From assembly GCF_039691755.1 (NCBI RefSeq), contig NZ_CP137552.1, positions 1,488,001-1,552,000 of the forward strand: DNA of 64,000 bases. Direction: 5' to 3'. Each line of letters opens with the position of its first letter. Positions within the stretch are counted from its first letter, which is position 1. The stretch is from Halomonas sp. Bachu 37. GTDB taxonomy: Bacteria > Pseudomonadota > Gammaproteobacteria > Pseudomonadales > Halomonadaceae. This document shows positions 1-64,000 of the stretch, piece by piece. The notes below the pieces were generated by a model. The model searched no databases. It saw only the letters and a program-made list of their open reading frames with translations, and had not been told where the DNA came from. Made by a program: the position numbers and the translations under genes.

Positions 1-371
<371 letters not shown>

Positions 372-451
372 CCTGGGCCACACTATCGACCCGTGTTAAC
401 CGTTGCTCGCACATGAGTCATACCCGTCACAAGAACTCCGAGGAGATAGAG

Positions 452-1024
452 ATGGCCGTTCAAGCAAAAACCCGCATGCTTGCTGTTGCCAGCGTTTGCA
501 TCGGATTGTTCATTGGTGGCTGCGCCACCAACACTGCAACGAATCAGAGCAACTATGGCCAACGCAGCGATGATGTCGAAGCCATCGATGAAACCATCGA
601 ACATCAGATTGGCCGCTCCCTGAAGCAGGCCGACGCCCGCCTGGGTGATGCGCGCATACGCTCGCACAGCTTTGATGGCACAGTACTTCTGGTCGGCCAG
701 GTGCCGAGCCAGGAATTGAAGGATATGGCGGAAAGCGTGGTGAGCGACTTACGCGGTGTGGATACTGTTCACAATGAACTGACCATAGCGGCCAACCTGC
801 CCGCCACGCAGCGCCTGGCCGATACCTGGCTGACTACCAATGTCATCAGCAGCCTGGCCACCAATGATCGTGTCGATTCTTCCAAGCTCAAGGTCACGAC
901 CGAAAACGCAACCGTGTACCTGATGGGCATCGTTACGCGCGCCGAGGCTGAACGGATCGTCCAGGCGGCATCCAGCGTTGCCGGTATCCAACGCATCGTC
1001 AAGGTATTCGATTACCTGGATTGA
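452..1024 (+). CDS. dolP: BON-domain outer-membrane lipoprotein DolP (YraP)
   Basis: The protein has 190 residues. The ATG at 452 is chosen because a GAGGAGA ribosome site lies just before it; an in-frame ATG at 413 would put extra residues before the signal peptide. Residues 1-23 are a lipoprotein signal ending in the lipobox I-G-G-C24; residue 25 is Ala, so no inner-membrane retention signal is seen. Two BON domains follow (about 45-110 and 120-190), each with the pattern of a phospholipid-binding fold. In E. coli DolP sits at the outer membrane and division site, and supports envelope integrity and BAM function. It follows diaA by 80 bases on the same strand and ends in a strong hairpin. 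Confidence 0.92.
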   Translation: MAVQAKTRMLAVASVCIGLFIGGCATNTATNQSNYGQRSDDVEAIDETIEHQIGRSLKQADARLGDARIRSHSFDGTVLLVGQVPSQELKDMAESVVSDLRGVDTVHNELTIAANLPATQRLADTWLTTNVISSLATNDRVDSSKLKVTTENATVYLMGIVTRAEAERIVQAASSVAGIQRIVKVFDYLD

Positions 1025-1046
1025 TCGTTAGCCACTGCCAACGGAA

Positions 1047-1078
1047 CCGGCCCCGTCAGGAAAACCTGGCGGGGCCGG
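1047..1078. terminator. Hairpin between convergent dolP and sspB
   Basis: A GC-rich inverted repeat, CCGGCCCCG...CGGGGCCGG, extends inward through CAGG/CCTG around a short A-rich loop. It sits 23 bases after the dolP stop and about 50 bases after the sspB stop on the other strand. Neither side has a clear T tract, so it may work as a bidirectional or Rho-assisted terminator or as an RNA-protecting stem. Confidence 0.6.
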
Positions 1079-1126
1079 GGCTGAAAACTGGCTAACGACT
1101 GACTTCCAGAAAATGGTAGGCCTGAA

Positions 1127-1645
1127 TTACTTGACGACACGCAAGGAGGGGCGTTTCTTTTCGTCTTTCTTACTCTCTGTGGTTTTCGTCCCCCCCTCCC
1201 TCTTGTCATCCTGGCGAAGCGAGGCCTTCTCCTTGGCCGCGTCATCGTCCTTCTCGGCTCCTCCGTCGACACCACTCAGCTCGGGACGAGTCGCGGCCGC
1301 TGTTTCCGGGGCATCTTCCGTCGGTGTCTCCAGCTCCGGCTCATGACCAAAGACCATGCCGACGCCGTTCTCCCGCGCATATATGGCGATCAATGCCTCG
1401 GTAGGAATCATGACCTGCATGGGCTGGCCGCCAAAGCGAGCACTGAAGCCCACGGCCTGGTTTTCCATGAACAGATCACGCACGGCGGTAGGCGCTACAT
1501 TCAGCACAATCTGGCCGTTTTGAACGAATTGCCGAGGCACTTCGACGCCAGGCAGCTCGGCATCTACCACCAGATACGGAGTTAGTTCATTGTCCAGCAG
1601 CCATTGGTAAAGGGCTCTGGCAAGATAAGGTCGACTCGATTGCAT
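1127..1645 (-). CDS. sspB: ClpXP specificity-enhancing factor SspB
   Basis: The protein has 172 residues, close to the 165 of E. coli SspB. Residues 1-110 form the substrate-binding domain that recognises ssrA-tagged peptides (SRPYLARALYQWLLDN, then VLNVAP and the FSARFGG strand). A long acidic linker rich in Glu, Asp and Lys follows. The last residues, RPSLRVVK, match the ClpX-docking tail known for this family. The start has an AAGGAG site six bases upstream. It lies downstream of sspA on the same strand, with 48 bases between them, as in many gammaproteobacteria, so the two are probably co-transcribed. It delivers stalled-ribosome products to ClpXP. Confidence 0.95.
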   Translation of the reverse strand: MQSSRPYLARALYQWLLDNELTPYLVVDAELPGVEVPRQFVQNGQIVLNVAPTAVRDLFMENQAVGFSARFGGQPMQVMIPTEALIAIYARENGVGMVFGHEPELETPTEDAPETAAATRPELSGVDGGAEKDDDAAKEKASLRQDDKREGGTKTTESKKDEKKRPSLRVVK

Positions 1646-1669
1646 AGTTCGCTCCTTCTTGCGAGGGAA

Positions 1670-1687
1670 GGCCCTGAAGTCAGGGCC
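1670..1687 (-). promoter_or_regulatory. Perfect inverted repeat between sspA and sspB
   Basis: GGCCCTGA and TCAGGGCC are separated by two bases in the 48-base gap. There is no T run. It could be an intercistronic RNA stem that tunes sspB relative to sspA or marks an end of RNA decay. This is inference; only the palindrome is seen. Confidence 0.4.
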
Positions 1688-1693
1688 GCGAAA

Positions 1694-2320
1694 TCAAGAT
1701 CGCATTTCCTTCTCGCGCTCGCTCAGGGCGGCCTTGAAAGCGTCACGCTCGAAAACACGCTGCATGTAACTCAATAAAGGCTTGACCTGCTTTTCCGGCA
1801 AGTCAATGTTGAGCTCGGGGAGGCGCCAGAGAATGGGAGCCAGACAGCAGTCCACGAGCGTAAACTCTTCGCTCATGAAGTAAGGCATATCTTCGAAAAT
1901 GGGCGAAATGCCGATCAGGCTTTCCCGCAGCTCCTTGCGAGCCTTGTCCGCCTCTTTCTTGCTGCCCAGGCGAATCTGATCCACCATCGGGCACCACTCG
2001 CGCTCGATACGATGCATCCATAGGCGACTCTGGGCGCGTGCGACGGGATAAACCGGGAGCAGGGGCGGATGCGGGAAGCGCTCATCCAGATACTCCATCA
2101 TGACCTTGGATTCGTAAAGTACCAGGTCTCGATCAAGCAATGTCGGCACGCTATTGTACGGATTAAGGTCGGCAAGCTCTTCCGCTGGTTGCTCGTCGTT
2201 GACTTCGAGTATATCCACCGCAACACCCTTTTCAGCCAGTACGATACGTACACGGTGACTGAAGTGGTCATCGCTTCCAGAATAAAAAATCATCGACGAC
2301 CGTTTGGCCACAACACCCAT
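1694..2320 (-). CDS. sspA: Stringent starvation protein A (GST-like RNA polymerase-associated protein)
   Basis: The protein has 208 residues and a glutathione-transferase fold: a thioredoxin-like N-terminal domain (about 10-85, with [13 protein letters not shown] and a cis-Pro region NSVPTL) and a helical C-terminal domain. As in E. coli SspA, which binds RNA polymerase with sigma-70 and alters transcription in starvation and acid stress, the catalytic residue for glutathione chemistry is not evident. The start at 2320 has GAGGA upstream and gives an N-terminus of family length. sspB follows. A terminator upstream at 2415-2448 separates it from petC. Confidence 0.95.
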
Positions 2321-2414
2321 GAAACAATCCTCGCATCAAATCAAGAGAAGGATAATAACACGCCCACCCCGTTTTAGGGGAAGCAGGCGACTCTATCCGA
2401 ATTAATGACAACAG

Positions 2415-2448
2415 AAAGGGCGCACAGCCGGCTGGCCGTGCGCCCTTT
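2415..2448 (-). terminator. Intrinsic terminator after petABC
   Basis: The stem AAAGGGCGCAC pairs with GTGCGCCCTTT and has an inner GCC/GGC pairing. On the minus strand it is followed by a T-rich run, 23 bases after the petC stop. It closes the bc1 operon before sspA. Confidence 0.85.
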
Positions 2449-2470
2449 CATTTTCTCTATGATGAATCGA

Positions 2471-3238
2471 TCAGTGAACGTCTTTCCAGTACTCGCGCTT
2501 GAGCAGGTAGGCGATCACGCCGAAAATGAAGATGAACAATAGTACCTTGGGTGCCAGCGTCTGCGCATGCAGTTTGGATGGTTCGCCCACATAGGTCAGG
2601 AAATTGGTCAAGTCGTAAACCGCTTCCTCGAACTCGTCGGGTTCCATCGCACCTGGTTCCGTGACTTGCAGCACATGACAGGATTGATACTTGCCGGTCA
2701 GCGGATCCGGTTGCTGCCCCTCTTCCGGACGATCCGTCTGGGCACACACCATTTCCTGAACACCTTGCAGCGGCTCCAGTACGTTAGGCATGGCGACCAG
2801 CTCGAAGACGGCATTATTGACACCGGTCGGTCGGCTAGGATCCTTGTAGAAGCTCAATAGGTAAGAATAGATCCAGTCATGACCACGCAAACGCGCCCGC
2901 AGGGAAAGATCAGGAGCGGCAGCGCCAAACCAGTTATTCCCATCTTCCAGCGACATGGCGTTGTGCATCTGATCGTTATAAGCCAGCTCCGGCGAGAAGA
3001 TAAGATTCTCCTCGACCAGATCTTGCGGCATACCCAGATCTTCCGCCGCCCGGGCAAAACGCTGATGCTCCAGGGAGTGGCAGCCCATGCAGTAGTTTGT
3101 ATAAAGCTGCATACCGCGCTGCAACGACTCCTGATTCTGCAGATCAGGCGTCATTGAGTAAGGAACGTCTTCTCCGCCTGCAGCCAATGCCGTGAAAGGC
3201 ATCAGTGCAAATAGCAGTGCAAACAGTTGCTTTTTCAT
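2471..3238 (-). CDS. petC: Ubiquinol-cytochrome c reductase, cytochrome c1 subunit
   Basis: The protein has 255 residues. The ATG at 3238 is chosen because it starts a clear signal peptide (MKKQLFALLFALMPFTALA) and overlaps the petB stop as TAATG. The haem c attachment motif C50-M-G-C53-H54 is present, and AMPNVL holds the likely axial Met. A single membrane anchor lies near the C-terminus (residues about 228-246), followed by a basic tail. It passes electrons from the Rieske protein to soluble cytochrome c on the periplasmic side of the bc1 complex. It is the last gene of petA-petB-petC. Confidence 0.97.
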   Translation of the reverse strand: MKKQLFALLFALMPFTALAAGGEDVPYSMTPDLQNQESLQRGMQLYTNYCMGCHSLEHQRFARAAEDLGMPQDLVEENLIFSPELAYNDQMHNAMSLEDGNNWFGAAAPDLSLRARLRGHDWIYSYLLSFYKDPSRPTGVNNAVFELVAMPNVLEPLQGVQEMVCAQTDRPEEGQQPDPLTGKYQSCHVLQVTEPGAMEPDEFEEAVYDLTNFLTYVGEPSKLHAQTLAPKVLLFIFIFGVIAYLLKREYWKDVH

Positions 3239-4497
3239 TAGCCAGTCACCCTTTCCGGAACGGGTTTGGTCTTCTCCAGCTTGGTATACAACGGCATGAG
3301 CAGGAAGAAGGCGAAGTACAGGGCGGTACACAGTTGCGCCAAGAGAGTGCGCCCAGGCGTGGTAGGAATAGCGCCAAGGACACCCAGAATCACGAAACTG
3401 ATGGAAAAGACAATCAGTGCCACCTTGGACATCCAACCCTTGTAGCGAAAGGATTTGACGGGACTACGATCCAACCAGGGCAGAACGAAGAGTACCGCAA
3501 TTGCCCCACCCATGCAGAGGACACCCAGCAACTTGGCATCAAGACCGAAGATGCTAAAGGTAATGGCGCGCAGAATGGCGTAGAACGGCGTGAAGTACCA
3601 TACCGGGGCGATGTGATCTGGGGTAACCAGCGGGTTGGCCGGCTCGAAGTTGGGTTTCTCGAGGAAGTAACCGCCCCCTTCCGGGAAGTAGAAGATTACC
3701 ACGGCAAAGACGAACAGGAAAATCGCCACACCCACCAGATCTTTCACGGTGTAATAGGGGTGGAATGCGATCCCGTCGAGGGGCTTGCCGGTCTCGTCCT
3801 TCTTCTGCTTGATATCGATCCCGTCGGGGTTGTTGGAACCCACCTCGTGCAGGGCGATGATATGTAATACCACCAGCGCCAGAATCACGATCGGCAATGC
3901 CACCACATGCAAGGCGAAGAAGCGGTTCAAGGTGATGCCCGAGATCAGATAGTCACCACGAATCCACTGTGCCAGATCGGCCCCGATTCCCGGAATGGCA
4001 GAGAACAGGGAGATGATGACCTGGGCGCCCCAATAGGACATCTGACCCCAGGGCAGCAGGTAGCCCATGAACGCTTCCGCCATCAAGGCCAGATAGATCG
4101 CCATACCGAAAATCCACACCAGCTCGCGAGGTGCCTTGTATGACCCATACATCAGCCCGCGGAACATGTGCAGGTAGACCACCACGAAGAATGCCGAGGC
4201 ACCCGTGGAGTGCATGTAACGGATCAACCAGCCATATTCCACATCACGCATGATGTACTCGACCGAGGCGAAGGCCCCTTCGGCTGACGGGTTGTAGCTC
4301 ATGGTCAGCCAGACCCCGGTGAGGATCTGATTGACCAGCACCAGCATGGCCAGCACACCGAAGATATACAGGAAGTTGAAATTCTTGGGAGCGTAATACT
4401 TGGTCAGATGATCCTGCATCATCTGAGTCGCGGGAAAGCGATCATCTACCCAGCGCATGATGCCACTTTCCGCCTTGGCACGATTCGGGTTACCCAT
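3238..4497 (-). CDS. petB: Ubiquinol-cytochrome c reductase, cytochrome b subunit
   Basis: The protein has 419 residues, the length of full bacterial cytochrome b with eight or more membrane helices. Two pairs of haem-ligand His are visible on helices B and D (in YMHSTGASAFF/VVYLHMFRG and FFALHVVALP/LVVLHIIALHEVG). The quinol-oxidation-site motif reads PVWY (in HIAPVWYFTPFYA), where many bc1 complexes have PEWY; the Val variant is known from related proteobacteria. Its stop overlaps petC as TAATG, and its start overlaps the petA stop as TGATG, so the three genes are likely to be translationally coupled. Confidence 0.97.
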   Translation of the reverse strand: MGNPNRAKAESGIMRWVDDRFPATQMMQDHLTKYYAPKNFNFLYIFGVLAMLVLVNQILTGVWLTMSYNPSAEGAFASVEYIMRDVEYGWLIRYMHSTGASAFFVVVYLHMFRGLMYGSYKAPRELVWIFGMAIYLALMAEAFMGYLLPWGQMSYWGAQVIISLFSAIPGIGADLAQWIRGDYLISGITLNRFFALHVVALPIVILALVVLHIIALHEVGSNNPDGIDIKQKKDETGKPLDGIAFHPYYTVKDLVGVAIFLFVFAVVIFYFPEGGGYFLEKPNFEPANPLVTPDHIAPVWYFTPFYAILRAITFSIFGLDAKLLGVLCMGGAIAVLFVLPWLDRSPVKSFRYKGWMSKVALIVFSISFVILGVLGAIPTTPGRTLLAQLCTALYFAFFLLMPLYTKLEKTKPVPERVTG

Positions 4498-5087
4498 CAG
4501 GCATTCTCCTCATCTTCGCCGACGATAATGTCGTCGCCTTCAAAGCGGTACGGCGGCACCTCTAGATTGGTCGGCGCCGGAACATTGCGAAATACCCGCC
4601 CCGCCAGGTCAAAATACGAACCGTGGCAAGGGCAGAAGAAACCACCCGGCCAGTCATCCGTTACCGCCGCCTCGGGCTCAGGACGATAGAGCGGGGAACA
4701 GCCCAGATGCGTACAGATCCCGATCAACACACCGATCTCGGGCCGTACGGAACGCAGCGGACCCGAAATGTAGCTCGGCTGCTGCGGCACGTCCGAATCG
4801 GGATCCGCCAGACGCGAGGGATCGCTGTTCTCGGTGAGCTCGATCATCTCTGGAGTACGGTTGATCACCCATACGGGACGTCCCCGCCACTCCACGGTCA
4901 TGCGCTGCCCGGCTTCCAGCTTGGAAATATCCGCTCGAACCGGCGCCCCTGCCGCCCTCGCCCTGGCACTTGGCTGCCAAGAAGCCACAAAGGGTACCGC
5001 AACCCCGACTGCACCTACCGCACCCACTACGGTAGTCGCACCTACGAGGAAACGGCGCCGGCCTTTGTTTACGCCGTTATCTGCCAT
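4497..5087 (-). CDS. petA: Ubiquinol-cytochrome c reductase, Rieske iron-sulfur subunit
   Basis: The protein has 196 residues. A Tat-type start with three Arg (G9-R-R-R-F-L) and one membrane helix (about 14-36) precedes a small-residue hinge. The Rieske [2Fe-2S] site is complete: C125-T-H127-L-G-C130 and C152-P-C154-H155-G-S, with C125, H127, C152 and H155 as ligands and C130/C154 as the disulfide. It is the first gene of the bc1 operon. The 210 bases upstream carry the rpsI terminator and presumably the operon promoter, which I could not define. Confidence 0.97.
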   Translation of the reverse strand: MADNGVNKGRRRFLVGATTVVGAVGAVGVAVPFVASWQPSARARAAGAPVRADISKLEAGQRMTVEWRGRPVWVINRTPEMIELTENSDPSRLADPDSDVPQQPSYISGPLRSVRPEIGVLIGICTHLGCSPLYRPEPEAAVTDDWPGGFFCPCHGSYFDLAGRVFRNVPAPTNLEVPPYRFEGDDIIVGEDEENA

Positions 5088-5248
5088 TTTTAGGTTTCTC
5101 CCATCAGCTTACCCGCTACGTTGACGCAAACCGCTTTTGCGACGACGAGTATCAAATGCGCACTATGGTAAAAAAACATGACGCTCTGCACAAGGACAAG
5201 CGTGCCTGACCAAGGTGTAAAGAGTGCCGTATTTTCTTGATATTCAAC

Positions 5249-5279
5249 CAAAAACGCCCAGGTCTTCTGGACCTGGGCG
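5249..5279 (-). terminator. Intrinsic terminator after rplM-rpsI
   Basis: A perfect 10-bp stem, CGCCCAGGTC/GACCTGGGCG, has a five-base loop and is followed on the minus strand by a run of five T. It lies 22 bases after the rpsI stop. Confidence 0.92.
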
Positions 5280-5301
5280 TATTTCCGCATAGCGTAAGAG
5301 C

Positions 5302-5691
5302 TTAACGCTTGGAGAACTGCGGACGACGACGCGCCTTGCGCAAGCCGACTTTCTTCCGTTCGACTTGACGCGCATCGCGAGTCACGTAGCCAGCCTCACG
5401 CAATGCAGGTCTGAAGTCTTCATTGTAATTCATCAGGGCGCGAGTAATACCGTGGCGAATTGCCCCGGCCTGCGAGGAACCGCCGCCGCCTTGAACAGTT
5501 ACGAACACATCGAACTGGCTCAGGGTCTCGGTCAATTCCAGCGGCTGGCGCACTACCATGCGCCCAGTGACCCGGCCAAAATATTGATCCAGCTCACGGT
5601 TATTGACAGTAATCTTGCCGGAGCCCGGCTTCATGAAAACACGAGCGGTGGAAGTCTTGCGGCGCCCGGTACCATAATACTGCTGTGTCAT
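5302..5691 (-). CDS. rpsI: Small ribosomal subunit protein uS9
   Basis: The protein has 129 residues, full length. [15 protein letters not shown] is the conserved start. The C-terminal basic tail [11 protein letters not shown] reaches the ribosomal P-site, with the terminal Lys-Arg contacting tRNA. It lies 13 bases after rplM in the universal L13-S9 pair and ends at a strong terminator. Confidence 0.98.
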
Positions 5692-5704
5692 GGCGAAGAT
5701 TTCC

Positions 5705-6133
5705 TTAGATGTTCAGTTCAAGCGGCTGCTGGGCAGCATGCGGATGCTCGGCACCGGCATACACTTTGAGCTTGGTGTACATGGCACGGCCCATGGGACC
5801 TTTCGGCAGCATGCCCTTGACGGCGGACTCGATGATGCGCTCGGGAGCGTGATCGAGCATCTTGTCGAAGGTCATGGAGCGCAGGCCACCCGGGTAGCCT
5901 GTGTGGCGATAATAGGTCTTCGCCTTGGCCTTGTTACCGGTCACTTGCACTTTTTCCGCGTTGATGACCACGATGTAATCGCCGGTATCGACATGCGGAG
6001 TAAATTCGGGCTTATGCTTGCCGCGCAAGCGGCGCGCAATTTCGGTAGCCAGACGACCTAGCGTCTTGTCCGTGGCGTCGACAACATACCAGTCGCGCTG
6101 GACGGACTGCGGCTTAGCACTGAACGTCTTCAT
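5705..6133 (-). CDS. rplM: Large ribosomal subunit protein uL13
   Basis: The protein has 142 residues, the family length. The ATG at 6133 (MKTFSAKP) is chosen over upstream in-frame starts because it matches the conserved N-terminus. The motif [20 protein letters not shown] and the end [11 protein letters not shown] are typical. In E. coli uL13 represses the rplM-rpsI message through its leader; here a leader of about 135 bases is predicted between the promoter at 6276-6304 and the start codon, long enough for such control. Confidence 0.98.
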
Positions 6134-6275
6134 GGATGAAATCACCAGATAAGTGTATTGGGTTATCCTGCTGACAGGTGCCAGCGTCAAACCATCCCTA
6201 TTTTTCTTGGTTGCCGCTTCAGCAGGAACAACAAGAAGTCCTAACCGTAAGCAGGCAACGGTCGAGCGAGGCCGC

Positions 6276-6304
6276 ATTCTACACGACTCTTGCGAGCAGG
6301 TTAA
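6276..6304 (-). promoter_or_regulatory. Sigma-70-type promoter for rplM-rpsI
   Basis: On the minus strand, TTAACC (6299-6304) and TAGAAT (6276-6281) are separated by exactly 17 bases. Four of six and five of six positions match the consensus. The predicted start near 6269 gives an untranslated leader of about 135 bases. Confidence 0.6.
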
Positions 6305-6365
6305 GCCAAGGCAGTCATTTTCTTTGGCCTTCGGTATCTTCTTTGCGATGCGACACAACGCCTAG

Positions 6366-7577
6366 CTAGGGCTTGTGGGCCAGCGCCAGGTATTCATGCG
6401 ACTGCATTTCCTGCAAGCGCGACAGAGTGCGCTGAAATTCAAACTCCAAGCGCCCGCCGCGATAAAGCTGCTCGGCCTCGACCTCGGCGGACATCAATAG
6501 CTTGACCCCACGATCGTAGAACTCATCGACCATATTGATGAAACGTCGAGCCTGATCGTCCTCGCCTGCGCTCATCTTCGGCACATTGGATACCAGTACC
6601 GTGTGGAATTCCCGTGCCAGCTCGATATAGTCATTCTGGCTACGCGGCCCATCGCACAATTCGGCAAACTCGAACCACGCCACATCATCGTGCAGGCGGC
6701 GCGTCTTGAGCACGCGATGGTTAAGCTCTAGGGGAGCACCCTCTTCTCCGGCGTGGTTGGCGATCGAAGCGAAACTTCGCGCCAACTCCTGCTCGGCGGC
6801 TTCATCGAGGGGGGAGTGAAATATTTCTGCTCGCTCCAGAGCACGCAGCCGATAGTCGACTCCCGAGTCCACGTTGACCACCTCGCAGTGCCGCTTGAGC
6901 AAGTCGATGGCAGGCAGAAAACGGGCGCGCTGCAATCCATCCTTGTACAGCTCGTCGGGAACGATATTGGAGGTGGTGACTAGGACAACGCCCCTGTCGA
7001 ACAGCGCTTCCAGCAGGTTGGCCAGAATCATGGCATCGGTGATGTCCTTGACGAAAAATTCATCGAAGCAGATGACTCGGGCCTCGACAGCAAACTTGCC
7101 CGCAATCAGGTTGAGCGGATTTTTCTCGCCCTTGTAGTGTGCGAGTTCGTTATGAACCCGCTGCATGAAACGATGAAAGTGGGTACGCATCTTGTCGGGG
7201 AAAGGCAACGACTCATAGAAAGTGTCGACCAGATAGGTTTTCCCTCGGCCTACCCCGCCCCAAAAGTAGAGTCCTTGAACGGCAGGCTCCTCCGACAAGG
7301 CTACCGTGTCGCGGGATTGTCCCAGCAGACCGGCCATTTTCGCCTTGAGCCCCCTTACCTTCCCGCGCTTCGATTGCAGGTCGGCGCTGGCCAGAACGGC
7401 TCGTGGAGTCGCTTCAGAGGAGTTCACCAAATCATCGTAAAGACGCTGCAGGTGTTGGACGGCCTTCTCCTGCGCGGCATCGTAGTGAAAATCCTCTCGC
7501 TCCAGATCGGTTTTATACCGCTCCAGCGGTGTGGCAGGCTTTGCTTCACGCGGCTCAGCCGCTGGCGTTTCTTTCAT
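6366..7577 (-). CDS. zapE: AFG1-like ATPase, cell division protein ZapE
   Basis: The protein has 403 residues. The Walker A motif is G107-G-V-G-R-G-K113-T114 and Walker B is I-C-F-D172-E173-F. The LVTTSNIVPDELY sensor segment and the C-terminal FINMVDEFYDRGVKL segment are typical of the family. In E. coli ZapE binds FtsZ and is needed for division under anaerobic or heat stress; the mitochondrial relative acts in membrane protein quality control. zapE lies between rplM-rpsI and zapG/degS, as in E. coli. The charged N-terminal 20 residues may be a loose tail or a slightly early start. Confidence 0.93.
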   Translation of the reverse strand: MKETPAAEPREAKPATPLERYKTDLEREDFHYDAAQEKAVQHLQRLYDDLVNSSEATPRAVLASADLQSKRGKVRGLKAKMAGLLGQSRDTVALSEEPAVQGLYFWGGVGRGKTYLVDTFYESLPFPDKMRTHFHRFMQRVHNELAHYKGEKNPLNLIAGKFAVEARVICFDEFFVKDITDAMILANLLEALFDRGVVLVTTSNIVPDELYKDGLQRARFLPAIDLLKRHCEVVNVDSGVDYRLRALERAEIFHSPLDEAAEQELARSFASIANHAGEEGAPLELNHRVLKTRRLHDDVAWFEFAELCDGPRSQNDYIELAREFHTVLVSNVPKMSAGEDDQARRFINMVDEFYDRGVKLLMSAEVEAEQLYRGGRLEFEFQRTLSRLQEMQSHEYLALAHKP

Positions 7578-7681
7578 TCAGCTTTCCCCGACGACATGAA
7601 ATTCAGACGATGCAGGCGGAAAATCCGCAGCGCAAAAGTCATCAGATTATACGCATACGCGTTGCCGAGCACATGAGCGGA

Positions 7682-7712
7682 TTGACCCGACCAGCAAGCT
7701 GCCCTCTATAAT
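7682..7712 (+). promoter_or_regulatory. Candidate sigma-70 promoter for zapG
   Basis: TTGACC (7682-7687) and a perfect TATAAT (7707-7712) are 19 bases apart, longer than the optimal 17. Transcription would start near 7719, about 80 bases before the zapG start. Confidence 0.5.
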
Positions 7713-7798
7713 GGCGCTGCTGGGCTGCCCTAGCGACCTCAAGGAAAATGTCGTATGACCATGAACAGCCAGGTAACTCAGAGGCCAGGGAGAATATT

Positions 7799-8263
7799 GT
7801 GGAAGCAAACACACAGCTGATGTTTGTCATACTCGGCATGGTGATCGGAATTATCATCGGATTGGCAGGCTACCGCCTGTTCAGTAGAAGCCATCGGGAG
7901 CTCCAGGCCACGCGTCAGAAACTGATCGAGCGTGACCGGCAGGTGGCGGAACTCAGGGGAGATGTAGGCGAGCACATGGTACGCATCCAGCATCGCCTGG
8001 CCACTATTCGTCATGAAGCCGAACAGCTTGAAGCCCAGCTCAGCGATGACAGTTTTCGCTGGCAGATCGAAAGCTCGACGCCGATTTACCTGGACATGCC
8101 GGGCGTCAACGACTCTCCCGAAAGGCAGGAGAGCAACGCCAGTCAGGAAGAGCAAGATGCGTTCAAGGCGCCGCGCGACTATGCCGTCGGCAAGAACGGC
8201 ACTCTCTCGGAAGATTTCGGCCTCAAGGAAGATTCCGATTCACCTCAGCCTGCCCGCCACTGA
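7799..8263 (+). CDS. zapG: ZapG/YhcB family membrane protein (DUF1043)
   Basis: From the preferred GTG at 7799 the product has 154 residues. That start has AGGGAG six bases upstream and puts the membrane helix (MFVILGMVIGIIIGLAGYR) at the N-terminus, as in E. coli YhcB. An ATG at 7748 would add 17 polar residues and has a cramped ribosome site. After the helix comes a heptad-rich coiled coil (about 30-90) with the family pattern around VGEHMVRIQHRLATI, then a disordered acidic tail. In E. coli ZapG links cell division and envelope synthesis. Its place between zapE and the protease gene matches the E. coli zapE-yhcB-degQ-degS order. Confidence 0.85.
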   Translation: MEANTQLMFVILGMVIGIIIGLAGYRLFSRSHRELQATRQKLIERDRQVAELRGDVGEHMVRIQHRLATIRHEAEQLEAQLSDDSFRWQIESSTPIYLDMPGVNDSPERQESNASQEEQDAFKAPRDYAVGKNGTLSEDFGLKEDSDSPQPARH

Positions 8264-8287
8264 GCGGGCAAGCCAGACCCCGCATCG

Positions 8288-9049
8288 TCAGGCGGGGTTA
8301 TCGATGTCCACGAAACGGTGCGACACGCCATGAGTCCGAGCCAGCCATTCACCTAGCGCCTTGATTCCGTAGCGCTCGGTGGCATGATGCCCTGCGGCCA
8401 GATAGTGGATACCCAACTCCCTCGCCAGATGAGTGGTACGCTCGGATATTTCGCCTGAAATGAAGGCCTGAGCTCCCGCCTCATGCGCTGTTCCAATCAT
8501 GTCCTGCGCTCCGCCCGTACACCATGCCACGCGCTCGATGGGAGCTGTCGTTGGCGCCTCGACCAATAGCGGTTCGCGATCCAGTTGTCGCGCCACATGG
8601 CTTGCCAGGTTCTGCGCCTGCATGGGCTCCATCAAGGTCCCCGTCCATAGAAGCCCCTCACCTATCGCACCATCGGCACATCCGGTCACGTTGAACATGA
8701 GCTTGCGAGCGAGCTCAGCGTTATTGCCCAGCTCGGGATGCGCGTCCAGGGGCAAATGATAGGCCACTAGATTGATATCGTGTGCCAGCAGCGTCTTGAT
8801 ACGCTGTCGCTTCATGCCGGTAATGGCAACCGGCTCGTTCTTCCAGAAATATCCGTGGTGAACCAGCAGCATGTCCGCTTCCCAGGCCACGGCCTCATCC
8901 AGCAGCGCTTGACTCGCCGTCACCCCCGTCATGATCCGTGCCACATTTTCCCGGCCCGCCACCTGAAGGCCGTTAAGGGTGAAATCCTTGAACCTGGAAG
9001 CTCCAAGATATTGGTCACAAGCATCCACGAGGACATCTCGCTTGCGCAT
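8288..9049 (-). CDS. NIF3/DUF34 family protein (YbgI-like metal-binding protein)
   Basis: The protein has 253 residues. The ATG at 9049 is chosen because GGAG lies six bases before it and it matches the family N-terminus; two further ATGs lie six and twelve bases upstream. Metal-ligand motifs are complete: MLLVHHGYFW, AYHLPLDAHP, FISGEISE and AGHHATERYG, which form the dinuclear metal site of the family. E. coli YbgI forms a hexameric ring; related proteins are annotated as GTP cyclohydrolase I type 2, but the activity is debated, so I assign only the family. It sits between zapG and degS, converging on zapG and divergent from degS. Confidence 0.92.
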   Translation of the reverse strand: MRKRDVLVDACDQYLGASRFKDFTLNGLQVAGRENVARIMTGVTASQALLDEAVAWEADMLLVHHGYFWKNEPVAITGMKRQRIKTLLAHDINLVAYHLPLDAHPELGNNAELARKLMFNVTGCADGAIGEGLLWTGTLMEPMQAQNLASHVARQLDREPLLVEAPTTAPIERVAWCTGGAQDMIGTAHEAGAQAFISGEISERTTHLARELGIHYLAAGHHATERYGIKALGEWLARTHGVSHRFVDIDNPA

Positions 9050-9252
9050 AATCATCTCCATATAATCATTAACGATGGTTAGCGGAAAGGCATAGGGAAG
9101 CATGAAGCGGGATTCGCCGGGCCGGCCTCGAGCGGTCGGCTTTTCGCCGATGAGCACAGGACCTGAAGATGATACGATAACCATGCTGAACCGTTCTGAG
9201 AAAATACCAGGCATTGCCCTCACGAGCACTGCCTAGCCAAGGAATACGCTGC

Positions 9253-10536
9253 ATGCGACGCACATTACTCCCTTACTTCTGGCCCGTCGTTGCCGGTGGT
9301 TTATTTGCCGGCATTCTGTTGCTGGCATTCCCCGAACAGCTGCGTCTTCCTTTTTTCGCTTCTTCGCCTTCCTCGACCACAACATCTCCAGCCTCGAGAC
9401 CCGAGACCGCTCCAGAACCGATCGTGGGCAGCTTCCCCATTACCGAGAACAGCGAAAACGTGACTCGGTCTGCGCCAGAAGTACGCCAGGCGCCGCCCAT
9501 GGCCCGTTCGGAAGGTCCGATGAGTTATGCCGATGGCGTCAACCAAGCCGCCCCGGCCGTGGTGAACATCTATTCTTCGCGAATCGTCGAACGCGATGAG
9601 CACCCGCTGATGTCAGACCCCTTCTTTCAACAATTCTTCCGCGATGACACCACCACCCAGCAACGCATGCTTTCCAGCCTGGGCTCGGGCGTAATCGTCA
9701 GCGAAGACGGCTACGTGCTCACCAATCATCATGTAATCAATGGCGCCGACCAGATTCAAGTCGCCCTGCGTGATGGCCGGGAGACACTTGCCGAAGTGAT
9801 CGGCACGGACCCGGAAAGCGATCTGGCGGTGTTGCGCATTTCCCTCGACGACCTGCCGGTAATCGAGCTGGCCGACACTTCCCACGTCGCGGTGGGCGAC
9901 GTCGCGCTGGCCATCGGCAACCCATTCGGCGTGGGGCAGACCGTCACCATGGGCATCATCAGTGCCACGGGGCGCAGCCACCTCGGTCTAAATGCCTATG
10001 AAGACTTCATCCAGACCGATGCCGCCATCAATCCGGGAAACTCGGGGGGAGCATTGATCAACCCCGAAGGCGCCCTGGTCGGCATCAATACCGCCATCTT
10101 CTCCCGTTCAGGGGGCTCCCAGGGTATCGGATTCGCCATTCCCGCCAATCTGGCCCACAGCATTCTCGACGAGCTGGTTACCCAGGGCCGGGTGATACGG
10201 GGATGGCTGGGCATCGAGGCACAGGAACTTTCGCACGAACTCGCCGCTTCGTTTGGTTTACGCGCACCGCAGGGAGTTATCGTTGCGGGCGTGGTCAGCA
10301 ACGGGCCGGCCGCCGAAGCCGGGCTGCTGCCGGGAGATGTCCTGCTGGCCCTAGATGGCCAGACGATCCTCGACGCCCGCTCCACCATGAGCGATATAGC
10401 CTCGATACCTCCGGGCACCATGCTTCCACTGACAATAGTACGCGACGGAGAGCGTATCGAACTGACACTGGAAGTCGGCGAACGCCCTCTGCCAGCCTTC
10501 ACTCCACCTGTGCTCAACGACCCCAAATCACCGTAA
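9253..10536 (+). CDS. degS: DegS/AlgW-type membrane-anchored serine endoprotease
   Basis: The protein has 427 residues. The ATG at 9253 (MRRTLLPYFWP) has AAGGA upstream. An N-terminal membrane helix (about 8-27) is followed by a Ser/Thr/Pro/Glu-rich periplasmic linker. The trypsin-like domain has H160 (TNHHV), D190 (ESDLAVL) and S264 (GNSGGA). Only one PDZ domain follows (about 307-412). One anchor plus one PDZ is the architecture of DegS/AlgW, which cleaves the anti-sigma factor RseA/MucA when misfolded outer-membrane proteins bind the PDZ; DegP and DegQ have two PDZ domains and a cleaved signal. The linker makes it longer than E. coli DegS (355 residues). It ends in a hairpin facing hisD. 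Confidence 0.9.
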   Translation: MRRTLLPYFWPVVAGGLFAGILLLAFPEQLRLPFFASSPSSTTTSPASRPETAPEPIVGSFPITENSENVTRSAPEVRQAPPMARSEGPMSYADGVNQAAPAVVNIYSSRIVERDEHPLMSDPFFQQFFRDDTTTQQRMLSSLGSGVIVSEDGYVLTNHHVINGADQIQVALRDGRETLAEVIGTDPESDLAVLRISLDDLPVIELADTSHVAVGDVALAIGNPFGVGQTVTMGIISATGRSHLGLNAYEDFIQTDAAINPGNSGGALINPEGALVGINTAIFSRSGGSQGIGFAIPANLAHSILDELVTQGRVIRGWLGIEAQELSHELAASFGLRAPQGVIVAGVVSNGPAAEAGLLPGDVLLALDGQTILDARSTMSDIASIPPGTMLPLTIVRDGERIELTLEVGERPLPAFTPPVLNDPKSP

Positions 10537-10557
10537 CCGGCTTATCTTGAAACGACA

Positions 10558-10587
10558 ACCGGCCACGACACTCAAGTCGTGGCCGGT
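10558..10587. terminator. Bidirectional hairpin between degS and hisD
   Basis: A perfect 12-bp stem, ACCGGCCACGAC/GTCGTGGCCGGT, has a six-base loop and sits midway between the two convergent stops. No strong T tract is seen on either side. Confidence 0.7.
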
Positions 10588-10611
10588 ATATGTCAGCGCT
10601 TATCATGACAC

Positions 10612-11931
10612 TCAGTCGCGTATGCGGTATTCCGCCGAGCGGGCGTGAGCGGTCAAGGCTTCGCCCCGCGCCAGAACAGAGGCTATCTTGCCCAGCTCGG
10701 AAGCTCCTTCGGCTGAGCAGTGAATGATCGATGAACGTTTCTGAAAGTCATAGACACCCAATGGTGAGGAGAAACGCGCCGTTCCCGAAGTAGGCAGCAC
10801 GTGGTTGGGTCCCGCACAGTAATCTCCCAGAGCCTCGGCCGTGTAGCGCCCCATGAAAATAGCGCCGGCATGCCGGATTCCCTCCAGCATACTCTCGGGG
10901 TCTTCCACCGAAAGCTCCAGGTGCTCGGGGGCGATCCGGTTGATCAGCGCCACCGCTTCCTCGCGGTTGCGGCATTGGATCAGGGCGCCGCGACGCGCCA
11001 GCGACTGGCGCACGATCTCTTCTCTTTCCAGGCTCGGCAACAGCCGCTCGATGGAATCCGCCACATCGTCCAAGTGCTGCTGTTCCCAGCTGACGAGTAT
11101 CGCCTGGGCGTCTTCGTCGTGCTCCGCCTGGGAGAACAGATCCATCGCCAGCCAGTCGCTGTCGGTACCGCCATCGGCCACCACCAGAATTTCTGACGGC
11201 CCGGCAATCATGTCGATACCCACCTGGCCGAATACCGCTCGCTTGGCGGTGGCAACATAGATATTGCCCGGCCCGACGATCTTGTCCACCCGCGGCACGC
11301 TTGCGGTACCGTAGGCCAGCGCGGCTACTGCCTGAGCGCCACCAATGGTGAAGACATGGTCGACCCCGGCGAGGTGCGCAGCGGCCAGTACCAGCTCATT
11401 GAGCACGCCATCGGGCGTGGGTACGACCATGACGATCTCGCGCACGCCCGCGACATGGGCGGGAATTGCATTCATCAACACCGACGAGGGATAAGCGGCC
11501 TTGCCGCCGGGCACATAGATACCCGCCCGATCCAGCGGCGAGACCTTTTGTCCCAGCACCGTCCCGTCCTGCTCCTGATACTGCCACGATTGCGGCTTCT
11601 GCCGTTCGTGGTAGCGACGAATGCGCTCCGCAGCCTGGGTCAACGCCTCCCGCTGGGCATCCGGTAAGCCGTCGAAGGCCGCTTTCAGCTGCTCCTGAGT
11701 CAACGTCAGCTCACGCATGTGTGTAGCGTTCAGGCGGTCGAAACGATTGGTCGCCGCAAGCACCGCCTGGTCGCCGTGCTGCCTGACGTCTTCGAGTATG
11801 GCCTGCACCCGCTCTTGCACACTGCTGTCGGAGACGCCCTCCCACGCCAGCAATGCCGCAAGACGCTCATCGAAATCCGCCTCTTGGGTCGAAAGACGTG
11901 CAATGGCCACATCGAAAATCGTATCACTCAT
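10612..11931 (-). CDS. hisD: Histidinol dehydrogenase
   Basis: The protein has 439 residues, the family length. The ATG at 11931 is chosen because AAGGAG precedes it and the product begins at the conserved helical region; an earlier in-frame start would add 33 residues inside his[25 protein letters not shown], the Zn-ligand region [11 protein letters not shown] and the APEHLEL motif are present. It catalyses the last two NAD-dependent oxidations from histidinol to histidine. It lies four bases after hisG in the unit ibaG-murA-hisG-hisD. Confidence 0.97.
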
Positions 11932-11935
11932 GGCG

Positions 11936-12610
11936 TCACGCTCCTTCCGAGGTTGTACTGGCGGAGACGGCTTCCCGGCGCGCCGCGACCGCCTCGCCCA
12001 AGCGCGCGATGAGCGGTTTGATGCGTTCATGCTTCATGGTCATGGCCGCCTTGTTGGCCACCAGGCGGGTACTGATCGAAGCGATCAGCTCGCGCGGCTC
12101 CATGCCGTTGGCACGCAGGGTATTGCCGGTATCGACGATATCCACGATCTCGTCGGCGAGATTCATCAACGGGGCGAGCTCCATGGCACCGTAGAGCTTG
12201 ATGACCTCAGCCTGGATGCCCTGCTCTGCATAGTAGCGCCGAGCGATATTGACGAACTTGGTCGCCACCCGGCGCCGTGCTCGCGCCGGTGCCGCACCGA
12301 CAATCCCGGCGGTCATCAGCTTGCAGCGAGCGATTTCCAGGTCCAGAGGCTCATAGAGACCTTCGGCACCATGCTCAAGCAGCACGTCCTTGCCCGCCAA
12401 CCCCAGATCCGCCGCTCCGAGTTGAACATAGGTCGGCACATCGGTCGCTCGAATCACCACCAACTTGACATCGGGCAAGTTGGTATCGAACAGCAGCTTG
12501 CGGCTCTTGCCCAAATCTTCCAGCGGCGTGATGCCGGCATCCGCCAGCAACGGCAGGGTCTCGTCGAGAATTCGCCCCTTGGACAGGGCCAGGATCAATT
12601 GCTTGCTCAT
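11936..12610 (-). CDS. hisG: ATP phosphoribosyltransferase, short form HisG(S)
   Basis: The protein has 224 residues, so it lacks the C-terminal regulatory domain of the roughly 300-residue long form. [15 protein letters not shown] starts the catalytic domain; [14 protein letters not shown] and the PRPP-loop region [14 protein letters not shown] are present. Short HisG enzymes work only in a hetero-octamer with HisZ, which carries the histidine-responsive regulatory site, and hisZ is found in this window at 59589-60785. It catalyses the first step of histidine synthesis, joining ATP and PRPP. It follows murA by 27 bases. Confidence 0.96.
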
Positions 12611-12637
12611 GTTTGTGCCACTAAGTGAAATCGTGAA

Positions 12638-13912
<1,275 letters not shown>

Positions 13913-14164
13913 TCACTGAGCGCGCTCAGGCGCGGTTTGCCATTGAGCGGGCGTATACGTCTTGATACTCACGGCATGCAGCGCCCCGGAAGCGATCTGA
14001 TCGCTCAGGGCCGAGTAGATCAGCTGCTGACGCTTGACGGCGGTCATCCCCTCGAAAACATCGCCTACCGCAACGACCTGGAAATTGCACCCCTCCCCTT
14101 GGATATGGAAATCACATCCATCCAAGCGGGACTCGAGCAGCGCTTTAACCTCGTTAGGTTGCAT
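13913..14164 (-). CDS. ibaG: BolA-family protein IbaG
   Basis: The protein has 83 residues. The ATG at 14164 (MQPNEVKALLESRL) matches E. coli IbaG, which has 84 residues; an AAGGAG lies somewhat far upstream. The BolA fold is visible with GDVFEGMTAVKRQQLIY and the conserved HAVSIKTYTPAQW near the end. BolA/IbaG proteins bind monothiol glutaredoxins through a shared [2Fe-2S] cluster and act in iron-sulfur handling and acid stress. It follows mlaB after a terminator-like hairpin, so it may head its own unit with murA-hisG-hisD; a TATACT box at 14185-14190 could be its -10. Confidence 0.93.
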   Translation of the reverse strand: MQPNEVKALLESRLDGCDFHIQGEGCNFQVVAVGDVFEGMTAVKRQQLIYSALSDQIASGALHAVSIKTYTPAQWQTAPERAQ

Positions 14165-14203
14165 GGATATGAACACTCCTTCGAAGTATAAAATGGAAAC
14201 GAC

Positions 14204-14228
14204 GGAGAGCCCGCGTATGCGGCTCTCC
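14204..14228 (-). terminator. Hairpin after mlaB, likely end of the mla operon
   Basis: GGAGAGCC and GGCTCTCC pair around a GC-extended loop with one bulged base. On the minus strand it is followed by a T-rich stretch beginning four bases later. It lies about 70 bases after the mlaB stop and before ibaG. Confidence 0.55.
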
Positions 14229-14299
14229 ATCTTGATGGGAACATGATAAAGAAAAGCGCCGCACTTGGCGATGTCAGTCCCGCAGGTGCAGCCCGGGAA

Positions 14300-14641
14300 T
14301 CAGCGATCGGGAACGACCACTTCGTCAAGCAAGGGCGTAATGTCGGCCAACGCGCTCAAACGGCGCAAGGGAGAGGACAGAATAATGGCGGTAATCGACA
14401 AGTGACGACGGCGAGCGGCTCTTACCCACTGCAATAAAACGCTCAGTGCCGCCGTACTGGCCTTTTCGACCCTCGAGAAATCCAGTACTACATGGCCTTC
14501 TCGAGGCAATTGCGATAGCCAATCGTTGCCCGCCTCAGCCAAACGCGACGCCGCCAAGACATGCACGTCTCCCACCACCATTATCGTGTCTGGCTCATTC
14601 ACTTCTAGCCGTGACGATTGCAGGTCCAGCAGGACACTCAC
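14300..14641 (-). CDS. mlaB: Phospholipid transport STAS-domain protein MlaB
   Basis: The protein has 113 residues and is a single STAS domain (VVLDFSRVEKASTAALSVLLQW). The GTG start overlaps the mlaC stop by four bases (GTGA). In E. coli MlaB binds the MlaF ATPase and stabilises and activates the MlaFEDB complex that moves phospholipid between the membranes. It is the last gene of mlaF-mlaE-mlaD-mlaC-mlaB. Confidence 0.93.
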   Translation of the reverse strand: MSVLLDLQSSRLEVNEPDTIMVVGDVHVLAASRLAEAGNDWLSQLPREGHVVLDFSRVEKASTAALSVLLQWVRAARRRHLSITAIILSSPLRRLSALADITPLLDEVVVPDR

Positions 14642-15282
14642 GCATCGCCTCCCTGCTCCAGCTCTTCCACAGCCAGCTCAGGCGCCCAGCCATCGATCAC
14701 GGCATCGTAGTCACGATTGTTGCTGCGCATGGCCTGGTCGAACTGGTTGCGGAACGTCAATCCCAGATTGATACCATTGACGATCACGTTCACTACCCGC
14801 CACTGCCCATCGGAAAGGCGCAGACTATAACTTACGGGAAAGACCTGACCATCGTTGGCGACAATTTCCATGGCCACGCTGGCCTGGTCGTCATATCGCT
14901 GGGCACGTTGGTCATCGAGTACACGAACTTCGTCATAATCGAAGGTGACCAGTCCTTTGGTATAGGTATCGATCAAGGTCTGGCGAAATACATCGGCAAA
15001 GCGCGCCCGTTGCTCCGGGGTAGCGTTGCGAAAATAACTGCCCATCACACTGGCGCCGATATATCGAAAATCCGCCACCTCTTCCAGGCTTTCGTCCACC
15101 TGAGCCTTCAGTTCATCCAGGTTCGCGGCATAATAGGCCTCCCTGGAATTAAGTTCGGCCATGAATTCATTGATGTTATCGCGAATGAGCTCTTCGGGGC
15201 TGCGCTCCTGGGCCTGAAGCTGCAATGGCAGCATCAGTAGAAACATCGCCAACAGCGGTACAAGGCGGCGTGCAAGACTCAT
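14638..15282 (-). CDS. mlaC: Periplasmic phospholipid-binding protein MlaC
   Basis: The protein has 214 residues. The ATG at 15282 has CAAGGAGA before it and begins a signal peptide (MSLARRLVPLLAMFLLMLP...LQAQ). The mature protein has the Tol/MlaC pattern with FRYIGASVMGSYF, a YTKGLVTFDYDEVRV strand and QWRVVNVIVNGINLGLTFRNQF. It shuttles phospholipid through the periplasm between MlaA at the outer membrane and MlaFEDB at the inner membrane. mlaA is not in the window. Confidence 0.95.
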   Translation of the reverse strand: MSLARRLVPLLAMFLLMLPLQLQAQERSPEELIRDNINEFMAELNSREAYYAANLDELKAQVDESLEEVADFRYIGASVMGSYFRNATPEQRARFADVFRQTLIDTYTKGLVTFDYDEVRVLDDQRAQRYDDQASVAMEIVANDGQVFPVSYSLRLSDGQWRVVNVIVNGINLGLTFRNQFDQAMRSNNRDYDAVIDGWAPELAVEELEQGGDA

Positions 15283-15316
15283 GGGATCTCCTTGAAAGTA
15301 GAAGCGACACCGGGTA

Positions 15317-15781
15317 TCAGTTGCTGGCCATATTAGATACGAATTGTTGAATAAGTTCTTCCAGGACCATGGCCGATTGCGTGTCTCGGATAGTGTCACC
15401 TGCGCTCAACATTTCCGGATCGCCGCCTACCGTCAGTCCGATATACTGCTCGCCCAGCAGGCCAGCAGTCAGAATCGCGGCAGTGGTGTCCCGCGAAAGC
15501 TGTCCCTCCAGCTCGCTGTCCAGACGCAACACCACGCGAGCATCGAACCACTCCGGGTCCAGTTCGATCGATTCGACCCGTCCCACCGTCACGCCAGACA
15601 TCGTCACCCGAGCTCGCGGTTTGAGGCTACCGACATTGGCGAAACTGGCCTGCATCCGGAAAGAATCCGTCGGGGCATCGAGGGTCAAGCCACTGACGCG
15701 AAGCCCGAGGAACACCAGACCGACGATACCGGCCAGCATGAACAGCCCCACCCCAAGCTCCATAGTCTTGCTGCGTTTCAT
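15317..15781 (-). CDS. mlaD: MCE-domain phospholipid transporter subunit MlaD
   Basis: The protein has 154 residues. The ATG at 15781 has GGAG seven bases upstream; two GTG codons directly before it are possible earlier starts. One membrane helix (about 8-27) anchors a single MCE domain (about 37-115, ending YIGLTVGG), followed by a helix (MVLEELIQQFVSNM) that lines the hexamer pore. It forms the periplasmic ring of the Mla importer and binds MlaC. Confidence 0.96.
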   Translation of the reverse strand: MKRSKTMELGVGLFMLAGIVGLVFLGLRVSGLTLDAPTDSFRMQASFANVGSLKPRARVTMSGVTVGRVESIELDPEWFDARVVLRLDSELEGQLSRDTTAAILTAGLLGEQYIGLTVGGDPEMLSAGDTIRDTQSAMVLEELIQQFVSNMASN

Positions 15782-15797
15782 CACCACACTCCGAAAA

Positions 15798-16601
15798 TCA
15801 AGAAAGGCCGCCGAACATCAGAGCGGTCAGCACGAAGTCCAACCCCAGCACCGCCAGCGACGAGTACACTACGGTACGGGTCGTGGCTCGCGATATGCCC
15901 TCAGACGTGGGGATGAGATCGTAGCCCTGGAATACCGCGATCCAGGTCACCACCAGGGCAAATACCAGACTCTTGACGATACCGTTGCCGATATCGGCGA
16001 AGAAGTTGACGCTCGACTGCATATTGCTCCAGTAGGATCCCTCGAATACCCCGAGCCACTCCACGCCGACCAGGTAGCCGCCCCAGATTCCCACCACGCT
16101 GAAGCCGATGGTCAATATCGGCAGGGAGACGAAACCGGCCCACAGCCGCGGCGCCACGACGCGACGCAACGGATCCACGCCGATCATTTCCATGCTGGTG
16201 AGCTGCTCGGTGGCTTTCATCAAGCCGATTTCCGCGGTCAGCGCCGAGCCGGCCCTCCCGGCGAACAACAAGGCCGCCACCACGGGTGCCAGCTCGCGCA
16301 ACAGTGACAGTGCCACCATCTGCCCCAGTGCCTGCTCGGCGCCGAAATCCACCAAAATGGTATAGCCCTGAAGCGCCAGCACCATGCCGATAAAAAGGCC
16401 CGATACCAGCACGATCGCCAGCGACAGCACACCGACGAAGTGCATCTGGCGCAACCACAGACGTATCCCTTCGCGAGAAGGAACTCCGACCACGGCCTGG
16501 CCCAGGAAAATTCCCGCGCGCCCCAGCGACTCCACGGTATCGCACCCTCGCCGCCCCAGGTACCGCACCCGTTCGCTGCTTTTCGCTAGCCGCCCAGACA
16601 T
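15798..16601 (-). CDS. mlaE: Mla ABC transporter permease MlaE
   Basis: The protein has 267 residues. The ATG at 16601 overlaps the mlaF stop as TGATG. An amphipathic N-terminal helix is followed by five membrane helices. The segment [25 protein letters not shown], read in two parts, holds the EIGxMK coupling helix ([11 protein letters not shown]), which contacts MlaF, and the VAPRLWAG region. It forms the transmembrane path of the phospholipid transporter with MlaD and MlaF. Confidence 0.96.
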
Positions 16602-17425
16602 CAGCTGCAACCTCCGGTTGTGGCGACATCATCGAGCATGTCGCGATAGAAATCCTTGGCCGGGTAATGAAACGGCACCGGCCCGTCCGGTTTGCCATGG
16701 ACGAACTGGTTGACCCGCGGATCGGCATGGGTATCCAGGCTCGCCGGAGTGCCGTGGGCGACGACCTCGCCGTCGGAGAGCAGATAGATGTAGTCCGCGA
16801 TCGACAGTGTCTCCTTGATATCGTGGGATACCACCACCGACGTCAGCTCCAGTGCCTGGCTCAAGCGCTTGATCAACTGCACTAGCACGCCCATCGAGAT
16901 CGGGTCCTGACCGACAAACGGTTCATCGTACAGGATCAACTCCGGGTCGAGGGCGATCGCCCGGGCCAACGCCACGCGCCGTGCCATGCCGCCGGAAAGC
17001 TCCGCCGGGGCAAGTGCCTGGGCACCGCGCAAGCCGACCGCCTGCAACTTGAGCAGGACCAGATCGCGGACCATCGCTTCCGGCAAGTCCGTATGGACGC
17101 GTAGGGGAAAGGCAACGTTCTCGAATACACTCAAATCGGAAAACAGCGCGCCACTCTGAAACAGCATCCCCATCCGCTTGCGTAGATCGAACAGGGCCTT
17201 GCGGGACAACTTGTGTACGTCGTCGCCGTCTATACGCACCCGCCCCCGATCCGGCGTCAATTGCCCGCCGATAAGCTTCAGCAGGGTAGTCTTGCCGGTG
17301 CCGCTGGGGCCCATGATGGCAGTGATCCGCCCTTTGGCCAGGGTCATGTTCACGCCCCGGAAGATCGCTCGTTCTCCGCGGGAAAAATGCAGGTCTTCGA
17401 TTTCGATAAACGGCGAGTCCGTCAT
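16601..17425 (-). CDS. mlaF: Mla ABC transporter ATP-binding protein MlaF
   Basis: The protein has 274 residues. Walker A is G39-P-S-G-T-G-K45-T46; the signature [16 protein letters not shown] and Walker [13 protein letters not shown] follow, then a His switch in VVSHDIKE. The start at 17425 gives the family N-terminus [12 protein letters not shown] and has GAGG upstream. The C-terminal tail packs on the neighbouring subunit in E. coli. It is the first gene of the mla operon and is divergent from kdsD; its leader contains three inverted repeats. Confidence 0.97.
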
Positions 17426-17448
17426 GGTGCCTCGGTGTCTGAAAGCCG

Positions 17449-17515
17449 TACGTGGAACACACCACCGTATGACCATGGCGGTGGCGGCCATGCTCGATAA
17501 ACCGCACGTGGTGCG
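17449..17515 (-). promoter_or_regulatory. Three consecutive inverted repeats upstream of mlaF
   Basis: TACG/CGTA (imperfect, 17449-17469), CATGGC/GCCATG (17474-17492) and CGCAC/GTGCG (17503-17515) follow each other in the 244-base divergent gap to kdsD. They lie 24-90 bases before the mlaF start, so they could be operator sites or stems in the mRNA leader. Only the symmetry is seen; no regulator is recognised. Confidence 0.35.
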
Positions 17516-17669
17516 TTTCAAAAACGTTATCGAACAACGTATCCTAACCGTTTTGGCCCACTTCAAGCGAGAATATTCCACTATCGACAGCCGGGGCCAC
17601 GCTATCTCTGCACAGTGTTATCATGGACATTAGCCAAGCCCGTTTTCCTATTGCCTACGAGCTGCCCTT

Positions 17670-18656
17670 ATGAGTCAAACGTCTCCTCCCGCGTCACTGT
17701 TGCGTGAAAGCGCGCTGCGCACCCTCTCTCTCGAGCAGGCGGCGATCGGCGCCTTGATGAGCAGGCTGGACGAGGAATTCGACCACGCCTGCCGTTTGAT
17801 GCTCGATTGCCAGGGCCGGGTGATCGTGACCGGCATGGGCAAATCCGGCCATATTGCCGGCAAGATTGCCGCCACCCTCGCCAGTACCGGCACCCCGGCC
17901 TTTTTCGTCCACCCCGGCGAAGCTAGCCACGGCGACCTGGGCATGATTACCCGAGGCGATGTCGTGCTGGCGCTGTCCAACTCGGGGGAAACCGCCGAGG
18001 TTACCGCCCTTCTTCCCCTGTTGAAACGCCTGGGAACTCCATTGATCAGCATGACCGGCCGGCCAGGGTCGACGCTGGCGCGCCACGCCGATGCCCACCT
18101 GAACAGCGCCGTGGAACGGGAGGCCTGCCCGCACGATCTGGCACCCACGAGCTCGACCACCGCCGCCCTGGCACTGGGCGATGCCTTGGCTGTCGCGCTA
18201 CTGGAGGCTCGCGGCTTTACCGCCGAGGATTTTGCTCTTTCCCACCCCGGCGGCACTCTGGGCAAGCGCCTGTTACTGACCGTCCAGGACCTGATGCACA
18301 GCGGAGATCGCCTCCCGCTGGTAACGCTGGGTAGCCCCCTGCGTGACGCCCTGATTGAAATCACTCGTCAAGGTCTGGGATTCACCTGCGTCGTTGACCA
18401 GCAGGGTCGCCTGGCCGGGGTCTATACCGATGGCGACTTGCGCCGTACCCTCGACCAGCATCATGATTTACGTGACCTTACGGTTGATGAGGTCATGACC
18501 CGACCGGGCAAGCGCATCTCTCCACAAGTACTGGCGGCGGAAGCCGTGCGCTTGATGGAAGACAGCCGTATCACCGCCTTGGCGGTGGTGGATGACCAGC
18601 AGAGACCGATCGGGGCGTTACACATGCACGATCTGCTGGCCAGCGGCGTAATCTGA
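17670..18656 (+). CDS. kdsD: D-arabinose 5-phosphate isomerase KdsD
   Basis: The protein has 328 residues, matching the E. coli enzyme. An N-terminal SIS domain (about 35-185, with VTGMGKSGHIAGKIAATLASTG split by the active site, and LSNSGETAEV) is followed by two CBS domains (about 205-325). The conserved HPGEASHGDLGM loop holds the catalytic His region. It converts ribulose 5-phosphate to arabinose 5-phosphate for KDO synthesis. It heads the plus-strand run kdsD-kdsC-lptC-lptA-lptB-rpoN. Confidence 0.97.
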   Translation: MSQTSPPASLLRESALRTLSLEQAAIGALMSRLDEEFDHACRLMLDCQGRVIVTGMGKSGHIAGKIAATLASTGTPAFFVHPGEASHGDLGMITRGDVVLALSNSGETAEVTALLPLLKRLGTPLISMTGRPGSTLARHADAHLNSAVEREACPHDLAPTSSTTAALALGDALAVALLEARGFTAEDFALSHPGGTLGKRLLLTVQDLMHSGDRLPLVTLGSPLRDALIEITRQGLGFTCVVDQQGRLAGVYTDGDLRRTLDQHHDLRDLTVDEVMTRPGKRISPQVLAAEAVRLMEDSRITALAVVDDQQRPIGALHMHDLLASGVI

Positions 18657-18677
18657 CTCTTATCGACTGGAGGCTCA

Positions 18678-19220
18678 ATGGCTCTTACGCCTGCTTTACT
18701 CGACCCGATTCGCCGCGTGCGCCTGTTCGCCATGGATGTCGATGGCGTGCTCACCGATGGACGCCTCTACTTTCAGGCCGATGGCATCGAGATCAAGGCT
18801 TTCAATACCCTTGACGGCCACGGCCTGAAATTGCTCAAGCGCGCCGGTATCGCAGTGGCGTTCATTACCGGACGCGACTCGCCCATGGTCAGCCAGCGTG
18901 CCGCTGCCCTAGGGATCACCCACGTTCATCAGGGGGTAGAGGATAAACTCGCCACCCTGCGCGACCTCTGCCGCCGGCTGGAAATCGGACTGGACCAGGT
19001 CGCCTACTGTGGTGACGACCTGCCCGACCTGGCCGCGATCAAACGGTCCGGTATCGGCATCACCGTACCCGGCGCGCCCAGCTACGTTCAGGCTCACGCC
19101 GATTGGGTGACCGAGCGCCAGGGCGGTCATGGCGCGGTACGTGAGGTATGTGACACCCTTCTCGAAGCCCAAGGTCACTGGGGGGCGGTAATCGATACCT
19201 ACCTTCACGGGCGGCCCTGA
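18678..19220 (+). CDS. kdsC: 3-deoxy-D-manno-octulosonate 8-phosphate phosphatase KdsC
   Basis: The protein has 180 residues. It is a HAD-family C0-type phosphatase without a cap, with the nucleophile motif MDVDGVLTDG near residue 18, FITGRDS and YCGDDLPDLA. It releases KDO from KDO-8-phosphate. It starts 21 bases after kdsD and ends one base before lptC, consistent with one transcript. Confidence 0.97.
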   Translation: MALTPALLDPIRRVRLFAMDVDGVLTDGRLYFQADGIEIKAFNTLDGHGLKLLKRAGIAVAFITGRDSPMVSQRAAALGITHVHQGVEDKLATLRDLCRRLEIGLDQVAYCGDDLPDLAAIKRSGIGITVPGAPSYVQAHADWVTERQGGHGAVREVCDTLLEAQGHWGAVIDTYLHGRP

Positions 19221-19221
19221 C

Positions 19222-19842
19222 ATGGCGCCGGATACGCCTTCACGCACTCGCACCAGGCGCCTTTCCCGGCACTTCACCAGACGGCTGGGACTAGGCGTGC
19301 TGATCCTGGCGCTAGGCGGACTGCTGGTCTACCTGGACCCCGGCGAACAGCGCCAGCCTGGTGTGGACCTGGAAGCGCGCGCCAACGAACCAGGCCATAT
19401 TCTGGAAGGGGCCGAGCTCACCCTGTTCGGTAACGACGGACATGTTCGCCAAGCCATCCGTACGCCACGCATGACCCATTCGCAGGAGGATATCAGCCAG
19501 GCGGAACAGCCCCGCGCGCGCCTGTTCGACAGCCATCGACGCGAGTGGACCGCCGAGGCGGAACAAGGTTTCGTGGATGTTCCCAGGCAACAGCTCACCC
19601 TTACCGGCGATGCCCGGTTGCGGGCACCTGAAGCAGGCTGGCAACTCGACACGCAGATATTGCACTATGATGCGCAACAAGCCCACGCCTGGAGCGAGAC
19701 ACCGGCCTTGCTGCAACAACCTCCCCAACGAATGCAGGCCAATCGAATGGATGCCTGGCTGAACGAAAGTCGCGTCCGTTTGACTGATGACGTTAAAGGC
19801 TACCATCCACCCGAGACGAACGCTCAAGAGGAAATGCCATGA
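19222..19842 (+). CDS. lptC: LPS export protein LptC
   Basis: The protein has 206 residues. A basic N-terminus and one membrane helix (about 24-40) precede a beta-jellyroll periplasmic domain (with GAELTLFGNDGHVRQAI and LTLTGDARLRAPEAGW). It is bound to the LptBFG transporter and hands LPS to LptA. The last codons overlap lptA by four bases. Sequence conservation in this family is low, so the call rests on size, topology and position. Confidence 0.93.
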   Translation: MAPDTPSRTRTRRLSRHFTRRLGLGVLILALGGLLVYLDPGEQRQPGVDLEARANEPGHILEGAELTLFGNDGHVRQAIRTPRMTHSQEDISQAEQPRARLFDSHRREWTAEAEQGFVDVPRQQLTLTGDARLRAPEAGWQLDTQILHYDAQQAHAWSETPALLQQPPQRMQANRMDAWLNESRVRLTDDVKGYHPPETNAQEEMP

Positions 19843-20348
19843 AACCCACCATCACGGCCGCCATCCTGGCTTCGACACTGCTGACGGGCGGGCTGCCCAC
19901 GCTAGCCTTTGCCCAATCTTCCCAGGCCCCGATCGAAGTCGAGGCCGATCGCCTGGACCTGGATCAACGCGCCGGCACCGCCGTCTATGCCGGTAATGTG
20001 GAGATTCGTCAGGGCGAAATGCGCCTGAAAGGCGATCGCGTTCAGATCCAGCGTAACGACGAAGGGGAGCTATCCCGAGCCACCGCTACGGGCGAGCGAG
20101 CCTATCTGCGTCATCAGATCGAAGGCCAGCCCTCGCCCATGGAGGGCTGGGCCCGCAATATCGTCTTTCACGTCGCAGAGCAGCGCGTGGTACTGATCGA
20201 CCAGGCGGAGCTGAACCAACAGGACGACCATTTCGAGGGCGGATACCTGGAATACTTCATTGACCGGCAGGTGGTTCAGGCACGTTCGGAAACCGGTAGC
20301 GGCGATCAGCAGCGCATCCGCATGACGCTCCAGCCCGAACGCCAATAG
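19839..20348 (+). CDS. lptA: LPS periplasmic bridge protein LptA
   Basis: The protein has 169 residues with a cleavable signal ([12 protein letters not shown]...AFAQ). The OstA/LptA beta-jellyroll is clear: [20 protein letters not shown] in two strands, then [17 protein letters not shown]. It forms the periplasmic bridge carrying LPS from LptC to LptD. The start overlaps the lptC stop (ATGA). Confidence 0.96.
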
Positions 20349-20397
20349 GCTTCGCCAACGCTGCCCCCATTTCTCGCTACAGGAACCTGGCACCTCG

Positions 20398-21123
20398 ATG
20401 AAGACACTTTACGCTCGCCACTTGGCCAAGAGTTACAAGCGCCGCCGTGTGGTCAAGGATATTTCCGTGGAGATCGCGCAAGGCAGTGTCGTCGGCCTGC
20501 TCGGCCCCAACGGGGCGGGCAAGACCACTTCGTTCTACATGATCGTGGGCCTGGTGAGCGCCGACGCCGGCAGCGTCAGTATCGATGATCACGATATCTC
20601 CCACGCCCCCATGCATGAGCGAGCCAAGGCGGGCATCGGCTACCTGCCCCAGGAAGCCTCGATATTTCGCAAGCTTTCGGTGGCGGACAATATCCTGGCG
20701 ATCCTGGAAACCCGCCGCGACCTCGACTCGAGCGGACGCGAACAGCAGCTCGAAGCGCTGCTCGAGGATTTTCACGTCACCCACATTCGCGACAATCTCG
20801 GCATGAGCCTCTCCGGTGGCGAACGACGCCGGGTGGAAATTGCCCGTGCGCTTGCCACAGAGCCCGCTTTCATTCTTCTGGATGAACCATTTGCCGGGGT
20901 CGATCCGATCTCCGTCGGCGAAATCAAGACCATTATCCGCGCGCTCAAGGCGCGCGAAATCGGCGTTCTCATAACCGATCACAATGTGCGCGACACATTG
21001 GATATCTGTGACACCGCCTATATCGTCGGCGATGGCCAGATCATTGCCAGCGGCCCGCCACAGGGCATACTGGACAACCAACAGGTGCGCGACGTTTACC
21101 TGGGCGCCGACTTCAAGCTCTAG
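20398..21123 (+). CDS. lptB: LPS export ABC transporter ATPase LptB
   Basis: The protein has 241 residues. Walker A is G36-P-N-G-A-G-K42-T43-T44; the signature [17 protein letters not shown] and Walker [17 protein letters not shown] are present, with switch His in ITDHNVRDT. It powers LPS extraction from the inner membrane with LptF and LptG, which are not in the window. It lies 49 bases after lptA. Confidence 0.98.
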
Positions 21124-21157
21124 ACGACTTCATACTCTAGCCGTCTCAAGCGCCAGA

Positions 21158-21190
21158 TGGCATGCTTATTGCCGGTGGCATGCATATTGC
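21158..21190 (+). repeat. 15-base direct repeat between lptB and rpoN
   Basis: TGGCATGCTTATTGC (21158-21172) and TGGCATGCATATTGC (21176-21190) differ at one base, with an 18-base period. Each contains the palindrome GCATGC. They lie about 80 bases before the rpoN start, a position suitable for a regulator, but no binding protein is recognised. Confidence 0.55.
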
Positions 21191-21267
21191 AAAAGTTGAC
21201 TTGCACCTGGTCCTTGCTCGCACTAGGGTTAAGCTTTCCGATTACGCACGCGAGTCCCGCTATGGTC

Positions 21268-22674
21268 ATGAAAGCCTCTCTTCAATTGCGCATGGGCTCC
21301 CAGCTGACCATGACGCCGCAATTGCAACAGGCGATCGCGCTGCTGCAATTATCCACTCTCGATCTGCGTCAGGAAATCCAGCAGGCGCTCGATTCCAACC
21401 CCCTGCTCGAGCAGGAGGAGGAGTTCAGCGAGCAGGCGGTGGACGAGGCACAGGAAGCCGAGTGGTCCGAGGACATCCCTAACGAACTGGCGCTCGACAG
21501 CGACTGGTCGGATACCTACCAGGACATGGTGCCCGCCGCCGGCAGCGGCGAAGGTCCGGATTTCGAGCGTCAGGCCGCCGGCCAGAGTCTGCAGGGGCAC
21601 CTGCTCTGGCAACTGGCCATGACCGATCTCGACTGGCGCGAACGGCAGATAGCGGAAAGCCTGATCGATGCCATCGATGTCAATGGCTACCTGACCCAGA
21701 CCTTGTCCGAGCTGCGCGACGGGCTACGCGATCAGGGCCTCGAAGGCATAAGCACTCGAGAGGTGGAAACCATTCTGCTCCGCTTGCAGCAGTTCGAGCC
21801 CACCGGCATCTTCGCCCGAGATCTACGCGAATGCCTGATGCTGCAGCTCGCCACCCTGGCCGATGACACCCCCCTGCTCGCCCACGCCCGCCGTTTGGTC
21901 CGCCAGTTTCTCGAGGCGCTGGGCAAGAACGACACCCGCCTGCTCAAGCGTCGGCTGGGACTGGACGAGACCCAGCTCGAGGATGTTATCTCGCTGATAC
22001 GCACCCTGGACCCGCGTCCGGGCAGCGCCTTCAGCGACGCGGACGAAGGCTACGTCGTCCCCGATCTGGTGGTGCGCCACGATGCCCAGGGCTGGCATCT
22101 CGACTTGAACCCCGAGGCGCTACCCAGGCTCAGGATTCAGCCCGATTACGCCAGCCTCATCAAGCGCGCCGACAAGAGCCAGGACAATCAATATCTCAAG
22201 GAACACCTCCAAGAGGCTCGGTGGCTGATCAAGAGCCTGTCCAGCCGCAACGACACCTTGTTGCGCGTGGGGCGCGAAATCGTCACCCGTCAGCTCGGCT
22301 TTCTCGAGCAAGGCGAGGAGGCCATGAAACCCTTGATTCTCGCCGATATCGCCAGCGCCGTGGACATGCACGAATCGACCATTTCGCGCGTCACCACCCA
22401 GAAGTTCATTCATACGCCACGCGGGGTCTTCGAGCTCAAGTACTTCTTCTCCAGCCAGATAGGCAGCGCCGACGGCGACAGCCACTCCAGTACCGCCATT
22501 CGTGCCCGACTGAAGAAACTGATCCAGGAAGAGCCTCCAGGCAAACCGCTTTCCGACAGCCGGCTGGTCACCCTGCTTGGCGACAGTGGTATTCAGGTGG
22601 CTCGCCGTACCGTCGCCAAGTACCGTGAGGCGATGGGAATTCCCTCTTCCAGCGAACGACGCAGGCTACGCTGA
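21268..22674 (+). CDS. rpoN: RNA polymerase sigma-54 factor
   Basis: The protein has 468 residues from the ATG at 21268 (MKASLQLRMGSQLTMTPQLQ), which matches the family start; an ATG two codons earlier is equally possible. The Gln-rich region I (QQAIALLQLSTLDLRQEIQQ) binds activators, an acidic region II follows, then the core-binding domain, a helix-turn-helix and the RpoN box ARRTVAKYR that reads the -24 element. It is followed by hpf, ptsN, rapZ and npr as in most gammaproteobacteria. It directs nitrogen, motility and other regulons through ATP-driven activators. Confidence 0.98.
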   Translation: MKASLQLRMGSQLTMTPQLQQAIALLQLSTLDLRQEIQQALDSNPLLEQEEEFSEQAVDEAQEAEWSEDIPNELALDSDWSDTYQDMVPAAGSGEGPDFERQAAGQSLQGHLLWQLAMTDLDWRERQIAESLIDAIDVNGYLTQTLSELRDGLRDQGLEGISTREVETILLRLQQFEPTGIFARDLRECLMLQLATLADDTPLLAHARRLVRQFLEALGKNDTRLLKRRLGLDETQLEDVISLIRTLDPRPGSAFSDADEGYVVPDLVVRHDAQGWHLDLNPEALPRLRIQPDYASLIKRADKSQDNQYLKEHLQEARWLIKSLSSRNDTLLRVGREIVTRQLGFLEQGEEAMKPLILADIASAVDMHESTISRVTTQKFIHTPRGVFELKYFFSSQIGSADGDSHSSTAIRARLKKLIQEEPPGKPLSDSRLVTLLGDSGIQVARRTVAKYREAMGIPSSSERRRLR

Positions 22675-22715
22675 AGTAGAGCTCTCGTGGAAATCGAGAA
22701 AGTTGTTCGCGGGGC

Positions 22716-22743
22716 TTTGCTCAGCAGGAAAAAGAGTTACAAT
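22716..22743 (+). promoter_or_regulatory. Candidate promoter for hpf
   Basis: TTTGCT (22716-22721) and TACAAT (22738-22743) are 16 bases apart, 34 bases before the hpf start. The -10 matches five of six positions; the -35 is weak. Confidence 0.35.
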
Positions 22744-22776
22744 CGAAGTACAGTCCGATGGATAAGGAGTACGTCA

Positions 22777-23085
22777 ATGCAAGTCAACATCACAGGTCAT
22801 CATGTCGAACTCACTGACGCCCTGCGTGACTACGTCGAGGAAAAACTCGCTCGCGTTGAACGCCATTACGACAATATCACTACCGTTCAGGTAACCCTGT
22901 CCATCGAAAAAGAGCGTCAGCACGCGGCCTGTACGTTGCACGCGGCCGGTGCCGATCTTCACGCCGAGGCCATGGATTCGGACATGTATGCCGCCATCGA
23001 TGCACTGGCCGACAAGATCGACCGTCAACTGGTCAAGCATAAGGAAAAAGCACAAGCCCGCGCCCAAGGCGCTGGCGTGCGCTGA
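22777..23085 (+). CDS. hpf: Short-form ribosome hibernation promoting factor
   Basis: The protein has 102 residues. The ATG at 22777 has AAGGAG upstream. The S30AE domain fills the protein (MQVNITGHHVELTDALRDYV, then DMYAAIDALADKIDRQL). The short form promotes 100S ribosome dimers with RMF in stationary phase; no rmf gene is in the window. It lies between rpoN and ptsN, the conserved order. Confidence 0.96.
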   Translation: MQVNITGHHVELTDALRDYVEEKLARVERHYDNITTVQVTLSIEKERQHAACTLHAAGADLHAEAMDSDMYAAIDALADKIDRQLVKHKEKAQARAQGAGVR

Positions 23086-23089
23086 GCCA

Positions 23090-23560
23090 ATGATGCTGGA
23101 AACCATCCTGCCCCCCGAGCGCGTGCTCTATGATGTGCCCGGGGGAAGCAAGAAACGGGTGCTGGAATTCTTCAGCACCTTTATCGCCCAGAACACCCCC
23201 AGTCTCGATAGCCAGGAAGTCTTCAGTCGCTTGATCGGTCGAGAGCGCCTAGGCAGTACCGGGATCGGCAATGGTGTCGCTATCCCCCATGCGCGCAGTC
23301 CGCATTGCGATGCCCCCATTGCAGGTTTTCTGAAGCTGGCCGAAGCCATCGATTTCGATGCCGTCGACGGTGAACCCGTGGACCTCATCTTCGTGCTGCT
23401 GGTCCCGGAAGAGGCGGATGATACTCACCTTGCCCTGCTAGGCCAGGTGGCGACCATCATGAATGACGGCGACACCCGTGTCCGGTTGCGCAAAAGCACC
23501 AGTCAACGTGAGCTGCTGGAGTTGCTGAGAGACAAGATCAGGCAGCAGAGCTCCAGTTAG
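23090..23560 (+). CDS. ptsN: Nitrogen-PTS IIA component PtsN (EIIA-Ntr)
   Basis: The protein has 156 residues from the ATG at 23090, four bases after hpf. The phosphorylation-site motif GNGVAIPHARSP holds the active His. It is the end of the PtsP-NPr-PtsN phosphorelay, which links nitrogen and carbon state to potassium transport and other outputs; it does not transport sugar. npr lies three genes on, and sixA, whose E. coli counterpart removes phosphate from NPr, is at 40741-41214. Confidence 0.97.
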   Translation: MMLETILPPERVLYDVPGGSKKRVLEFFSTFIAQNTPSLDSQEVFSRLIGRERLGSTGIGNGVAIPHARSPHCDAPIAGFLKLAEAIDFDAVDGEPVDLIFVLLVPEEADDTHLALLGQVATIMNDGDTRVRLRKSTSQRELLELLRDKIRQQSSS

Positions 23561-23740
23561 TTCGGCACCGTTCAGCTTCTGGCGTGCTTCTGTCAAATTA
23601 CGCTTTCGATACGATTCTGCCTCCGTTACCGGACGGCCCTCGATAGAGGCTTACTTGCAAACCTCTCGCCTATTTCGCCTTGAAGAATGGCTGCAACCTG
23701 CACGGTAATAGCTAAAATACGGTGCGGAAGGAGATTCGTC

Positions 23741-24685
23741 ATGCAACTCGTGATTATCAGCGGTCGCTCGGGATCGGGAAAGTCCATTGCCCTGCAGGCA
23801 TTGGAGGATCTCGGCTATTACGCTATCGACAACCTTCCCGCCATGCTTCTGGATTCATTGATAGAGGAGCTCGGTGAGGGCGGCAATCGCAGCCATCTGG
23901 CGGTAAGCGTCGACGCGCGTAATCTTCCCCATGCCTTGAAGCGTTTTCCCAGCCTGCTGCAGGAGCTCAAGCGTCGACATATCGATTGCCAGCTCATCTA
24001 CATGACAACCGATGCGCGCATCTTGCTGGAACGATACTCGGCCACCCGGCGTCGTCATCCGCTGACTCGCGATAGCGAAATGACCCTGGAAGAAGCGATA
24101 GCCCACGAGGAAGAGGCGCTGAGCGAGATACGCGATCTTTCCGATCTGATGATCGATACCTCGCGGCTATCGGTTCACGATCTGCGGCGTCGCATTACCG
24201 ACCAGGTTTCCCATCATCAGCGCGATCAGTTGACGCTGACTTTCGAGTCGTTCGGTTACAAGCGAGGCATCCCGCTGGATGCCGATCTCGTCTTCGATGG
24301 ACGTTGCCTGCCCAACCCCTACTGGGACCCCAACCTACGCGGTGCCACCGGTCGCGATGCATCCATCGCCGCCTTTCTGGAAGGCTATCCCTTGGTGGAG
24401 GAGATGCTGACCGATATCCAGGCCTGGCTGGAACGCTGGCTGCCCGCCTATCAAAGCAGCCAACGCAGCTACCTGACCGTCGCCATCGGCTGTACCGGCG
24501 GCCAGCACCGCTCCGTCTACCTTGTCGAGCAGCTGGCCGCCAGGCTGGTAGGCAATTTCGGCCAGATCAGCCTGCGTCATCGCGAGCTGGGGTTGCAGCA
24601 CACTCTCACGAATACAACTCAAATTGCCACCAGTTCAAGTGCAAGCAATGGCGACCCGGCGGCATTCACCTGCGAACAGGACTGA
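23741..24685 (+). CDS. rapZ: RNase adapter protein RapZ
   Basis: The protein has 314 residues from the ATG at 23741, which has GGAAGGAG before it. Walker A is G8-R-S-G-S-G-K14-S15. The C-terminal domain has the conserved GCTGGQHRSVYLVEQLA. After the usual family end near RHREL, a tail of about 25 residues rich in Thr and Ser continues, making it longer than E. coli RapZ (284). In E. coli RapZ senses glucosamine-6-phosphate and directs RNase E to GlmZ. The N-terminal ATPase and metabolite-binding C-domain are both intact here. Confidence 0.96.
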   Translation: MQLVIISGRSGSGKSIALQALEDLGYYAIDNLPAMLLDSLIEELGEGGNRSHLAVSVDARNLPHALKRFPSLLQELKRRHIDCQLIYMTTDARILLERYSATRRRHPLTRDSEMTLEEAIAHEEEALSEIRDLSDLMIDTSRLSVHDLRRRITDQVSHHQRDQLTLTFESFGYKRGIPLDADLVFDGRCLPNPYWDPNLRGATGRDASIAAFLEGYPLVEEMLTDIQAWLERWLPAYQSSQRSYLTVAIGCTGGQHRSVYLVEQLAARLVGNFGQISLRHRELGLQHTLTNTTQIATSSSASNGDPAAFTCEQD

Positions 24686-24745
24686 CCCGATTCGACCTCA
24701 CCGTGCCACAAGGATTGTCGGATACGCGAAGCCATGGGAAAGGCG

Positions 24746-24770
24746 GATAGACAAGGATAGATAGACAAGG
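24746..24770 (+). repeat. Perfect 11-base direct repeat carrying two Shine-Dalgarno cores before npr
   Basis: GATAGACAAGG occurs at 24746-24756 and 24760-24770. Both copies contain AAGG; the second is eight bases from the GTG start of npr. It may be a slippage product that affects npr translation. Confidence 0.6.
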
Positions 24771-24778
24771 GATAAAAG

Positions 24779-25048
24779 GTGCCTGAACGCAAATTGACTC
24801 TCATCAACCGACGCGGCCTGCATGCCCGAGCCGCCACCAAACTGGTGCAATGCACGCAAGGCTTCAAGGCCCGCGTGAGCGTACGCAAGGGCGAGATGGA
24901 AGCCGATGCCGCCAATATCATGGCATTGTTGATGCTGGCGGCTCCCTGCGGCACGGAACTCACCGTGCAGGCGGAAGGTGAAGATGCCGACCAGGCCCTG
25001 GAGGCAGTCCAGACCCTGGTCGAGTCTCGCTTCGATGAAGACGCCTGA
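24779..25048 (+). CDS. npr: Nitrogen-PTS phosphocarrier protein NPr (HPr family)
   Basis: The protein has 89 residues and a GTG start preceded by AAGGG. The active site NRRGLH15ARAATKLV is intact. At the position of the regulatory Ser46 of Gram-positive HPr the sequence reads A-N-I-M, so HPr-kinase control is not expected, as usual for NPr. It carries phosphate from PtsP to PtsN. It starts 93 bases after rapZ and ends 24 bases before the convergent pmbA stop. Confidence 0.95.
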   Translation: MPERKLTLINRRGLHARAATKLVQCTQGFKARVSVRKGEMEADAANIMALLMLAAPCGTELTVQAEGEDADQALEAVQTLVESRFDEDA

Positions 25049-25072
25049 ACCCGCTCGAAAGCCTGAAATTGT

Positions 25073-26419
25073 TCAGTCTTCCCCTCCAGCCACCGTCATT
25101 TCATCGATCAACCAGCTGCCGGTATGGATACTTCCCCGGGTATCAGTGTCATCGCCGATCGCTACCAGTCCCTTGAACATCGACTGCAAGGTACTGGCAA
25201 TCGTGAACTCTTCCACCGGGTACTGAACTTCACCGTTTTCCACCCAGAAACCGGCGGCACCCCGAGAGTAGTCGCCAGTCACGCTATTAACTCCCTGGCC
25301 CATCAGTTCCGTTACCCAGATGCCGCTTCCCATCTGCTTGAGCAGGCTTGCGCGTGACTCCAGGGGAACCTGCAAGCGCAGGTTGCGAGCGCCCCCGGCA
25401 TTGGCGGTGGTCTCCATGCCCAAGCGCCTGGCGCTATAGGAGGAGAGCATATAGCTTGCCAACCTACCTTGTTCGATAAAACGGTTATTGCGCGTCTGTA
25501 CCCCCTCGTTGTCGAACGGGCTACTGGCCATGGCGCCCGGCTCCATCGGCCGCTCTTCCAGATTGAACCACTGCGGAAAGACGCTATCTCCCAGTCGGTC
25601 GCACAAGAAAGACGCTTGTCGGTAGATGGCACCACCCGCGATGGCTCCCATCAAGTGGCCGATCAAGCCGCTCGCCAGGCTGGGGTCGAACAATATCGGG
25701 AAACGCCCGGTCGCGGGGCGCCGAGCACCCAGTCGACGTAGCGTGCGCTGGGCCGCCTGTCGTCCCACTGCGTCGGGCTTCTGCAACAAGCTCGGGTCAC
25801 GCGCCGAGGTGTATTCATAGTCGCGCTGCATTCCGGCGCCGTCTTCGGCGATCAGCATACAGGAAAGCGAATGGCGACTGCCGCGCTGACTGCCGATGAA
25901 GCCGTGGCTATTGGCGTAGACGCGCACGCCTTCTCCCGTCGACAGCGACGCACCCTCCGATTGAGTGATGCCCTCGACGTGGCGGCCGGCGTTTTCGCAG
26001 GCCAGGGCCAATTCAATGGCTTCGTCCGTGGTCAACGCCCAGGGATGATGAACTTTCAGATCGGGTAATTCGCGCGCCATCAGGTGGGCATCCGCCAGCC
26101 CCGCCATGGGATCCTCGCCGGTGTAGTGCGCGATGGCGATCGCCTTTTCCACCGCCGCCCGTATCGAGTCTTCTCCCGCATCGGTCGAAGAGGCGCTGCC
26201 CTTGCGTTGGCCCAGGTAAACCGTCACGGCAATGCCTTGATCGCGGGAAAGCTCGACCGTTTCCACTTCACCCTGGCGCACGCTGACGCCCACGCCCTGG
26301 TCCACGCTTGCGCCGACTTCGCAGGCATCCGCGCCCAGCTGCCTTGCCAGCGACAACGCTTGAGCGGCACGGCTTTCCAGAAGTTCCTGCTGCGCTTGCG
26401 CATCAAACGCTTGGGTCAT
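25073..26419 (-). CDS. pmbA: TldE/PmbA subunit of the TldD-TldE metalloprotease
   Basis: The protein has 448 residues from the ATG at 26419. The modulator domain pattern (GVGVSVRQGEVETVELSRD; GFIGSQRGSRHSLSC) is clear, and, as in all TldE proteins, there is no HExxxH metal motif. It pairs with TldD (27083-28534) to cut unfolded peptides, including microcin B17 precursor and CcdA in E. coli. It is separated from tldD only by the opposite-strand darP. Confidence 0.96.
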   Translation of the reverse strand: MTQAFDAQAQQELLESRAAQALSLARQLGADACEVGASVDQGVGVSVRQGEVETVELSRDQGIAVTVYLGQRKGSASSTDAGEDSIRAAVEKAIAIAHYTGEDPMAGLADAHLMARELPDLKVHHPWALTTDEAIELALACENAGRHVEGITQSEGASLSTGEGVRVYANSHGFIGSQRGSRHSLSCMLIAEDGAGMQRDYEYTSARDPSLLQKPDAVGRQAAQRTLRRLGARRPATGRFPILFDPSLASGLIGHLMGAIAGGAIYRQASFLCDRLGDSVFPQWFNLEERPMEPGAMASSPFDNEGVQTRNNRFIEQGRLASYMLSSYSARRLGMETTANAGGARNLRLQVPLESRASLLKQMGSGIWVTELMGQGVNSVTGDYSRGAAGFWVENGEVQYPVEEFTIASTLQSMFKGLVAIGDDTDTRGSIHTGSWLIDEMTVAGGED

Positions 26420-26476
26420 GTTTTTCTCCTTCCATTGCCGGGATTGCCCGGCGGATGAATGATGTCGCTTGCGGCC

Positions 26477-26485
26477 TGATATACT
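26477..26485 (+). promoter_or_regulatory. Extended -10 element for darP
   Basis: TGATATACT matches the extended -10 form (TGnTATAAT with one change). It predicts a start near 26492, a very short leader before the ATG at 26506. No good -35 is seen. Confidence 0.35.
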
Positions 26486-26505
26486 GCCGGTACCTGAAAA
26501 CGTCA

Positions 26506-27039
26506 ATGAGCCACACCATGCCTAAACAACGTCCCGAGCCCATCGAATCCGATGCCCTTGACGAACGACCCAGCAAATCGCAACTGAAGCGGGAAATGCA
26601 CGCGCTCCAGGCACTCGGCGAAACCCTGATCGCCATGAAGCCCGCCGAACTTGCCCGCTTCCCCCTATCCGATGACATGCTGCGCGCCATAGAGGAAACG
26701 TCACGTATCCGCTCTCACGAGGGTCGCAGGCGCCATATGCAATACGTCGGCAAGCTGATCCGCAAGGAGGACCTGGTCGCCATCCAGGCGGTCTTCGATG
26801 CCATCGAGCAGGAAAAACATCAGCGTGACCATGCCTTTCACCGTCTGGAAAAGTGGCGCGACCGCCTGATCGAAGAAGGCGACCAGGGCGTCGAAGCGTT
26901 CATGGCCGATTATCCCGATGCCGATCGTCAAGCCCTGCGCCAGTTGGCGCGTAATGCTCGCCGCGAGCGCGATCAGAACAAGCCGCCCACCGCTTCACGC
27001 AAGCTGTTCAAGCATCTACGCGATACGGCAGCGTTGTAA
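26506..27039 (+). CDS. darP: Ribosome assembly factor DarP (YjgA, DUF615)
   Basis: The protein has 177 residues from 26506; an ATG four codons later is the alternative. Family motifs are clear: KSQLKREMHALQALGETL, EGRRRHMQYVGKLIR, FHRLEKWRDRLI and the C-terminal NKPPTASRKLFKHLR. In E. coli it binds the 50S subunit late in assembly. Its divergent pairing with pmbA is the same as in E. coli. Confidence 0.95.
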   Translation: MSHTMPKQRPEPIESDALDERPSKSQLKREMHALQALGETLIAMKPAELARFPLSDDMLRAIEETSRIRSHEGRRRHMQYVGKLIRKEDLVAIQAVFDAIEQEKHQRDHAFHRLEKWRDRLIEEGDQGVEAFMADYPDADRQALRQLARNARRERDQNKPPTASRKLFKHLRDTAAL

Positions 27040-27082
27040 GCTCTGATCACGCACGCTTCACTCCGACCACATGCCCGAGCGG

Positions 27083-28534
27083 TTACGATTGTGTGCCACC
27101 CACGGTCAGCTCATCCAGTTTCAAGGTGGGCTGGCCGACCCCCACCGGCACGCCTTGTCCTTCCTTGCCGCACACGCCGATTCCCGTATCCAGCTCCATG
27201 TCGTGACCGATCATCGAGACTCGCCCCATGGCCTCGGGCCCATTGCCGATCAGTGTAGCGCCCTTGACCGGGGCGGTAATTCTACCGTCCTCGATCATGT
27301 AGGCTTCGCTGGCGGAAAAGACGAACTTGCCCGAGGTGATATCGACCTGGCCGCCACCGAAGCTGACTGCGTAGATGCCTCGCTTCACGCTGCGAATGAT
27401 GTCCTGCGGGTCGTCCTGCCCCGCCAGCATGTAGGTATTGGTCATGCGCGGCATGGGCAGGTGCGCGTAGGATTCGCGACGAGCATTGCCGGTTGCCGCC
27501 ATGCCCATCAAGCGGGCGTTGAGCTTGTCCTGCATGTAGCCGGTAAGGATCCCGTCCTCGATCAACGGGGTGTACTGCCCGGGCGTGCCTTCGTCATCCA
27601 CGCTCAACGAACCACGCAGGCCATCGAGGGTGGAGTCGTCGACCACGGTGACACCCTTGGCCGCCACGCGCTGTCCCATGCGACCGGCGAACGCCGAACT
27701 CCCCTTGCGATTGAAGTCTCCTTCCAGTCCGTGCCCCACCGCTTCATGCAGAAGAATGCCCGGCCACCCCGGCCCCAGCACTACCGGCATCCGTCCCGCC
27801 GGGGCATCGATGGCATCGAGGTTGACCAGGGCCTGCCGAACCGCCTCCCGGGCGTAACGCTCGGCGACGTTATCGTCACGCAGGCGGGCCATGGAGAAAC
27901 GCCCGCCGCCACCGGCACTGCCGCGCTCGCGTCGATCGCCCTTGACCGCAATGACGCTCACATTGAAACGCACCAGTGGGCGAATATCCGCTGCCAGGGT
28001 GCCATCGCTACCGCGCACCAGGACGACTTCATAGGAACCGCTAAGCGATGCACTCACCTGACTGATGCTCGGGTCCAAGCTCCGCGCCACACGGTCGGCC
28101 AGTTTCAGCATGGCGACCTTCTCTTCGGCACCCAGGCCGGAAACGGGATCATCGCTGGCATAGCGCTGTGTGACGGCGACCGGGCTCACGCCTTGGCCAC
28201 TCAGACGCGCTCCACTACGGACGATACCGGCAGCAGTACGTCCGGTATCGACCAGAGCATCGGCGGTTATCTGGTTGGAGTAGGCAAAGCCGGTCTTCTC
28301 GCCGGAAAGCGCACGGACACCGACACCACCATCAATGTTGTAACTGGCTTCCTTCACTTCGCCGTCTTCCAGCATCCAGCCTTCCTGCCAGCTGCGCTGG
28401 AAGTAGAGATCGGCATAATCCACCCCCTTTCCCAGTGCATGAGACAACCCCGTGTCAAGCGCATCGAGATCCAGCCCTCCCGGCGTCAACAATGTCGTAA
28501 CGGCGGTATCCAGCATGGCAGTCTGTTGTGTCAT
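27083..28534 (-). CDS. tldD: Metalloprotease TldD
   Basis: The protein has 483 residues. The zinc motif H263-E264-A-V-G-H268-G-L-E-G-D is intact, and [20 protein letters not shown] lies near the C-terminus. With PmbA it forms the TldD-TldE heterodimer, in which TldD holds the active site. The start overlaps the yhdP stop by four bases (ATGA). It is the last gene of the mreBCD-maf-rng-yhdP-tldD unit. Confidence 0.98.
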
Positions 28535-31500
28535 TCGGCACCTTCCAGGGTGATTTGCGGGTCGGCCCAGGGGCCGCGTACGCGATAGTGAATTCGTGTC
28601 GCCCGCTCGATGGCGTCACCAAACAGGGTATGAGCGATAAACAGGGCACCGCCCACCACGGGCGCTCCCGCCGCAAGAGCGGCCAGAGGTAAACTTTGGC
28701 TGACCGGTAGTATGACGCCCAAACGCAGAGCCAGTTCCCGGCGAATCAGGTTCGCGCTGCCGTCGAGAGTGAAAGTCGTTACCGGCGCTTCGATCTCGAC
28801 CGGGCCTCGTGTGGTCAAGCTGCCATCACGAATATCGGCAGCACCGCGCACATGATTGAACGCCATGCCTTCGCCGGTGAGATCGGAAAAACCCAGCCGC
28901 AAACGGCGTAAAAGATATTCGAAATTGAGCAGGCCGATCAGCCGAGCGGGAGTGGACTCGAAGGCCAGGAAGCGGCCGTCTTGAAGATCCATCTCCAACG
29001 CCCCATCGGCGCGGCGAAGATCGAACTGCCAGGGCGCACCGGGCCACTCCAGGCGCGACGCGATGGAAGCACTGCCGCTGCGCAACGCTACAGGCTGGCC
29101 CAGCCGCTCCAGGGTGGTACCGATGTCGCGGCCTTGCAAGGTCAGATCGGCAAAGGTACGACTGCTCGCCCCCTGGCGCACCCACTGCAATTCGCCGCGA
29201 GCCGATGTCTGACCTAGGGTCAAGCCGACCGGGGCGAGAGAGAAGCGATCATCGCGTGTCTCCCAGAAGGCTGTCATCGGCCCAAATTGCTGGTCGTTGA
29301 CGATCACATCAGCCAGCCTGAAGCGACCATCCGGTACTGCGCCCAACCAGTCGGGCATGGGCCTCGGCTCTTCCAGACGGGTTTCGATCTCTTCAGTCCA
29401 GGAGAGTGTCGGGTGCCGAGAGGGCTGCGGGGTGGTGTCCCTTGCATCGCTCTTTTCGCGGAAAGCCAGCAGCAGATCCAGATTCATATGGCTCAAGGCG
29501 ATATCCAGCGGATGCTCCGCCTGGGGATCGTAGTTCACCAGTCCCCTGACCAGCGTGCCACCCACGTTGAAGTCGATGCTGGACGACTCCACACGCCCTT
29601 CGGCGCTGAGCTCCCCTAGGCATTTTCCCTGGAAGGAGACGCAGTGGGTCTGCAAGTTCACTTGCCAGGGATTGCTGACTCCCTCCCATCCCCCTTGCTC
29701 CGCTCCCGGATCGGTGCCGCCCTGGAAGCGCTGGGCAACGTCATACCAGGCGACCGGGTCCACGCTGGGAACATCAGCGTCGATTTCCCAGCCCGGTTGC
29801 TGAGGCCAGCCCGTGGCGGGCAGCGCTTCCCCCAGCCAGACGCGGCCGGCCAAGGCATTGTCTATCGTTAGGCTGCGAACATGCGCCACGTTGGCCAGTT
29901 GGCTCTCCCATCGTCCCTGCTCCAACTGAGCATCCATTCGCCATGGCCAGGCAATATTCCGGGGCTTTGTTAACGGAGCGGGCATTGCCAATTCCAGGCC
30001 GACGAGTGAGCTCTGAAGCTGCAAGCGCGGGCGGGGCGTCAGCGCCAGCCGCCCCTGCCAGTCGAATGCCCCCGTCGCCACTTCCTGCGATTGATTGCCC
30101 GTCAGGCCCGCCCAGGTCAATAGCGGGCCGGCATGAGCCCTCCCCGTAAAATCAATGCCATGGTTCAATGTATCGATATCCGCCGCGACCTTGCCGCCCA
30201 ACAGGCGACCCTCGGCGTAACCGCTGAGCCCTCCCTTCTCACCTCGCTGACGCCAGGCAAGATCGCTTTTCACCTCGCTGATGGCAAGCCCCAGAGGGCG
30301 ATAGGCGAGTTCGGAAAATCGCCCTGTCGTATCAATTTCCAGCAGTAGAGACTCCGGCGCATCGAGCCGCGTCTCCAGGGCTAGTTGCCCCTCCACCCGG
30401 CCTTTGCCCTGCCAATCCTGCAGCATCTCGATGCCATCCAGGGGAGCGGCCTGCAAGAAAGACTTGAGTGCCGTCGTCTCAGCCTCGAGCTCTCCCGCAA
30501 CCGCCAGCAAGCCATCTTCGAGTAACACCTCGGCATTCTGGGCCAGGACTCCATGGCTGTGGGCTTTTTCGACCACAGCTTCGAGGCGCTGGTTGACCAG
30601 TTTCATTCGACCGCTCACCCCATCAAGCAGGGGCCAGTCTTCGGCAATGGGCAGATGCCCGTCGACGATGCTCAACATCAGCTCCAGGTCGGTATCCTCC
30701 GCCTCGGCTCCTTCGAACAGCGGCCGGCTCAGCTTCAAGGAACCCTCTTCCACATAGCCGCCGACGTCATTCAGCAGCCAGTCGCGCAATCCTTCGTCAA
30801 ACAACACCAGGGGCAACCACTGCTCCAGCGGCCGCTCCAGCGCATCTACGTCGGTAAAGGCGATGTCGAGACCGAAATGGCCCCGCTCCTTTCCCGTGAC
30901 CAGGCCGAAGCCGCCCTGCAATTGCGCGCCATCCCACGCGATGCGCAGATCCTTGCCACTGACCAGGCTGGCGGGGCCATCATAGACCCACTGCACTTCG
31001 CCCCGTGCCTGTTCCAATACCATGGGATTGATGAAAACTTTGGGAAAAGAAAGCGTGGTGATACCGCTACTATTGAAAAGCACTCGTCCTCGCTCATCAC
31101 GTGCTTCCACCCAAGCATCCAGCGGCCCACCGCCTGGCGCCTGCTCCCAGGGCGATACTTCGAGTCGTTTCACCGCTGCCTGGGCGGTCCATTCGTCGTC
31201 ATGGCGCCCCAGACTCAACCCCGTTACCTGGCCACGCGGCGCCAAACTCGACAATACCCGGGACAACGATTCAGGCAAGGGAACATAGTCACGCCAGGCA
31301 GCGAGTGAAGCCAGCTCGAATTCGCTTGTGCGAATCTGCCACCCTTGGGCGCCATGGGACAGATACCATTGCTTGGGCAAGGCCGGGCCCTCTTTCTCTC
31401 CAACGCCAACCGGCCGGGCCCAGCTGGCGCTATCGGCATCCGCTTGTAGCCACGCCTCTCCTCCCACCTCGGTACGCAGCCACTGCGCCTGTGCGTGAAT

Positions 31501-32421
31501 ATCCTGCAAAACTGCACGATGCGTCTGGTGGCGTATCGCCAGTATGGGCACGTCCATATCGACACGGGAATCCGCCAAGGCTCCATCCTCCCACCGCCCC
31601 CATAGGCGCAAGTCACCCTCTACGTGCTCCAGTTGCGGCACTTGCTCCGGACGCAGCATTTCCATCAGGACTAGAAAATTGTCCAATTGCAGGTCCGCCT
31701 GCAAGGCGGCGGAGAAGTCACTGAAGCCGCGTCGCCCCGGCTGAACATCCACGGACATATGCATCAATGGCTGCGACTTTGTTTCTTGTGCAGGGGAGCC
31801 TCGATGGGTGATTTCCAGCTGACCTTCAAGACGGGTATGGCGCTCGTCCCCGGTCATCAGCAAGTCGGGAGCAGTCAGAGTGACTTGCTGCTCGAGGCCA
31901 TGCAGCATCAAGCGGCTGTTTTCTACCCACAGCCGCTGACGCAAGATCAGGCCCGCCCAACGATCCAGGCGCGCCATGTCCACTTCGGTATCGGTATTGA
32001 AGTCGACAGGGAGCCCGGCGGCTCCCGGCCAGTGCCAGCGGGATGCGTCATCCTGATACAGGTGAAGCGACAGTCCATCCAGCCGGGCATCATTGAATAC
32101 CGGCGACCAGGCGGCAATCGAATCCCAGGTGTCCAGCCGTAGACGGAGCTTGTCCAGGGCCAGCAGAGCCTCGCCCTCTCGCGTCTGCACCTTGAAGTCG
32201 ACGATTTCCAGCAGCGGATCATTGCGTGCGAAGGAGAGGGAGAGCGAGCCAATTTCCACGGGCGCCCCGATACGCGCCTCTAGCATCGCTTCGATTCGCG
32301 GGGTCAATGCCTCCGCCTGGCTCATCACCAAGCGCAACAACAGAAGCACAGCCGCCAGGCTGCCGAGCAGTACTGCCAGGAAGGTCAAGACCCAACGAAG
32401 CCCCAGGCGCATCCTGCTCAT
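28531..32421 (-). CDS. yhdP: AsmA-like intermembrane phospholipid transport protein YhdP
   Basis: The protein has 1296 residues, close to E. coli YhdP (1266). One N-terminal membrane helix (about 9-31, [21 protein letters not shown] in part) is followed by a long beta-rich chain, the RBG/AsmA-like groove (DUF3971 region), and a C-terminal AsmA-type segment ([17 protein letters not shown]). In E. coli YhdP, TamB and YdbH bridge the two membranes and carry phospholipid outward. The mla genes in the same window run a retrograde or balancing path. It starts four bases after rng. Confidence 0.95.
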
Positions 32422-32425
32422 GGCG

Positions 32426-33889
32426 TTACATCAGCACGATATCGTAAAGCTCTTGCGAATAGTGCTGCTCCACCTGGAAACGAATGGTCTTGCCGATGAA
32501 CATCTCGAGATCGGCAACCGCCGCCGACTCTTCGTCGAGCAGGCGGTCCACGACGGGCTGCGAGGCCAGCACCATGTAGGTCTCGGCGCTGTAGGCGCGC
32601 TCTTCGCGCAATATCTCCCGAAAGATCTCGTAACATATCGTTTCCGGTGTCTTCAGCGTGCCGCGCCCCGCGCAGGTCGGGCAGGCTTCGCACAGCGTCT
32701 GCTCGAGACTTTCCCGAGTTCGCTTACGCGTCAGTTGTACCAAACCCAACTCGGTGACCCCGGTACACTTGGTCTTGGCATGATCGCGTTCGAGTGCTTT
32801 TTCCAGCACCCTCAGTACCTGCCGCTGATGTTCGGTATCTTCCATATCGATGAAATCGATAATGATGATGCCGCCCAAGTTACGCAGGCGCAGCTGCCGC
32901 GCAATCGCGGTGGCGGCTTCCAGGTTGGTCTTGAAGATGGTCTCTTCGAGATTGCGATGACCGACATAGCCACCGGTATTGACATCGATCGTCGTCATCG
33001 CCTCGGTCGGATCGATCACAAGGTAGCCGCCCGACTTGAGCTGCACCTTGCGTCCCAGAGCCTTTTGGATCTCGTCCTCGACACTGTATAGATCAAAGAT
33101 GGGACGTTCACCGGGATAGTATTCGATACGGTCCACCGCCGCGGGCATGAACTCCTCGGCGAATTCCACCAGCTTGAGAAAGTTCTCCCGGGAATCGATG
33201 CGGACTTTCTCGATCTCGTCACGCATGAAATCGCGCAAGGTACGCATGAACAACGGCAGGTCGTCGTAGATGACGGAGGGAGAACTCGCTGTGATCTTGC
33301 GTTCGCTGACCTTGCGCCACAGACGCAGCAGGAAATGCATGTCGCCACTAAGCTCTTCCTTACCCACCCCTTCGGCCGCGGTTCGAACGATAAACCCGCC
33401 GTGAATCTCCAGGGTCTGCTCGGCGGCGCTCGTTTCCAGCAACTCGCGCAGGCGTTCACGCTCCTGCTCGTCCTCGATGCGCTGGGAGACGCCGTGATGT
33501 GGCGAGTCAGGCATGTACACCAGATAACGCGAGGGTATCGAGAGATGAGTCGTGAGTCGGGCGCCCTTGGAAGCGATGGGGTCCTTGGTCACTTGCACGA
33601 CCAACGCCTGGCCTTCATGCAATAGCTGGCCGATGGTGAGCTGCTCCTCCGCGGGGGTACCGGATGGCATGACTTCATGGGCATGAATGAAAGCCGCCCG
33701 CTCCAGGCCGATATCGACAAATGCCGCCTGCATGCCGGGAAGAACCCGTACCACCTTGCCCTTGTAGATATTGCCCACGATGCCGCGACGGCGAGAACGC
33801 TCAATCAGCGCTTCCTGCAGGACACCGTTTTCAACGACCGCCACGCGGGTCTCCATCGGTGTCAGATTGATGAGTACTTCGCCGCTCAT
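32426..33889 (-). CDS. rng: Ribonuclease G
   Basis: The protein has 487 residues, the length of RNase G rather than the longer RNase E. An S1 domain (about 38-125) precedes the DNase I-like catalytic region, with metal-binding Asp in TTIDVNTGGYVG and IIIIDFIDMED. The Zn-link CPTC lies near CEACPTCAGRG. It matures the 5' end of 16S rRNA and trims mRNAs. It lies between maf and yhdP as in E. coli. Confidence 0.98.
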   Translation of the reverse strand: MSGEVLINLTPMETRVAVVENGVLQEALIERSRRRGIVGNIYKGKVVRVLPGMQAAFVDIGLERAAFIHAHEVMPSGTPAEEQLTIGQLLHEGQALVVQVTKDPIASKGARLTTHLSIPSRYLVYMPDSPHHGVSQRIEDEQERERLRELLETSAAEQTLEIHGGFIVRTAAEGVGKEELSGDMHFLLRLWRKVSERKITASSPSVIYDDLPLFMRTLRDFMRDEIEKVRIDSRENFLKLVEFAEEFMPAAVDRIEYYPGERPIFDLYSVEDEIQKALGRKVQLKSGGYLVIDPTEAMTTIDVNTGGYVGHRNLEETIFKTNLEAATAIARQLRLRNLGGIIIIDFIDMEDTEHQRQVLRVLEKALERDHAKTKCTGVTELGLVQLTRKRTRESLEQTLCEACPTCAGRGTLKTPETICYEIFREILREERAYSAETYMVLASQPVVDRLLDEESAAVADLEMFIGKTIRFQVEQHYSQELYDIVLM

Positions 33890-33927
33890 GCAGGGTTCCT
33901 TGTCATTTAGTTAGAATGGCCGACTTT

Positions 33928-33972
33928 TCAGGCAAGGCCTGATCAGGCAAAAACTATTTCAGGCAGAAACTA
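33928..33972. repeat. Repeated TCAGGCA elements between rng and maf
   Basis: TCAGGCAAAAACTA (33943-33956) and TCAGGCAGAAACTA (33959-33972) differ at one base; a third TCAGGCA lies near 33928. The 16-base-period copies run into the maf stop codon. A GCCTGATCAGGC palindrome overlaps the first two. They may be slippage products or an RNA-processing signal. Confidence 0.55.
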
Positions 33973-34593
33973 AGTGTCATCCAGAAGATCAGGGGTCCAG
34001 ATACCGCTCCACAGCGGCACGTCGTGCTGGCGCAGCAATTCGGCGGTTTCGTATAACGGCAAGCCCACCACGGCGGAGTAACTTCCAACGATTCGCTTGA
34101 TGAAAACGGCTGCCAGCCCCTGAATAGCATATCCTCCGGCCTTGCCCTCGGGTTCACCGGTGCCCCAGTATGCCGCAATTTCCCTGTCGCTCAGATCACG
34201 CATTTCCACCTGGGTGGTGACGCAGGCATAGAAATCTCCCCGTGAGCCGTGAACCGCCACGCCGGTCAGCACTTCATGGGTGCGCCCGGAAAGCGCCCTC
34301 AGCATCACGGCGGCGTGAGCCGCATCGCGGGGCTTTCCCAGTATCTCACCGTCGAGCACGATGGCCGTGTCCGAGCCGAGTGTGGGCAAGTCGACATGTC
34401 TGGCCGCGTCAGCCTTGGCTCTGGCCAGCCGCGTCACATATCCGGTGGGTAGCTCGCCGGACGCGGGGGTTTCGTCTATATCGCAAGATTGCACCACCAC
34501 TTTCACCCCGATCGACTCCAGCAGCATGCGCCGTCGAGGCGATGCCGAGGCCAGACATAACGTCGGGGAGGAAACAGTTGGGAAAGATAACAT
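33970..34593 (-). CDS. maf: Maf-family nucleotide pyrophosphatase (YhdE-type)
   Basis: The protein has 207 residues from the ATG at 34593, matching LCLASASPRRRMLLESIG at the N-terminus. LGSDTAIVLDGEILGKPRD and GKAGGYAIQGLAAVFI are the conserved substrate and metal segments. Family members hydrolyse dTTP, UTP and modified pyrimidine nucleotides and may limit misincorporation; some affect division. It lies between mreD and rng, the conserved place. Confidence 0.95.
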   Translation of the reverse strand: MLSFPTVSSPTLCLASASPRRRMLLESIGVKVVVQSCDIDETPASGELPTGYVTRLARAKADAARHVDLPTLGSDTAIVLDGEILGKPRDAAHAAVMLRALSGRTHEVLTGVAVHGSRGDFYACVTTQVEMRDLSDREIAAYWGTGEPEGKAGGYAIQGLAAVFIKRIVGSYSAVVGLPLYETAELLRQHDVPLWSGIWTPDLLDDT

Positions 34594-34604
34594 ACCGTGT
34601 ATCC

Positions 34605-35093
34605 TCAAGGCCGTGCCAGACGTTGCTCCAGCGCCTTGAACATCGTCGCCAGCCACGGCCACAGAGCGGCACTGATCAGCGACGGGATAAGAAAGGCCAG
34701 ATGAATGGAAAAATCGCCGATCATCGTCCTCAACCATTGCTCGACCAATTGCACGATACCCAGCAACACCCATACTAGTGCCGCTTGCTGGAGCAGGGAG
34801 TAGGCGCGAAACCGCGGATACACCAGGGCGCAAAGGAACGCCAGAAGCGACAACGTCAAGGCATTCTGACCCAGAGCCGTTCCATTGATCAGGTCCAGCA
34901 GAATCCCCAGCACGAACCCGTGGAAGACGCCGACCTGTTCCGGGGTACGCATGCACCAGTAGATCAACATGAGTCCCAGCCAGTCAGGACGCCATACCTG
35001 CCAGCCATCCGCCAGCGGCATCACCTGCAGGCACAAGGCCAGCAACAAGCTGAACCAGATCGCCAGCAACGGTATCAAGGGGGTACGGGCCAT
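34605..35093 (-). CDS. mreD: Rod-shape determining protein MreD
   Basis: The protein has 162 residues with about five membrane helices. The ATG at 35093 overlaps the mreC stop as TGATG. The segment GFVLGILLDLINGTALGQNAL is the family signature. It belongs to the elongasome with MreC, RodA and PBP2. Confidence 0.96.
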   Translation of the reverse strand: MARTPLIPLLAIWFSLLLALCLQVMPLADGWQVWRPDWLGLMLIYWCMRTPEQVGVFHGFVLGILLDLINGTALGQNALTLSLLAFLCALVYPRFRAYSLLQQAALVWVLLGIVQLVEQWLRTMIGDFSIHLAFLIPSLISAALWPWLATMFKALEQRLARP

Positions 35094-36049
35094 CAGCGTG
35101 CCTCCGAGCCGGTCGATTCTGCGTCCACGGGTGGTGGCGCCAGCCGCTCCGCCGCCTCGATCGCTTCCGATGAAAGAACGTGGGGCAACGCCTCGTCCCA
35201 TACGGGATTTCGCAACCCCTCACGCCGTGGCGGAAACAGCAGCAGGAAATGTCGTGACCGTTGCAGCTTGGCCATGGGAGCCGCCGTCACCTGGGCAAAC
35301 GGCCGGCCGGGATCGTGATACACCTCGGTCACCCGAGCGACCGGATAGCCCGTCGGGAAGCGTCCCGCCATTCCCGATGTGGTGAGCAGATCGCCTTCGC
35401 GAATATCCGCTGTATCGGGAACGTGAAGTACGTTCAAGGCGCCGTAACGCCCGCTACCCTGAACGATAAAGCGCAAGCCGTTGCGGTTGATCTGGACCGG
35501 CAAGGCATGGCTGGCATCGGTCAACAACAATACGCGACTGGAGTAGGCGGAAATTGCCGTGACCTGGCCCACCAGGCCCGAGGCATCCAGGACCGGCTGG
35601 CCGACGTAGGCGCCATTGCGGCGTCCGCGGTCGATCACCATTTGATGGCTAAAGGGATCATTGTCCAGCGACAGGAGTTCGGCGGTCATGTAAGGCAGGT
35701 CATCGCGTTGCGCCGCGCCCAGCAGCTCCCTCAGGCGGACATTTTCCGCCGTCAGGTTGGCCATGCGCTGGGCACGGTGGGAAAGCGTGAGGATCTGTTC
35801 ACGCAGGCGCTGGTTCTCCTCGGCAAGCGTGCGTTGGTCCGACAAGGCCAGTGTGCCCCAGTTGAGAATATCGCTAGGGACACTCACCACCCACTGAATG
35901 GGGGCCACCACCATGGTCAACTGGGCGCGCACACTTTCCATGCGGGTAAAACGCTGGTCGACAAACATCAGCGCGCTCGCCGCCAAGACACAGAAAAACA
36001 ACCGGTAGCCAGGCAAGGGTCCGTGCGAGAACAGCGGTTTGATAGGCAA
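35093..36049 (-). CDS. mreC: Rod-shape determining protein MreC
   Basis: The protein has 318 residues. The best start is a TTG at 36049: the encoded PIKPLFSHGP matches the conserved IKPLF start of MreC proteins, and a GGGGGA stretch lies just upstream. The next ATG would remove part of the membrane helix (about 15-31). A coiled coil (about 75-112) precedes the two beta-barrel domains (SLDNDPFSHQMVIDRG; ADIREGDLLTTSG). A disordered Glu- and Pro-rich tail ends the protein. It organises PBP2-RodA in the periplasm. Confidence 0.95.
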   Translation of the reverse strand: MPIKPLFSHGPLPGYRLFFCVLAASALMFVDQRFTRMESVRAQLTMVVAPIQWVVSVPSDILNWGTLALSDQRTLAEENQRLREQILTLSHRAQRMANLTAENVRLRELLGAAQRDDLPYMTAELLSLDNDPFSHQMVIDRGRRNGAYVGQPVLDASGLVGQVTAISAYSSRVLLLTDASHALPVQINRNGLRFIVQGSGRYGALNVLHVPDTADIREGDLLTTSGMAGRFPTGYPVARVTEVYHDPGRPFAQVTAAPMAKLQRSRHFLLLFPPRREGLRNPVWDEALPHVLSSEAIEAAERLAPPPVDAESTGSEAR

Positions 36050-36071
36050 ATCCCCCGCAGTCAGCCGCCGC

Positions 36072-37435
<1,364 letters not shown>

Positions 37436-37723
37436 ATGGCGCTTGAAGAGTCTCATGTGCGCCGGGCCGCGCACCTGGCCCGCATCGCGGTAAGTGATGC
37501 CCAAGCCACCGGGTTCGTCGACGACCTGAACCACATTCTCAATATGGTCGACCAGCTGCAGGGGCTGGATACCGATGGCGTGACGCCCTTGTCCCATCCG
37601 CTGGACGCCACCCAGCGGCTACGTGTCGATGAAGTGACCGAGACGGATCAGCGCGAAAAGTTCCAGCGCTGCGCCCCTGCCGTGGAAAACGGCCTGTACC
37701 TCGTTCCCCGGGTAGTGGAATAA
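37436..37723 (+). CDS. gatC: Aspartyl/glutamyl-tRNA amidotransferase subunit C
   Basis: The protein has 95 residues, family length, with VRRAAHLARIAVSD and the C-terminal NGLYLVPRVVE. It wraps and stabilises GatA in the GatCAB complex, which converts Glu-tRNA(Gln) or Asp-tRNA(Asn) to the amide form. GAGGA lies ten bases before the ATG. It is followed by gatA and gatB. Confidence 0.97.
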   Translation: MALEESHVRRAAHLARIAVSDAQATGFVDDLNHILNMVDQLQGLDTDGVTPLSHPLDATQRLRVDEVTETDQREKFQRCAPAVENGLYLVPRVVE

Positions 37724-37779
37724 CGCCCGCATGGTTCAGCATTCTCACGTTACGGCAATCTTGATGGAGCCTCAGGGCC

Positions 37780-39236
<1,457 letters not shown>

Positions 39237-39240
<4 letters not shown>

Positions 39241-40694
39241 TGCAATGGGAAACCGTGATCGGACTCGAGGTTCACGTCCAGCTTGCCACCCGTTCGAAAA
39301 TCTTTTCCGGCGCCTCCACAGCGTTCGGTGCCGAGCCGAATACCCAGGCATGCGCGGTAGACCTGGGCATGCCCGGCGTGTTGCCGGTCCTCAACGAATC
39401 AGCCGTAGCCATGGCAGTGCAGTTCGGCCTGGCCGTCCACGCCGATATTCCCGAGGTGTCGGTCTTCGATCGCAAGAACTACTTCTATCCGGATCTGCCC
39501 AAGGGCTACCAGACCAGCCAGATGTATCACCCCATCGTCGGCCCCGGTGAAGTCGAGATAGGCTTCGACGACGGCACCACCAAGCGTATCCGCATTCACC
39601 ATGCCCACCTGGAGGAAGATGCCGGGAAGTCGCTGCACGAAGATTTCCATGGCATGACCGGCGTCGATCTCAACCGCGCCGGTACACCGCTGCTGGAGAT
39701 CGTCTCCGAACCCGACATGCGCAGCGCCAAGGAGGCCGCCGCTTACCTCAGGGCGATCCACTCCATCGTCACGTATCTCGGCATCTCGGATGGCAACATG
39801 GCCGAAGGCTCGATGCGCTGCGACGTCAACGTCTCGGTGCGTCCCAAGGGTCAGGAGGCGTTCGGCACCCGCGCCGAGATCAAGAACGTCAACTCGTTCC
39901 GCTTCGTCGAGCGGGCGATCGCTTTCGAGGTGGAGCGCCAGATCGAACTGATCGAGGATGGTGGCAAGGTCGTTCAGGAGACCCGTCTGTTCGACCCCGA
40001 GCGAGACGAGACTCGTAGCATGCGTACCAAGGAGGAGGCCAACGACTATCGTTACTTCCCCTGCCCCGACCTGCTGCCGGTGGTGCTGGACAATGCCTAT
40101 GTGGAGCACTTGCGCGACAGCCTGCCCGAGCTTCCTGCCGATAAGCGGGCACGCTTCGAGAATGAGCTGGGACTTTCCGCCTACGATGCGAGCGTGCTTT
40201 CCGCCAGCCGTGACGTGGCCGAGTACTTCGAAGCGGTCAAGGAGGTCTGCGGGGATGCCAAGCAGGCCGCCAACTGGGTACAGGGCGAGCTTACCGGCGC
40301 GCTCAATCGGGAAAACCTGGCGATCGCCGATAGTCCGATCTCCTCCCGTCAGCTGGGAGAACTTATCGCCCGCATCCTGGATGACACCATCAACGGCAAG
40401 GCGGCCAAGGAAGTCTTCCAGGCCCTGTGGAACGGCCAGGGAGAAAGTGCCGACGCGATCATCGAAGCCAAGGGCTTGAAACAGGTCACCGACAGCGGCG
40501 CCATCGAGGCGATGATCGATCAGGTGATCGCGGAAAGCCCCGCCCAGGTGGCTCAGTATCGCGACTCGGAGCCGGAAAAGCGCGGCAAGATGATCGGCTA
40601 TTTCGTCGGTCAGGTGATGAAGGCCTCGCGCGGTACCGCCAACCCGCAGCAGGTCAACACCTTGCTCAAGGAAAAACTCGATGCCTTGCTGTAA
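39237..40694 (+). CDS. gatB: Aspartyl/glutamyl-tRNA amidotransferase subunit B
   Basis: The protein has 485 residues from the ATG at 39237 (ATGA overlap with gatA); a second ATG three bases on is also well placed behind [18 protein letters not shown], the transamidation cradle motif [12 protein letters not shown], and the C-terminal YqeY-like tail domain (about 340-485) are present. It phosphorylates the misacylated tRNA and adds ammonia. The presence of GatCAB suggests this organism makes Gln-tRNA and/or Asn-tRNA indirectly; which synthetases are missing cannot be seen here. Confidence 0.98.
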
Positions 40695-40740
40695 CGATAC
40701 CTGGGCTAAGCGAGACCTGATCTAGAGGTGTGCCACGCCA

Positions 40741-41214
40741 CTAGAGCTGGCCGGGCTGCGTAAAGCGCTTCATGGTGGCGCAGCCCGGCGCCCAGATCGG
40801 CGCTTCCAGCTCGGCAAGCGCCGCGGTGGGAAACGCCAACCCGCGCTCTCGAGACCCCTCCACCAACATTGCCGTCAAGTCTCCCACCAACGGCATATGG
40901 CTGACCAGCAGCAAGTATGCGCCGTCATCAAACCACTCCAGCAACCAGTCGCTGACGGACTGCACAGTATCGTCGGGGGTCAGACACGTCAGAGTCTCGA
41001 CAGGGACGGCCAATATCTTGCCGATGATACCCGCCGTCTGTTGGGCACGAACGAAAGGGCTGGCGACGAGCCGGATGGCACCGATATCATCGCGCTGCGC
41101 CAACCAGCGGGCCATCTTGCGTACTTCACGCCGGCCCTGCTCGGTCAATTCGCGCCGACTGTCCGGCGCGCCCGCAGCGGCTTCGCCATGGCGCATGATT
41201 CCCATTCTTGCCAT
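40741..41214 (-). CDS. sixA: Phosphohistidine phosphatase SixA
   Basis: The protein has 157 residues. The catalytic RHG motif is at MGIMRHGEA, and the second His lies in LLLVSHMPLVGDL. In E. coli SixA removes phosphate from His of NPr in the nitrogen PTS; npr and ptsN are in this window at 24.8 and 23.1 kb. It follows gpsA by 48 bases on the minus strand and converges on gatB with no clear terminator. Confidence 0.94.
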   Translation of the reverse strand: MARMGIMRHGEAAAGAPDSRRELTEQGRREVRKMARWLAQRDDIGAIRLVASPFVRAQQTAGIIGKILAVPVETLTCLTPDDTVQSVSDWLLEWFDDGAYLLLVSHMPLVGDLTAMLVEGSRERGLAFPTAALAELEAPIWAPGCATMKRFTQPGQL

Positions 41215-41262
41215 GCATCACCTTTCTCGTCTGCTCGAACACAAGCCCGCTCGAACTTAATC

Positions 41263-42363
41263 TTATGTACGTTCGGGCCCATCGCCTCCCGACTCGTCGG
41301 ACGAAGTTCCTGTACTGTTGCGATGCGCCTGCTGTACCGCCTCACGCGGCAGCACGAATTCCACGTCGCTACTCTGTTCTCCCATCATCAACGAGAGTGC
41401 CATGTCCTTGGGCGGAACATTGTCGAACAGCACGTGATACAAGCCTTCCGCCAAGGGCATGTAAACGCCGGAATTGCGCGCCTTGTCGCAGACCAGACGC
41501 ACCGTGTTCACGCCTTCCGCGACCTGGCCCAGGGAGTCCACCGCCTGCTCGAGCGTCTGCCCCTGTCCCAAGGCGTAGCCCACACGGTAGTTGCGCGACA
41601 GGTTCGACGAGCACGTCACGATCAGATCCCCCACACCAGCGAGGCCGAGAAAGGTCATCGGATTGGCGCCTTGAGCCACCGCAAAACGGCTCATTTCGGC
41701 CAAGGCCCGGGTCATCAGCATACTGCGGGTGTTCTCACCCATGCCCAGGGCCGCCGCCATGCCCGCCGCAATGGCGTAGATATTCTTCAGCGCCCCGCCC
41801 AGTTCCACCCCGTGACGGTCGTCGCTGGCGTAGACACGAAAGTAGCGGCAGCCGAGCACCTGCTGGACGCGGGTACGTGTTAGAGGATCGTGGCTGGCGA
41901 TCACCGTAGCGGTCAGCTGCTTGTCGGCGATTTCCGAAGCCAGATTAGGGCCGGCGATGACTCCCACATGGGGAAAACCAATTTCCTGATCCAGCACCTC
42001 GCTCATCAACAGGAAGCTCTCCTGTTCGATGCCCTTGGTGGTGCTCACCAGTATCTGCTCGGGCTTTAGCCAGGGCCTGGCAGCCTGGACCACGCTGCGA
42101 AACGCCTTGGAGGGAATGGCGATCAGTACCAGCTCGGCATCTTCCAGCACGGTCGCCATGTCGGTCGAGGCGGTAACGGCGGGATTGATGGCATAGGCGG
42201 GCAGGTAGCGCCCATTGCGGTGGGTCGAGTTGATCTGGTCGACCAGTTCGCCATCGCGCATCCATTGGCGAACCCGGGCCCCGTTGTCGGCGGCGATACT
42301 GGCCAATGCCGTACCGAAACTTCCTCCTCCCAGCACGGCCACGTTGATTTGTTGCTCAGACAT
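41263..42363 (-). CDS. gpsA: Glycerol-3-phosphate dehydrogenase [NAD(P)+] GpsA
   Basis: The protein has 366 residues; E. coli GpsA has 339. The Rossmann motif [12 protein letters not shown], the catalytic Lys region ([16 protein letters not shown]) and [14 protein letters not shown] are intact. The extra length is a C-terminal tail after about residue 335, ending in a Ser/Asp/Glu/Gly-rich stretch. It makes sn-glycerol 3-phosphate for phospholipid synthesis. Confidence 0.97.
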
Positions 42364-42477
42364 GGTGGATTCCTAACCGGCAGCTATGTCATGCCATCTT
42401 ACCAGACCGTTGTAATAACGGGGCCAGACCCTTTCAGCAACGGGACATCAGCTGGCCGGTTTACAGAAGGCAAAATA

Positions 42478-42506
42478 AAGCCGCCTTGGCATGGCCAAGG
42501 CGGCTT
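42478..42506 (-). terminator. Intrinsic terminator after htpG
   Basis: The stem AAGCCGCCTTGGC/GCCAAGGCGGCTT has a three-base loop and is followed on the minus strand by a T-rich tail (TTTATTTTG including stem end). It starts 18 bases after the htpG stop. Confidence 0.92.
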
Positions 42507-42524
42507 GGTGGCTCAGCGATAACG

Positions 42525-44429
42525 TCAGGCGGTCAACAGGCTATTCAGGCGCTTGACGTAAGCCGCCGGATCGTCGAGATGGCCGCCTTCGGCGATGATG
42601 GCCTGGTCGAGAAGAATGTGGGCAAGCTCGTTGAAACGCTCGCCTTCAGCGCCTTCAAGACGTGCCACCAGGGCATGCTCGGGATTCAGCTCCAGAATCG
42701 GCTTCACTTCGGGCAAGGTTTGCCCCGCCGCCTCCATGATGCGGCGCATCTGGAAGCCCATTTCATGCTCGGGCAGCACCACGCAGGCCGGTGAATCGGT
42801 CAGACGGTGGGTCACTTTCACTTCCTGGACATCGCTTTCCAGCGCTTCCTTGACCCGCTTGACCAGATCTTCCTTGGACTTGGCCGTCTCTTCCTTGGCT
42901 TTCTTCTCCTCTTCGTCCTCCACATCGCCCAGGTCCAGCTCACCCTTGGCGACATCGGCGAAGCTCTTGCCGTCGAACTCGGTGAGATGGCTCATCAGCC
43001 ACTCGTCGATGCGATCGGAGAGTAGCAGTACTTCGATACCCTTCTTGCGGAAGATCTCCAGATGCGGGCTGTTCTTGGCCGCATTGAAGCTGTCGGCCAC
43101 GATGTAGTAGATCTTCTGCTGGCCTTCCTTCATCCGTTCGACGTAGTCGGCCAGAGATTGATCCTGAGTGGCGGAATCGGTATGTGTGCTGGCAAAGCGC
43201 AACAGCCCGGCGATAGCTTCGCGATTGGCGAAATCCTCGCCGGGGCCTTCCTTCAGCACGCTGCCGAAGGTATTCCAGAAGGTCTGGTAGGCGGCACTGT
43301 CCTTGGCCAGCTTCTTGAGCATATCCAGCGAACGCTTGGTCAACGCGCTCTTGATCTTGTCGACCTTGGGGTCCTGCTGCAGCAGCTCGCGGGACACGTT
43401 GAGCGACAGGTCGCGAGTATCCAGCACACCCTTGACGAAGCGCAGGTAGAGCGGCAGGAACTGATCGGCATCGTCCATGATGAATACGCGCTGGACGTAG
43501 AGCTTCACGCCACGGGCGCCATCGCGCTCGTACAGGTCGAAGGGCGCCCGACCAGGCACGTAGAGCAGGCTGGTATATTCGAGCTTGCCTTCGACCTTGT
43601 TGTGACTCCACGTCAAGGGGTCCGAGAAATCATGGGCCACGTGCTTGTAGAAGGCCTTGTACTCGTCATCGCTGATATCGCTCTTGGGGCGCACCCACAG
43701 CGCAGTCGCTTCGTTGACGGTCTCCCAGGTGACTACCTCGCTGCCTTCGATCTCGTTGCCTTCGTCATCCTTGGCGGTTTCGACCTTGGGCATGCGCACC
43801 GGCACTTCGATGTGGTCGGAGTACTTGCGCACCAGGCTCTGCAGGCGGTAATCGTCGGCGAACTCCTTGGCGTCCTCTTTCAGATGCAGGACGATTTCCG
43901 TGCCGTGGCGCTCGAGGTCGACTTCCGCCACGGTGAACTCGCCTTCGCCCCGGGAGCGCCATTCCACGCCTTCCTCGGTCTGGCTGCCCGCCTTACGCGT
44001 ACGCACCGTCACTTCATCGGCGACGATGAAACCGGAGTAGAAGCCGACCCCGAACTGGCCGATAAGCTTGGCATCCTTCTGCTGTTCGCCGGAGAGCTGC
44101 TTGAGAAATTCGGCGGTACCGGAGCGCGCAATGGTGCCCAGGTTGCTGATGACTTCGTCGCGACTCATGCCGATGCCGTTATCGCGGACGGTCACGGTAT
44201 TGGCCTGGCTGTCGTGCTCTATCTCGATACGCAACTCGCTGTCGTTTTCATACAGCGCATCGTTATCCAGCGCTGCGTAACGCAGCTTGTCACAAGCGTC
44301 AGCCGCATTGGAAATCAGCTCGCGCAGAAAGATCTCCCGATTGGAATAAAGGGAGTGGATCATCAGATGCAGGAGCTGTTTCACTTCCGTCTGGAAGCCC
44401 AGAGTTTCTTCGCGAGTCGCTGTCGACAT
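42525..44429 (-). CDS. htpG: Hsp90 family chaperone HtpG
   Basis: The protein has 634 residues. The ATG at 44429 has GAGGG upstream and gives [16 protein letters not shown], the family start. The GHKL ATP site is intact: [24 protein letters not shown] and GQFGVGFYS. The middle domain includes NVSRELLQQ, and a charged linker segment rich in Lys/Glu lies near residues 510-535. It is expressed from a heat-shock promoter at 44505-44532 and ends at a strong terminator, so it is probably monocistronic. Confidence 0.98.
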
Positions 44430-44465
44430 GGGTCGGCCCTCAATCACTGTAGGTCAGTCACTTAA

Positions 44466-44488
44466 TAGGCGCCGAAACGGCGCGCCTA
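44466..44488 (-). promoter_or_regulatory. GC-rich hairpin in the htpG leader
   Basis: GCGCCG and CGGCGC (44469-44483) pair around an AAA loop, with further TAG/CTA pairing outside a two-base bulge. It falls in the predicted leader of about 69 bases between the sigma-32 promoter and the start codon. It may affect mRNA stability; it does not cover the ribosome site. Confidence 0.45.
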
Positions 44489-44504
44489 AAATTGCGTGAT
44501 CGTG

Positions 44505-44532
44505 ATATGGGGCTTGCCTGGCTTATTTCAAG
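44505..44532 (-). promoter_or_regulatory. Heat-shock (sigma-32) promoter of htpG
   Basis: On the minus strand CTTGAAA (44526-44532) and CCCCATAT (44505-44512) are 13 bases apart, essentially the RpoH consensus. The predicted start is near 44498. htpG is a classic RpoH target, so position and sequence agree. Confidence 0.88.
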
Positions 44533-44580
44533 CCATTTGAGACGGCACGTAGCCGACGTTTTGTGACGGGAGTTCGCTAG

Positions 44581-44910
44581 TCACTCGGCCCTTGCCGGCG
44601 TGTTTTCACGCCATGCACGGTAACCGGCCAGATGCTTGTCCACCCGACTCAATAACCAGCCGACAATGACCACATCGTCCACCACCCCGATCAGCATGAG
44701 GAAATCCGGAATCAGGTCGAAGGGCATGACCAGATAGGCCAGGGCCGCGCCCATCAGCAGAAACGCTTCCCAGGGAACGGGACGATAGCGTCCGCTTACC
44801 ACGTCCCGAGTCATGGGGATAAAAAGCCGCAGCGCCCTACCCATACGCTTGAAGGCCCAGGTCCGACTTTTCAAGCGATTCCAGAACCATATCTTGGAGA
44901 GCATTGCCAT
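44581..44910 (-). CDS. DUF1232/YkvA-family small membrane protein
   Basis: The protein has 109 residues. The DUF1232 core is clear: a helix (WEAFLLMGAALAYLVMPFDLIPDF in part) followed by VVDDVVIVGWLL. The N-terminal 40 residues are basic and amphipathic. No function is established for the family. It lies upstream of htpG on the same strand but is separated from it by the heat-shock promoter, and is divergent from slt. Confidence 0.88.
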   Translation of the reverse strand: MAMLSKIWFWNRLKSRTWAFKRMGRALRLFIPMTRDVVSGRYRPVPWEAFLLMGAALAYLVMPFDLIPDFLMLIGVVDDVVIVGWLLSRVDKHLAGYRAWRENTPARAE

Positions 44911-44948
44911 TCGTTCACCTCGCTTTGGTCGCTTCCACTGCTATTGCA

Positions 44949-44991
44949 TCTGCGCTCTTGAGCGTCTGCGCTATTGAACCTCTGCGCATTG
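44949..44991 (+). repeat. 16-base tandem repeat upstream of slt
   Basis: TCTGCGCTCTTGAGCG (44949-44964) is followed by TCTGCGCTATTGAACC (44965-44980) and a partial third copy TCTGCGCATTG (44981-44991). The copies differ at four positions. They lie about 100 bases before the slt start, in the divergent gap with the DUF1232 gene. Confidence 0.7.
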
Positions 44992-45095
44992 TCCTATCCT
45001 GTTCGTCATCAGAACTTTTTCTTTCACCAGGGTTCCCCTGTAGGTTCATCCCCATGTCGTCCAGTATGGGTCATCAATCGTCGATGAGGTATGTC

Positions 45096-47108
45096 ATGTC
45101 CGCCGCCTTTCGCTTAGCGCTAAAACGAACCCTGCCGGGCCATCGCCCCACTGCATGCACCGAACGGTCCTTTATCTCTCTCTGTTGCGCCTCGTTGCTC
45201 GCCGCTGCGTTGCTGCCGTTTTCGCATGTCGCGGCGGGCGCCAGCGACGCCGACATGCGCGTGGCGCTGAATGCGGCACGCAACCAGCAGTGGCACAGGG
45301 TCGACGAAGCCGAAACGAGCGACCATGTATTGAGCGGGTACATCGCATATCACCGCTTGCGCAGCCAACTGCCGCAGGCCGAGCCCGGCCGGGTGCTCGA
45401 TTTCATCGAGCGTCATGCGGACTCCCCCTTGGCCGACTGGTTGCGTGGACAGGCCATAAGCGCGTATGGCGACGCGGGACGTTACACCAATCTACTGGCC
45501 GTTGCCCACGCCCCCCCGCAAGGGGCCGAGCGGCAGTGTCATTATTATACGGCCCTGGTCGATAGCGACCGGCAGGCAGCCATTCAAGGCGCTCGTGAAC
45601 TGTGGCATGTGGGCCGCTCTCAGCCGGATGCCTGCGATACACTATTCAATCGCCTGCTAGCGAGTGGAGACATCAGCTCCGGCGATATATGGGCTCGCGC
45701 CATGCTCGCCTGGGAAACCGGTGAGACCGGCCTGGTGCAGTATCTTGGTCGCAAGCTGGACGGCCGCTGGGAGACGGCACGCAATACCCTGGCCACCGTC
45801 AGCGATGAAGCCGAGGCCGTCGCCCGTACCCCGGCGTGCCTGGGCCCGGAGTGCGCCGGCAGCAATGACTTCTATCGGGCCGCCATGCAGCGCCTGACCC
45901 GTGCCGATACCGCAGCCGCTTTGTCCATCTGGCAAGAGCGGCGCCCGCAACTGCAGCTTGCGCCCACCACGCAAAATGAAATCGAAGAGGAATTGGCATT
46001 CTATGCCCTGGTGCGCGAAGTACCCGGCGCTTTGAGCTGGGTGGATCAGGTATTGCCTGCCCTCGACAGCCAGCGAGTCCTCGAACTCAGGGTGCGCCGG
46101 GCCCTATCCGACCAGAATTGGCGGGGCGTCATCAACTGGGTGGCGATGATGGACGAATCAGCCCGGCAGGAGTCCCGCTGGCAATACTGGTTGGCTCGCG
46201 CCCACGAACAATTGGGTGAGGAGGATGCCGCCCATGCCCGTTATCGCCAGGCTGCCGAGGAGCGCAATTTCTACGGTTTTGCCGCTGCCGAACGACTCGA
46301 CCAACCCCTCTCCTTGAATCTGGAACGCCCCCACTACGACCAGGTCTACCGTGATCGTGTCGCCGAACTTCCTGTCGTGGAACGAACGGAAGCGTTGATG
46401 CGTATCGGCGAAGCCGGGCTTGCCAACAGTGAATGGCTGCACGCCGTCCGCAATGCCTCGCCGGAGCAGGCCCGCGCGCTTGCCGATTACGCCGCGCAGC
46501 AAGGCTGGCACGCACTGCTTGTCCAGACCACCATCGCGGCGCAAATGTGGGATACGCTTGAGTGGCGCTTTCCCCAGGCCTACCGGGAAAGTTTCCTGCA
46601 CTGGGGACGCATGACGGGTGTCGACCCTTATCTGCTGATGGCCATCACTCGCCGCGAAAGCGCCTACAATCCGGCCGCCCTTTCACCCGCCGGCGCCCGC
46701 GGGCTGATGCAATTGATGCCCGGTACCGCCACCCAGGTCAGCCGCGCCCTTGGCCTCCCCGACCCCGGCCCCTACGGCATTCTGGAACCGGAGCTGAATA
46801 TCCGCCTGGGAAGCACCTACCTGCGTGACAAGCTCGAACGCTACCAGGACAATCGCCTGGCGGCCGCCGCCGCCTATAACGCCGGCCCGGGGCGGGTGGA
46901 CCGCTGGCTACAAGACGGCCCGGCGGAATTCGACCTGTTCATCGAGAGCATACCGTTTCGCGAAACCCGCGATTATGTCCAGGCGATACTCAGTTATCGC
47001 GTCATTTTCGCAAGCCTGGCCAATGGCGGCGACACACAGGGCGTGTCGCTGCTCAGCGATAGTGAACGCCAAGTGAGTTACGACCGCTCGCTGCTGAGCC
47101 GCCGTTAA
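45096..47108 (+). CDS. slt: Soluble lytic murein transglycosylase Slt
   Basis: The protein has 670 residues from the ATG at 45096, which has GAGG six bases upstream; several earlier in-frame ATGs are less well placed. A signal peptide ends near residue 40 (LLAAALLPFSHVAA). A long superhelical alpha domain (about 45-490) leads to the lysozyme-like domain, with catalytic E521 in ITRRESAYNPAALS, then GARGLMQLMPGTA and AAAYNAGPGRV. It cuts glycan strands to 1,6-anhydro products. The predicted Gln/Glu-rich helices match the doughnut-shaped Slt70 fold. Confidence 0.95.
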   Translation: MSAAFRLALKRTLPGHRPTACTERSFISLCCASLLAAALLPFSHVAAGASDADMRVALNAARNQQWHRVDEAETSDHVLSGYIAYHRLRSQLPQAEPGRVLDFIERHADSPLADWLRGQAISAYGDAGRYTNLLAVAHAPPQGAERQCHYYTALVDSDRQAAIQGARELWHVGRSQPDACDTLFNRLLASGDISSGDIWARAMLAWETGETGLVQYLGRKLDGRWETARNTLATVSDEAEAVARTPACLGPECAGSNDFYRAAMQRLTRADTAAALSIWQERRPQLQLAPTTQNEIEEELAFYALVREVPGALSWVDQVLPALDSQRVLELRVRRALSDQNWRGVINWVAMMDESARQESRWQYWLARAHEQLGEEDAAHARYRQAAEERNFYGFAAAERLDQPLSLNLERPHYDQVYRDRVAELPVVERTEALMRIGEAGLANSEWLHAVRNASPEQARALADYAAQQGWHALLVQTTIAAQMWDTLEWRFPQAYRESFLHWGRMTGVDPYLLMAITRRESAYNPAALSPAGARGLMQLMPGTATQVSRALGLPDPGPYGILEPELNIRLGSTYLRDKLERYQDNRLAAAAAYNAGPGRVDRWLQDGPAEFDLFIESIPFRETRDYVQAILSYRVIFASLANGGDTQGVSLLSDSERQVSYDRSLLSRR

Positions 47109-47116
47109 GAGCAAAT

Positions 47117-47137
47117 GCGCCCGGCTAAACCGGGCGC
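47117..47137. terminator. Hairpin between convergent slt and lysE-type gene
   Basis: GCGCCCGG and CCGGGCGC form a perfect 8-bp stem with a five-base loop that includes the TAG stop of the exporter gene. It is 8 bases after the slt stop. The minus-strand side is followed by ATTTGC, a weak T tract. Confidence 0.5.
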
Positions 47138-47781
47138 TCGGTCAAGGCCAGGCGTAGCCCGAAGAACACCAGTACCAGCCCGGTGGCGCCGTTGAGCAGG
47201 CGCGCAAACGCGCTGCTGCCCAACCAGTGGGCAGCACGCCCCACCATGAGTACGATGCTGATCTGCCAGATATTGGCGATCACGAAATGCACCCCGGCAA
47301 GCCATAACGACTTGAGCAGCGCCGAGTCTTCGGGCGCAATGAACTGGGGCAGAAAGGCCATGTAGAACACGACGGTCTTGGGGTTGAGGACATTCGAGGC
47401 AAAGCCTTCACGAATCGGTCGCCATATCGTCACCGGCTCGCTACGCCCCAGCACACTTGCCACGGGCAAGGCCCTACCCTGGCGTGCCGCCATAAGACTC
47501 GACAACCCCAGCCAGATGAGATACCCCGCACCCGCCAGTTTGAGCGCTGCAAAGGCCCAGGCGGATTGCAGCAGAATGAAGGAAATGCCCAGCGCCGATA
47601 TCGCGGCGTGAACGAAAAGGCCGCAGCAGATCGCCACGCTGGTCACGATGCCATCGCGCGTCCCGCCCCTTGCGGTGTTGCGCACCACCAGCAGCGTGTC
47701 CACACCGGGCGATAGCGACAACAGGGTGATGGCAATGAGAAACGACAGAAATTGCGCGTCGATCAGTCCCCAGGAATTCAT
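47125..47781 (-). CDS. LysE/RhtB-family amino-acid exporter
   Basis: The protein has 218 residues with about six membrane helices. Family motifs are SPGVDTLLVVRNTARGGTRDG near the N-terminus and NPKTVVFYMAFLPQF in the middle. Members export lysine, homoserine, threonine, leucine or similar compounds; the substrate cannot be read from the sequence. It stands alone between slt and the cold-shock gene, with no obvious LysG-type regulator. Confidence 0.9.
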   Translation of the reverse strand: MNSWGLIDAQFLSFLIAITLLSLSPGVDTLLVVRNTARGGTRDGIVTSVAICCGLFVHAAISALGISFILLQSAWAFAALKLAGAGYLIWLGLSSLMAARQGRALPVASVLGRSEPVTIWRPIREGFASNVLNPKTVVFYMAFLPQFIAPEDSALLKSLWLAGVHFVIANIWQISIVLMVGRAAHWLGSSAFARLLNGATGLVLVFFGLRLALTERPV

Positions 47782-47926
47782 TGCAGAACCTCAATGCAGG
47801 GCAATGGAGAAGCGAATGATACAGGGTTATCTTCTCTGGACGCTTCCGCTAAATCCAACTACAGTAAATTTGCGTAGCGGTTAATGCCGCTTCGCTTGAT
47901 CATTAAGCATGTTAAGGAAATCGACG

Positions 47927-48130
47927 ATGGCAACAGGTACTGTCAAGTGGTTCAACGATACGAAGGGTTACGGCTTCATCTCCCCCGATGATGGCGGTGA
48001 CGATTTGTTCGCCCACTTCTCCGAAATCCAAGCTGAAGGTTTCAAGACCCTGCAAGACGGGCAGAAAGTCAGCTTTGAGGTAACCCAGGGCAAAAAAGGC
48101 CTTCAGGCTTCCAACATTCGCCTCGCCTGA
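47927..48130 (+). CDS. Cold-shock domain protein (CspA family)
   Basis: The protein has 67 residues from the ATG at 47927, preceded by AAGGAAA. RNP1 is KGYGFI; RNP2 reads DLFAHF, with Ala-His in place of the common Val-His, a known variant of CspD/CspE-like proteins. It binds single-stranded RNA and DNA as an RNA chaperone. A TGGACG/TACAGT pair 17 bases apart (47837-47865) could be its promoter. It ends at an intrinsic terminator. Which Csp paralogue it is cannot be told. Confidence 0.95.
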
Positions 48131-48153
48131 TGATTCGTTAGGCTTATGTTGAA

Positions 48154-48179
48154 AGGTCCGCGTGCGCGGGCCTTTTTTG
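48154..48179 (+). terminator. Intrinsic terminator after the cold-shock gene
   Basis: The stem AGGTCCGC/GCGGGCCT (with one G-T pair) has a four-base loop and is followed by six T. It lies 23 bases after the stop and may also serve the convergent GH65 gene. Confidence 0.9.
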
Positions 48180-48238
48180 TTTCGTCCCATTTACTTCCTT
48201 CCGCTTCAACTCGTTTTCTGCCCCAGACTCCCCACATT

Positions 48239-50686
48239 TCATCGCGGTGATGAACTCGTCTCACCGGGGTCAACAAGCTGCCATCCCGAATCCGATTGCC
48301 ATTGAAACTCAAGACGTTGCCCAGCTTCGAACGAGTAGGCTCGATCACGCACGGCGAGCCTTAGCGTTTTTGTCCCTCCTTCAGGAACACAAAGCGTCAT
48401 TCTGTGTCCTTCGAGGGTTATCTCTACCCATCGTCCGTGATAGCGCAGGCGCAACTGTAGTCCAGGCAGCGGCTCGGGCAGACAAGGGTCCAGCCGCAGC
48501 AAACCATCGCGCAGCACCAGCCCCGTTTCACCGCGCTGAACCAGATCCACGGATCCCGCCATGGCTCCCAGGTGGATGCCCTCCCGGGTCGTTCCCCCCT
48601 GCACATCGGCGATATCGCTTTCAAGCGCTTCGTTGAGTAGCTGCAGTGACCTCGGCCGGTCCAGACGCGCCAATACCCAGGACTCCACAATGCGGCTCAA
48701 GGTCGAGCCGTGCGAGGTGCGCTGTCGATAATAATGGATGCTCTGCGAAATCAGCTCCGGATCGAACGGATAACCCAACTGATGAAAAAGATCGCCAAGC
48801 TCTTGGGCAGAGAAAAGGTAGAACAGCATGAGGACATCGGCTTGTTTCGAGGCCTTGTAGCGATTGACCGTGTCTCCTTCCGCCTCGAGCAGCCGATCCA
48901 GACGATGAATATCACCGTATTTTTCCTGATACCCTTTCCAATCGAACTCATCGAGCCGTTCGTAGCCTTCGAACTGACTGATCACACCATCGTGAAACGG
49001 AATGGAAAGCCGGCGGCTGATGCTATCCCAGGTACTGATTTCCTGTTCGCTAACGCTCAGGGTTTCGCAAAGCTCTCGACGCCGCTCGGTTCCGATGTGC
49101 TCCAGGGCCTCGCAGGCCCGCCGCAGCCCCCAGGAAACCATCACATTGGTGTAGGCATTGTTATCGACCCCGGGTTCGTCCGCCCATGGGTACTGGTCAT
49201 GGAACTCGTCGGGCCCCATGATTCGGCAGATATCGTAACGCTTGCGCTGGGCATTCCATTGAGCGCTACTGGCCCAGAAACGTGCGATTTCCACCAGCAA
49301 TTCCGCCCCGTAATAGGACAGGAATTCGATGTCCTCGGTGACCTCGTAGTAGCGCCAGACATTGTAGGCCACCGCGGCATTCACGTGTCGCTGCAGGTGA
49401 CTGTTGTCCGCCACCCAGCGACCCGACTTGGGGTTGAGATGCAGCATCTGGCTCTCTTCACGACCGTTACTGCCGCTTTGCCAGGGGTACATGGCGCCAC
49501 GATACCCCGCTTCGCGCGCCAGCCTCCGGGCTTCCCCCAGACGACGATAGCGGTAGCGCAGCAAGGCGCGGGTGATCTCGGGAATACGCAGGTTGAGAAA
49601 GGGAAAGATGAACAATTCGTCCCAGAAGATATGTCCGCGATAGGCCTCGCCATGCAGCCCACGCGCCGGCACCCCGACATCCAGATCGACGACGTGGGGC
49701 GAGACGGTTTGCAGCAGATGAAAGATATGCAACCGCAGGATCATCTGGGTGCGTCCACCGCCCTTGAGGATCAAGTCACAGCGATGCCAGAGATGGCGCC
49801 ACACCTGAGCATGACTCGCCAGCAAATCGGCAAACCGCCCCGCCTCGGCAAGTGTGTACATGGCCGCAAGCCCGGGCTCCGAAATGGCCCGGTCCCGGGA
49901 CGTCTGCAGCGCAACGACTTTCTCGATATGGATATCCCGGCCCTGGCTGACGTCGAAACTCAGCTCGTGGGCGATATAGCCGCGCTGCTGCTCCAGCCTG
50001 CGTTGGTCAGGCAACAGGCACCCAGCCTCGAACACTTGCGTGCGCGCCGCCTGGGCCACGCGAAGGTTAGATTGGCTGGTTTCGACCCTCAAGCGAATGC
50101 TGTCGTCATCGATCGCTTCGCTGCCCAAGGGCCGCAGATGGGTACTGGCCAGCTCGCGGTAACGGGCCACACCACTATTGATGACCCGCCCGTCGAGGGC
50201 CGAGCATACGGTGATTCGCCCCGACCAGTTCTCCGCTGTCAGCTGCCACTGGATGGCGGCAAGATGGGGATTCTGCATATGTACGAGACGCTGGCAGACG
50301 AGAGACGTCTCCCGGCCTTGGCGATCACGAAAGCGCATCTTCCGTTGCAGTACACCGTTTCTCAGGTCCAGCGCCTGGTGATAACCCAGAATCTCGACCG
50401 CCGCGAGATCGAACCACTCATCCTCACCTTCGTGACGAAATGACAGACATAGCCAATTCGGCATATTGACGAGATCTTCGTTCTCGATCTCGCGTCCGGC
50501 TATCTCTGTCTCGAGCCGATTATATCCCCCCGCGAGATAGGTTCCGGGGTAATGGATTTCATCGGCCTTGGCCTCTTCCGCCGCTCCTCGGGTGGCGAAA
50601 TAACCATTGCCCAAGGTACATAGAGCCTCGCGCAGCCCCTCCTCGGCATTGTCGAAATCCGTGTAATCGAGTGTCCAATCGCTCAT
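48239..50686 (-). CDS. Glycoside hydrolase family 65 protein (trehalose/maltose/kojibiose phosphorylase type)
   Basis: The protein has 815 residues. The start at 50686 overlaps the upstream HAD gene by four bases (ATGA). An N-terminal super-sandwich domain (LGNGYFATRGAAEEAK) is followed by the (alpha/alpha)6 barrel, with M490-G-P-D-E494-F-H holding the likely general acid, then GVDNNAYTN, and H659-G-S-T-L-S in the phosphate-binding position of phosphorylases. Known GH65 enzymes cleave alpha-linked disaccharides with phosphate and release beta-glucose 1-phosphate. The partner gene encodes a beta-phosphoglucomutase-like plus trehalose-phosphatase-like protein, which favours trehalose or a related sugar; the exact substrate is not set by sequence. 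Confidence 0.9.
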   Translation of the reverse strand: MSDWTLDYTDFDNAEEGLREALCTLGNGYFATRGAAEEAKADEIHYPGTYLAGGYNRLETEIAGREIENEDLVNMPNWLCLSFRHEGEDEWFDLAAVEILGYHQALDLRNGVLQRKMRFRDRQGRETSLVCQRLVHMQNPHLAAIQWQLTAENWSGRITVCSALDGRVINSGVARYRELASTHLRPLGSEAIDDDSIRLRVETSQSNLRVAQAARTQVFEAGCLLPDQRRLEQQRGYIAHELSFDVSQGRDIHIEKVVALQTSRDRAISEPGLAAMYTLAEAGRFADLLASHAQVWRHLWHRCDLILKGGGRTQMILRLHIFHLLQTVSPHVVDLDVGVPARGLHGEAYRGHIFWDELFIFPFLNLRIPEITRALLRYRYRRLGEARRLAREAGYRGAMYPWQSGSNGREESQMLHLNPKSGRWVADNSHLQRHVNAAVAYNVWRYYEVTEDIEFLSYYGAELLVEIARFWASSAQWNAQRKRYDICRIMGPDEFHDQYPWADEPGVDNNAYTNVMVSWGLRRACEALEHIGTERRRELCETLSVSEQEISTWDSISRRLSIPFHDGVISQFEGYERLDEFDWKGYQEKYGDIHRLDRLLEAEGDTVNRYKASKQADVLMLFYLFSAQELGDLFHQLGYPFDPELISQSIHYYRQRTSHGSTLSRIVESWVLARLDRPRSLQLLNEALESDIADVQGGTTREGIHLGAMAGSVDLVQRGETGLVLRDGLLRLDPCLPEPLPGLQLRLRYHGRWVEITLEGHRMTLCVPEGGTKTLRLAVRDRAYSFEAGQRLEFQWQSDSGWQLVDPGETSSSPR

Positions 50687-52254
50687 GTTGTCGCTCCATT
50701 GACGGTGCAGAGGCGGCACAGGAAACGGCCTACCGCCCTGGGATCTTCCAGCCGGTAGTGAGCGGCACTCGGCTGGGGTGAATCGGCCACCAGAAAGCCT
50801 ATCCCTTGTCCATTTCGCAAGAACTTGAACGCGTCTTCGTCCGTCTCGTCGTCGCCGAAGTAAAGCGGCAGGCTATCCTCGCCCTCGAGCTCAAGCGCTT
50901 CAAGCAGCCAACCCAAGGCCTTGCCTTTATCCCAGGGCAGCCGAGGCCTCAGTTCGAAGATCTTCTTGCCGCCGGTGCGCCGCAACATCGACTCCGAGGC
51001 TTCGATAACCTCATCGACTCCGTGATCTATGGTTTCCAAATCTTCAGCGGCCACGAGACGGTAGTGCACGGCGATGGCATAGCGCTTGCGCTCGATGAGT
51101 ATGCCGTCGATACCGGACAGCGCTTGCTGCAGTTCGGCTTCGGCGCGATCAAGCGCAGGCAGGAATTCCTCGGCCTGATCGAGTTGCAACTGCAGACCAT
51201 CGGGGCCGGCGATATCGAAGCCATGGCTGCCGGCATAGACAAGCGAATCGATGCCCACCAACCGCTCGACATCGGCGCGGTCACGACCGCTGATAATGGC
51301 AACAGTCATGCGTTCGGCGACCTTGAGTAGCATGCCGCGCATCTCATCGCTCAGCACCGCCAGTTCGGGCCTGTCGACGATCGGCGTCAAGGTGCCGTCA
51401 TAGTCGAGAAACACAACCGGGCGCTTACCCGCCAACCAGCCGGCGATCTCGTCATGACGCGCCAGCGCATCCGGCAGCGTCGATGCGGCACTCGTCAGCA
51501 GTTCATCTAGATCATCGACAACGATGTCTGCTCCGTGGGCCAGCAAGGCATCACGCTGGCCGGCACGGTCGACTCCGACCACCAGACCGAAATCGGCGGC
51601 ACGTGCCGCCTCGACTCCCGACAAGGCATCCTCGATCGCAAAGGTGCGGTTCGGCGGAACACCGAGCAGATGGGCCGCATGCAGGAAGGCATCCGGATTC
51701 GGTTTGCCCTTCAGCGGTAAACGATCGATGTCGTTGCCATCGACGCACACATCGAACAAATGGCCCAAGTCGGCCGCTTCGAGCACTGCAGAAGCATTCT
51801 TGCTCGACGATACCAGGGCGGTATTCACTCCTGCATCGCGCAGTCTCTGAACAAGGGCCACCGAACTATCGAACACCTCGACGCCGTCCTCGGCCAGGCG
51901 CTTGCCGAACAGTTCGTCCTTGAGGTTGCCCAGGCCACAGACCGTCTCCAGTCCCGGCGCATCCGTCGGGGTGCCATGATCAAGGGAGATGGAACGGGAG
52001 GCCAGAAAACTCTGCACGCCCTGGTAGCGAGGCTTGCCGTCGACAAAGCGTGGATAGTCGGATTCACAATCAAACGGCTGGAATTTCTCACCCGACGTTG
52101 CCGCACGACGCTGCAGGTAATCGTCAAACAGCTGCTTCCATGCGGCACAATGCACGCTGGCGGTTCGGGTCAGGACCCCATCGAGATCGAATATTCCCGC
52201 ACTGAAAGAAGCGAGATCAATCCCTTGCCGGATGCTGTCGGGTGTTTTCATCAT
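50683..52254 (-). CDS. Double-HAD protein: beta-phosphoglucomutase-like plus trehalose-6-phosphate phosphatase-like
   Basis: The protein has 523 residues; the ATG at 52254 has GGGA six bases upstream (a second ATG follows at once). The N-terminal HAD module (about 15-255) has F-D23-L-D25-G-V-L-T, VSSSKNA, KPNPDAFL and IEDALSG, the beta-phosphoglucomutase pattern. The C-terminal module (about 275-515) has F-L-D284-Y-D286-G-T-L-T-P, IISGRD, GSHGFD and FGDDETDEDAF, the OtsB pattern. It could isomerise beta-glucose 1-phosphate from the GH65 partner to glucose 6-phosphate and dephosphorylate trehalose 6-phosphate. Mycobacterial OtsB1 joins these two modules and a GH65 module in one chain in the same order. 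No otsA is in the window. Confidence 0.88.
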   Translation of the reverse strand: MMKTPDSIRQGIDLASFSAGIFDLDGVLTRTASVHCAAWKQLFDDYLQRRAATSGEKFQPFDCESDYPRFVDGKPRYQGVQSFLASRSISLDHGTPTDAPGLETVCGLGNLKDELFGKRLAEDGVEVFDSSVALVQRLRDAGVNTALVSSSKNASAVLEAADLGHLFDVCVDGNDIDRLPLKGKPNPDAFLHAAHLLGVPPNRTFAIEDALSGVEAARAADFGLVVGVDRAGQRDALLAHGADIVVDDLDELLTSAASTLPDALARHDEIAGWLAGKRPVVFLDYDGTLTPIVDRPELAVLSDEMRGMLLKVAERMTVAIISGRDRADVERLVGIDSLVYAGSHGFDIAGPDGLQLQLDQAEEFLPALDRAEAELQQALSGIDGILIERKRYAIAVHYRLVAAEDLETIDHGVDEVIEASESMLRRTGGKKIFELRPRLPWDKGKALGWLLEALELEGEDSLPLYFGDDETDEDAFKFLRNGQGIGFLVADSPQPSAAHYRLEDPRAVGRFLCRLCTVNGATT

Positions 52255-52345
52255 GGCGATTCCCGGTACGTTCAACTTCAAGTTGTCTAGCCATATTTCA
52301 TCCTAGACCTCTTTGAAAATCTTATGCACCGGGTGCCATTTTTTA

Positions 52346-53215
52346 TCAGCGGGTGCTGGGTTGAGCCGCCTCGTCGTTTTCTTCGACGTTATCTTCTTCG
52401 TCGGATTGTGTATCGAATTCCTCTCGATAATCCTCGGGCTCGTCCCCCGGGTGTTCTTCACTCTCCCGCCCCCTGTCCTGGCGGAGACTATCGCGCTGCG
52501 CTTCAAGCTCGTCGTATTGCTCATCCAGGCGCTGCTGAGCCTCCTCGAAGCGCCGCTCGGTATCCTCGATCATCGCATCCACATCGAGATTTTCATCTTC
52601 AATGGCGGAACTTGTCGTACCGATACTTTCCGTCAGGTCAGCATCGCTGTCCCAGCGTTCGCCGATATCGTCGGGTATATCGAGAGATTCCAATGTCGCT
52701 GCTTCTCTTTCGACTTCTTCGAATTGAGCATCCAACTCACGCTGGGCCTCTTCGAAACGACGCTCGGTTTCGGCAATCATCTCGTCGACATCGGAACGGG
52801 TCGCCTCACCCGGCATCGCTCCGCCTTCTTCCAGCACATCGAGGGGCTCCTGCCCCAATGTCTCGTCTTCCGCCTCGGCTCCATTTTCATCCATCGACAT
52901 GGAATCAGTGGAGCTATCCGCCAGGCCATCATCTGCAGCGGTTTCATTGGTGGCGGTTTCAGTGCTCGCTGCAGTTTCCGTCTCTGCTTCCGTGGTGAAT
53001 TCAGTGTCTGACTCCGATTCCGGTGCCGAAGAAGCGACTTCGGAGGCTTGCGGATCATCGTCTGGCGTCTGGACCGGGGCATCGTCCTGGCTCGCTTCCT
53101 GCCCCGTCGCGGATGTGCCGTTACTCTCGGTTTCAACGCCGTCGTCGCTATCGCCACAGGCGCTCAGCAGCAGAGCCAGCGCCATGACGGTAGGCACCCA
53201 GAATCGTGTCGTCAT
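52346..53215 (-). CDS. Acidic lipoprotein with duplicated coiled-coil block, unknown function
   Basis: I do not recognise the family. The protein has 289 residues; the ATG at 53215 has GGAG six bases before it. Residues 1-20 are a lipoprotein signal with lipobox L-S-A-C20, followed by Gly-Asp. Residues 21-140 are disordered and rich in Glu, Asp, Ser and Thr. Two similar helical blocks follow, residues 143-177 and 212-246, each starting V-D-x-M-I and containing ETERRFEEAQ or DTERRFEEAQ, joined by a linker. The tail (247-289) is again very acidic and ends with QPSTR. Such acidity fits a halophile periplasm, and the heptads suggest a coiled coil or oligomer. It lies between the lipid kinase and HAD genes on the same strand. 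Confidence 0.8.
   Translation of the reverse strand: MTTRFWVPTVMALALLLSACGDSDDGVETESNGTSATGQEASQDDAPVQTPDDDPQASEVASSAPESESDTEFTTEAETETAASTETATNETAADDGLADSSTDSMSMDENGAEAEDETLGQEPLDVLEEGGAMPGEATRSDVDEMIAETERRFEEAQRELDAQFEEVEREAATLESLDIPDDIGERWDSDADLTESIGTTSSAIEDENLDVDAMIEDTERRFEEAQQRLDEQYDELEAQRDSLRQDRGRESEEHPGDEPEDYREEFDTQSDEEDNVEENDEAAQPSTR
52478..52789 (-). repeat. Two copies of a 35-codon repeat inside the acidic lipoprotein gene
   Basis: Copy 1 is 52685-52789 and copy 2 is 52478-52582, separated by 34 codons. The encoded blocks share VDxMI, TERRFEEAQ, LD-Q, and a Glu-rich end. The duplication is diverged at the DNA level, so it is not recent. Confidence 0.7.
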
Positions 53216-53261
53216 CAACTTCTCCAATCGATAGGTTCATTCATGTTTACCTGCCGTCGAG

Positions 53262-54224
53262 TCATGTGTCGTTAATCTTGTTGCGTTGCAACAGCGAAGA
53301 CGACTCGGGCATCAATAACTGTAACGCGCCGGGAACCACCTCGGCACGAAAGTAAGCGTGCTCCCGGGCTTCGCCATCGAGGGTCAAGGGCCACGGTGCC
53401 TCGGACGACTCGGCGCTGACTTCAATCCAAGGCGTGGTGAAATAGTCCACGTATTGGCCATTGCGGGCAAATGCATTCAGTTCCTTCAATAGCGGCGGCA
53501 ATTGGCGAACGGAAGAGAAATCCTTGACGATGAGAATATCCAGAAGGCCATCATCAATACATGCCTCAGGAGCCAGCAACTGGCCGCCTCCCGCCTGGCA
53601 GGCATTGGCTATCGCCAGCAACATTATCGCCTCCTGCTGGCTCCCTCCCTCCCAGCACAGCCGGCCTCGATAACTGCAATGTCGCCATGCCTTGAATACG
53701 CCCATCAACGAATAGGCGCTACCTCCCAGGGCTCGCTTGAGAAGTTTAGGGGTATTGGCAGTAATTTCAGCACCGAAACCCGCCGTGGTCACATTCAAGA
53801 AGTAACTCGGCGTGGTCGCCTTGTGCTCATTGATCACCTCTACCGCATCCACCCGCTGAGGCATTAATGTACAAGCGGCATCCAGGGCCTTACTCGCCTC
53901 CAGGGGCAAACCAATCGAGGTGGCGAAATCGTTGGCGCTGCCTAGCGGCACGATACCCAGAATCGGCCGCCTGTCGTGGGGCAGGGCCATCAGGCCATTG
54001 ACGACTTCGTTGACCGTACCGTCACCGCCACCGGCGATGACATGGGTAAAGCCCAGTGATGGGGCAACCTTGGCAAAACGCGCCGCGTCACCGGGCTCCC
54101 AGGTTACCTGCACATCCAGGGGCATCCCGGCCTTCCTGGCGGCATTCACCGCGTCGCGCAGTTCCGGCTCATGCGCGGCTTTTCCATTGACGATTAACAG
54201 ATAACGCACGTGCTCTCCATTCAC
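53262..54224 (-). CDS. yegS: YegS/DgkB-type lipid kinase
   Basis: The protein has 320 residues with a GTG start preceded by GAGGA. The nucleotide-binding G65-G-G-D68-G-T70-V-N-E motif and PLGSANDFA are intact, and DDGLLDILIV is present in the C-terminal beta domain. E. coli YegS phosphorylates phosphatidylglycerol in vitro; the physiological substrate is unknown. It starts 21 bases after pepN and ends 46 bases before the acidic lipoprotein gene, so the three are probably co-transcribed. Confidence 0.92.
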   Translation of the reverse strand: MNGEHVRYLLIVNGKAAHEPELRDAVNAARKAGMPLDVQVTWEPGDAARFAKVAPSLGFTHVIAGGGDGTVNEVVNGLMALPHDRRPILGIVPLGSANDFATSIGLPLEASKALDAACTLMPQRVDAVEVINEHKATTPSYFLNVTTAGFGAEITANTPKLLKRALGGSAYSLMGVFKAWRHCSYRGRLCWEGGSQQEAIMLLAIANACQAGGGQLLAPEACIDDGLLDILIVKDFSSVRQLPPLLKELNAFARNGQYVDYFTTPWIEVSAESSEAPWPLTLDGEAREHAYFRAEVVPGALQLLMPESSSLLQRNKINDT

Positions 54225-54245
54225 ATGGTTTTCCTCGTGGTGTCA

Positions 54246-56879
54246 TCAGGCCAATGCCTTGGCAACGACCTCGTAGACATTGGGTGAAAGCGGTTCTGCC
54301 TTGATCCGTTCCAATTGTGCTCGCATCAGTGCCTGGCGCGTCTCGTCAAAACGCTGCCAGCGGGTCAATGGCGTCACCAGACCCGCCGCTATTTCCGGGT
54401 TTAGCCGGTTGAGTTCGATCACCACATCCGACAATAGCTGATAACCTTCGCCATCCAGGCGGTGGAAATTGACCCGGTTATGGCTGGCGAAGGCGCCAAC
54501 CAGCGCACGAACCCGATTGGGGTTTCTGAGCGAAAATGCCGGATGCTGCATCAGATACTTGACCCTTTCGATGACATCCGCCTGGGGGCGCGTCACCTGA
54601 ATGGTGAACCACTGATCCATCACCAGCGGATCGTGCGCCCACTTTTCGCCAAAGCGCTTGAGAGCCGATGCGCCAAGCGCTTCATCAGAACTATGCACCA
54701 GCAGCGTCAAGGCATGACGAACGTCCGTCATGTTGTGATCCGCCTCGTACTGCTCACGACAGTATGCCAAGCCCTGTTCGTCCTCAATCGCCATAAGGTA
54801 GGAGAGCGCCACATTCTTCAGGCTACGCTCGGCGATCTGTTCCGGTTCTGGCGCATAGGCCACCTGCGAACGATTGTTCTCGTATACCGCCAGGAACTCG
54901 TCGCGTAGCGCCACGGCCAGCGACTGGCGAACGAACTCACGCGCCGCGTGGATGGCATCCACATCCACCAGCGGTTGCTGTTCGGCAATGTAGGCTTCCG
55001 AGGGCAGCATCAGCATTTCCGCCAGTACCGCCTTGTCATCGGTGGAGGTGGTCAGCAAGGTACGAAACGCCTCGATGACCCGCGTATCCATGACCTTTTC
55101 GACGCCATTGCGATGCGCGGCGATCAGGTCGTCGAGTGCCAGCAGGGCCAGGCGCTGGCCAGCGTCCCAGCGGTTGAAGCCATCGCTGTCATGGGCCAGC
55201 AGGAATGCCAGGTCTTCCCGGGAATAGGGGAAATGCAGCTTGACCGGCGCGGAAAAGCTGCGCAGCAGCGAAGGCACCGGGGCCTCGGCTACATCAGTGA
55301 AGACGAAGGTGCGCTCGTCTTCGCACAGATGGATGACTCCATCCTTGCCCAGCGACTCGCCATCCAGGGTCATGGTCAGGTCACGGCCGGACTTGGTTCC
55401 CACCAGCCCCATGCGCACGGGAATATGCAATGCCTGCTTTTCGGGCTGGCCGGGAGTCGCCGGTGTCCGCTGGCGCAGGGTCAGATGGTATTCGCTGTGG
55501 GTGTAGTCGTACTCCCCATGGGCATCGATTTCGGGCGTACCGGCCTGAGAATACCAGCGCATGAACTGGGACAGGTCCTCGCCGGAGGCTTCGGCCATAC
55601 AATCGACGAAATCCTCGATGGTGACCGCCTGCCCGTCGAAACGCTCGAAATAGAGGTCGCTGCCGCGGCGGAACGCTTCCCAACCCACCAGATTGTGCAG
55701 CATGCGCACGACTTCGGCCCCTTTCTCGTAGATCGTCAATGTATAGAAATTAGTGATCTCGATGTAGTGGTCGGGGCGGATCGGATGGGCGGTGGGCCCG
55801 GCATCCTCGGCGAACTGCGCGGTACGAAAGAAAGCCGCATCCTGAATCCGCTTGACCGGAGCGGAGGTGATGTCCGCGGAAAAGCATTGGTCGCGAAAGA
55901 CGGTAAAGCCCTCTTTCAGGGAGAGCTGAAACCAGTCGCGGCAGGTCACACGGTTCCCCGACCAGTTATGGAAATACTCATGGGCGACTATCCCCTCGAC
56001 ACGTTGGTAGGCGATATCGGTCGCCGTCTTGGGGTGGGTCAGCACGGCGGCGGAATTGAAGATATTCAATCCCTTGTTCTCCATCGCCCCCATGTTGAAA
56101 TCATTGACCGCCACGATCATGAACAGATCCAGGTCGTATTCGCGCCCGTAGGTCTGTTCATCCCAGGCCATCGCCCGCTTCAGCGAGGCCATGGCATGTT
56201 CGGTCTTGTCCAGGTTCTCCTCTTCCACCCAGAGCTGCAGGGTGACCTCGCGCCCCCCCATGGTGGTGAAATGATCCTCGACCTTCTTCAAATCCCCCGC
56301 CACCAGGGCGAACAGGTAGCACGGCTTGGGATGCGGGTCCTCCCAGGTAGCAAAGTGGCGGCCGTCTTCGAGACTCCCCTTGTCCACCGGGTTGCCGTTG
56401 CAAAGCAATACCGGTTCGCTCTGCTGATCGCCGATGATGGTGGTGGAGAACGTCGCCATGACATCCGGGCGATCGGGATAGAAGGTAATGCGCCGAAACC
56501 CCTGCGCTTCGCACTGGGTGCAATAGATGCCATTGGACTGGTACAACCCTTCCAGCGCGGTGTTCTCGCTGGGCGCGATTTCCACTTCCGTCTCCAGTAC
56601 GAAGCGCTCCGGTACCCGGGCAATAGTGAGTCCCTTGTCGTCGATGACGTAATCGCCTGAATCCAGCGCCTGGCCATCAAGGGCTATAGCTTTGAGTTCA
56701 AGGCGCTCGCCCTGGAGTTCAAGCGGCAACCCGCCCTCGCGATCCGGGTGTCGCTCCAGGTGCAGCCGGGCCTTGACCCGAGTCGCCGTGGGAGCCAGGT
56801 CAAACGTCAGCTCCGTGTGGGTGACACGATAGGCGGGGGCTTGATAGTCAAATCGATAGACCGGCTGCGGTGCGGACAT
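54246..56879 (-). CDS. pepN: Aminopeptidase N (M1 family)
   Basis: The protein has 877 residues, matching E. coli PepN (870). The exopeptidase motif GAMENKGLNIFN and the zinc site H300-E301-Y-F-H304, with E323 eighteen residues on, are intact. It is a broad cytosolic aminopeptidase that finishes peptide breakdown. It lies between yajQ and the lipid kinase gene on the minus strand. Confidence 0.98.
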   Translation of the reverse strand: MSAPQPVYRFDYQAPAYRVTHTELTFDLAPTATRVKARLHLERHPDREGGLPLELQGERLELKAIALDGQALDSGDYVIDDKGLTIARVPERFVLETEVEIAPSENTALEGLYQSNGIYCTQCEAQGFRRITFYPDRPDVMATFSTTIIGDQQSEPVLLCNGNPVDKGSLEDGRHFATWEDPHPKPCYLFALVAGDLKKVEDHFTTMGGREVTLQLWVEEENLDKTEHAMASLKRAMAWDEQTYGREYDLDLFMIVAVNDFNMGAMENKGLNIFNSAAVLTHPKTATDIAYQRVEGIVAHEYFHNWSGNRVTCRDWFQLSLKEGFTVFRDQCFSADITSAPVKRIQDAAFFRTAQFAEDAGPTAHPIRPDHYIEITNFYTLTIYEKGAEVVRMLHNLVGWEAFRRGSDLYFERFDGQAVTIEDFVDCMAEASGEDLSQFMRWYSQAGTPEIDAHGEYDYTHSEYHLTLRQRTPATPGQPEKQALHIPVRMGLVGTKSGRDLTMTLDGESLGKDGVIHLCEDERTFVFTDVAEAPVPSLLRSFSAPVKLHFPYSREDLAFLLAHDSDGFNRWDAGQRLALLALDDLIAAHRNGVEKVMDTRVIEAFRTLLTTSTDDKAVLAEMLMLPSEAYIAEQQPLVDVDAIHAAREFVRQSLAVALRDEFLAVYENNRSQVAYAPEPEQIAERSLKNVALSYLMAIEDEQGLAYCREQYEADHNMTDVRHALTLLVHSSDEALGASALKRFGEKWAHDPLVMDQWFTIQVTRPQADVIERVKYLMQHPAFSLRNPNRVRALVGAFASHNRVNFHRLDGEGYQLLSDVVIELNRLNPEIAAGLVTPLTRWQRFDETRQALMRAQLERIKAEPLSPNVYEVVAKALA

Positions 56880-56958
56880 GGTTCAGACTCCTGTCAAAGG
56901 CGACGTCGTTGAAGTGGTAAAAGAAGGTAGGACGGCAAATTTCCGAAAGGGAGATGTC

Positions 56959-57444
56959 CTAGTCGCGGAAATTGTCGAACTGCAACGGCAAATCCGGTCC
57001 CTCCTCGCTGCGTAACAGGGCCATCACGCTTTGCAGGTCATCGCGCTTCTTGCCGGTCACTCGCACTTTTTCACCCTGGATCTGGGCCTGTACCTTGAGC
57101 TTCGAGGTCTTGATACGCTTGACGATATCCTTGGCTTCAGCCTGGTCCAGCCCTTGCTTGAGTATGGCTTCCTGGCGTGCCTTGACCCCGGAGAGCACAG
57201 GTTCCTGAATGTCCAGGCAGCGGGCATCGATACCACGGGCGATCAACTTGTTGCGTAGTACATCCAGCATCTGCTTGAGCTGGAAGTCCACTTCCGCTTC
57301 GAGCATGACCTTGTCGTTTTCCAGGGTAAAACTCGCATCCACACCCTTGAAATCAAAGCGGGACTGGACTTCGCGATTGGCTTGATCCACGGCATTGGCC
57401 GCTTCATGGCGGTCGAATTCAGAAACGATATCAAATGAAGGCAT
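56959..57444 (-). CDS. yajQ: YajQ family nucleotide-binding protein
   Basis: The protein has 161 residues, full length: [21 protein letters not shown] at the start and [17 protein letters not shown] near the end. Relatives in Xanthomonas and Pseudomonas bind cyclic di-GMP and affect transcription. It starts the run yajQ-pepN-yegS. It is divergent from cobO across 160 bases that show no recognised cobalamin riboswitch. Confidence 0.95.
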
Positions 57445-57604
57445 TTTGGCTTTCCTGGCGAAACATGGCTCACCATTCTAGAGTAGCCGCCCCCTACCGG
57501 CCAATCCGATCTCGGCGGCAGATAGGCTGGCGATCATGCCCTGCGTTTCCATTCCGTCAGCCATCGCTTACCCTGTGCGCCGGTTCCTAGCAACGGAGAG
57601 CACC

Positions 57605-58204
57605 ATGAGCGAGCGAGACAGCCGGCACAAAGCGTCCATGCAGAAACTCAAGCAGCATGTCGACGACAAAATTGCCGCGGCCGATGAACAGCGCGGCCTG
57701 TTGCTGGTATTTACCGGCAGTGGCAAGGGCAAGACGACCGCGGCCTGGGGCACCGTGACCCGCGCCCTGGGCTACGGTTACAAAACCGCGGTGGTACAGT
57801 TCATCAAGGGATTATGGGAGTGCGGCGAGCGCAACCGGCTGGAAGCGGATGACAACCTGGAAGTGGCCGTCATGGCGACTGGCTTCACCTGGGATACCCA
57901 GAACCGGGAAGCCGATACCCAGGCCTGCCAGGCGGTATGGCAGGAAGCCGAGCGCATGCTGGCCGACCGCGATACCTACCTGGTGGTACTCGACGAGATC
58001 ACCTACATGCTCAAGTTCGGCTATCTGGACATCGACGTCGTCAAGCGGGCGCTGCAGAATCGTCCCGCCGAGCAGACCGTGATCATCACGGGGCGCAATG
58101 CTCATCGGGAGCTTGTGGCAATGGCCGATACGGTGACCGAAATGCAGGAAGTCCGCCACGCGTTCAACAACGGACTGCAGGCCCGCCGCGGCATCGATTA
58201 CTGA
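57605..58204 (+). CDS. cobO: Corrinoid adenosyltransferase (CobO/BtuR)
   Basis: The protein has 199 residues from the ATG at 57605. The P-loop is G38-S-G-K-G-K-T44-T, and WDTQNREADTQACQ and VVLDEITYMLKFGYLD are family motifs. It adds the adenosyl group to cob(I)alamin or cobinamide. It stands alone: no other cobalamin gene is near, so it may serve salvage of imported corrinoid or a distant cluster. It ends at a bidirectional terminator facing purA. Confidence 0.95.
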   Translation: MSERDSRHKASMQKLKQHVDDKIAAADEQRGLLLVFTGSGKGKTTAAWGTVTRALGYGYKTAVVQFIKGLWECGERNRLEADDNLEVAVMATGFTWDTQNREADTQACQAVWQEAERMLADRDTYLVVLDEITYMLKFGYLDIDVVKRALQNRPAEQTVIITGRNAHRELVAMADTVTEMQEVRHAFNNGLQARRGIDY

Positions 58205-58228
58205 GCGGTTTTCTCACCATCTAACACG

Positions 58229-58252
58229 AAAAGGCGCCCGAAGGCGCCTTTT
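58229..58252. terminator. Bidirectional terminator between cobO and purA
   Basis: A perfect 10-bp stem, AAAAGGCGCC/GGCGCCTTTT, with a four-base loop ends in four T on both strands. It is 24 bases after the cobO stop and 41 bases from the purA stop. Confidence 0.9.
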
Positions 58253-58285
58253 CAGTTCACTCAGTTTCAGTTCACTTAGCTCAGT
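58251..58285. repeat. 15-base tandem repeat beside the cobO/purA terminator
   Basis: TTCAGTTCACTCAGT (58251-58265) is followed by TTCAGTTCACTTAGC (58266-58280) and a partial copy. Thirteen of fifteen positions agree. It fills the space between the terminator and the purA stop. Confidence 0.6.
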
Positions 58286-58293
58286 CGCAACCC

Positions 58294-60785
<2,492 letters not shown>

Positions 60786-60828
60786 GTCAACAATCCTGCA
60801 AGACGATGAAGACCAAGAAAATGGCCAC

Positions 60829-60853
60829 AAAAAAACCGGGCGACGCCCGGTGA
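60829..60853 (-). terminator. Intrinsic terminator after hflX-hflK-hflC
   Basis: The stem CCGGGC/GCCCGG with a tiny loop is followed on the minus strand by seven T. It lies about 70 bases after the hflC stop and 44 bases before the hisZ start. A second stem without T run (60887-60908) lies between it and hflC. Confidence 0.9.
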
Positions 60854-60923
60854 ATGAAGTCTACCATGTTTGCTCGGCTGATGAACCCCGCGGCGACGCT
60901 CCGCGAGGTTCACCGGACCGATT

Positions 60924-61814
60924 TCACTCGTCGTCTGCGGACGATGGAACTGCGCTTCTCAGGTAGCGGAAGAAGTCACTATCCGGCTCCAGCACCAGCA
61001 GATTGTCGTCACCGGCAAAGCTGTTGCGGTAGGCATTCAAGCTGCGCCAGAAAGCGAAGAATTCCTGGTCCTGTTGATAAGCCTGGGAGAAGATGGCCGC
61101 GGCTTGGGCGTCCCCTTCACCGCGAAGCGTTTCCGAACGCTCGTTAGCCTGGGCCAGCAGGACCTGGCGCCGACGATCCGCATTGGCCCGAATCCGCTCG
61201 GCCTCTTCCTGCCCCTGAGCCCGCCATTCCCGTGCTTCACGCTCGCGTTCAGAACGCATCCGTTCGAAGACCGCGGCGGAGACGTCATCCGGCAGATCGA
61301 TACGCTTGATACGAATATCAAGGATCGATACCCCCAGTTCCTCACGCATCAACTCGTCGAGCTCGTTCGTGGGCCCGGTCATGAGATCGTCGCGCCGTTC
61401 GGCGATGATCTGCTGCAGGTTCAGCCGGCCGAACTCGTTACGCAAGCTCTCGTCCACACGGGGCTGAATCAGGCGAATTGCCATCATCTCGTCACCGGAG
61501 GTTGCCTCGTAGTAGCGAGTCGGATTGACTACCTGCCACTTTACGTAGGAGTCGACGATGACCGCCTTCTGTTCCAGCGTCAGATAACGGCTGGTATCGG
61601 TATCCAGCGTCAGCACCCGAGTATCGAATTTACGGATAGTCTGGGTGATTGGCACCTTGAAATGCAGGCCTGGCTGGATATTTTCCTCGATGACTTCACC
61701 AAAGCGCAGCTTGACTGCGCGCTCGGTCTCATCGACGACATACAAGGTATTACTGGCAAGCCAGGCGGCTGCCGCCAGACCACCCACGATCAGCAGGGAA
61801 CGATTATTGATCAT
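60924..61814 (-). CDS. hflC: HflC, FtsH protease modulator subunit
   Basis: The protein has 296 residues. An N-terminal membrane helix (about 5-23) is followed by a stomatin/prohibitin (SPFH) domain and a long Arg/Glu helix (RSEREREAREWRAQGQEE in part) that forms the cage wall. With HflK it encloses FtsH in the inner membrane and modulates its proteolysis. The ATG abuts the hflK stop (TAAATG). Confidence 0.97.
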   Translation of the reverse strand: MINNRSLLIVGGLAAAAWLASNTLYVVDETERAVKLRFGEVIEENIQPGLHFKVPITQTIRKFDTRVLTLDTDTSRYLTLEQKAVIVDSYVKWQVVNPTRYYEATSGDEMMAIRLIQPRVDESLRNEFGRLNLQQIIAERRDDLMTGPTNELDELMREELGVSILDIRIKRIDLPDDVSAAVFERMRSEREREAREWRAQGQEEAERIRANADRRRQVLLAQANERSETLRGEGDAQAAAIFSQAYQQDQEFFAFWRSLNAYRNSFAGDDNLLVLEPDSDFFRYLRSAVPSSADDE

Positions 61815-63077
61815 TTAGCGACCCTCCCTGCGGATATTGCTGTTATTGCTGTTGCTCGTATTACCTGACGAAGACTGAGTGTTACGCAAACGCTCAAGCA
61901 CACTCGGGTCCAACTCCTCTTCGCTGGCGCGGCCACTGCCACTGGTGACACTCGACGCACCGCCACCACGCAACTGGTCCAGCGGCAGGTACATCAGCGG
62001 ACTGTTTTCGCTCACATCCATGAGTACCTTCGGGGTATTGCCGAAGACTTCCTCGATGGCATCCAGGTACATCCGCTCACGCATGACGGCCGGGGAGTTC
62101 TGATACTCGCCCAACAGTGCGGTAAAGCGGTTGGCCTGGCCCTGTGCCTCGGCCACTACCGATTCACGGTAACCCTGGCCCTGCTCGATCACGCGCTGTG
62201 CCTGGCCTTGTGCGGCGGGAATGATGGCGTTGGCGTAAGCCATCCCTTCGTTGATGGTACGCTGGCGATCCTCACGCGCCCGGATGACGTCGTCGAACGC
62301 ATCGATGACGGGAGCCGGCGCGGTGGTGGACTCGATGTTGATCGTCTGCAGACGGATGCCGGTACCATAGTTGTCCAGATAGGACTGCAGGCGACTCGCG
62401 ACCGAACTGCCGAGAATTTCACGACCTGAGGTCAGGATCTCGATCATTTCGGTACCACCGACCACGTGGCGCAAGGCGGAGTCCAGGGCATTCTCGATCG
62501 ACAGGCCCGGATCACGCACGTTGAGAACGTAGTCACGCGGATTGGCGACCTGATACTGCGCGGAAATTTCCACCTCGACGATGTTCTCGTCGCGGGTCAG
62601 CATCGATTGGGTCTGGGTCAGCGAACGCACACGTGTCACATTGACCATGCGCACGTCATCGATCAGCGGTGGATTCCACTGCAGACCGGGACTGACGATT
62701 TCCTGGAACTTGCCAAAGCGCAGCACCACGCCACGCTCGGACTGGTCGACCAGATAGAAACCCGAAGCCGCCCAGATAGCCAGCGCGACAATCAGCAGCA
62801 GCCCCGGCAGCGCGAACACGTTACGCGGCTTACCACCGCCTCCGGCACCGCCGCTCTTCTTGCGGCCACCGCCCTTCTTGCCACCGCCACCGAGCATGGC
62901 GTTGAGCTTGTCCTGGAACTTTTTCAGCGCTTCGTCCAGATCGGGCGGCCCCTGGTTGTTGCCTCCGCGATTACCGCCCCCTTCATCATTGTTATTGCCG
63001 CCACCATTACTACCGCGTCGGCCACCACCACTCCATGGGTCGTGCTGGTTGCCACCACCAGGCTCATTCCAGGCCAT
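61815..63077 (-). CDS. hflK: HflK, FtsH protease modulator subunit
   Basis: The protein has 420 residues. The first 85 residues are low-complexity, rich in Gly, Asn, Lys and Arg, with a short helix (DEALKKFQDKLNAML). A membrane helix (about 88-107) precedes the SPFH domain (DQSERGVVLRFGKFQEIVSPGL in two parts) and the long coiled helix. The C-terminal tail is Ser/Asn-rich. It is the larger partner of HflC in the FtsH-HflKC complex. Confidence 0.97.
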   Translation of the reverse strand: MAWNEPGGGNQHDPWSGGGRRGSNGGGNNNDEGGGNRGGNNQGPPDLDEALKKFQDKLNAMLGGGGKKGGGRKKSGGAGGGGKPRNVFALPGLLLIVALAIWAASGFYLVDQSERGVVLRFGKFQEIVSPGLQWNPPLIDDVRMVNVTRVRSLTQTQSMLTRDENIVEVEISAQYQVANPRDYVLNVRDPGLSIENALDSALRHVVGGTEMIEILTSGREILGSSVASRLQSYLDNYGTGIRLQTINIESTTAPAPVIDAFDDVIRAREDRQRTINEGMAYANAIIPAAQGQAQRVIEQGQGYRESVVAEAQGQANRFTALLGEYQNSPAVMRERMYLDAIEEVFGNTPKVLMDVSENSPLMYLPLDQLRGGGASSVTSGSGRASEEELDPSVLERLRNTQSSSGNTSNSNNSNIRREGR

Positions 63078-63285
63078 ACGTCGTCTCCACTTTAATTGTC
63101 GCTTGCCGCCGATAGTAATGTGTCAGGCGACTTTCAATCGATACAAGGCGAAGCATCCGCACCATCGAATCTTGTTGGCTTTCGAGCAGTCACCCCATAC
63201 CTCTCGACTCACGAAGCCTACCGAATCATTGACATTGATTTTCAGTACCCGGCCGGCACCCAACGGGTGTCGGCCTGCGTCCGCG
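63078..63285. other. Gap between hflX and hflK with an inverted repeat
   Basis: No ORF is supported here. GGCCGGCACCC and GGGTGTCGGCC (63251-63275, one G-T pair) form a stem just after the hflX stop but have no T run, so they could attenuate rather than stop read-through. The hflK promoter could not be fixed. Confidence 0.5.
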
Positions 63286-64000
63286 TCACCACTCGGTGGG
63301 CTCACGCAACGCTTCGGGCAGATATGTGGCGGCGCGCTCTCCCAGTTGAGCCATGAGCTGGTTGAAATCGCGCCTTGGCAACCGCACGCTGAGTACCGGC
63401 CGACCCTGTTCGTCAAAATGTTCTTCGCGAACGGCTCCCAGTTCGTGCAGGCCGGCCCGCAGTTTACCCTGCTCAGGCGAAAGCGTCAGGTCGAAGGCAA
63501 TGACATCCTGCGCTAGCCGCTCGGAAAGCGCCTCATGCAGTAGATCCAGCCCGCGCCCTTCTTGTGCCGACAGCCAGACGACTTCCGGCACACCGGCGCC
63601 GTCGCGTTCGATACGCGGTGCGCTGTCGAGCACATCGATCTTGTTCATCACTCTGAGTACCGGTACGTCTTGCGCCCCGATCTCCTTGAGCACGCTCTCC
63701 ACCTGCTCGACGTTAAGCTCACGATCCGGGTCGGCCGCATCGATCACATGCACCAGCAGGGTAGCTTCCGCCGCTTCCTGCAAGGTCGCCTGAAAGGCTT
63801 CCACCAGCTTATGCGGCAGGTGCCGAATGAAGCCTACCGTATCCGCCATCACTACCGCGCCCACATCTTCGATCTCAAGGCGCCGTAGCGTGGGGTCCAG
63901 CGTGGCGAACAGTTGATCGGCGGCATATACGTGCGCCTGGGTCAGCGCATTGAACAGCGTTGACTTGCCGGCGTTGGTGTAACCCACCAGCGAAACGCTG
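63286..64000 (-). CDS. hflX: GTPase HflX, 3' part
   Basis: The C-terminal 237 codons are present; the gene continues past the window end. The GTP motifs are intact: G1 in GYTNAGKS at the very edge, G3 DTVGFI, and G4 NKID. The C-terminal domain after about 150 residues is the usual small one. HflX binds the 50S subunit and splits stalled or heat-stressed ribosomes. It lies upstream of hflK as in the common hfq-hflX-hflK-hflC order; hfq would be outside the window. Confidence 0.95.
   Translation of the reverse strand, partial: SVSLVGYTNAGKSTLFNALTQAHVYAADQLFATLDPTLRRLEIEDVGAVVMADTVGFIRHLPHKLVEAFQATLQEAAEATLLVHVIDAADPDRELNVEQVESVLKEIGAQDVPVLRVMNKIDVLDSAPRIERDGAGVPEVVWLSAQEGRGLDLLHEALSERLAQDVIAFDLTLSPEQGKLRAGLHELGAVREEHFDEQGRPVLSVRLPRRDFNQLMAQLGERAATYLPEALREPTEW

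What the first reader, a model, noticed from the sequence alone, without database searches (positions are those of the whole stretch)
48239..52254. Split counterpart of mycobacterial OtsB1: overlapping double-HAD and GH65 genes
Seen: a 523-residue protein with a beta-phosphoglucomutase-like module and an OtsB-like module overlaps by four bases a GH65 gene of 815 residues. Known: OtsB1 of Mycobacterium tuberculosis (Rv2006) is one chain of roughly 1,330 residues (from memory) with the same three modules in the same order, and its role is unclear because OtsB2 is the main trehalose-6-phosphate phosphatase there. Inference: the two products act as a complex or channel. GH65 phosphorolysis would give beta-glucose 1-phosphate, the first HAD would make glucose 6-phosphate, and the second would dephosphorylate trehalose 6-phosphate or a similar sugar phosphate. 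In a salt-tolerant bacterium this could switch trehalose between osmolyte and carbon use. The absence of otsA nearby suggests an unusual substrate or a salvage role.
Basis: partly seen in the sequence, partly recalled or inferred. Interest (0 to 1): 0.75.

Follow-up and report, generated by a model that had tools for sequence, protein, structure and literature searches.

The report
Possible OtsA-free trehalose synthesis operon
Two overlapping bacterial genes encode three sugar-phosphate enzymes that together look able to turn glucose 6-phosphate into the stress sugar trehalose without the usual first enzyme OtsA; if an assay bears this out, it is a new way to make trehalose and offers a role for a puzzling tuberculosis protein.

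Summary
Observation confirmed: a 523-aa double-HAD gene overlaps by four bases an 815-aa GH65 gene. Relatives are common: 66 of 80 named loci hold all three modules, 10 of them in one open frame. The GH65 has the published fingerprint of trehalose-6-phosphate (T6P) phosphorylases, DQGQDE. In genome draws a T6P phosphatase gene adjoins 14 of 21 GH65 genes with DQGQDE or DQAQ/PDE and 0 of 41 others. The window's genome has no GT20 (otsA) and no trehalose PTS. My reading: the set works in the synthetic direction, 2 Glc6P -> trehalose + 2 Pi. Best support: genomes that I take for green sulfur bacteria pair a bPGM-GH65 chain with a nematode-type T6P phosphatase (19 of 19, versus 0 of 44 other genomes tested) and lack GT20 (14 of 14 tested); some relatives adjoin PEP synthase. 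Against: 36 of 50 genomes with relatives have GT20, this genome also has TreYZ and TreS, five GH65s with the fingerprint have no phosphatase beside them, and nothing has been assayed.

The parts
50683..52254 (-). Double-HAD gene, 523 aa: beta-phosphoglucomutase-like module (about residues 18-253) followed by OtsB-type trehalose-6-phosphate phosphatase module (about 276-516)
   Evidence: catalytic residues conserved in relatives
51499..52203 (-). beta-phosphoglucomutase-like module (residues 18-252): D23/D25 (nucleophile and acid/base by analogy), H35, K184, E208/D209
   Evidence: best solved relative of this part 8h5s, molecule named beta-phosphoglucomutase; D23 and D25 in 96 of 96, E208 in 94 of 96, D209 in 95 of 96 aligned domains
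50707..51429 (-). Trehalose-6-phosphate phosphatase module (residues 276-516): DxDGT at 284-288, SGR at 322-324, GDDxTDEDAF at 467-476
   Evidence: aligns to 5gvx, named trehalose-phosphate phosphatase, over residues 190-516
48239..50686 (-). GH65 gene, 815 aa, predicted trehalose-6-phosphate phosphorylase; catalytic acid E494; fingerprint D71 Q403 G405 Q413 D427 E603; phosphate site R350, S661, T662, H705
   Evidence: fingerprint definition from PMC8537180
50683..50686 (-). ATGA overlap of HAD stop and GH65 start (translational coupling inferred)

Best explanation
The operon encodes a three-step, nucleotide-sugar-free trehalose synthesis route. Step 1: the first HAD (beta-phosphoglucomutase) makes beta-glucose 1-phosphate from glucose 6-phosphate. 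Step 2: the GH65 enzyme, a T6P phosphorylase running in reverse, joins beta-glucose 1-phosphate to a second glucose 6-phosphate, giving T6P and phosphate. Step 3: the second HAD removes the phosphate irreversibly and pulls the two reversible steps forward. Net: 2 Glc6P -> trehalose + 2 Pi, in place of OtsA. Shown by computation: module identity, conserved catalytic residues, T6P fingerprint, no GT20, trehalose PTS or PF01204 trehalase match in the genome. Inferred: activities, direction, coupling of the steps.
For: T6P specificity: exact DQGQDE fingerprint, which PMC8537180 gives for a T6P phosphorylase confirmed by assay; the six residues are invariant in the 21 sequences of A1; best solved match 9lb6 by sequence and fold; tree puts it in one clade with 9lb6 and two GH65s of TreB/TreR operons, SH-aLRT 98. 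One intermediate: a T6P phosphatase of either kind adjoins 14 of 21 GH65 genes of T6P type in the genome draws (4 of 10 with exact DQGQDE, 10 of 11 with DQAQDE/DQAPDE) and 0 of 41 others (the Bacteroidota part was not a random draw). No other T6P source found: own genome no GT20, no trehalose PTS; 14 of 50 genomes with relatives lack GT20 and none of these 14 has a trehalose PTS above cut-off; 10 of these 14 loci hold all three modules; G120, a complete genome with all three, lacks both. Unrelated phosphatase: PF21141 in 19 of 19 genomes with a bPGM-GH65-sized chain (fingerprint read in 11 of them), on the same contig within 3 kb in 18, the other at a contig end; GT20 in 0 of 14 tested, trehalose PTS in 0 of 19. 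Gluconeogenic neighbours: PEP synthase adjoins the set in L055, L068, L075, L099. Contrast: 2 of 2 GH65s with the fingerprint beside a trehalose PTS have no phosphatase gene found (L104, L115). T6P phosphorylase gives high T6P yields in vitro (PMC13121652).
Against: 36 of 50 genomes tested with such GH65s also have GT20, so OtsA could feed T6P there; GT20 is an immediate neighbour in 4 of 177 genes scanned. Several GT20-less genomes are draft or metagenome assemblies of untold completeness, so a missing gene may be a gap. The window's own genome has TreZ, TreY, TreS and GlgE, so trehalose can be made otherwise. PfkB kinases (11 of 177) fit glycolysis as well as gluconeogenesis. For M. tuberculosis, only OtsB2 is credited with phosphatase activity and an otsB1 mutant has no obvious phenotype (PMC11046441). 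The bPGM step alone is unfavourable towards beta-glucose 1-phosphate (recalled). Five of 10 genes with exact DQGQDE in the draws, all with Q at position 350, have no phosphatase gene beside them. The green sulfur set is one clade, so one event. Active-site loops of the GH65 model have pLDDT under 50, so the model does not test the active site. No assay exists.
Confidence: 0.55

Rival explanations
1. T6P salvage or branch-point switch: T6P made by OtsA (or imported) is either phosphorolysed to glucose 6-phosphate plus beta-glucose 1-phosphate, which bPGM turns into glucose 6-phosphate, or dephosphorylated to trehalose. The set controls the T6P level and runs mainly in the catabolic direction.
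For: 36 of 50 genomes with relatives carry GT20; GT20 is a direct neighbour in 4 of 177 genes scanned; the T6P phosphorylase of Lactococcus lactis is described as part of trehalose use (PMC8950772, passages and reference title); PfkB kinases are frequent neighbours.
Against: The window's genome and 15 others tested have neither a GT20 match nor a trehalose PTS above cut-off, nor do 14 of 14 presumed green sulfur genomes tested for both; a phosphatase fused to or beside the phosphorylase serves no purpose in pure breakdown, and two GH65s beside a trehalose PTS lack it.
Confidence: 0.28
2. Different substrate: the GH65 and the OtsB-like phosphatase act on another alpha-glucosyl sugar phosphate, not T6P, for example a glucosyl compatible solute.
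For: No T6P source is visible in the genome; relatives with changed fingerprints exist (SRAPDR, HQGPDE, ARAPDR), two of them inside the T6P clade of the tree (L109, L123); several GH65 subgroups have no known substrate (PMC8537180).
Against: Exact six-position match to the T6P phosphorylase motif; TIGR00685 trehalose-phosphatase well above cut-off; a second family named after T6P phosphatases takes the same place in presumed green sulfur bacteria.
Confidence: 0.12
3. Co-location without joint function: three sugar-phosphate genes kept together by chance or by a shared regulator.
For: Nothing beyond the lack of an assay; the two immediate neighbours in the window (LysE-type exporter, lipoprotein-like gene without a Pfam match) suggest no link.
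Against: 66 of 80 named loci from many phyla, two of them archaeal, hold all three modules in fused and split forms; four-base overlap.
Confidence: 0.05

Closest known systems
OtsB1 of Mycobacterium tuberculosis (Rv2006)
   Different: Two genes here; the window's bPGM and phosphatase modules keep their catalytic residues. In an OtsB1-like chain on a Rhodococcus plasmid the bPGM module scores only 33 bits (L119)
T6P phosphorylase (GH65, EC 2.4.1.216; L. lactis TrePP, Caldithrix CaGP)
   Same: GH65 with fingerprint DQGQDE (CaGP: PMC8537180; window)
   Different: The Lactococcus enzyme is described in trehalose use; here an adjacent phosphatase and no trehalose PTS or GT20 match point to synthesis. 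The sequences of CaGP and TrePP were not in any call
OtsA-OtsB trehalose synthesis
   Same: Ends with a PF02358 T6P phosphatase
   Different: No GT20 match in the genome; the proposed route needs no UDP-glucose
Engineered coenzyme-free T6P synthesis (PMC13121652)
   Same: T6P phosphorylase used in the T6P-forming direction; its Fig. 1 legend also lists an earlier in vitro route with beta-PGM (passages)
   Different: That cascade is in vitro from maltose and polyphosphate and its authors call it new-to-nature; here a natural gene set would start from glucose 6-phosphate
Trehalose-phosphate phosphatase 5gvx (mycobacterial OtsB2, organism recalled)
   Same: Aligns to the window's HAD protein over residues 190-516, the end of the bPGM-like module and the whole phosphatase
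   Different: The alignment begins after the part that holds the bPGM nucleophile

Membership tests
GH65 T6P phosphorylase | GH65 domains and catalytic acid Glu | tested here: met
   PF03636, PF03632, PF03633 above cut-off; E494 aligned with the GPDE motif of 3wiq and 9lb6
GH65 T6P phosphorylase | Six-position fingerprint DQGQDE (CsKP 64, 392, 394, 402, 416, 585) | tested here: met
   (definition: PMC8537180 results)
GH65 T6P phosphorylase | Phosphate site (two Ser, His, Lys in solved GH65 phosphorylases) and no hydrolase general base | tested here: inconclusive
   S661 and H705 kept, second Ser is T662 and Lys is R350, the same as in 9lb6; the base position was not mapped by structure (feature from PMC8626586 passages)
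GH65 T6P phosphorylase | Clusters with enzymes of proven T6P activity | tested here: inconclusive
   38-row clade with 9lb6 and TreB-linked GH65s, SH-aLRT 98; but the PDB labels 9lb6 hydrolase and phosphatase, and the assayed CaGP and TrePP were not in the tree
GH65 T6P phosphorylase | Activity on T6P or in reverse | not testable with these tools
   needs an assay
beta-phosphoglucomutase | Family model and catalytic residues | tested here: inconclusive
   TIGR02009 above cut-off, TIGR01990 below; catalytic residues kept
T6P phosphatase (OtsB) | TIGR00685/PF02358 and HAD motifs | tested here: met
OtsB1 (three-module chain) | All modules in one chain | tested here: not met
   two genes with a four-base overlap
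OtsAB pathway | GT20 T6P synthase in the genome | tested here: not met
   no match; 6 of 14 control genomes ring
TrePP catabolic operon | Trehalose PTS (TreB) supplying T6P | tested here: not met
   no match in G000; 5 of 14 control genomes ring

The most novel reading that the evidence does not exclude
A natural nucleotide-sugar-free pathway of trehalose synthesis, 2 glucose 6-phosphate -> trehalose + 2 phosphate, built from beta-phosphoglucomutase, a T6P phosphorylase in reverse and a T6P phosphatase; spread over many bacterial phyla and archaea as fused or split genes, with a nematode-type phosphatase in green sulfur bacteria; OtsB1-type proteins would be its single-chain form.
Probability: 0.5. 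Interest if true: 0.85.

Novelty: new variant of a known kind. Interest (0 to 1): 0.68.

Why it matters
If true, it adds a trehalose route to the OtsAB, TreYZ and TreS routes named in a 2023 review (PMC10969515 passage) that needs no UDP- or ADP-glucose, lets otsA-less genomes be scored as possible trehalose makers, suggests how green sulfur bacteria could make it, and gives the unexplained OtsB1 type of protein a concrete reaction. It would also mean that GH65 relatives named 'alpha,alpha-trehalase' or 'trehalose/maltose hydrolase-like predicted phosphorylase', and the Chlorobium-type gene named 'trehalose 6-phosphate synthase', are misnamed. Every step can be tested with two purified proteins.

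Tried and rejected
Rejected: trehalose, maltose and kojibiose phosphorylase as the GH65 function (published motifs TRIGPP, KV[MF]NES and EEAPxx differ from DQGQDE). Rejected: simple anticorrelation with otsA; 36 of 50 genomes with relatives have GT20. Rejected: a PTS-fed catabolic operon. Led nowhere: neighbours in the window; promoter and terminator scan near the shuffle means; paper searches for Rv3401, for bPGM plus phosphatase, for Marinobacter plus otsA. That the route is not in print rests only in one open-access library and is weak. Recalled, from no call: the bPGM equilibrium, autotrophy of green sulfur bacteria, module order of Rv2006, the organisms of 5gvx, 4ofz and 5e0o.

Counts: the 80 named loci were the best by similarity, so they cannot test the link of fingerprint and phosphatase; that test uses the two genome draws. 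Pseudomonadota: 21 of 397 genomes have GH65 (23 places); 22 GH65 frames were read, 4 of T6P type and 18 others; one of the two places in G232 fell under my length filter. Bacteroidota: 135 of 296 genomes have GH65; 40 regions were read, 17 of T6P type and 23 others. T6P type here means DQGQDE (10 genes) or DQAQDE/DQAPDE (11 genes). 'Adjacent' means within 3 kb by my own profiles or by similarity to L156:1439-2764. In one search the 44 negative genomes were not each checked for lack of the bPGM-GH65 chain. Neighbour tallies show only the first 25 families of each batch, so those of one or two members are minima. In the tree L071 was labelled TPPset although its locus shows GH65 alone.
Full report
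Observation. The two genes are real and as described: double-HAD gene 52254..50683 and GH65 gene 50686..48239, minus strand, sharing ATGA. Domain calls are well above curated cut-offs, except the narrow bPGM model. The nearest named relatives are from Vreelandella and Halomonas (70-79% identity), so the window is from a Halomonadaceae-like genome (G000, 3.49 Mb, completeness 100). The set is patchy among kin: no GH65 match in the 10 other genomes of the same genus or family that were drawn and listed. GC is near the window mean (0.589 and 0.602 versus 0.598); third-position GC (0.68) is lower than in three housekeeping genes (0.74-0.78) but like a neighbour (0.66).

The three modules belong together. 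Organisms include archaea (L014, L059), Planctomycetota, Bacteroidota, Actinomycetota and Campylobacterota. Catalytic residues of both HAD modules are kept. In the two genome draws, a T6P phosphatase adjoins 14 of 21 GH65 genes of T6P type (own, L099, L100, L146 with PF02358-type modules; ten with PF21141) and 0 of 41 others. Of the remaining seven, one lies at a contig end, one is in a TreB operon, and five belong to a subgroup with Q at position 350; one of these, L150, has phosphoketolase next to it. bPGM accompanies GH65s of several other types too.

Where T6P comes from. The window's genome has no match to GT20, trehalose PTS or PF01204 trehalase, and a single PF02358 and a single GH65 gene. 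It does have GlgA, TreZ, MalQ, TreY, GlgX, GlgE, TreS and GlgB in one cluster, so trehalose would not depend on this operon alone. Of 50 of the 80 genomes, 36 have GT20 and 14 do not; none of these 14 has a trehalose PTS above cut-off, and 10 of the 14 loci hold all three modules. Completeness of these genomes was not told and several are metagenome bins. So otsA absence is not the rule, but in a sizeable minority T6P has no visible source except the GH65 run backwards.

The presumed green sulfur bacteria. A bPGM-GH65 chain with DQAQDE or DQAPDE appeared in 11 of the 40 Bacteroidota regions. In 10 of these 11 the gene just before it is of the PF18572/PF21141 type; the eleventh region ends at a contig end. 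L156:1439-2764 matches these two Pfam families, named for a T6P phosphatase, and not PF02358; its solved relatives are trehalose-phosphatases 4ofz and 5e0o, with the DxDGT and GDTxSDIPM stretches kept (that they are from a nematode is recalled). PF21141 is in 19 of 63 genomes tested: the 19 that have a GH65 frame of 1,056-1,097 aa, and 0 of the 44 others. It lies on the same contig within 3 kb in 18; in G635 both genes lie at contig ends. The fingerprint was read in 11 of the 19. GT20 is absent in 14 of 14 tested and the trehalose PTS in 19 of 19. Named relatives of the phosphatase are Chlorobium, Prosthecochloris and Pelodictyon; contig lengths tie G521 and G536 to Pelodictyon luteolum and Chlorobium sp. 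N1, and I infer the same group for the rest. These are autotrophs (recalled), for which sugar salvage makes little sense. A different phosphatase family beside the same bPGM-GH65 pair is the best evidence for the three-step unit, though it is one clade and its motif differs from the window's by one or two letters.

Direction. Four three-module loci adjoin a PEP synthase gene: L055 (gapA-ppsA-GH65-bPGM/TPP), L068, L075 (with glgB and glgC) and L099; L071 has gapA and ppsA one gene away from a GH65 alone. PEP synthase is gluconeogenic (established knowledge). G038, G044, G046 and G120, which hold L055, L068, L071 and L099, have no GT20 match. PfkB kinases, aldolase and phosphoglucose isomerase are other neighbours (11, at least 5 and at least 2 of 177 genes scanned, of 257 listed), compatible with either direction. 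PMC13121652 (abstract and passages) reports high T6P yields with a T6P phosphorylase; it gives an equilibrium constant of 760 once for the overall equation and once for the phosphorylase step, so the second use may be loose. Its authors call their cascade new-to-nature.

Verdict. T6P as the shared intermediate: about 0.85. Synthetic direction given that: about 0.65. The strongest contrary facts are the GT20 in 36 of 50 genomes, the other trehalose routes in this genome, the five fingerprint-bearing genes without a phosphatase, and the lack of phenotype and phosphatase activity reported for OtsB1 (PMC11046441 passage; in PMC6606615 passages the otsB1 mutant formed the studied persister-like state as wild type did).

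Noticed in passing
L156:1439-2764 and homologues in L149, L151, L153, L155, L157-L161: T6P phosphatase family PF18572/PF21141 in presumed green sulfur bacteria; database names of relatives are 'trehalose 6-phosphate synthase' or hypothetical, probably wrong.
   Followed up: yes
L117, L118, L147, L150, L152, L169, L170: Subgroup of DQGQDE GH65s, mostly fused to bPGM, with Q instead of R350 in the phosphate site and no phosphatase found; L118 sits with glucokinase, acetate kinase and phosphoketolase, L150 with phosphoketolase. Perhaps another substrate.
   Followed up: partly
window 50683-52254 versus PDB 5gvx: Trehalose-phosphate phosphatase 5gvx aligns to the double-HAD protein from residue 190 on, that is, including the end of the bPGM-like module; its first domain may be a decayed bPGM. 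In Rhodococcus L119 the bPGM module scores 33 bits only.
   Followed up: partly
G000:C1:2545000-2566000 (L091, L092): Cluster GlgA, TreZ, MalQ, TreY, GlgX, GlgE, TreS, GlgB in the window's genome.
   Followed up: partly
window 52346-53227, minus strand: Acidic 293-aa protein with a lipobox-like start (LLSAC) and two copies of an ERRFEEAQ stretch; no Pfam match.
   Followed up: no
L093:6164-8605: 813-aa GH13 protein related to sucrose phosphorylases (182 bits, under the cut-off of 334) in the window's genome, next to a DsbC-like gene.
   Followed up: no
L023, L029, L032, L035 (Pontibacter): A second bPGM gene upstream of bPGM-TPP and GH65.
   Followed up: no
L109, L121, L123: GH65s with altered fingerprints ARAPDR, HQGPDE, SRAPDR; L109 and L123 fall inside the T6P clade of the tree, L121 was not in it; L123 lies beside a gene annotated as ribokinase.
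   Followed up: no
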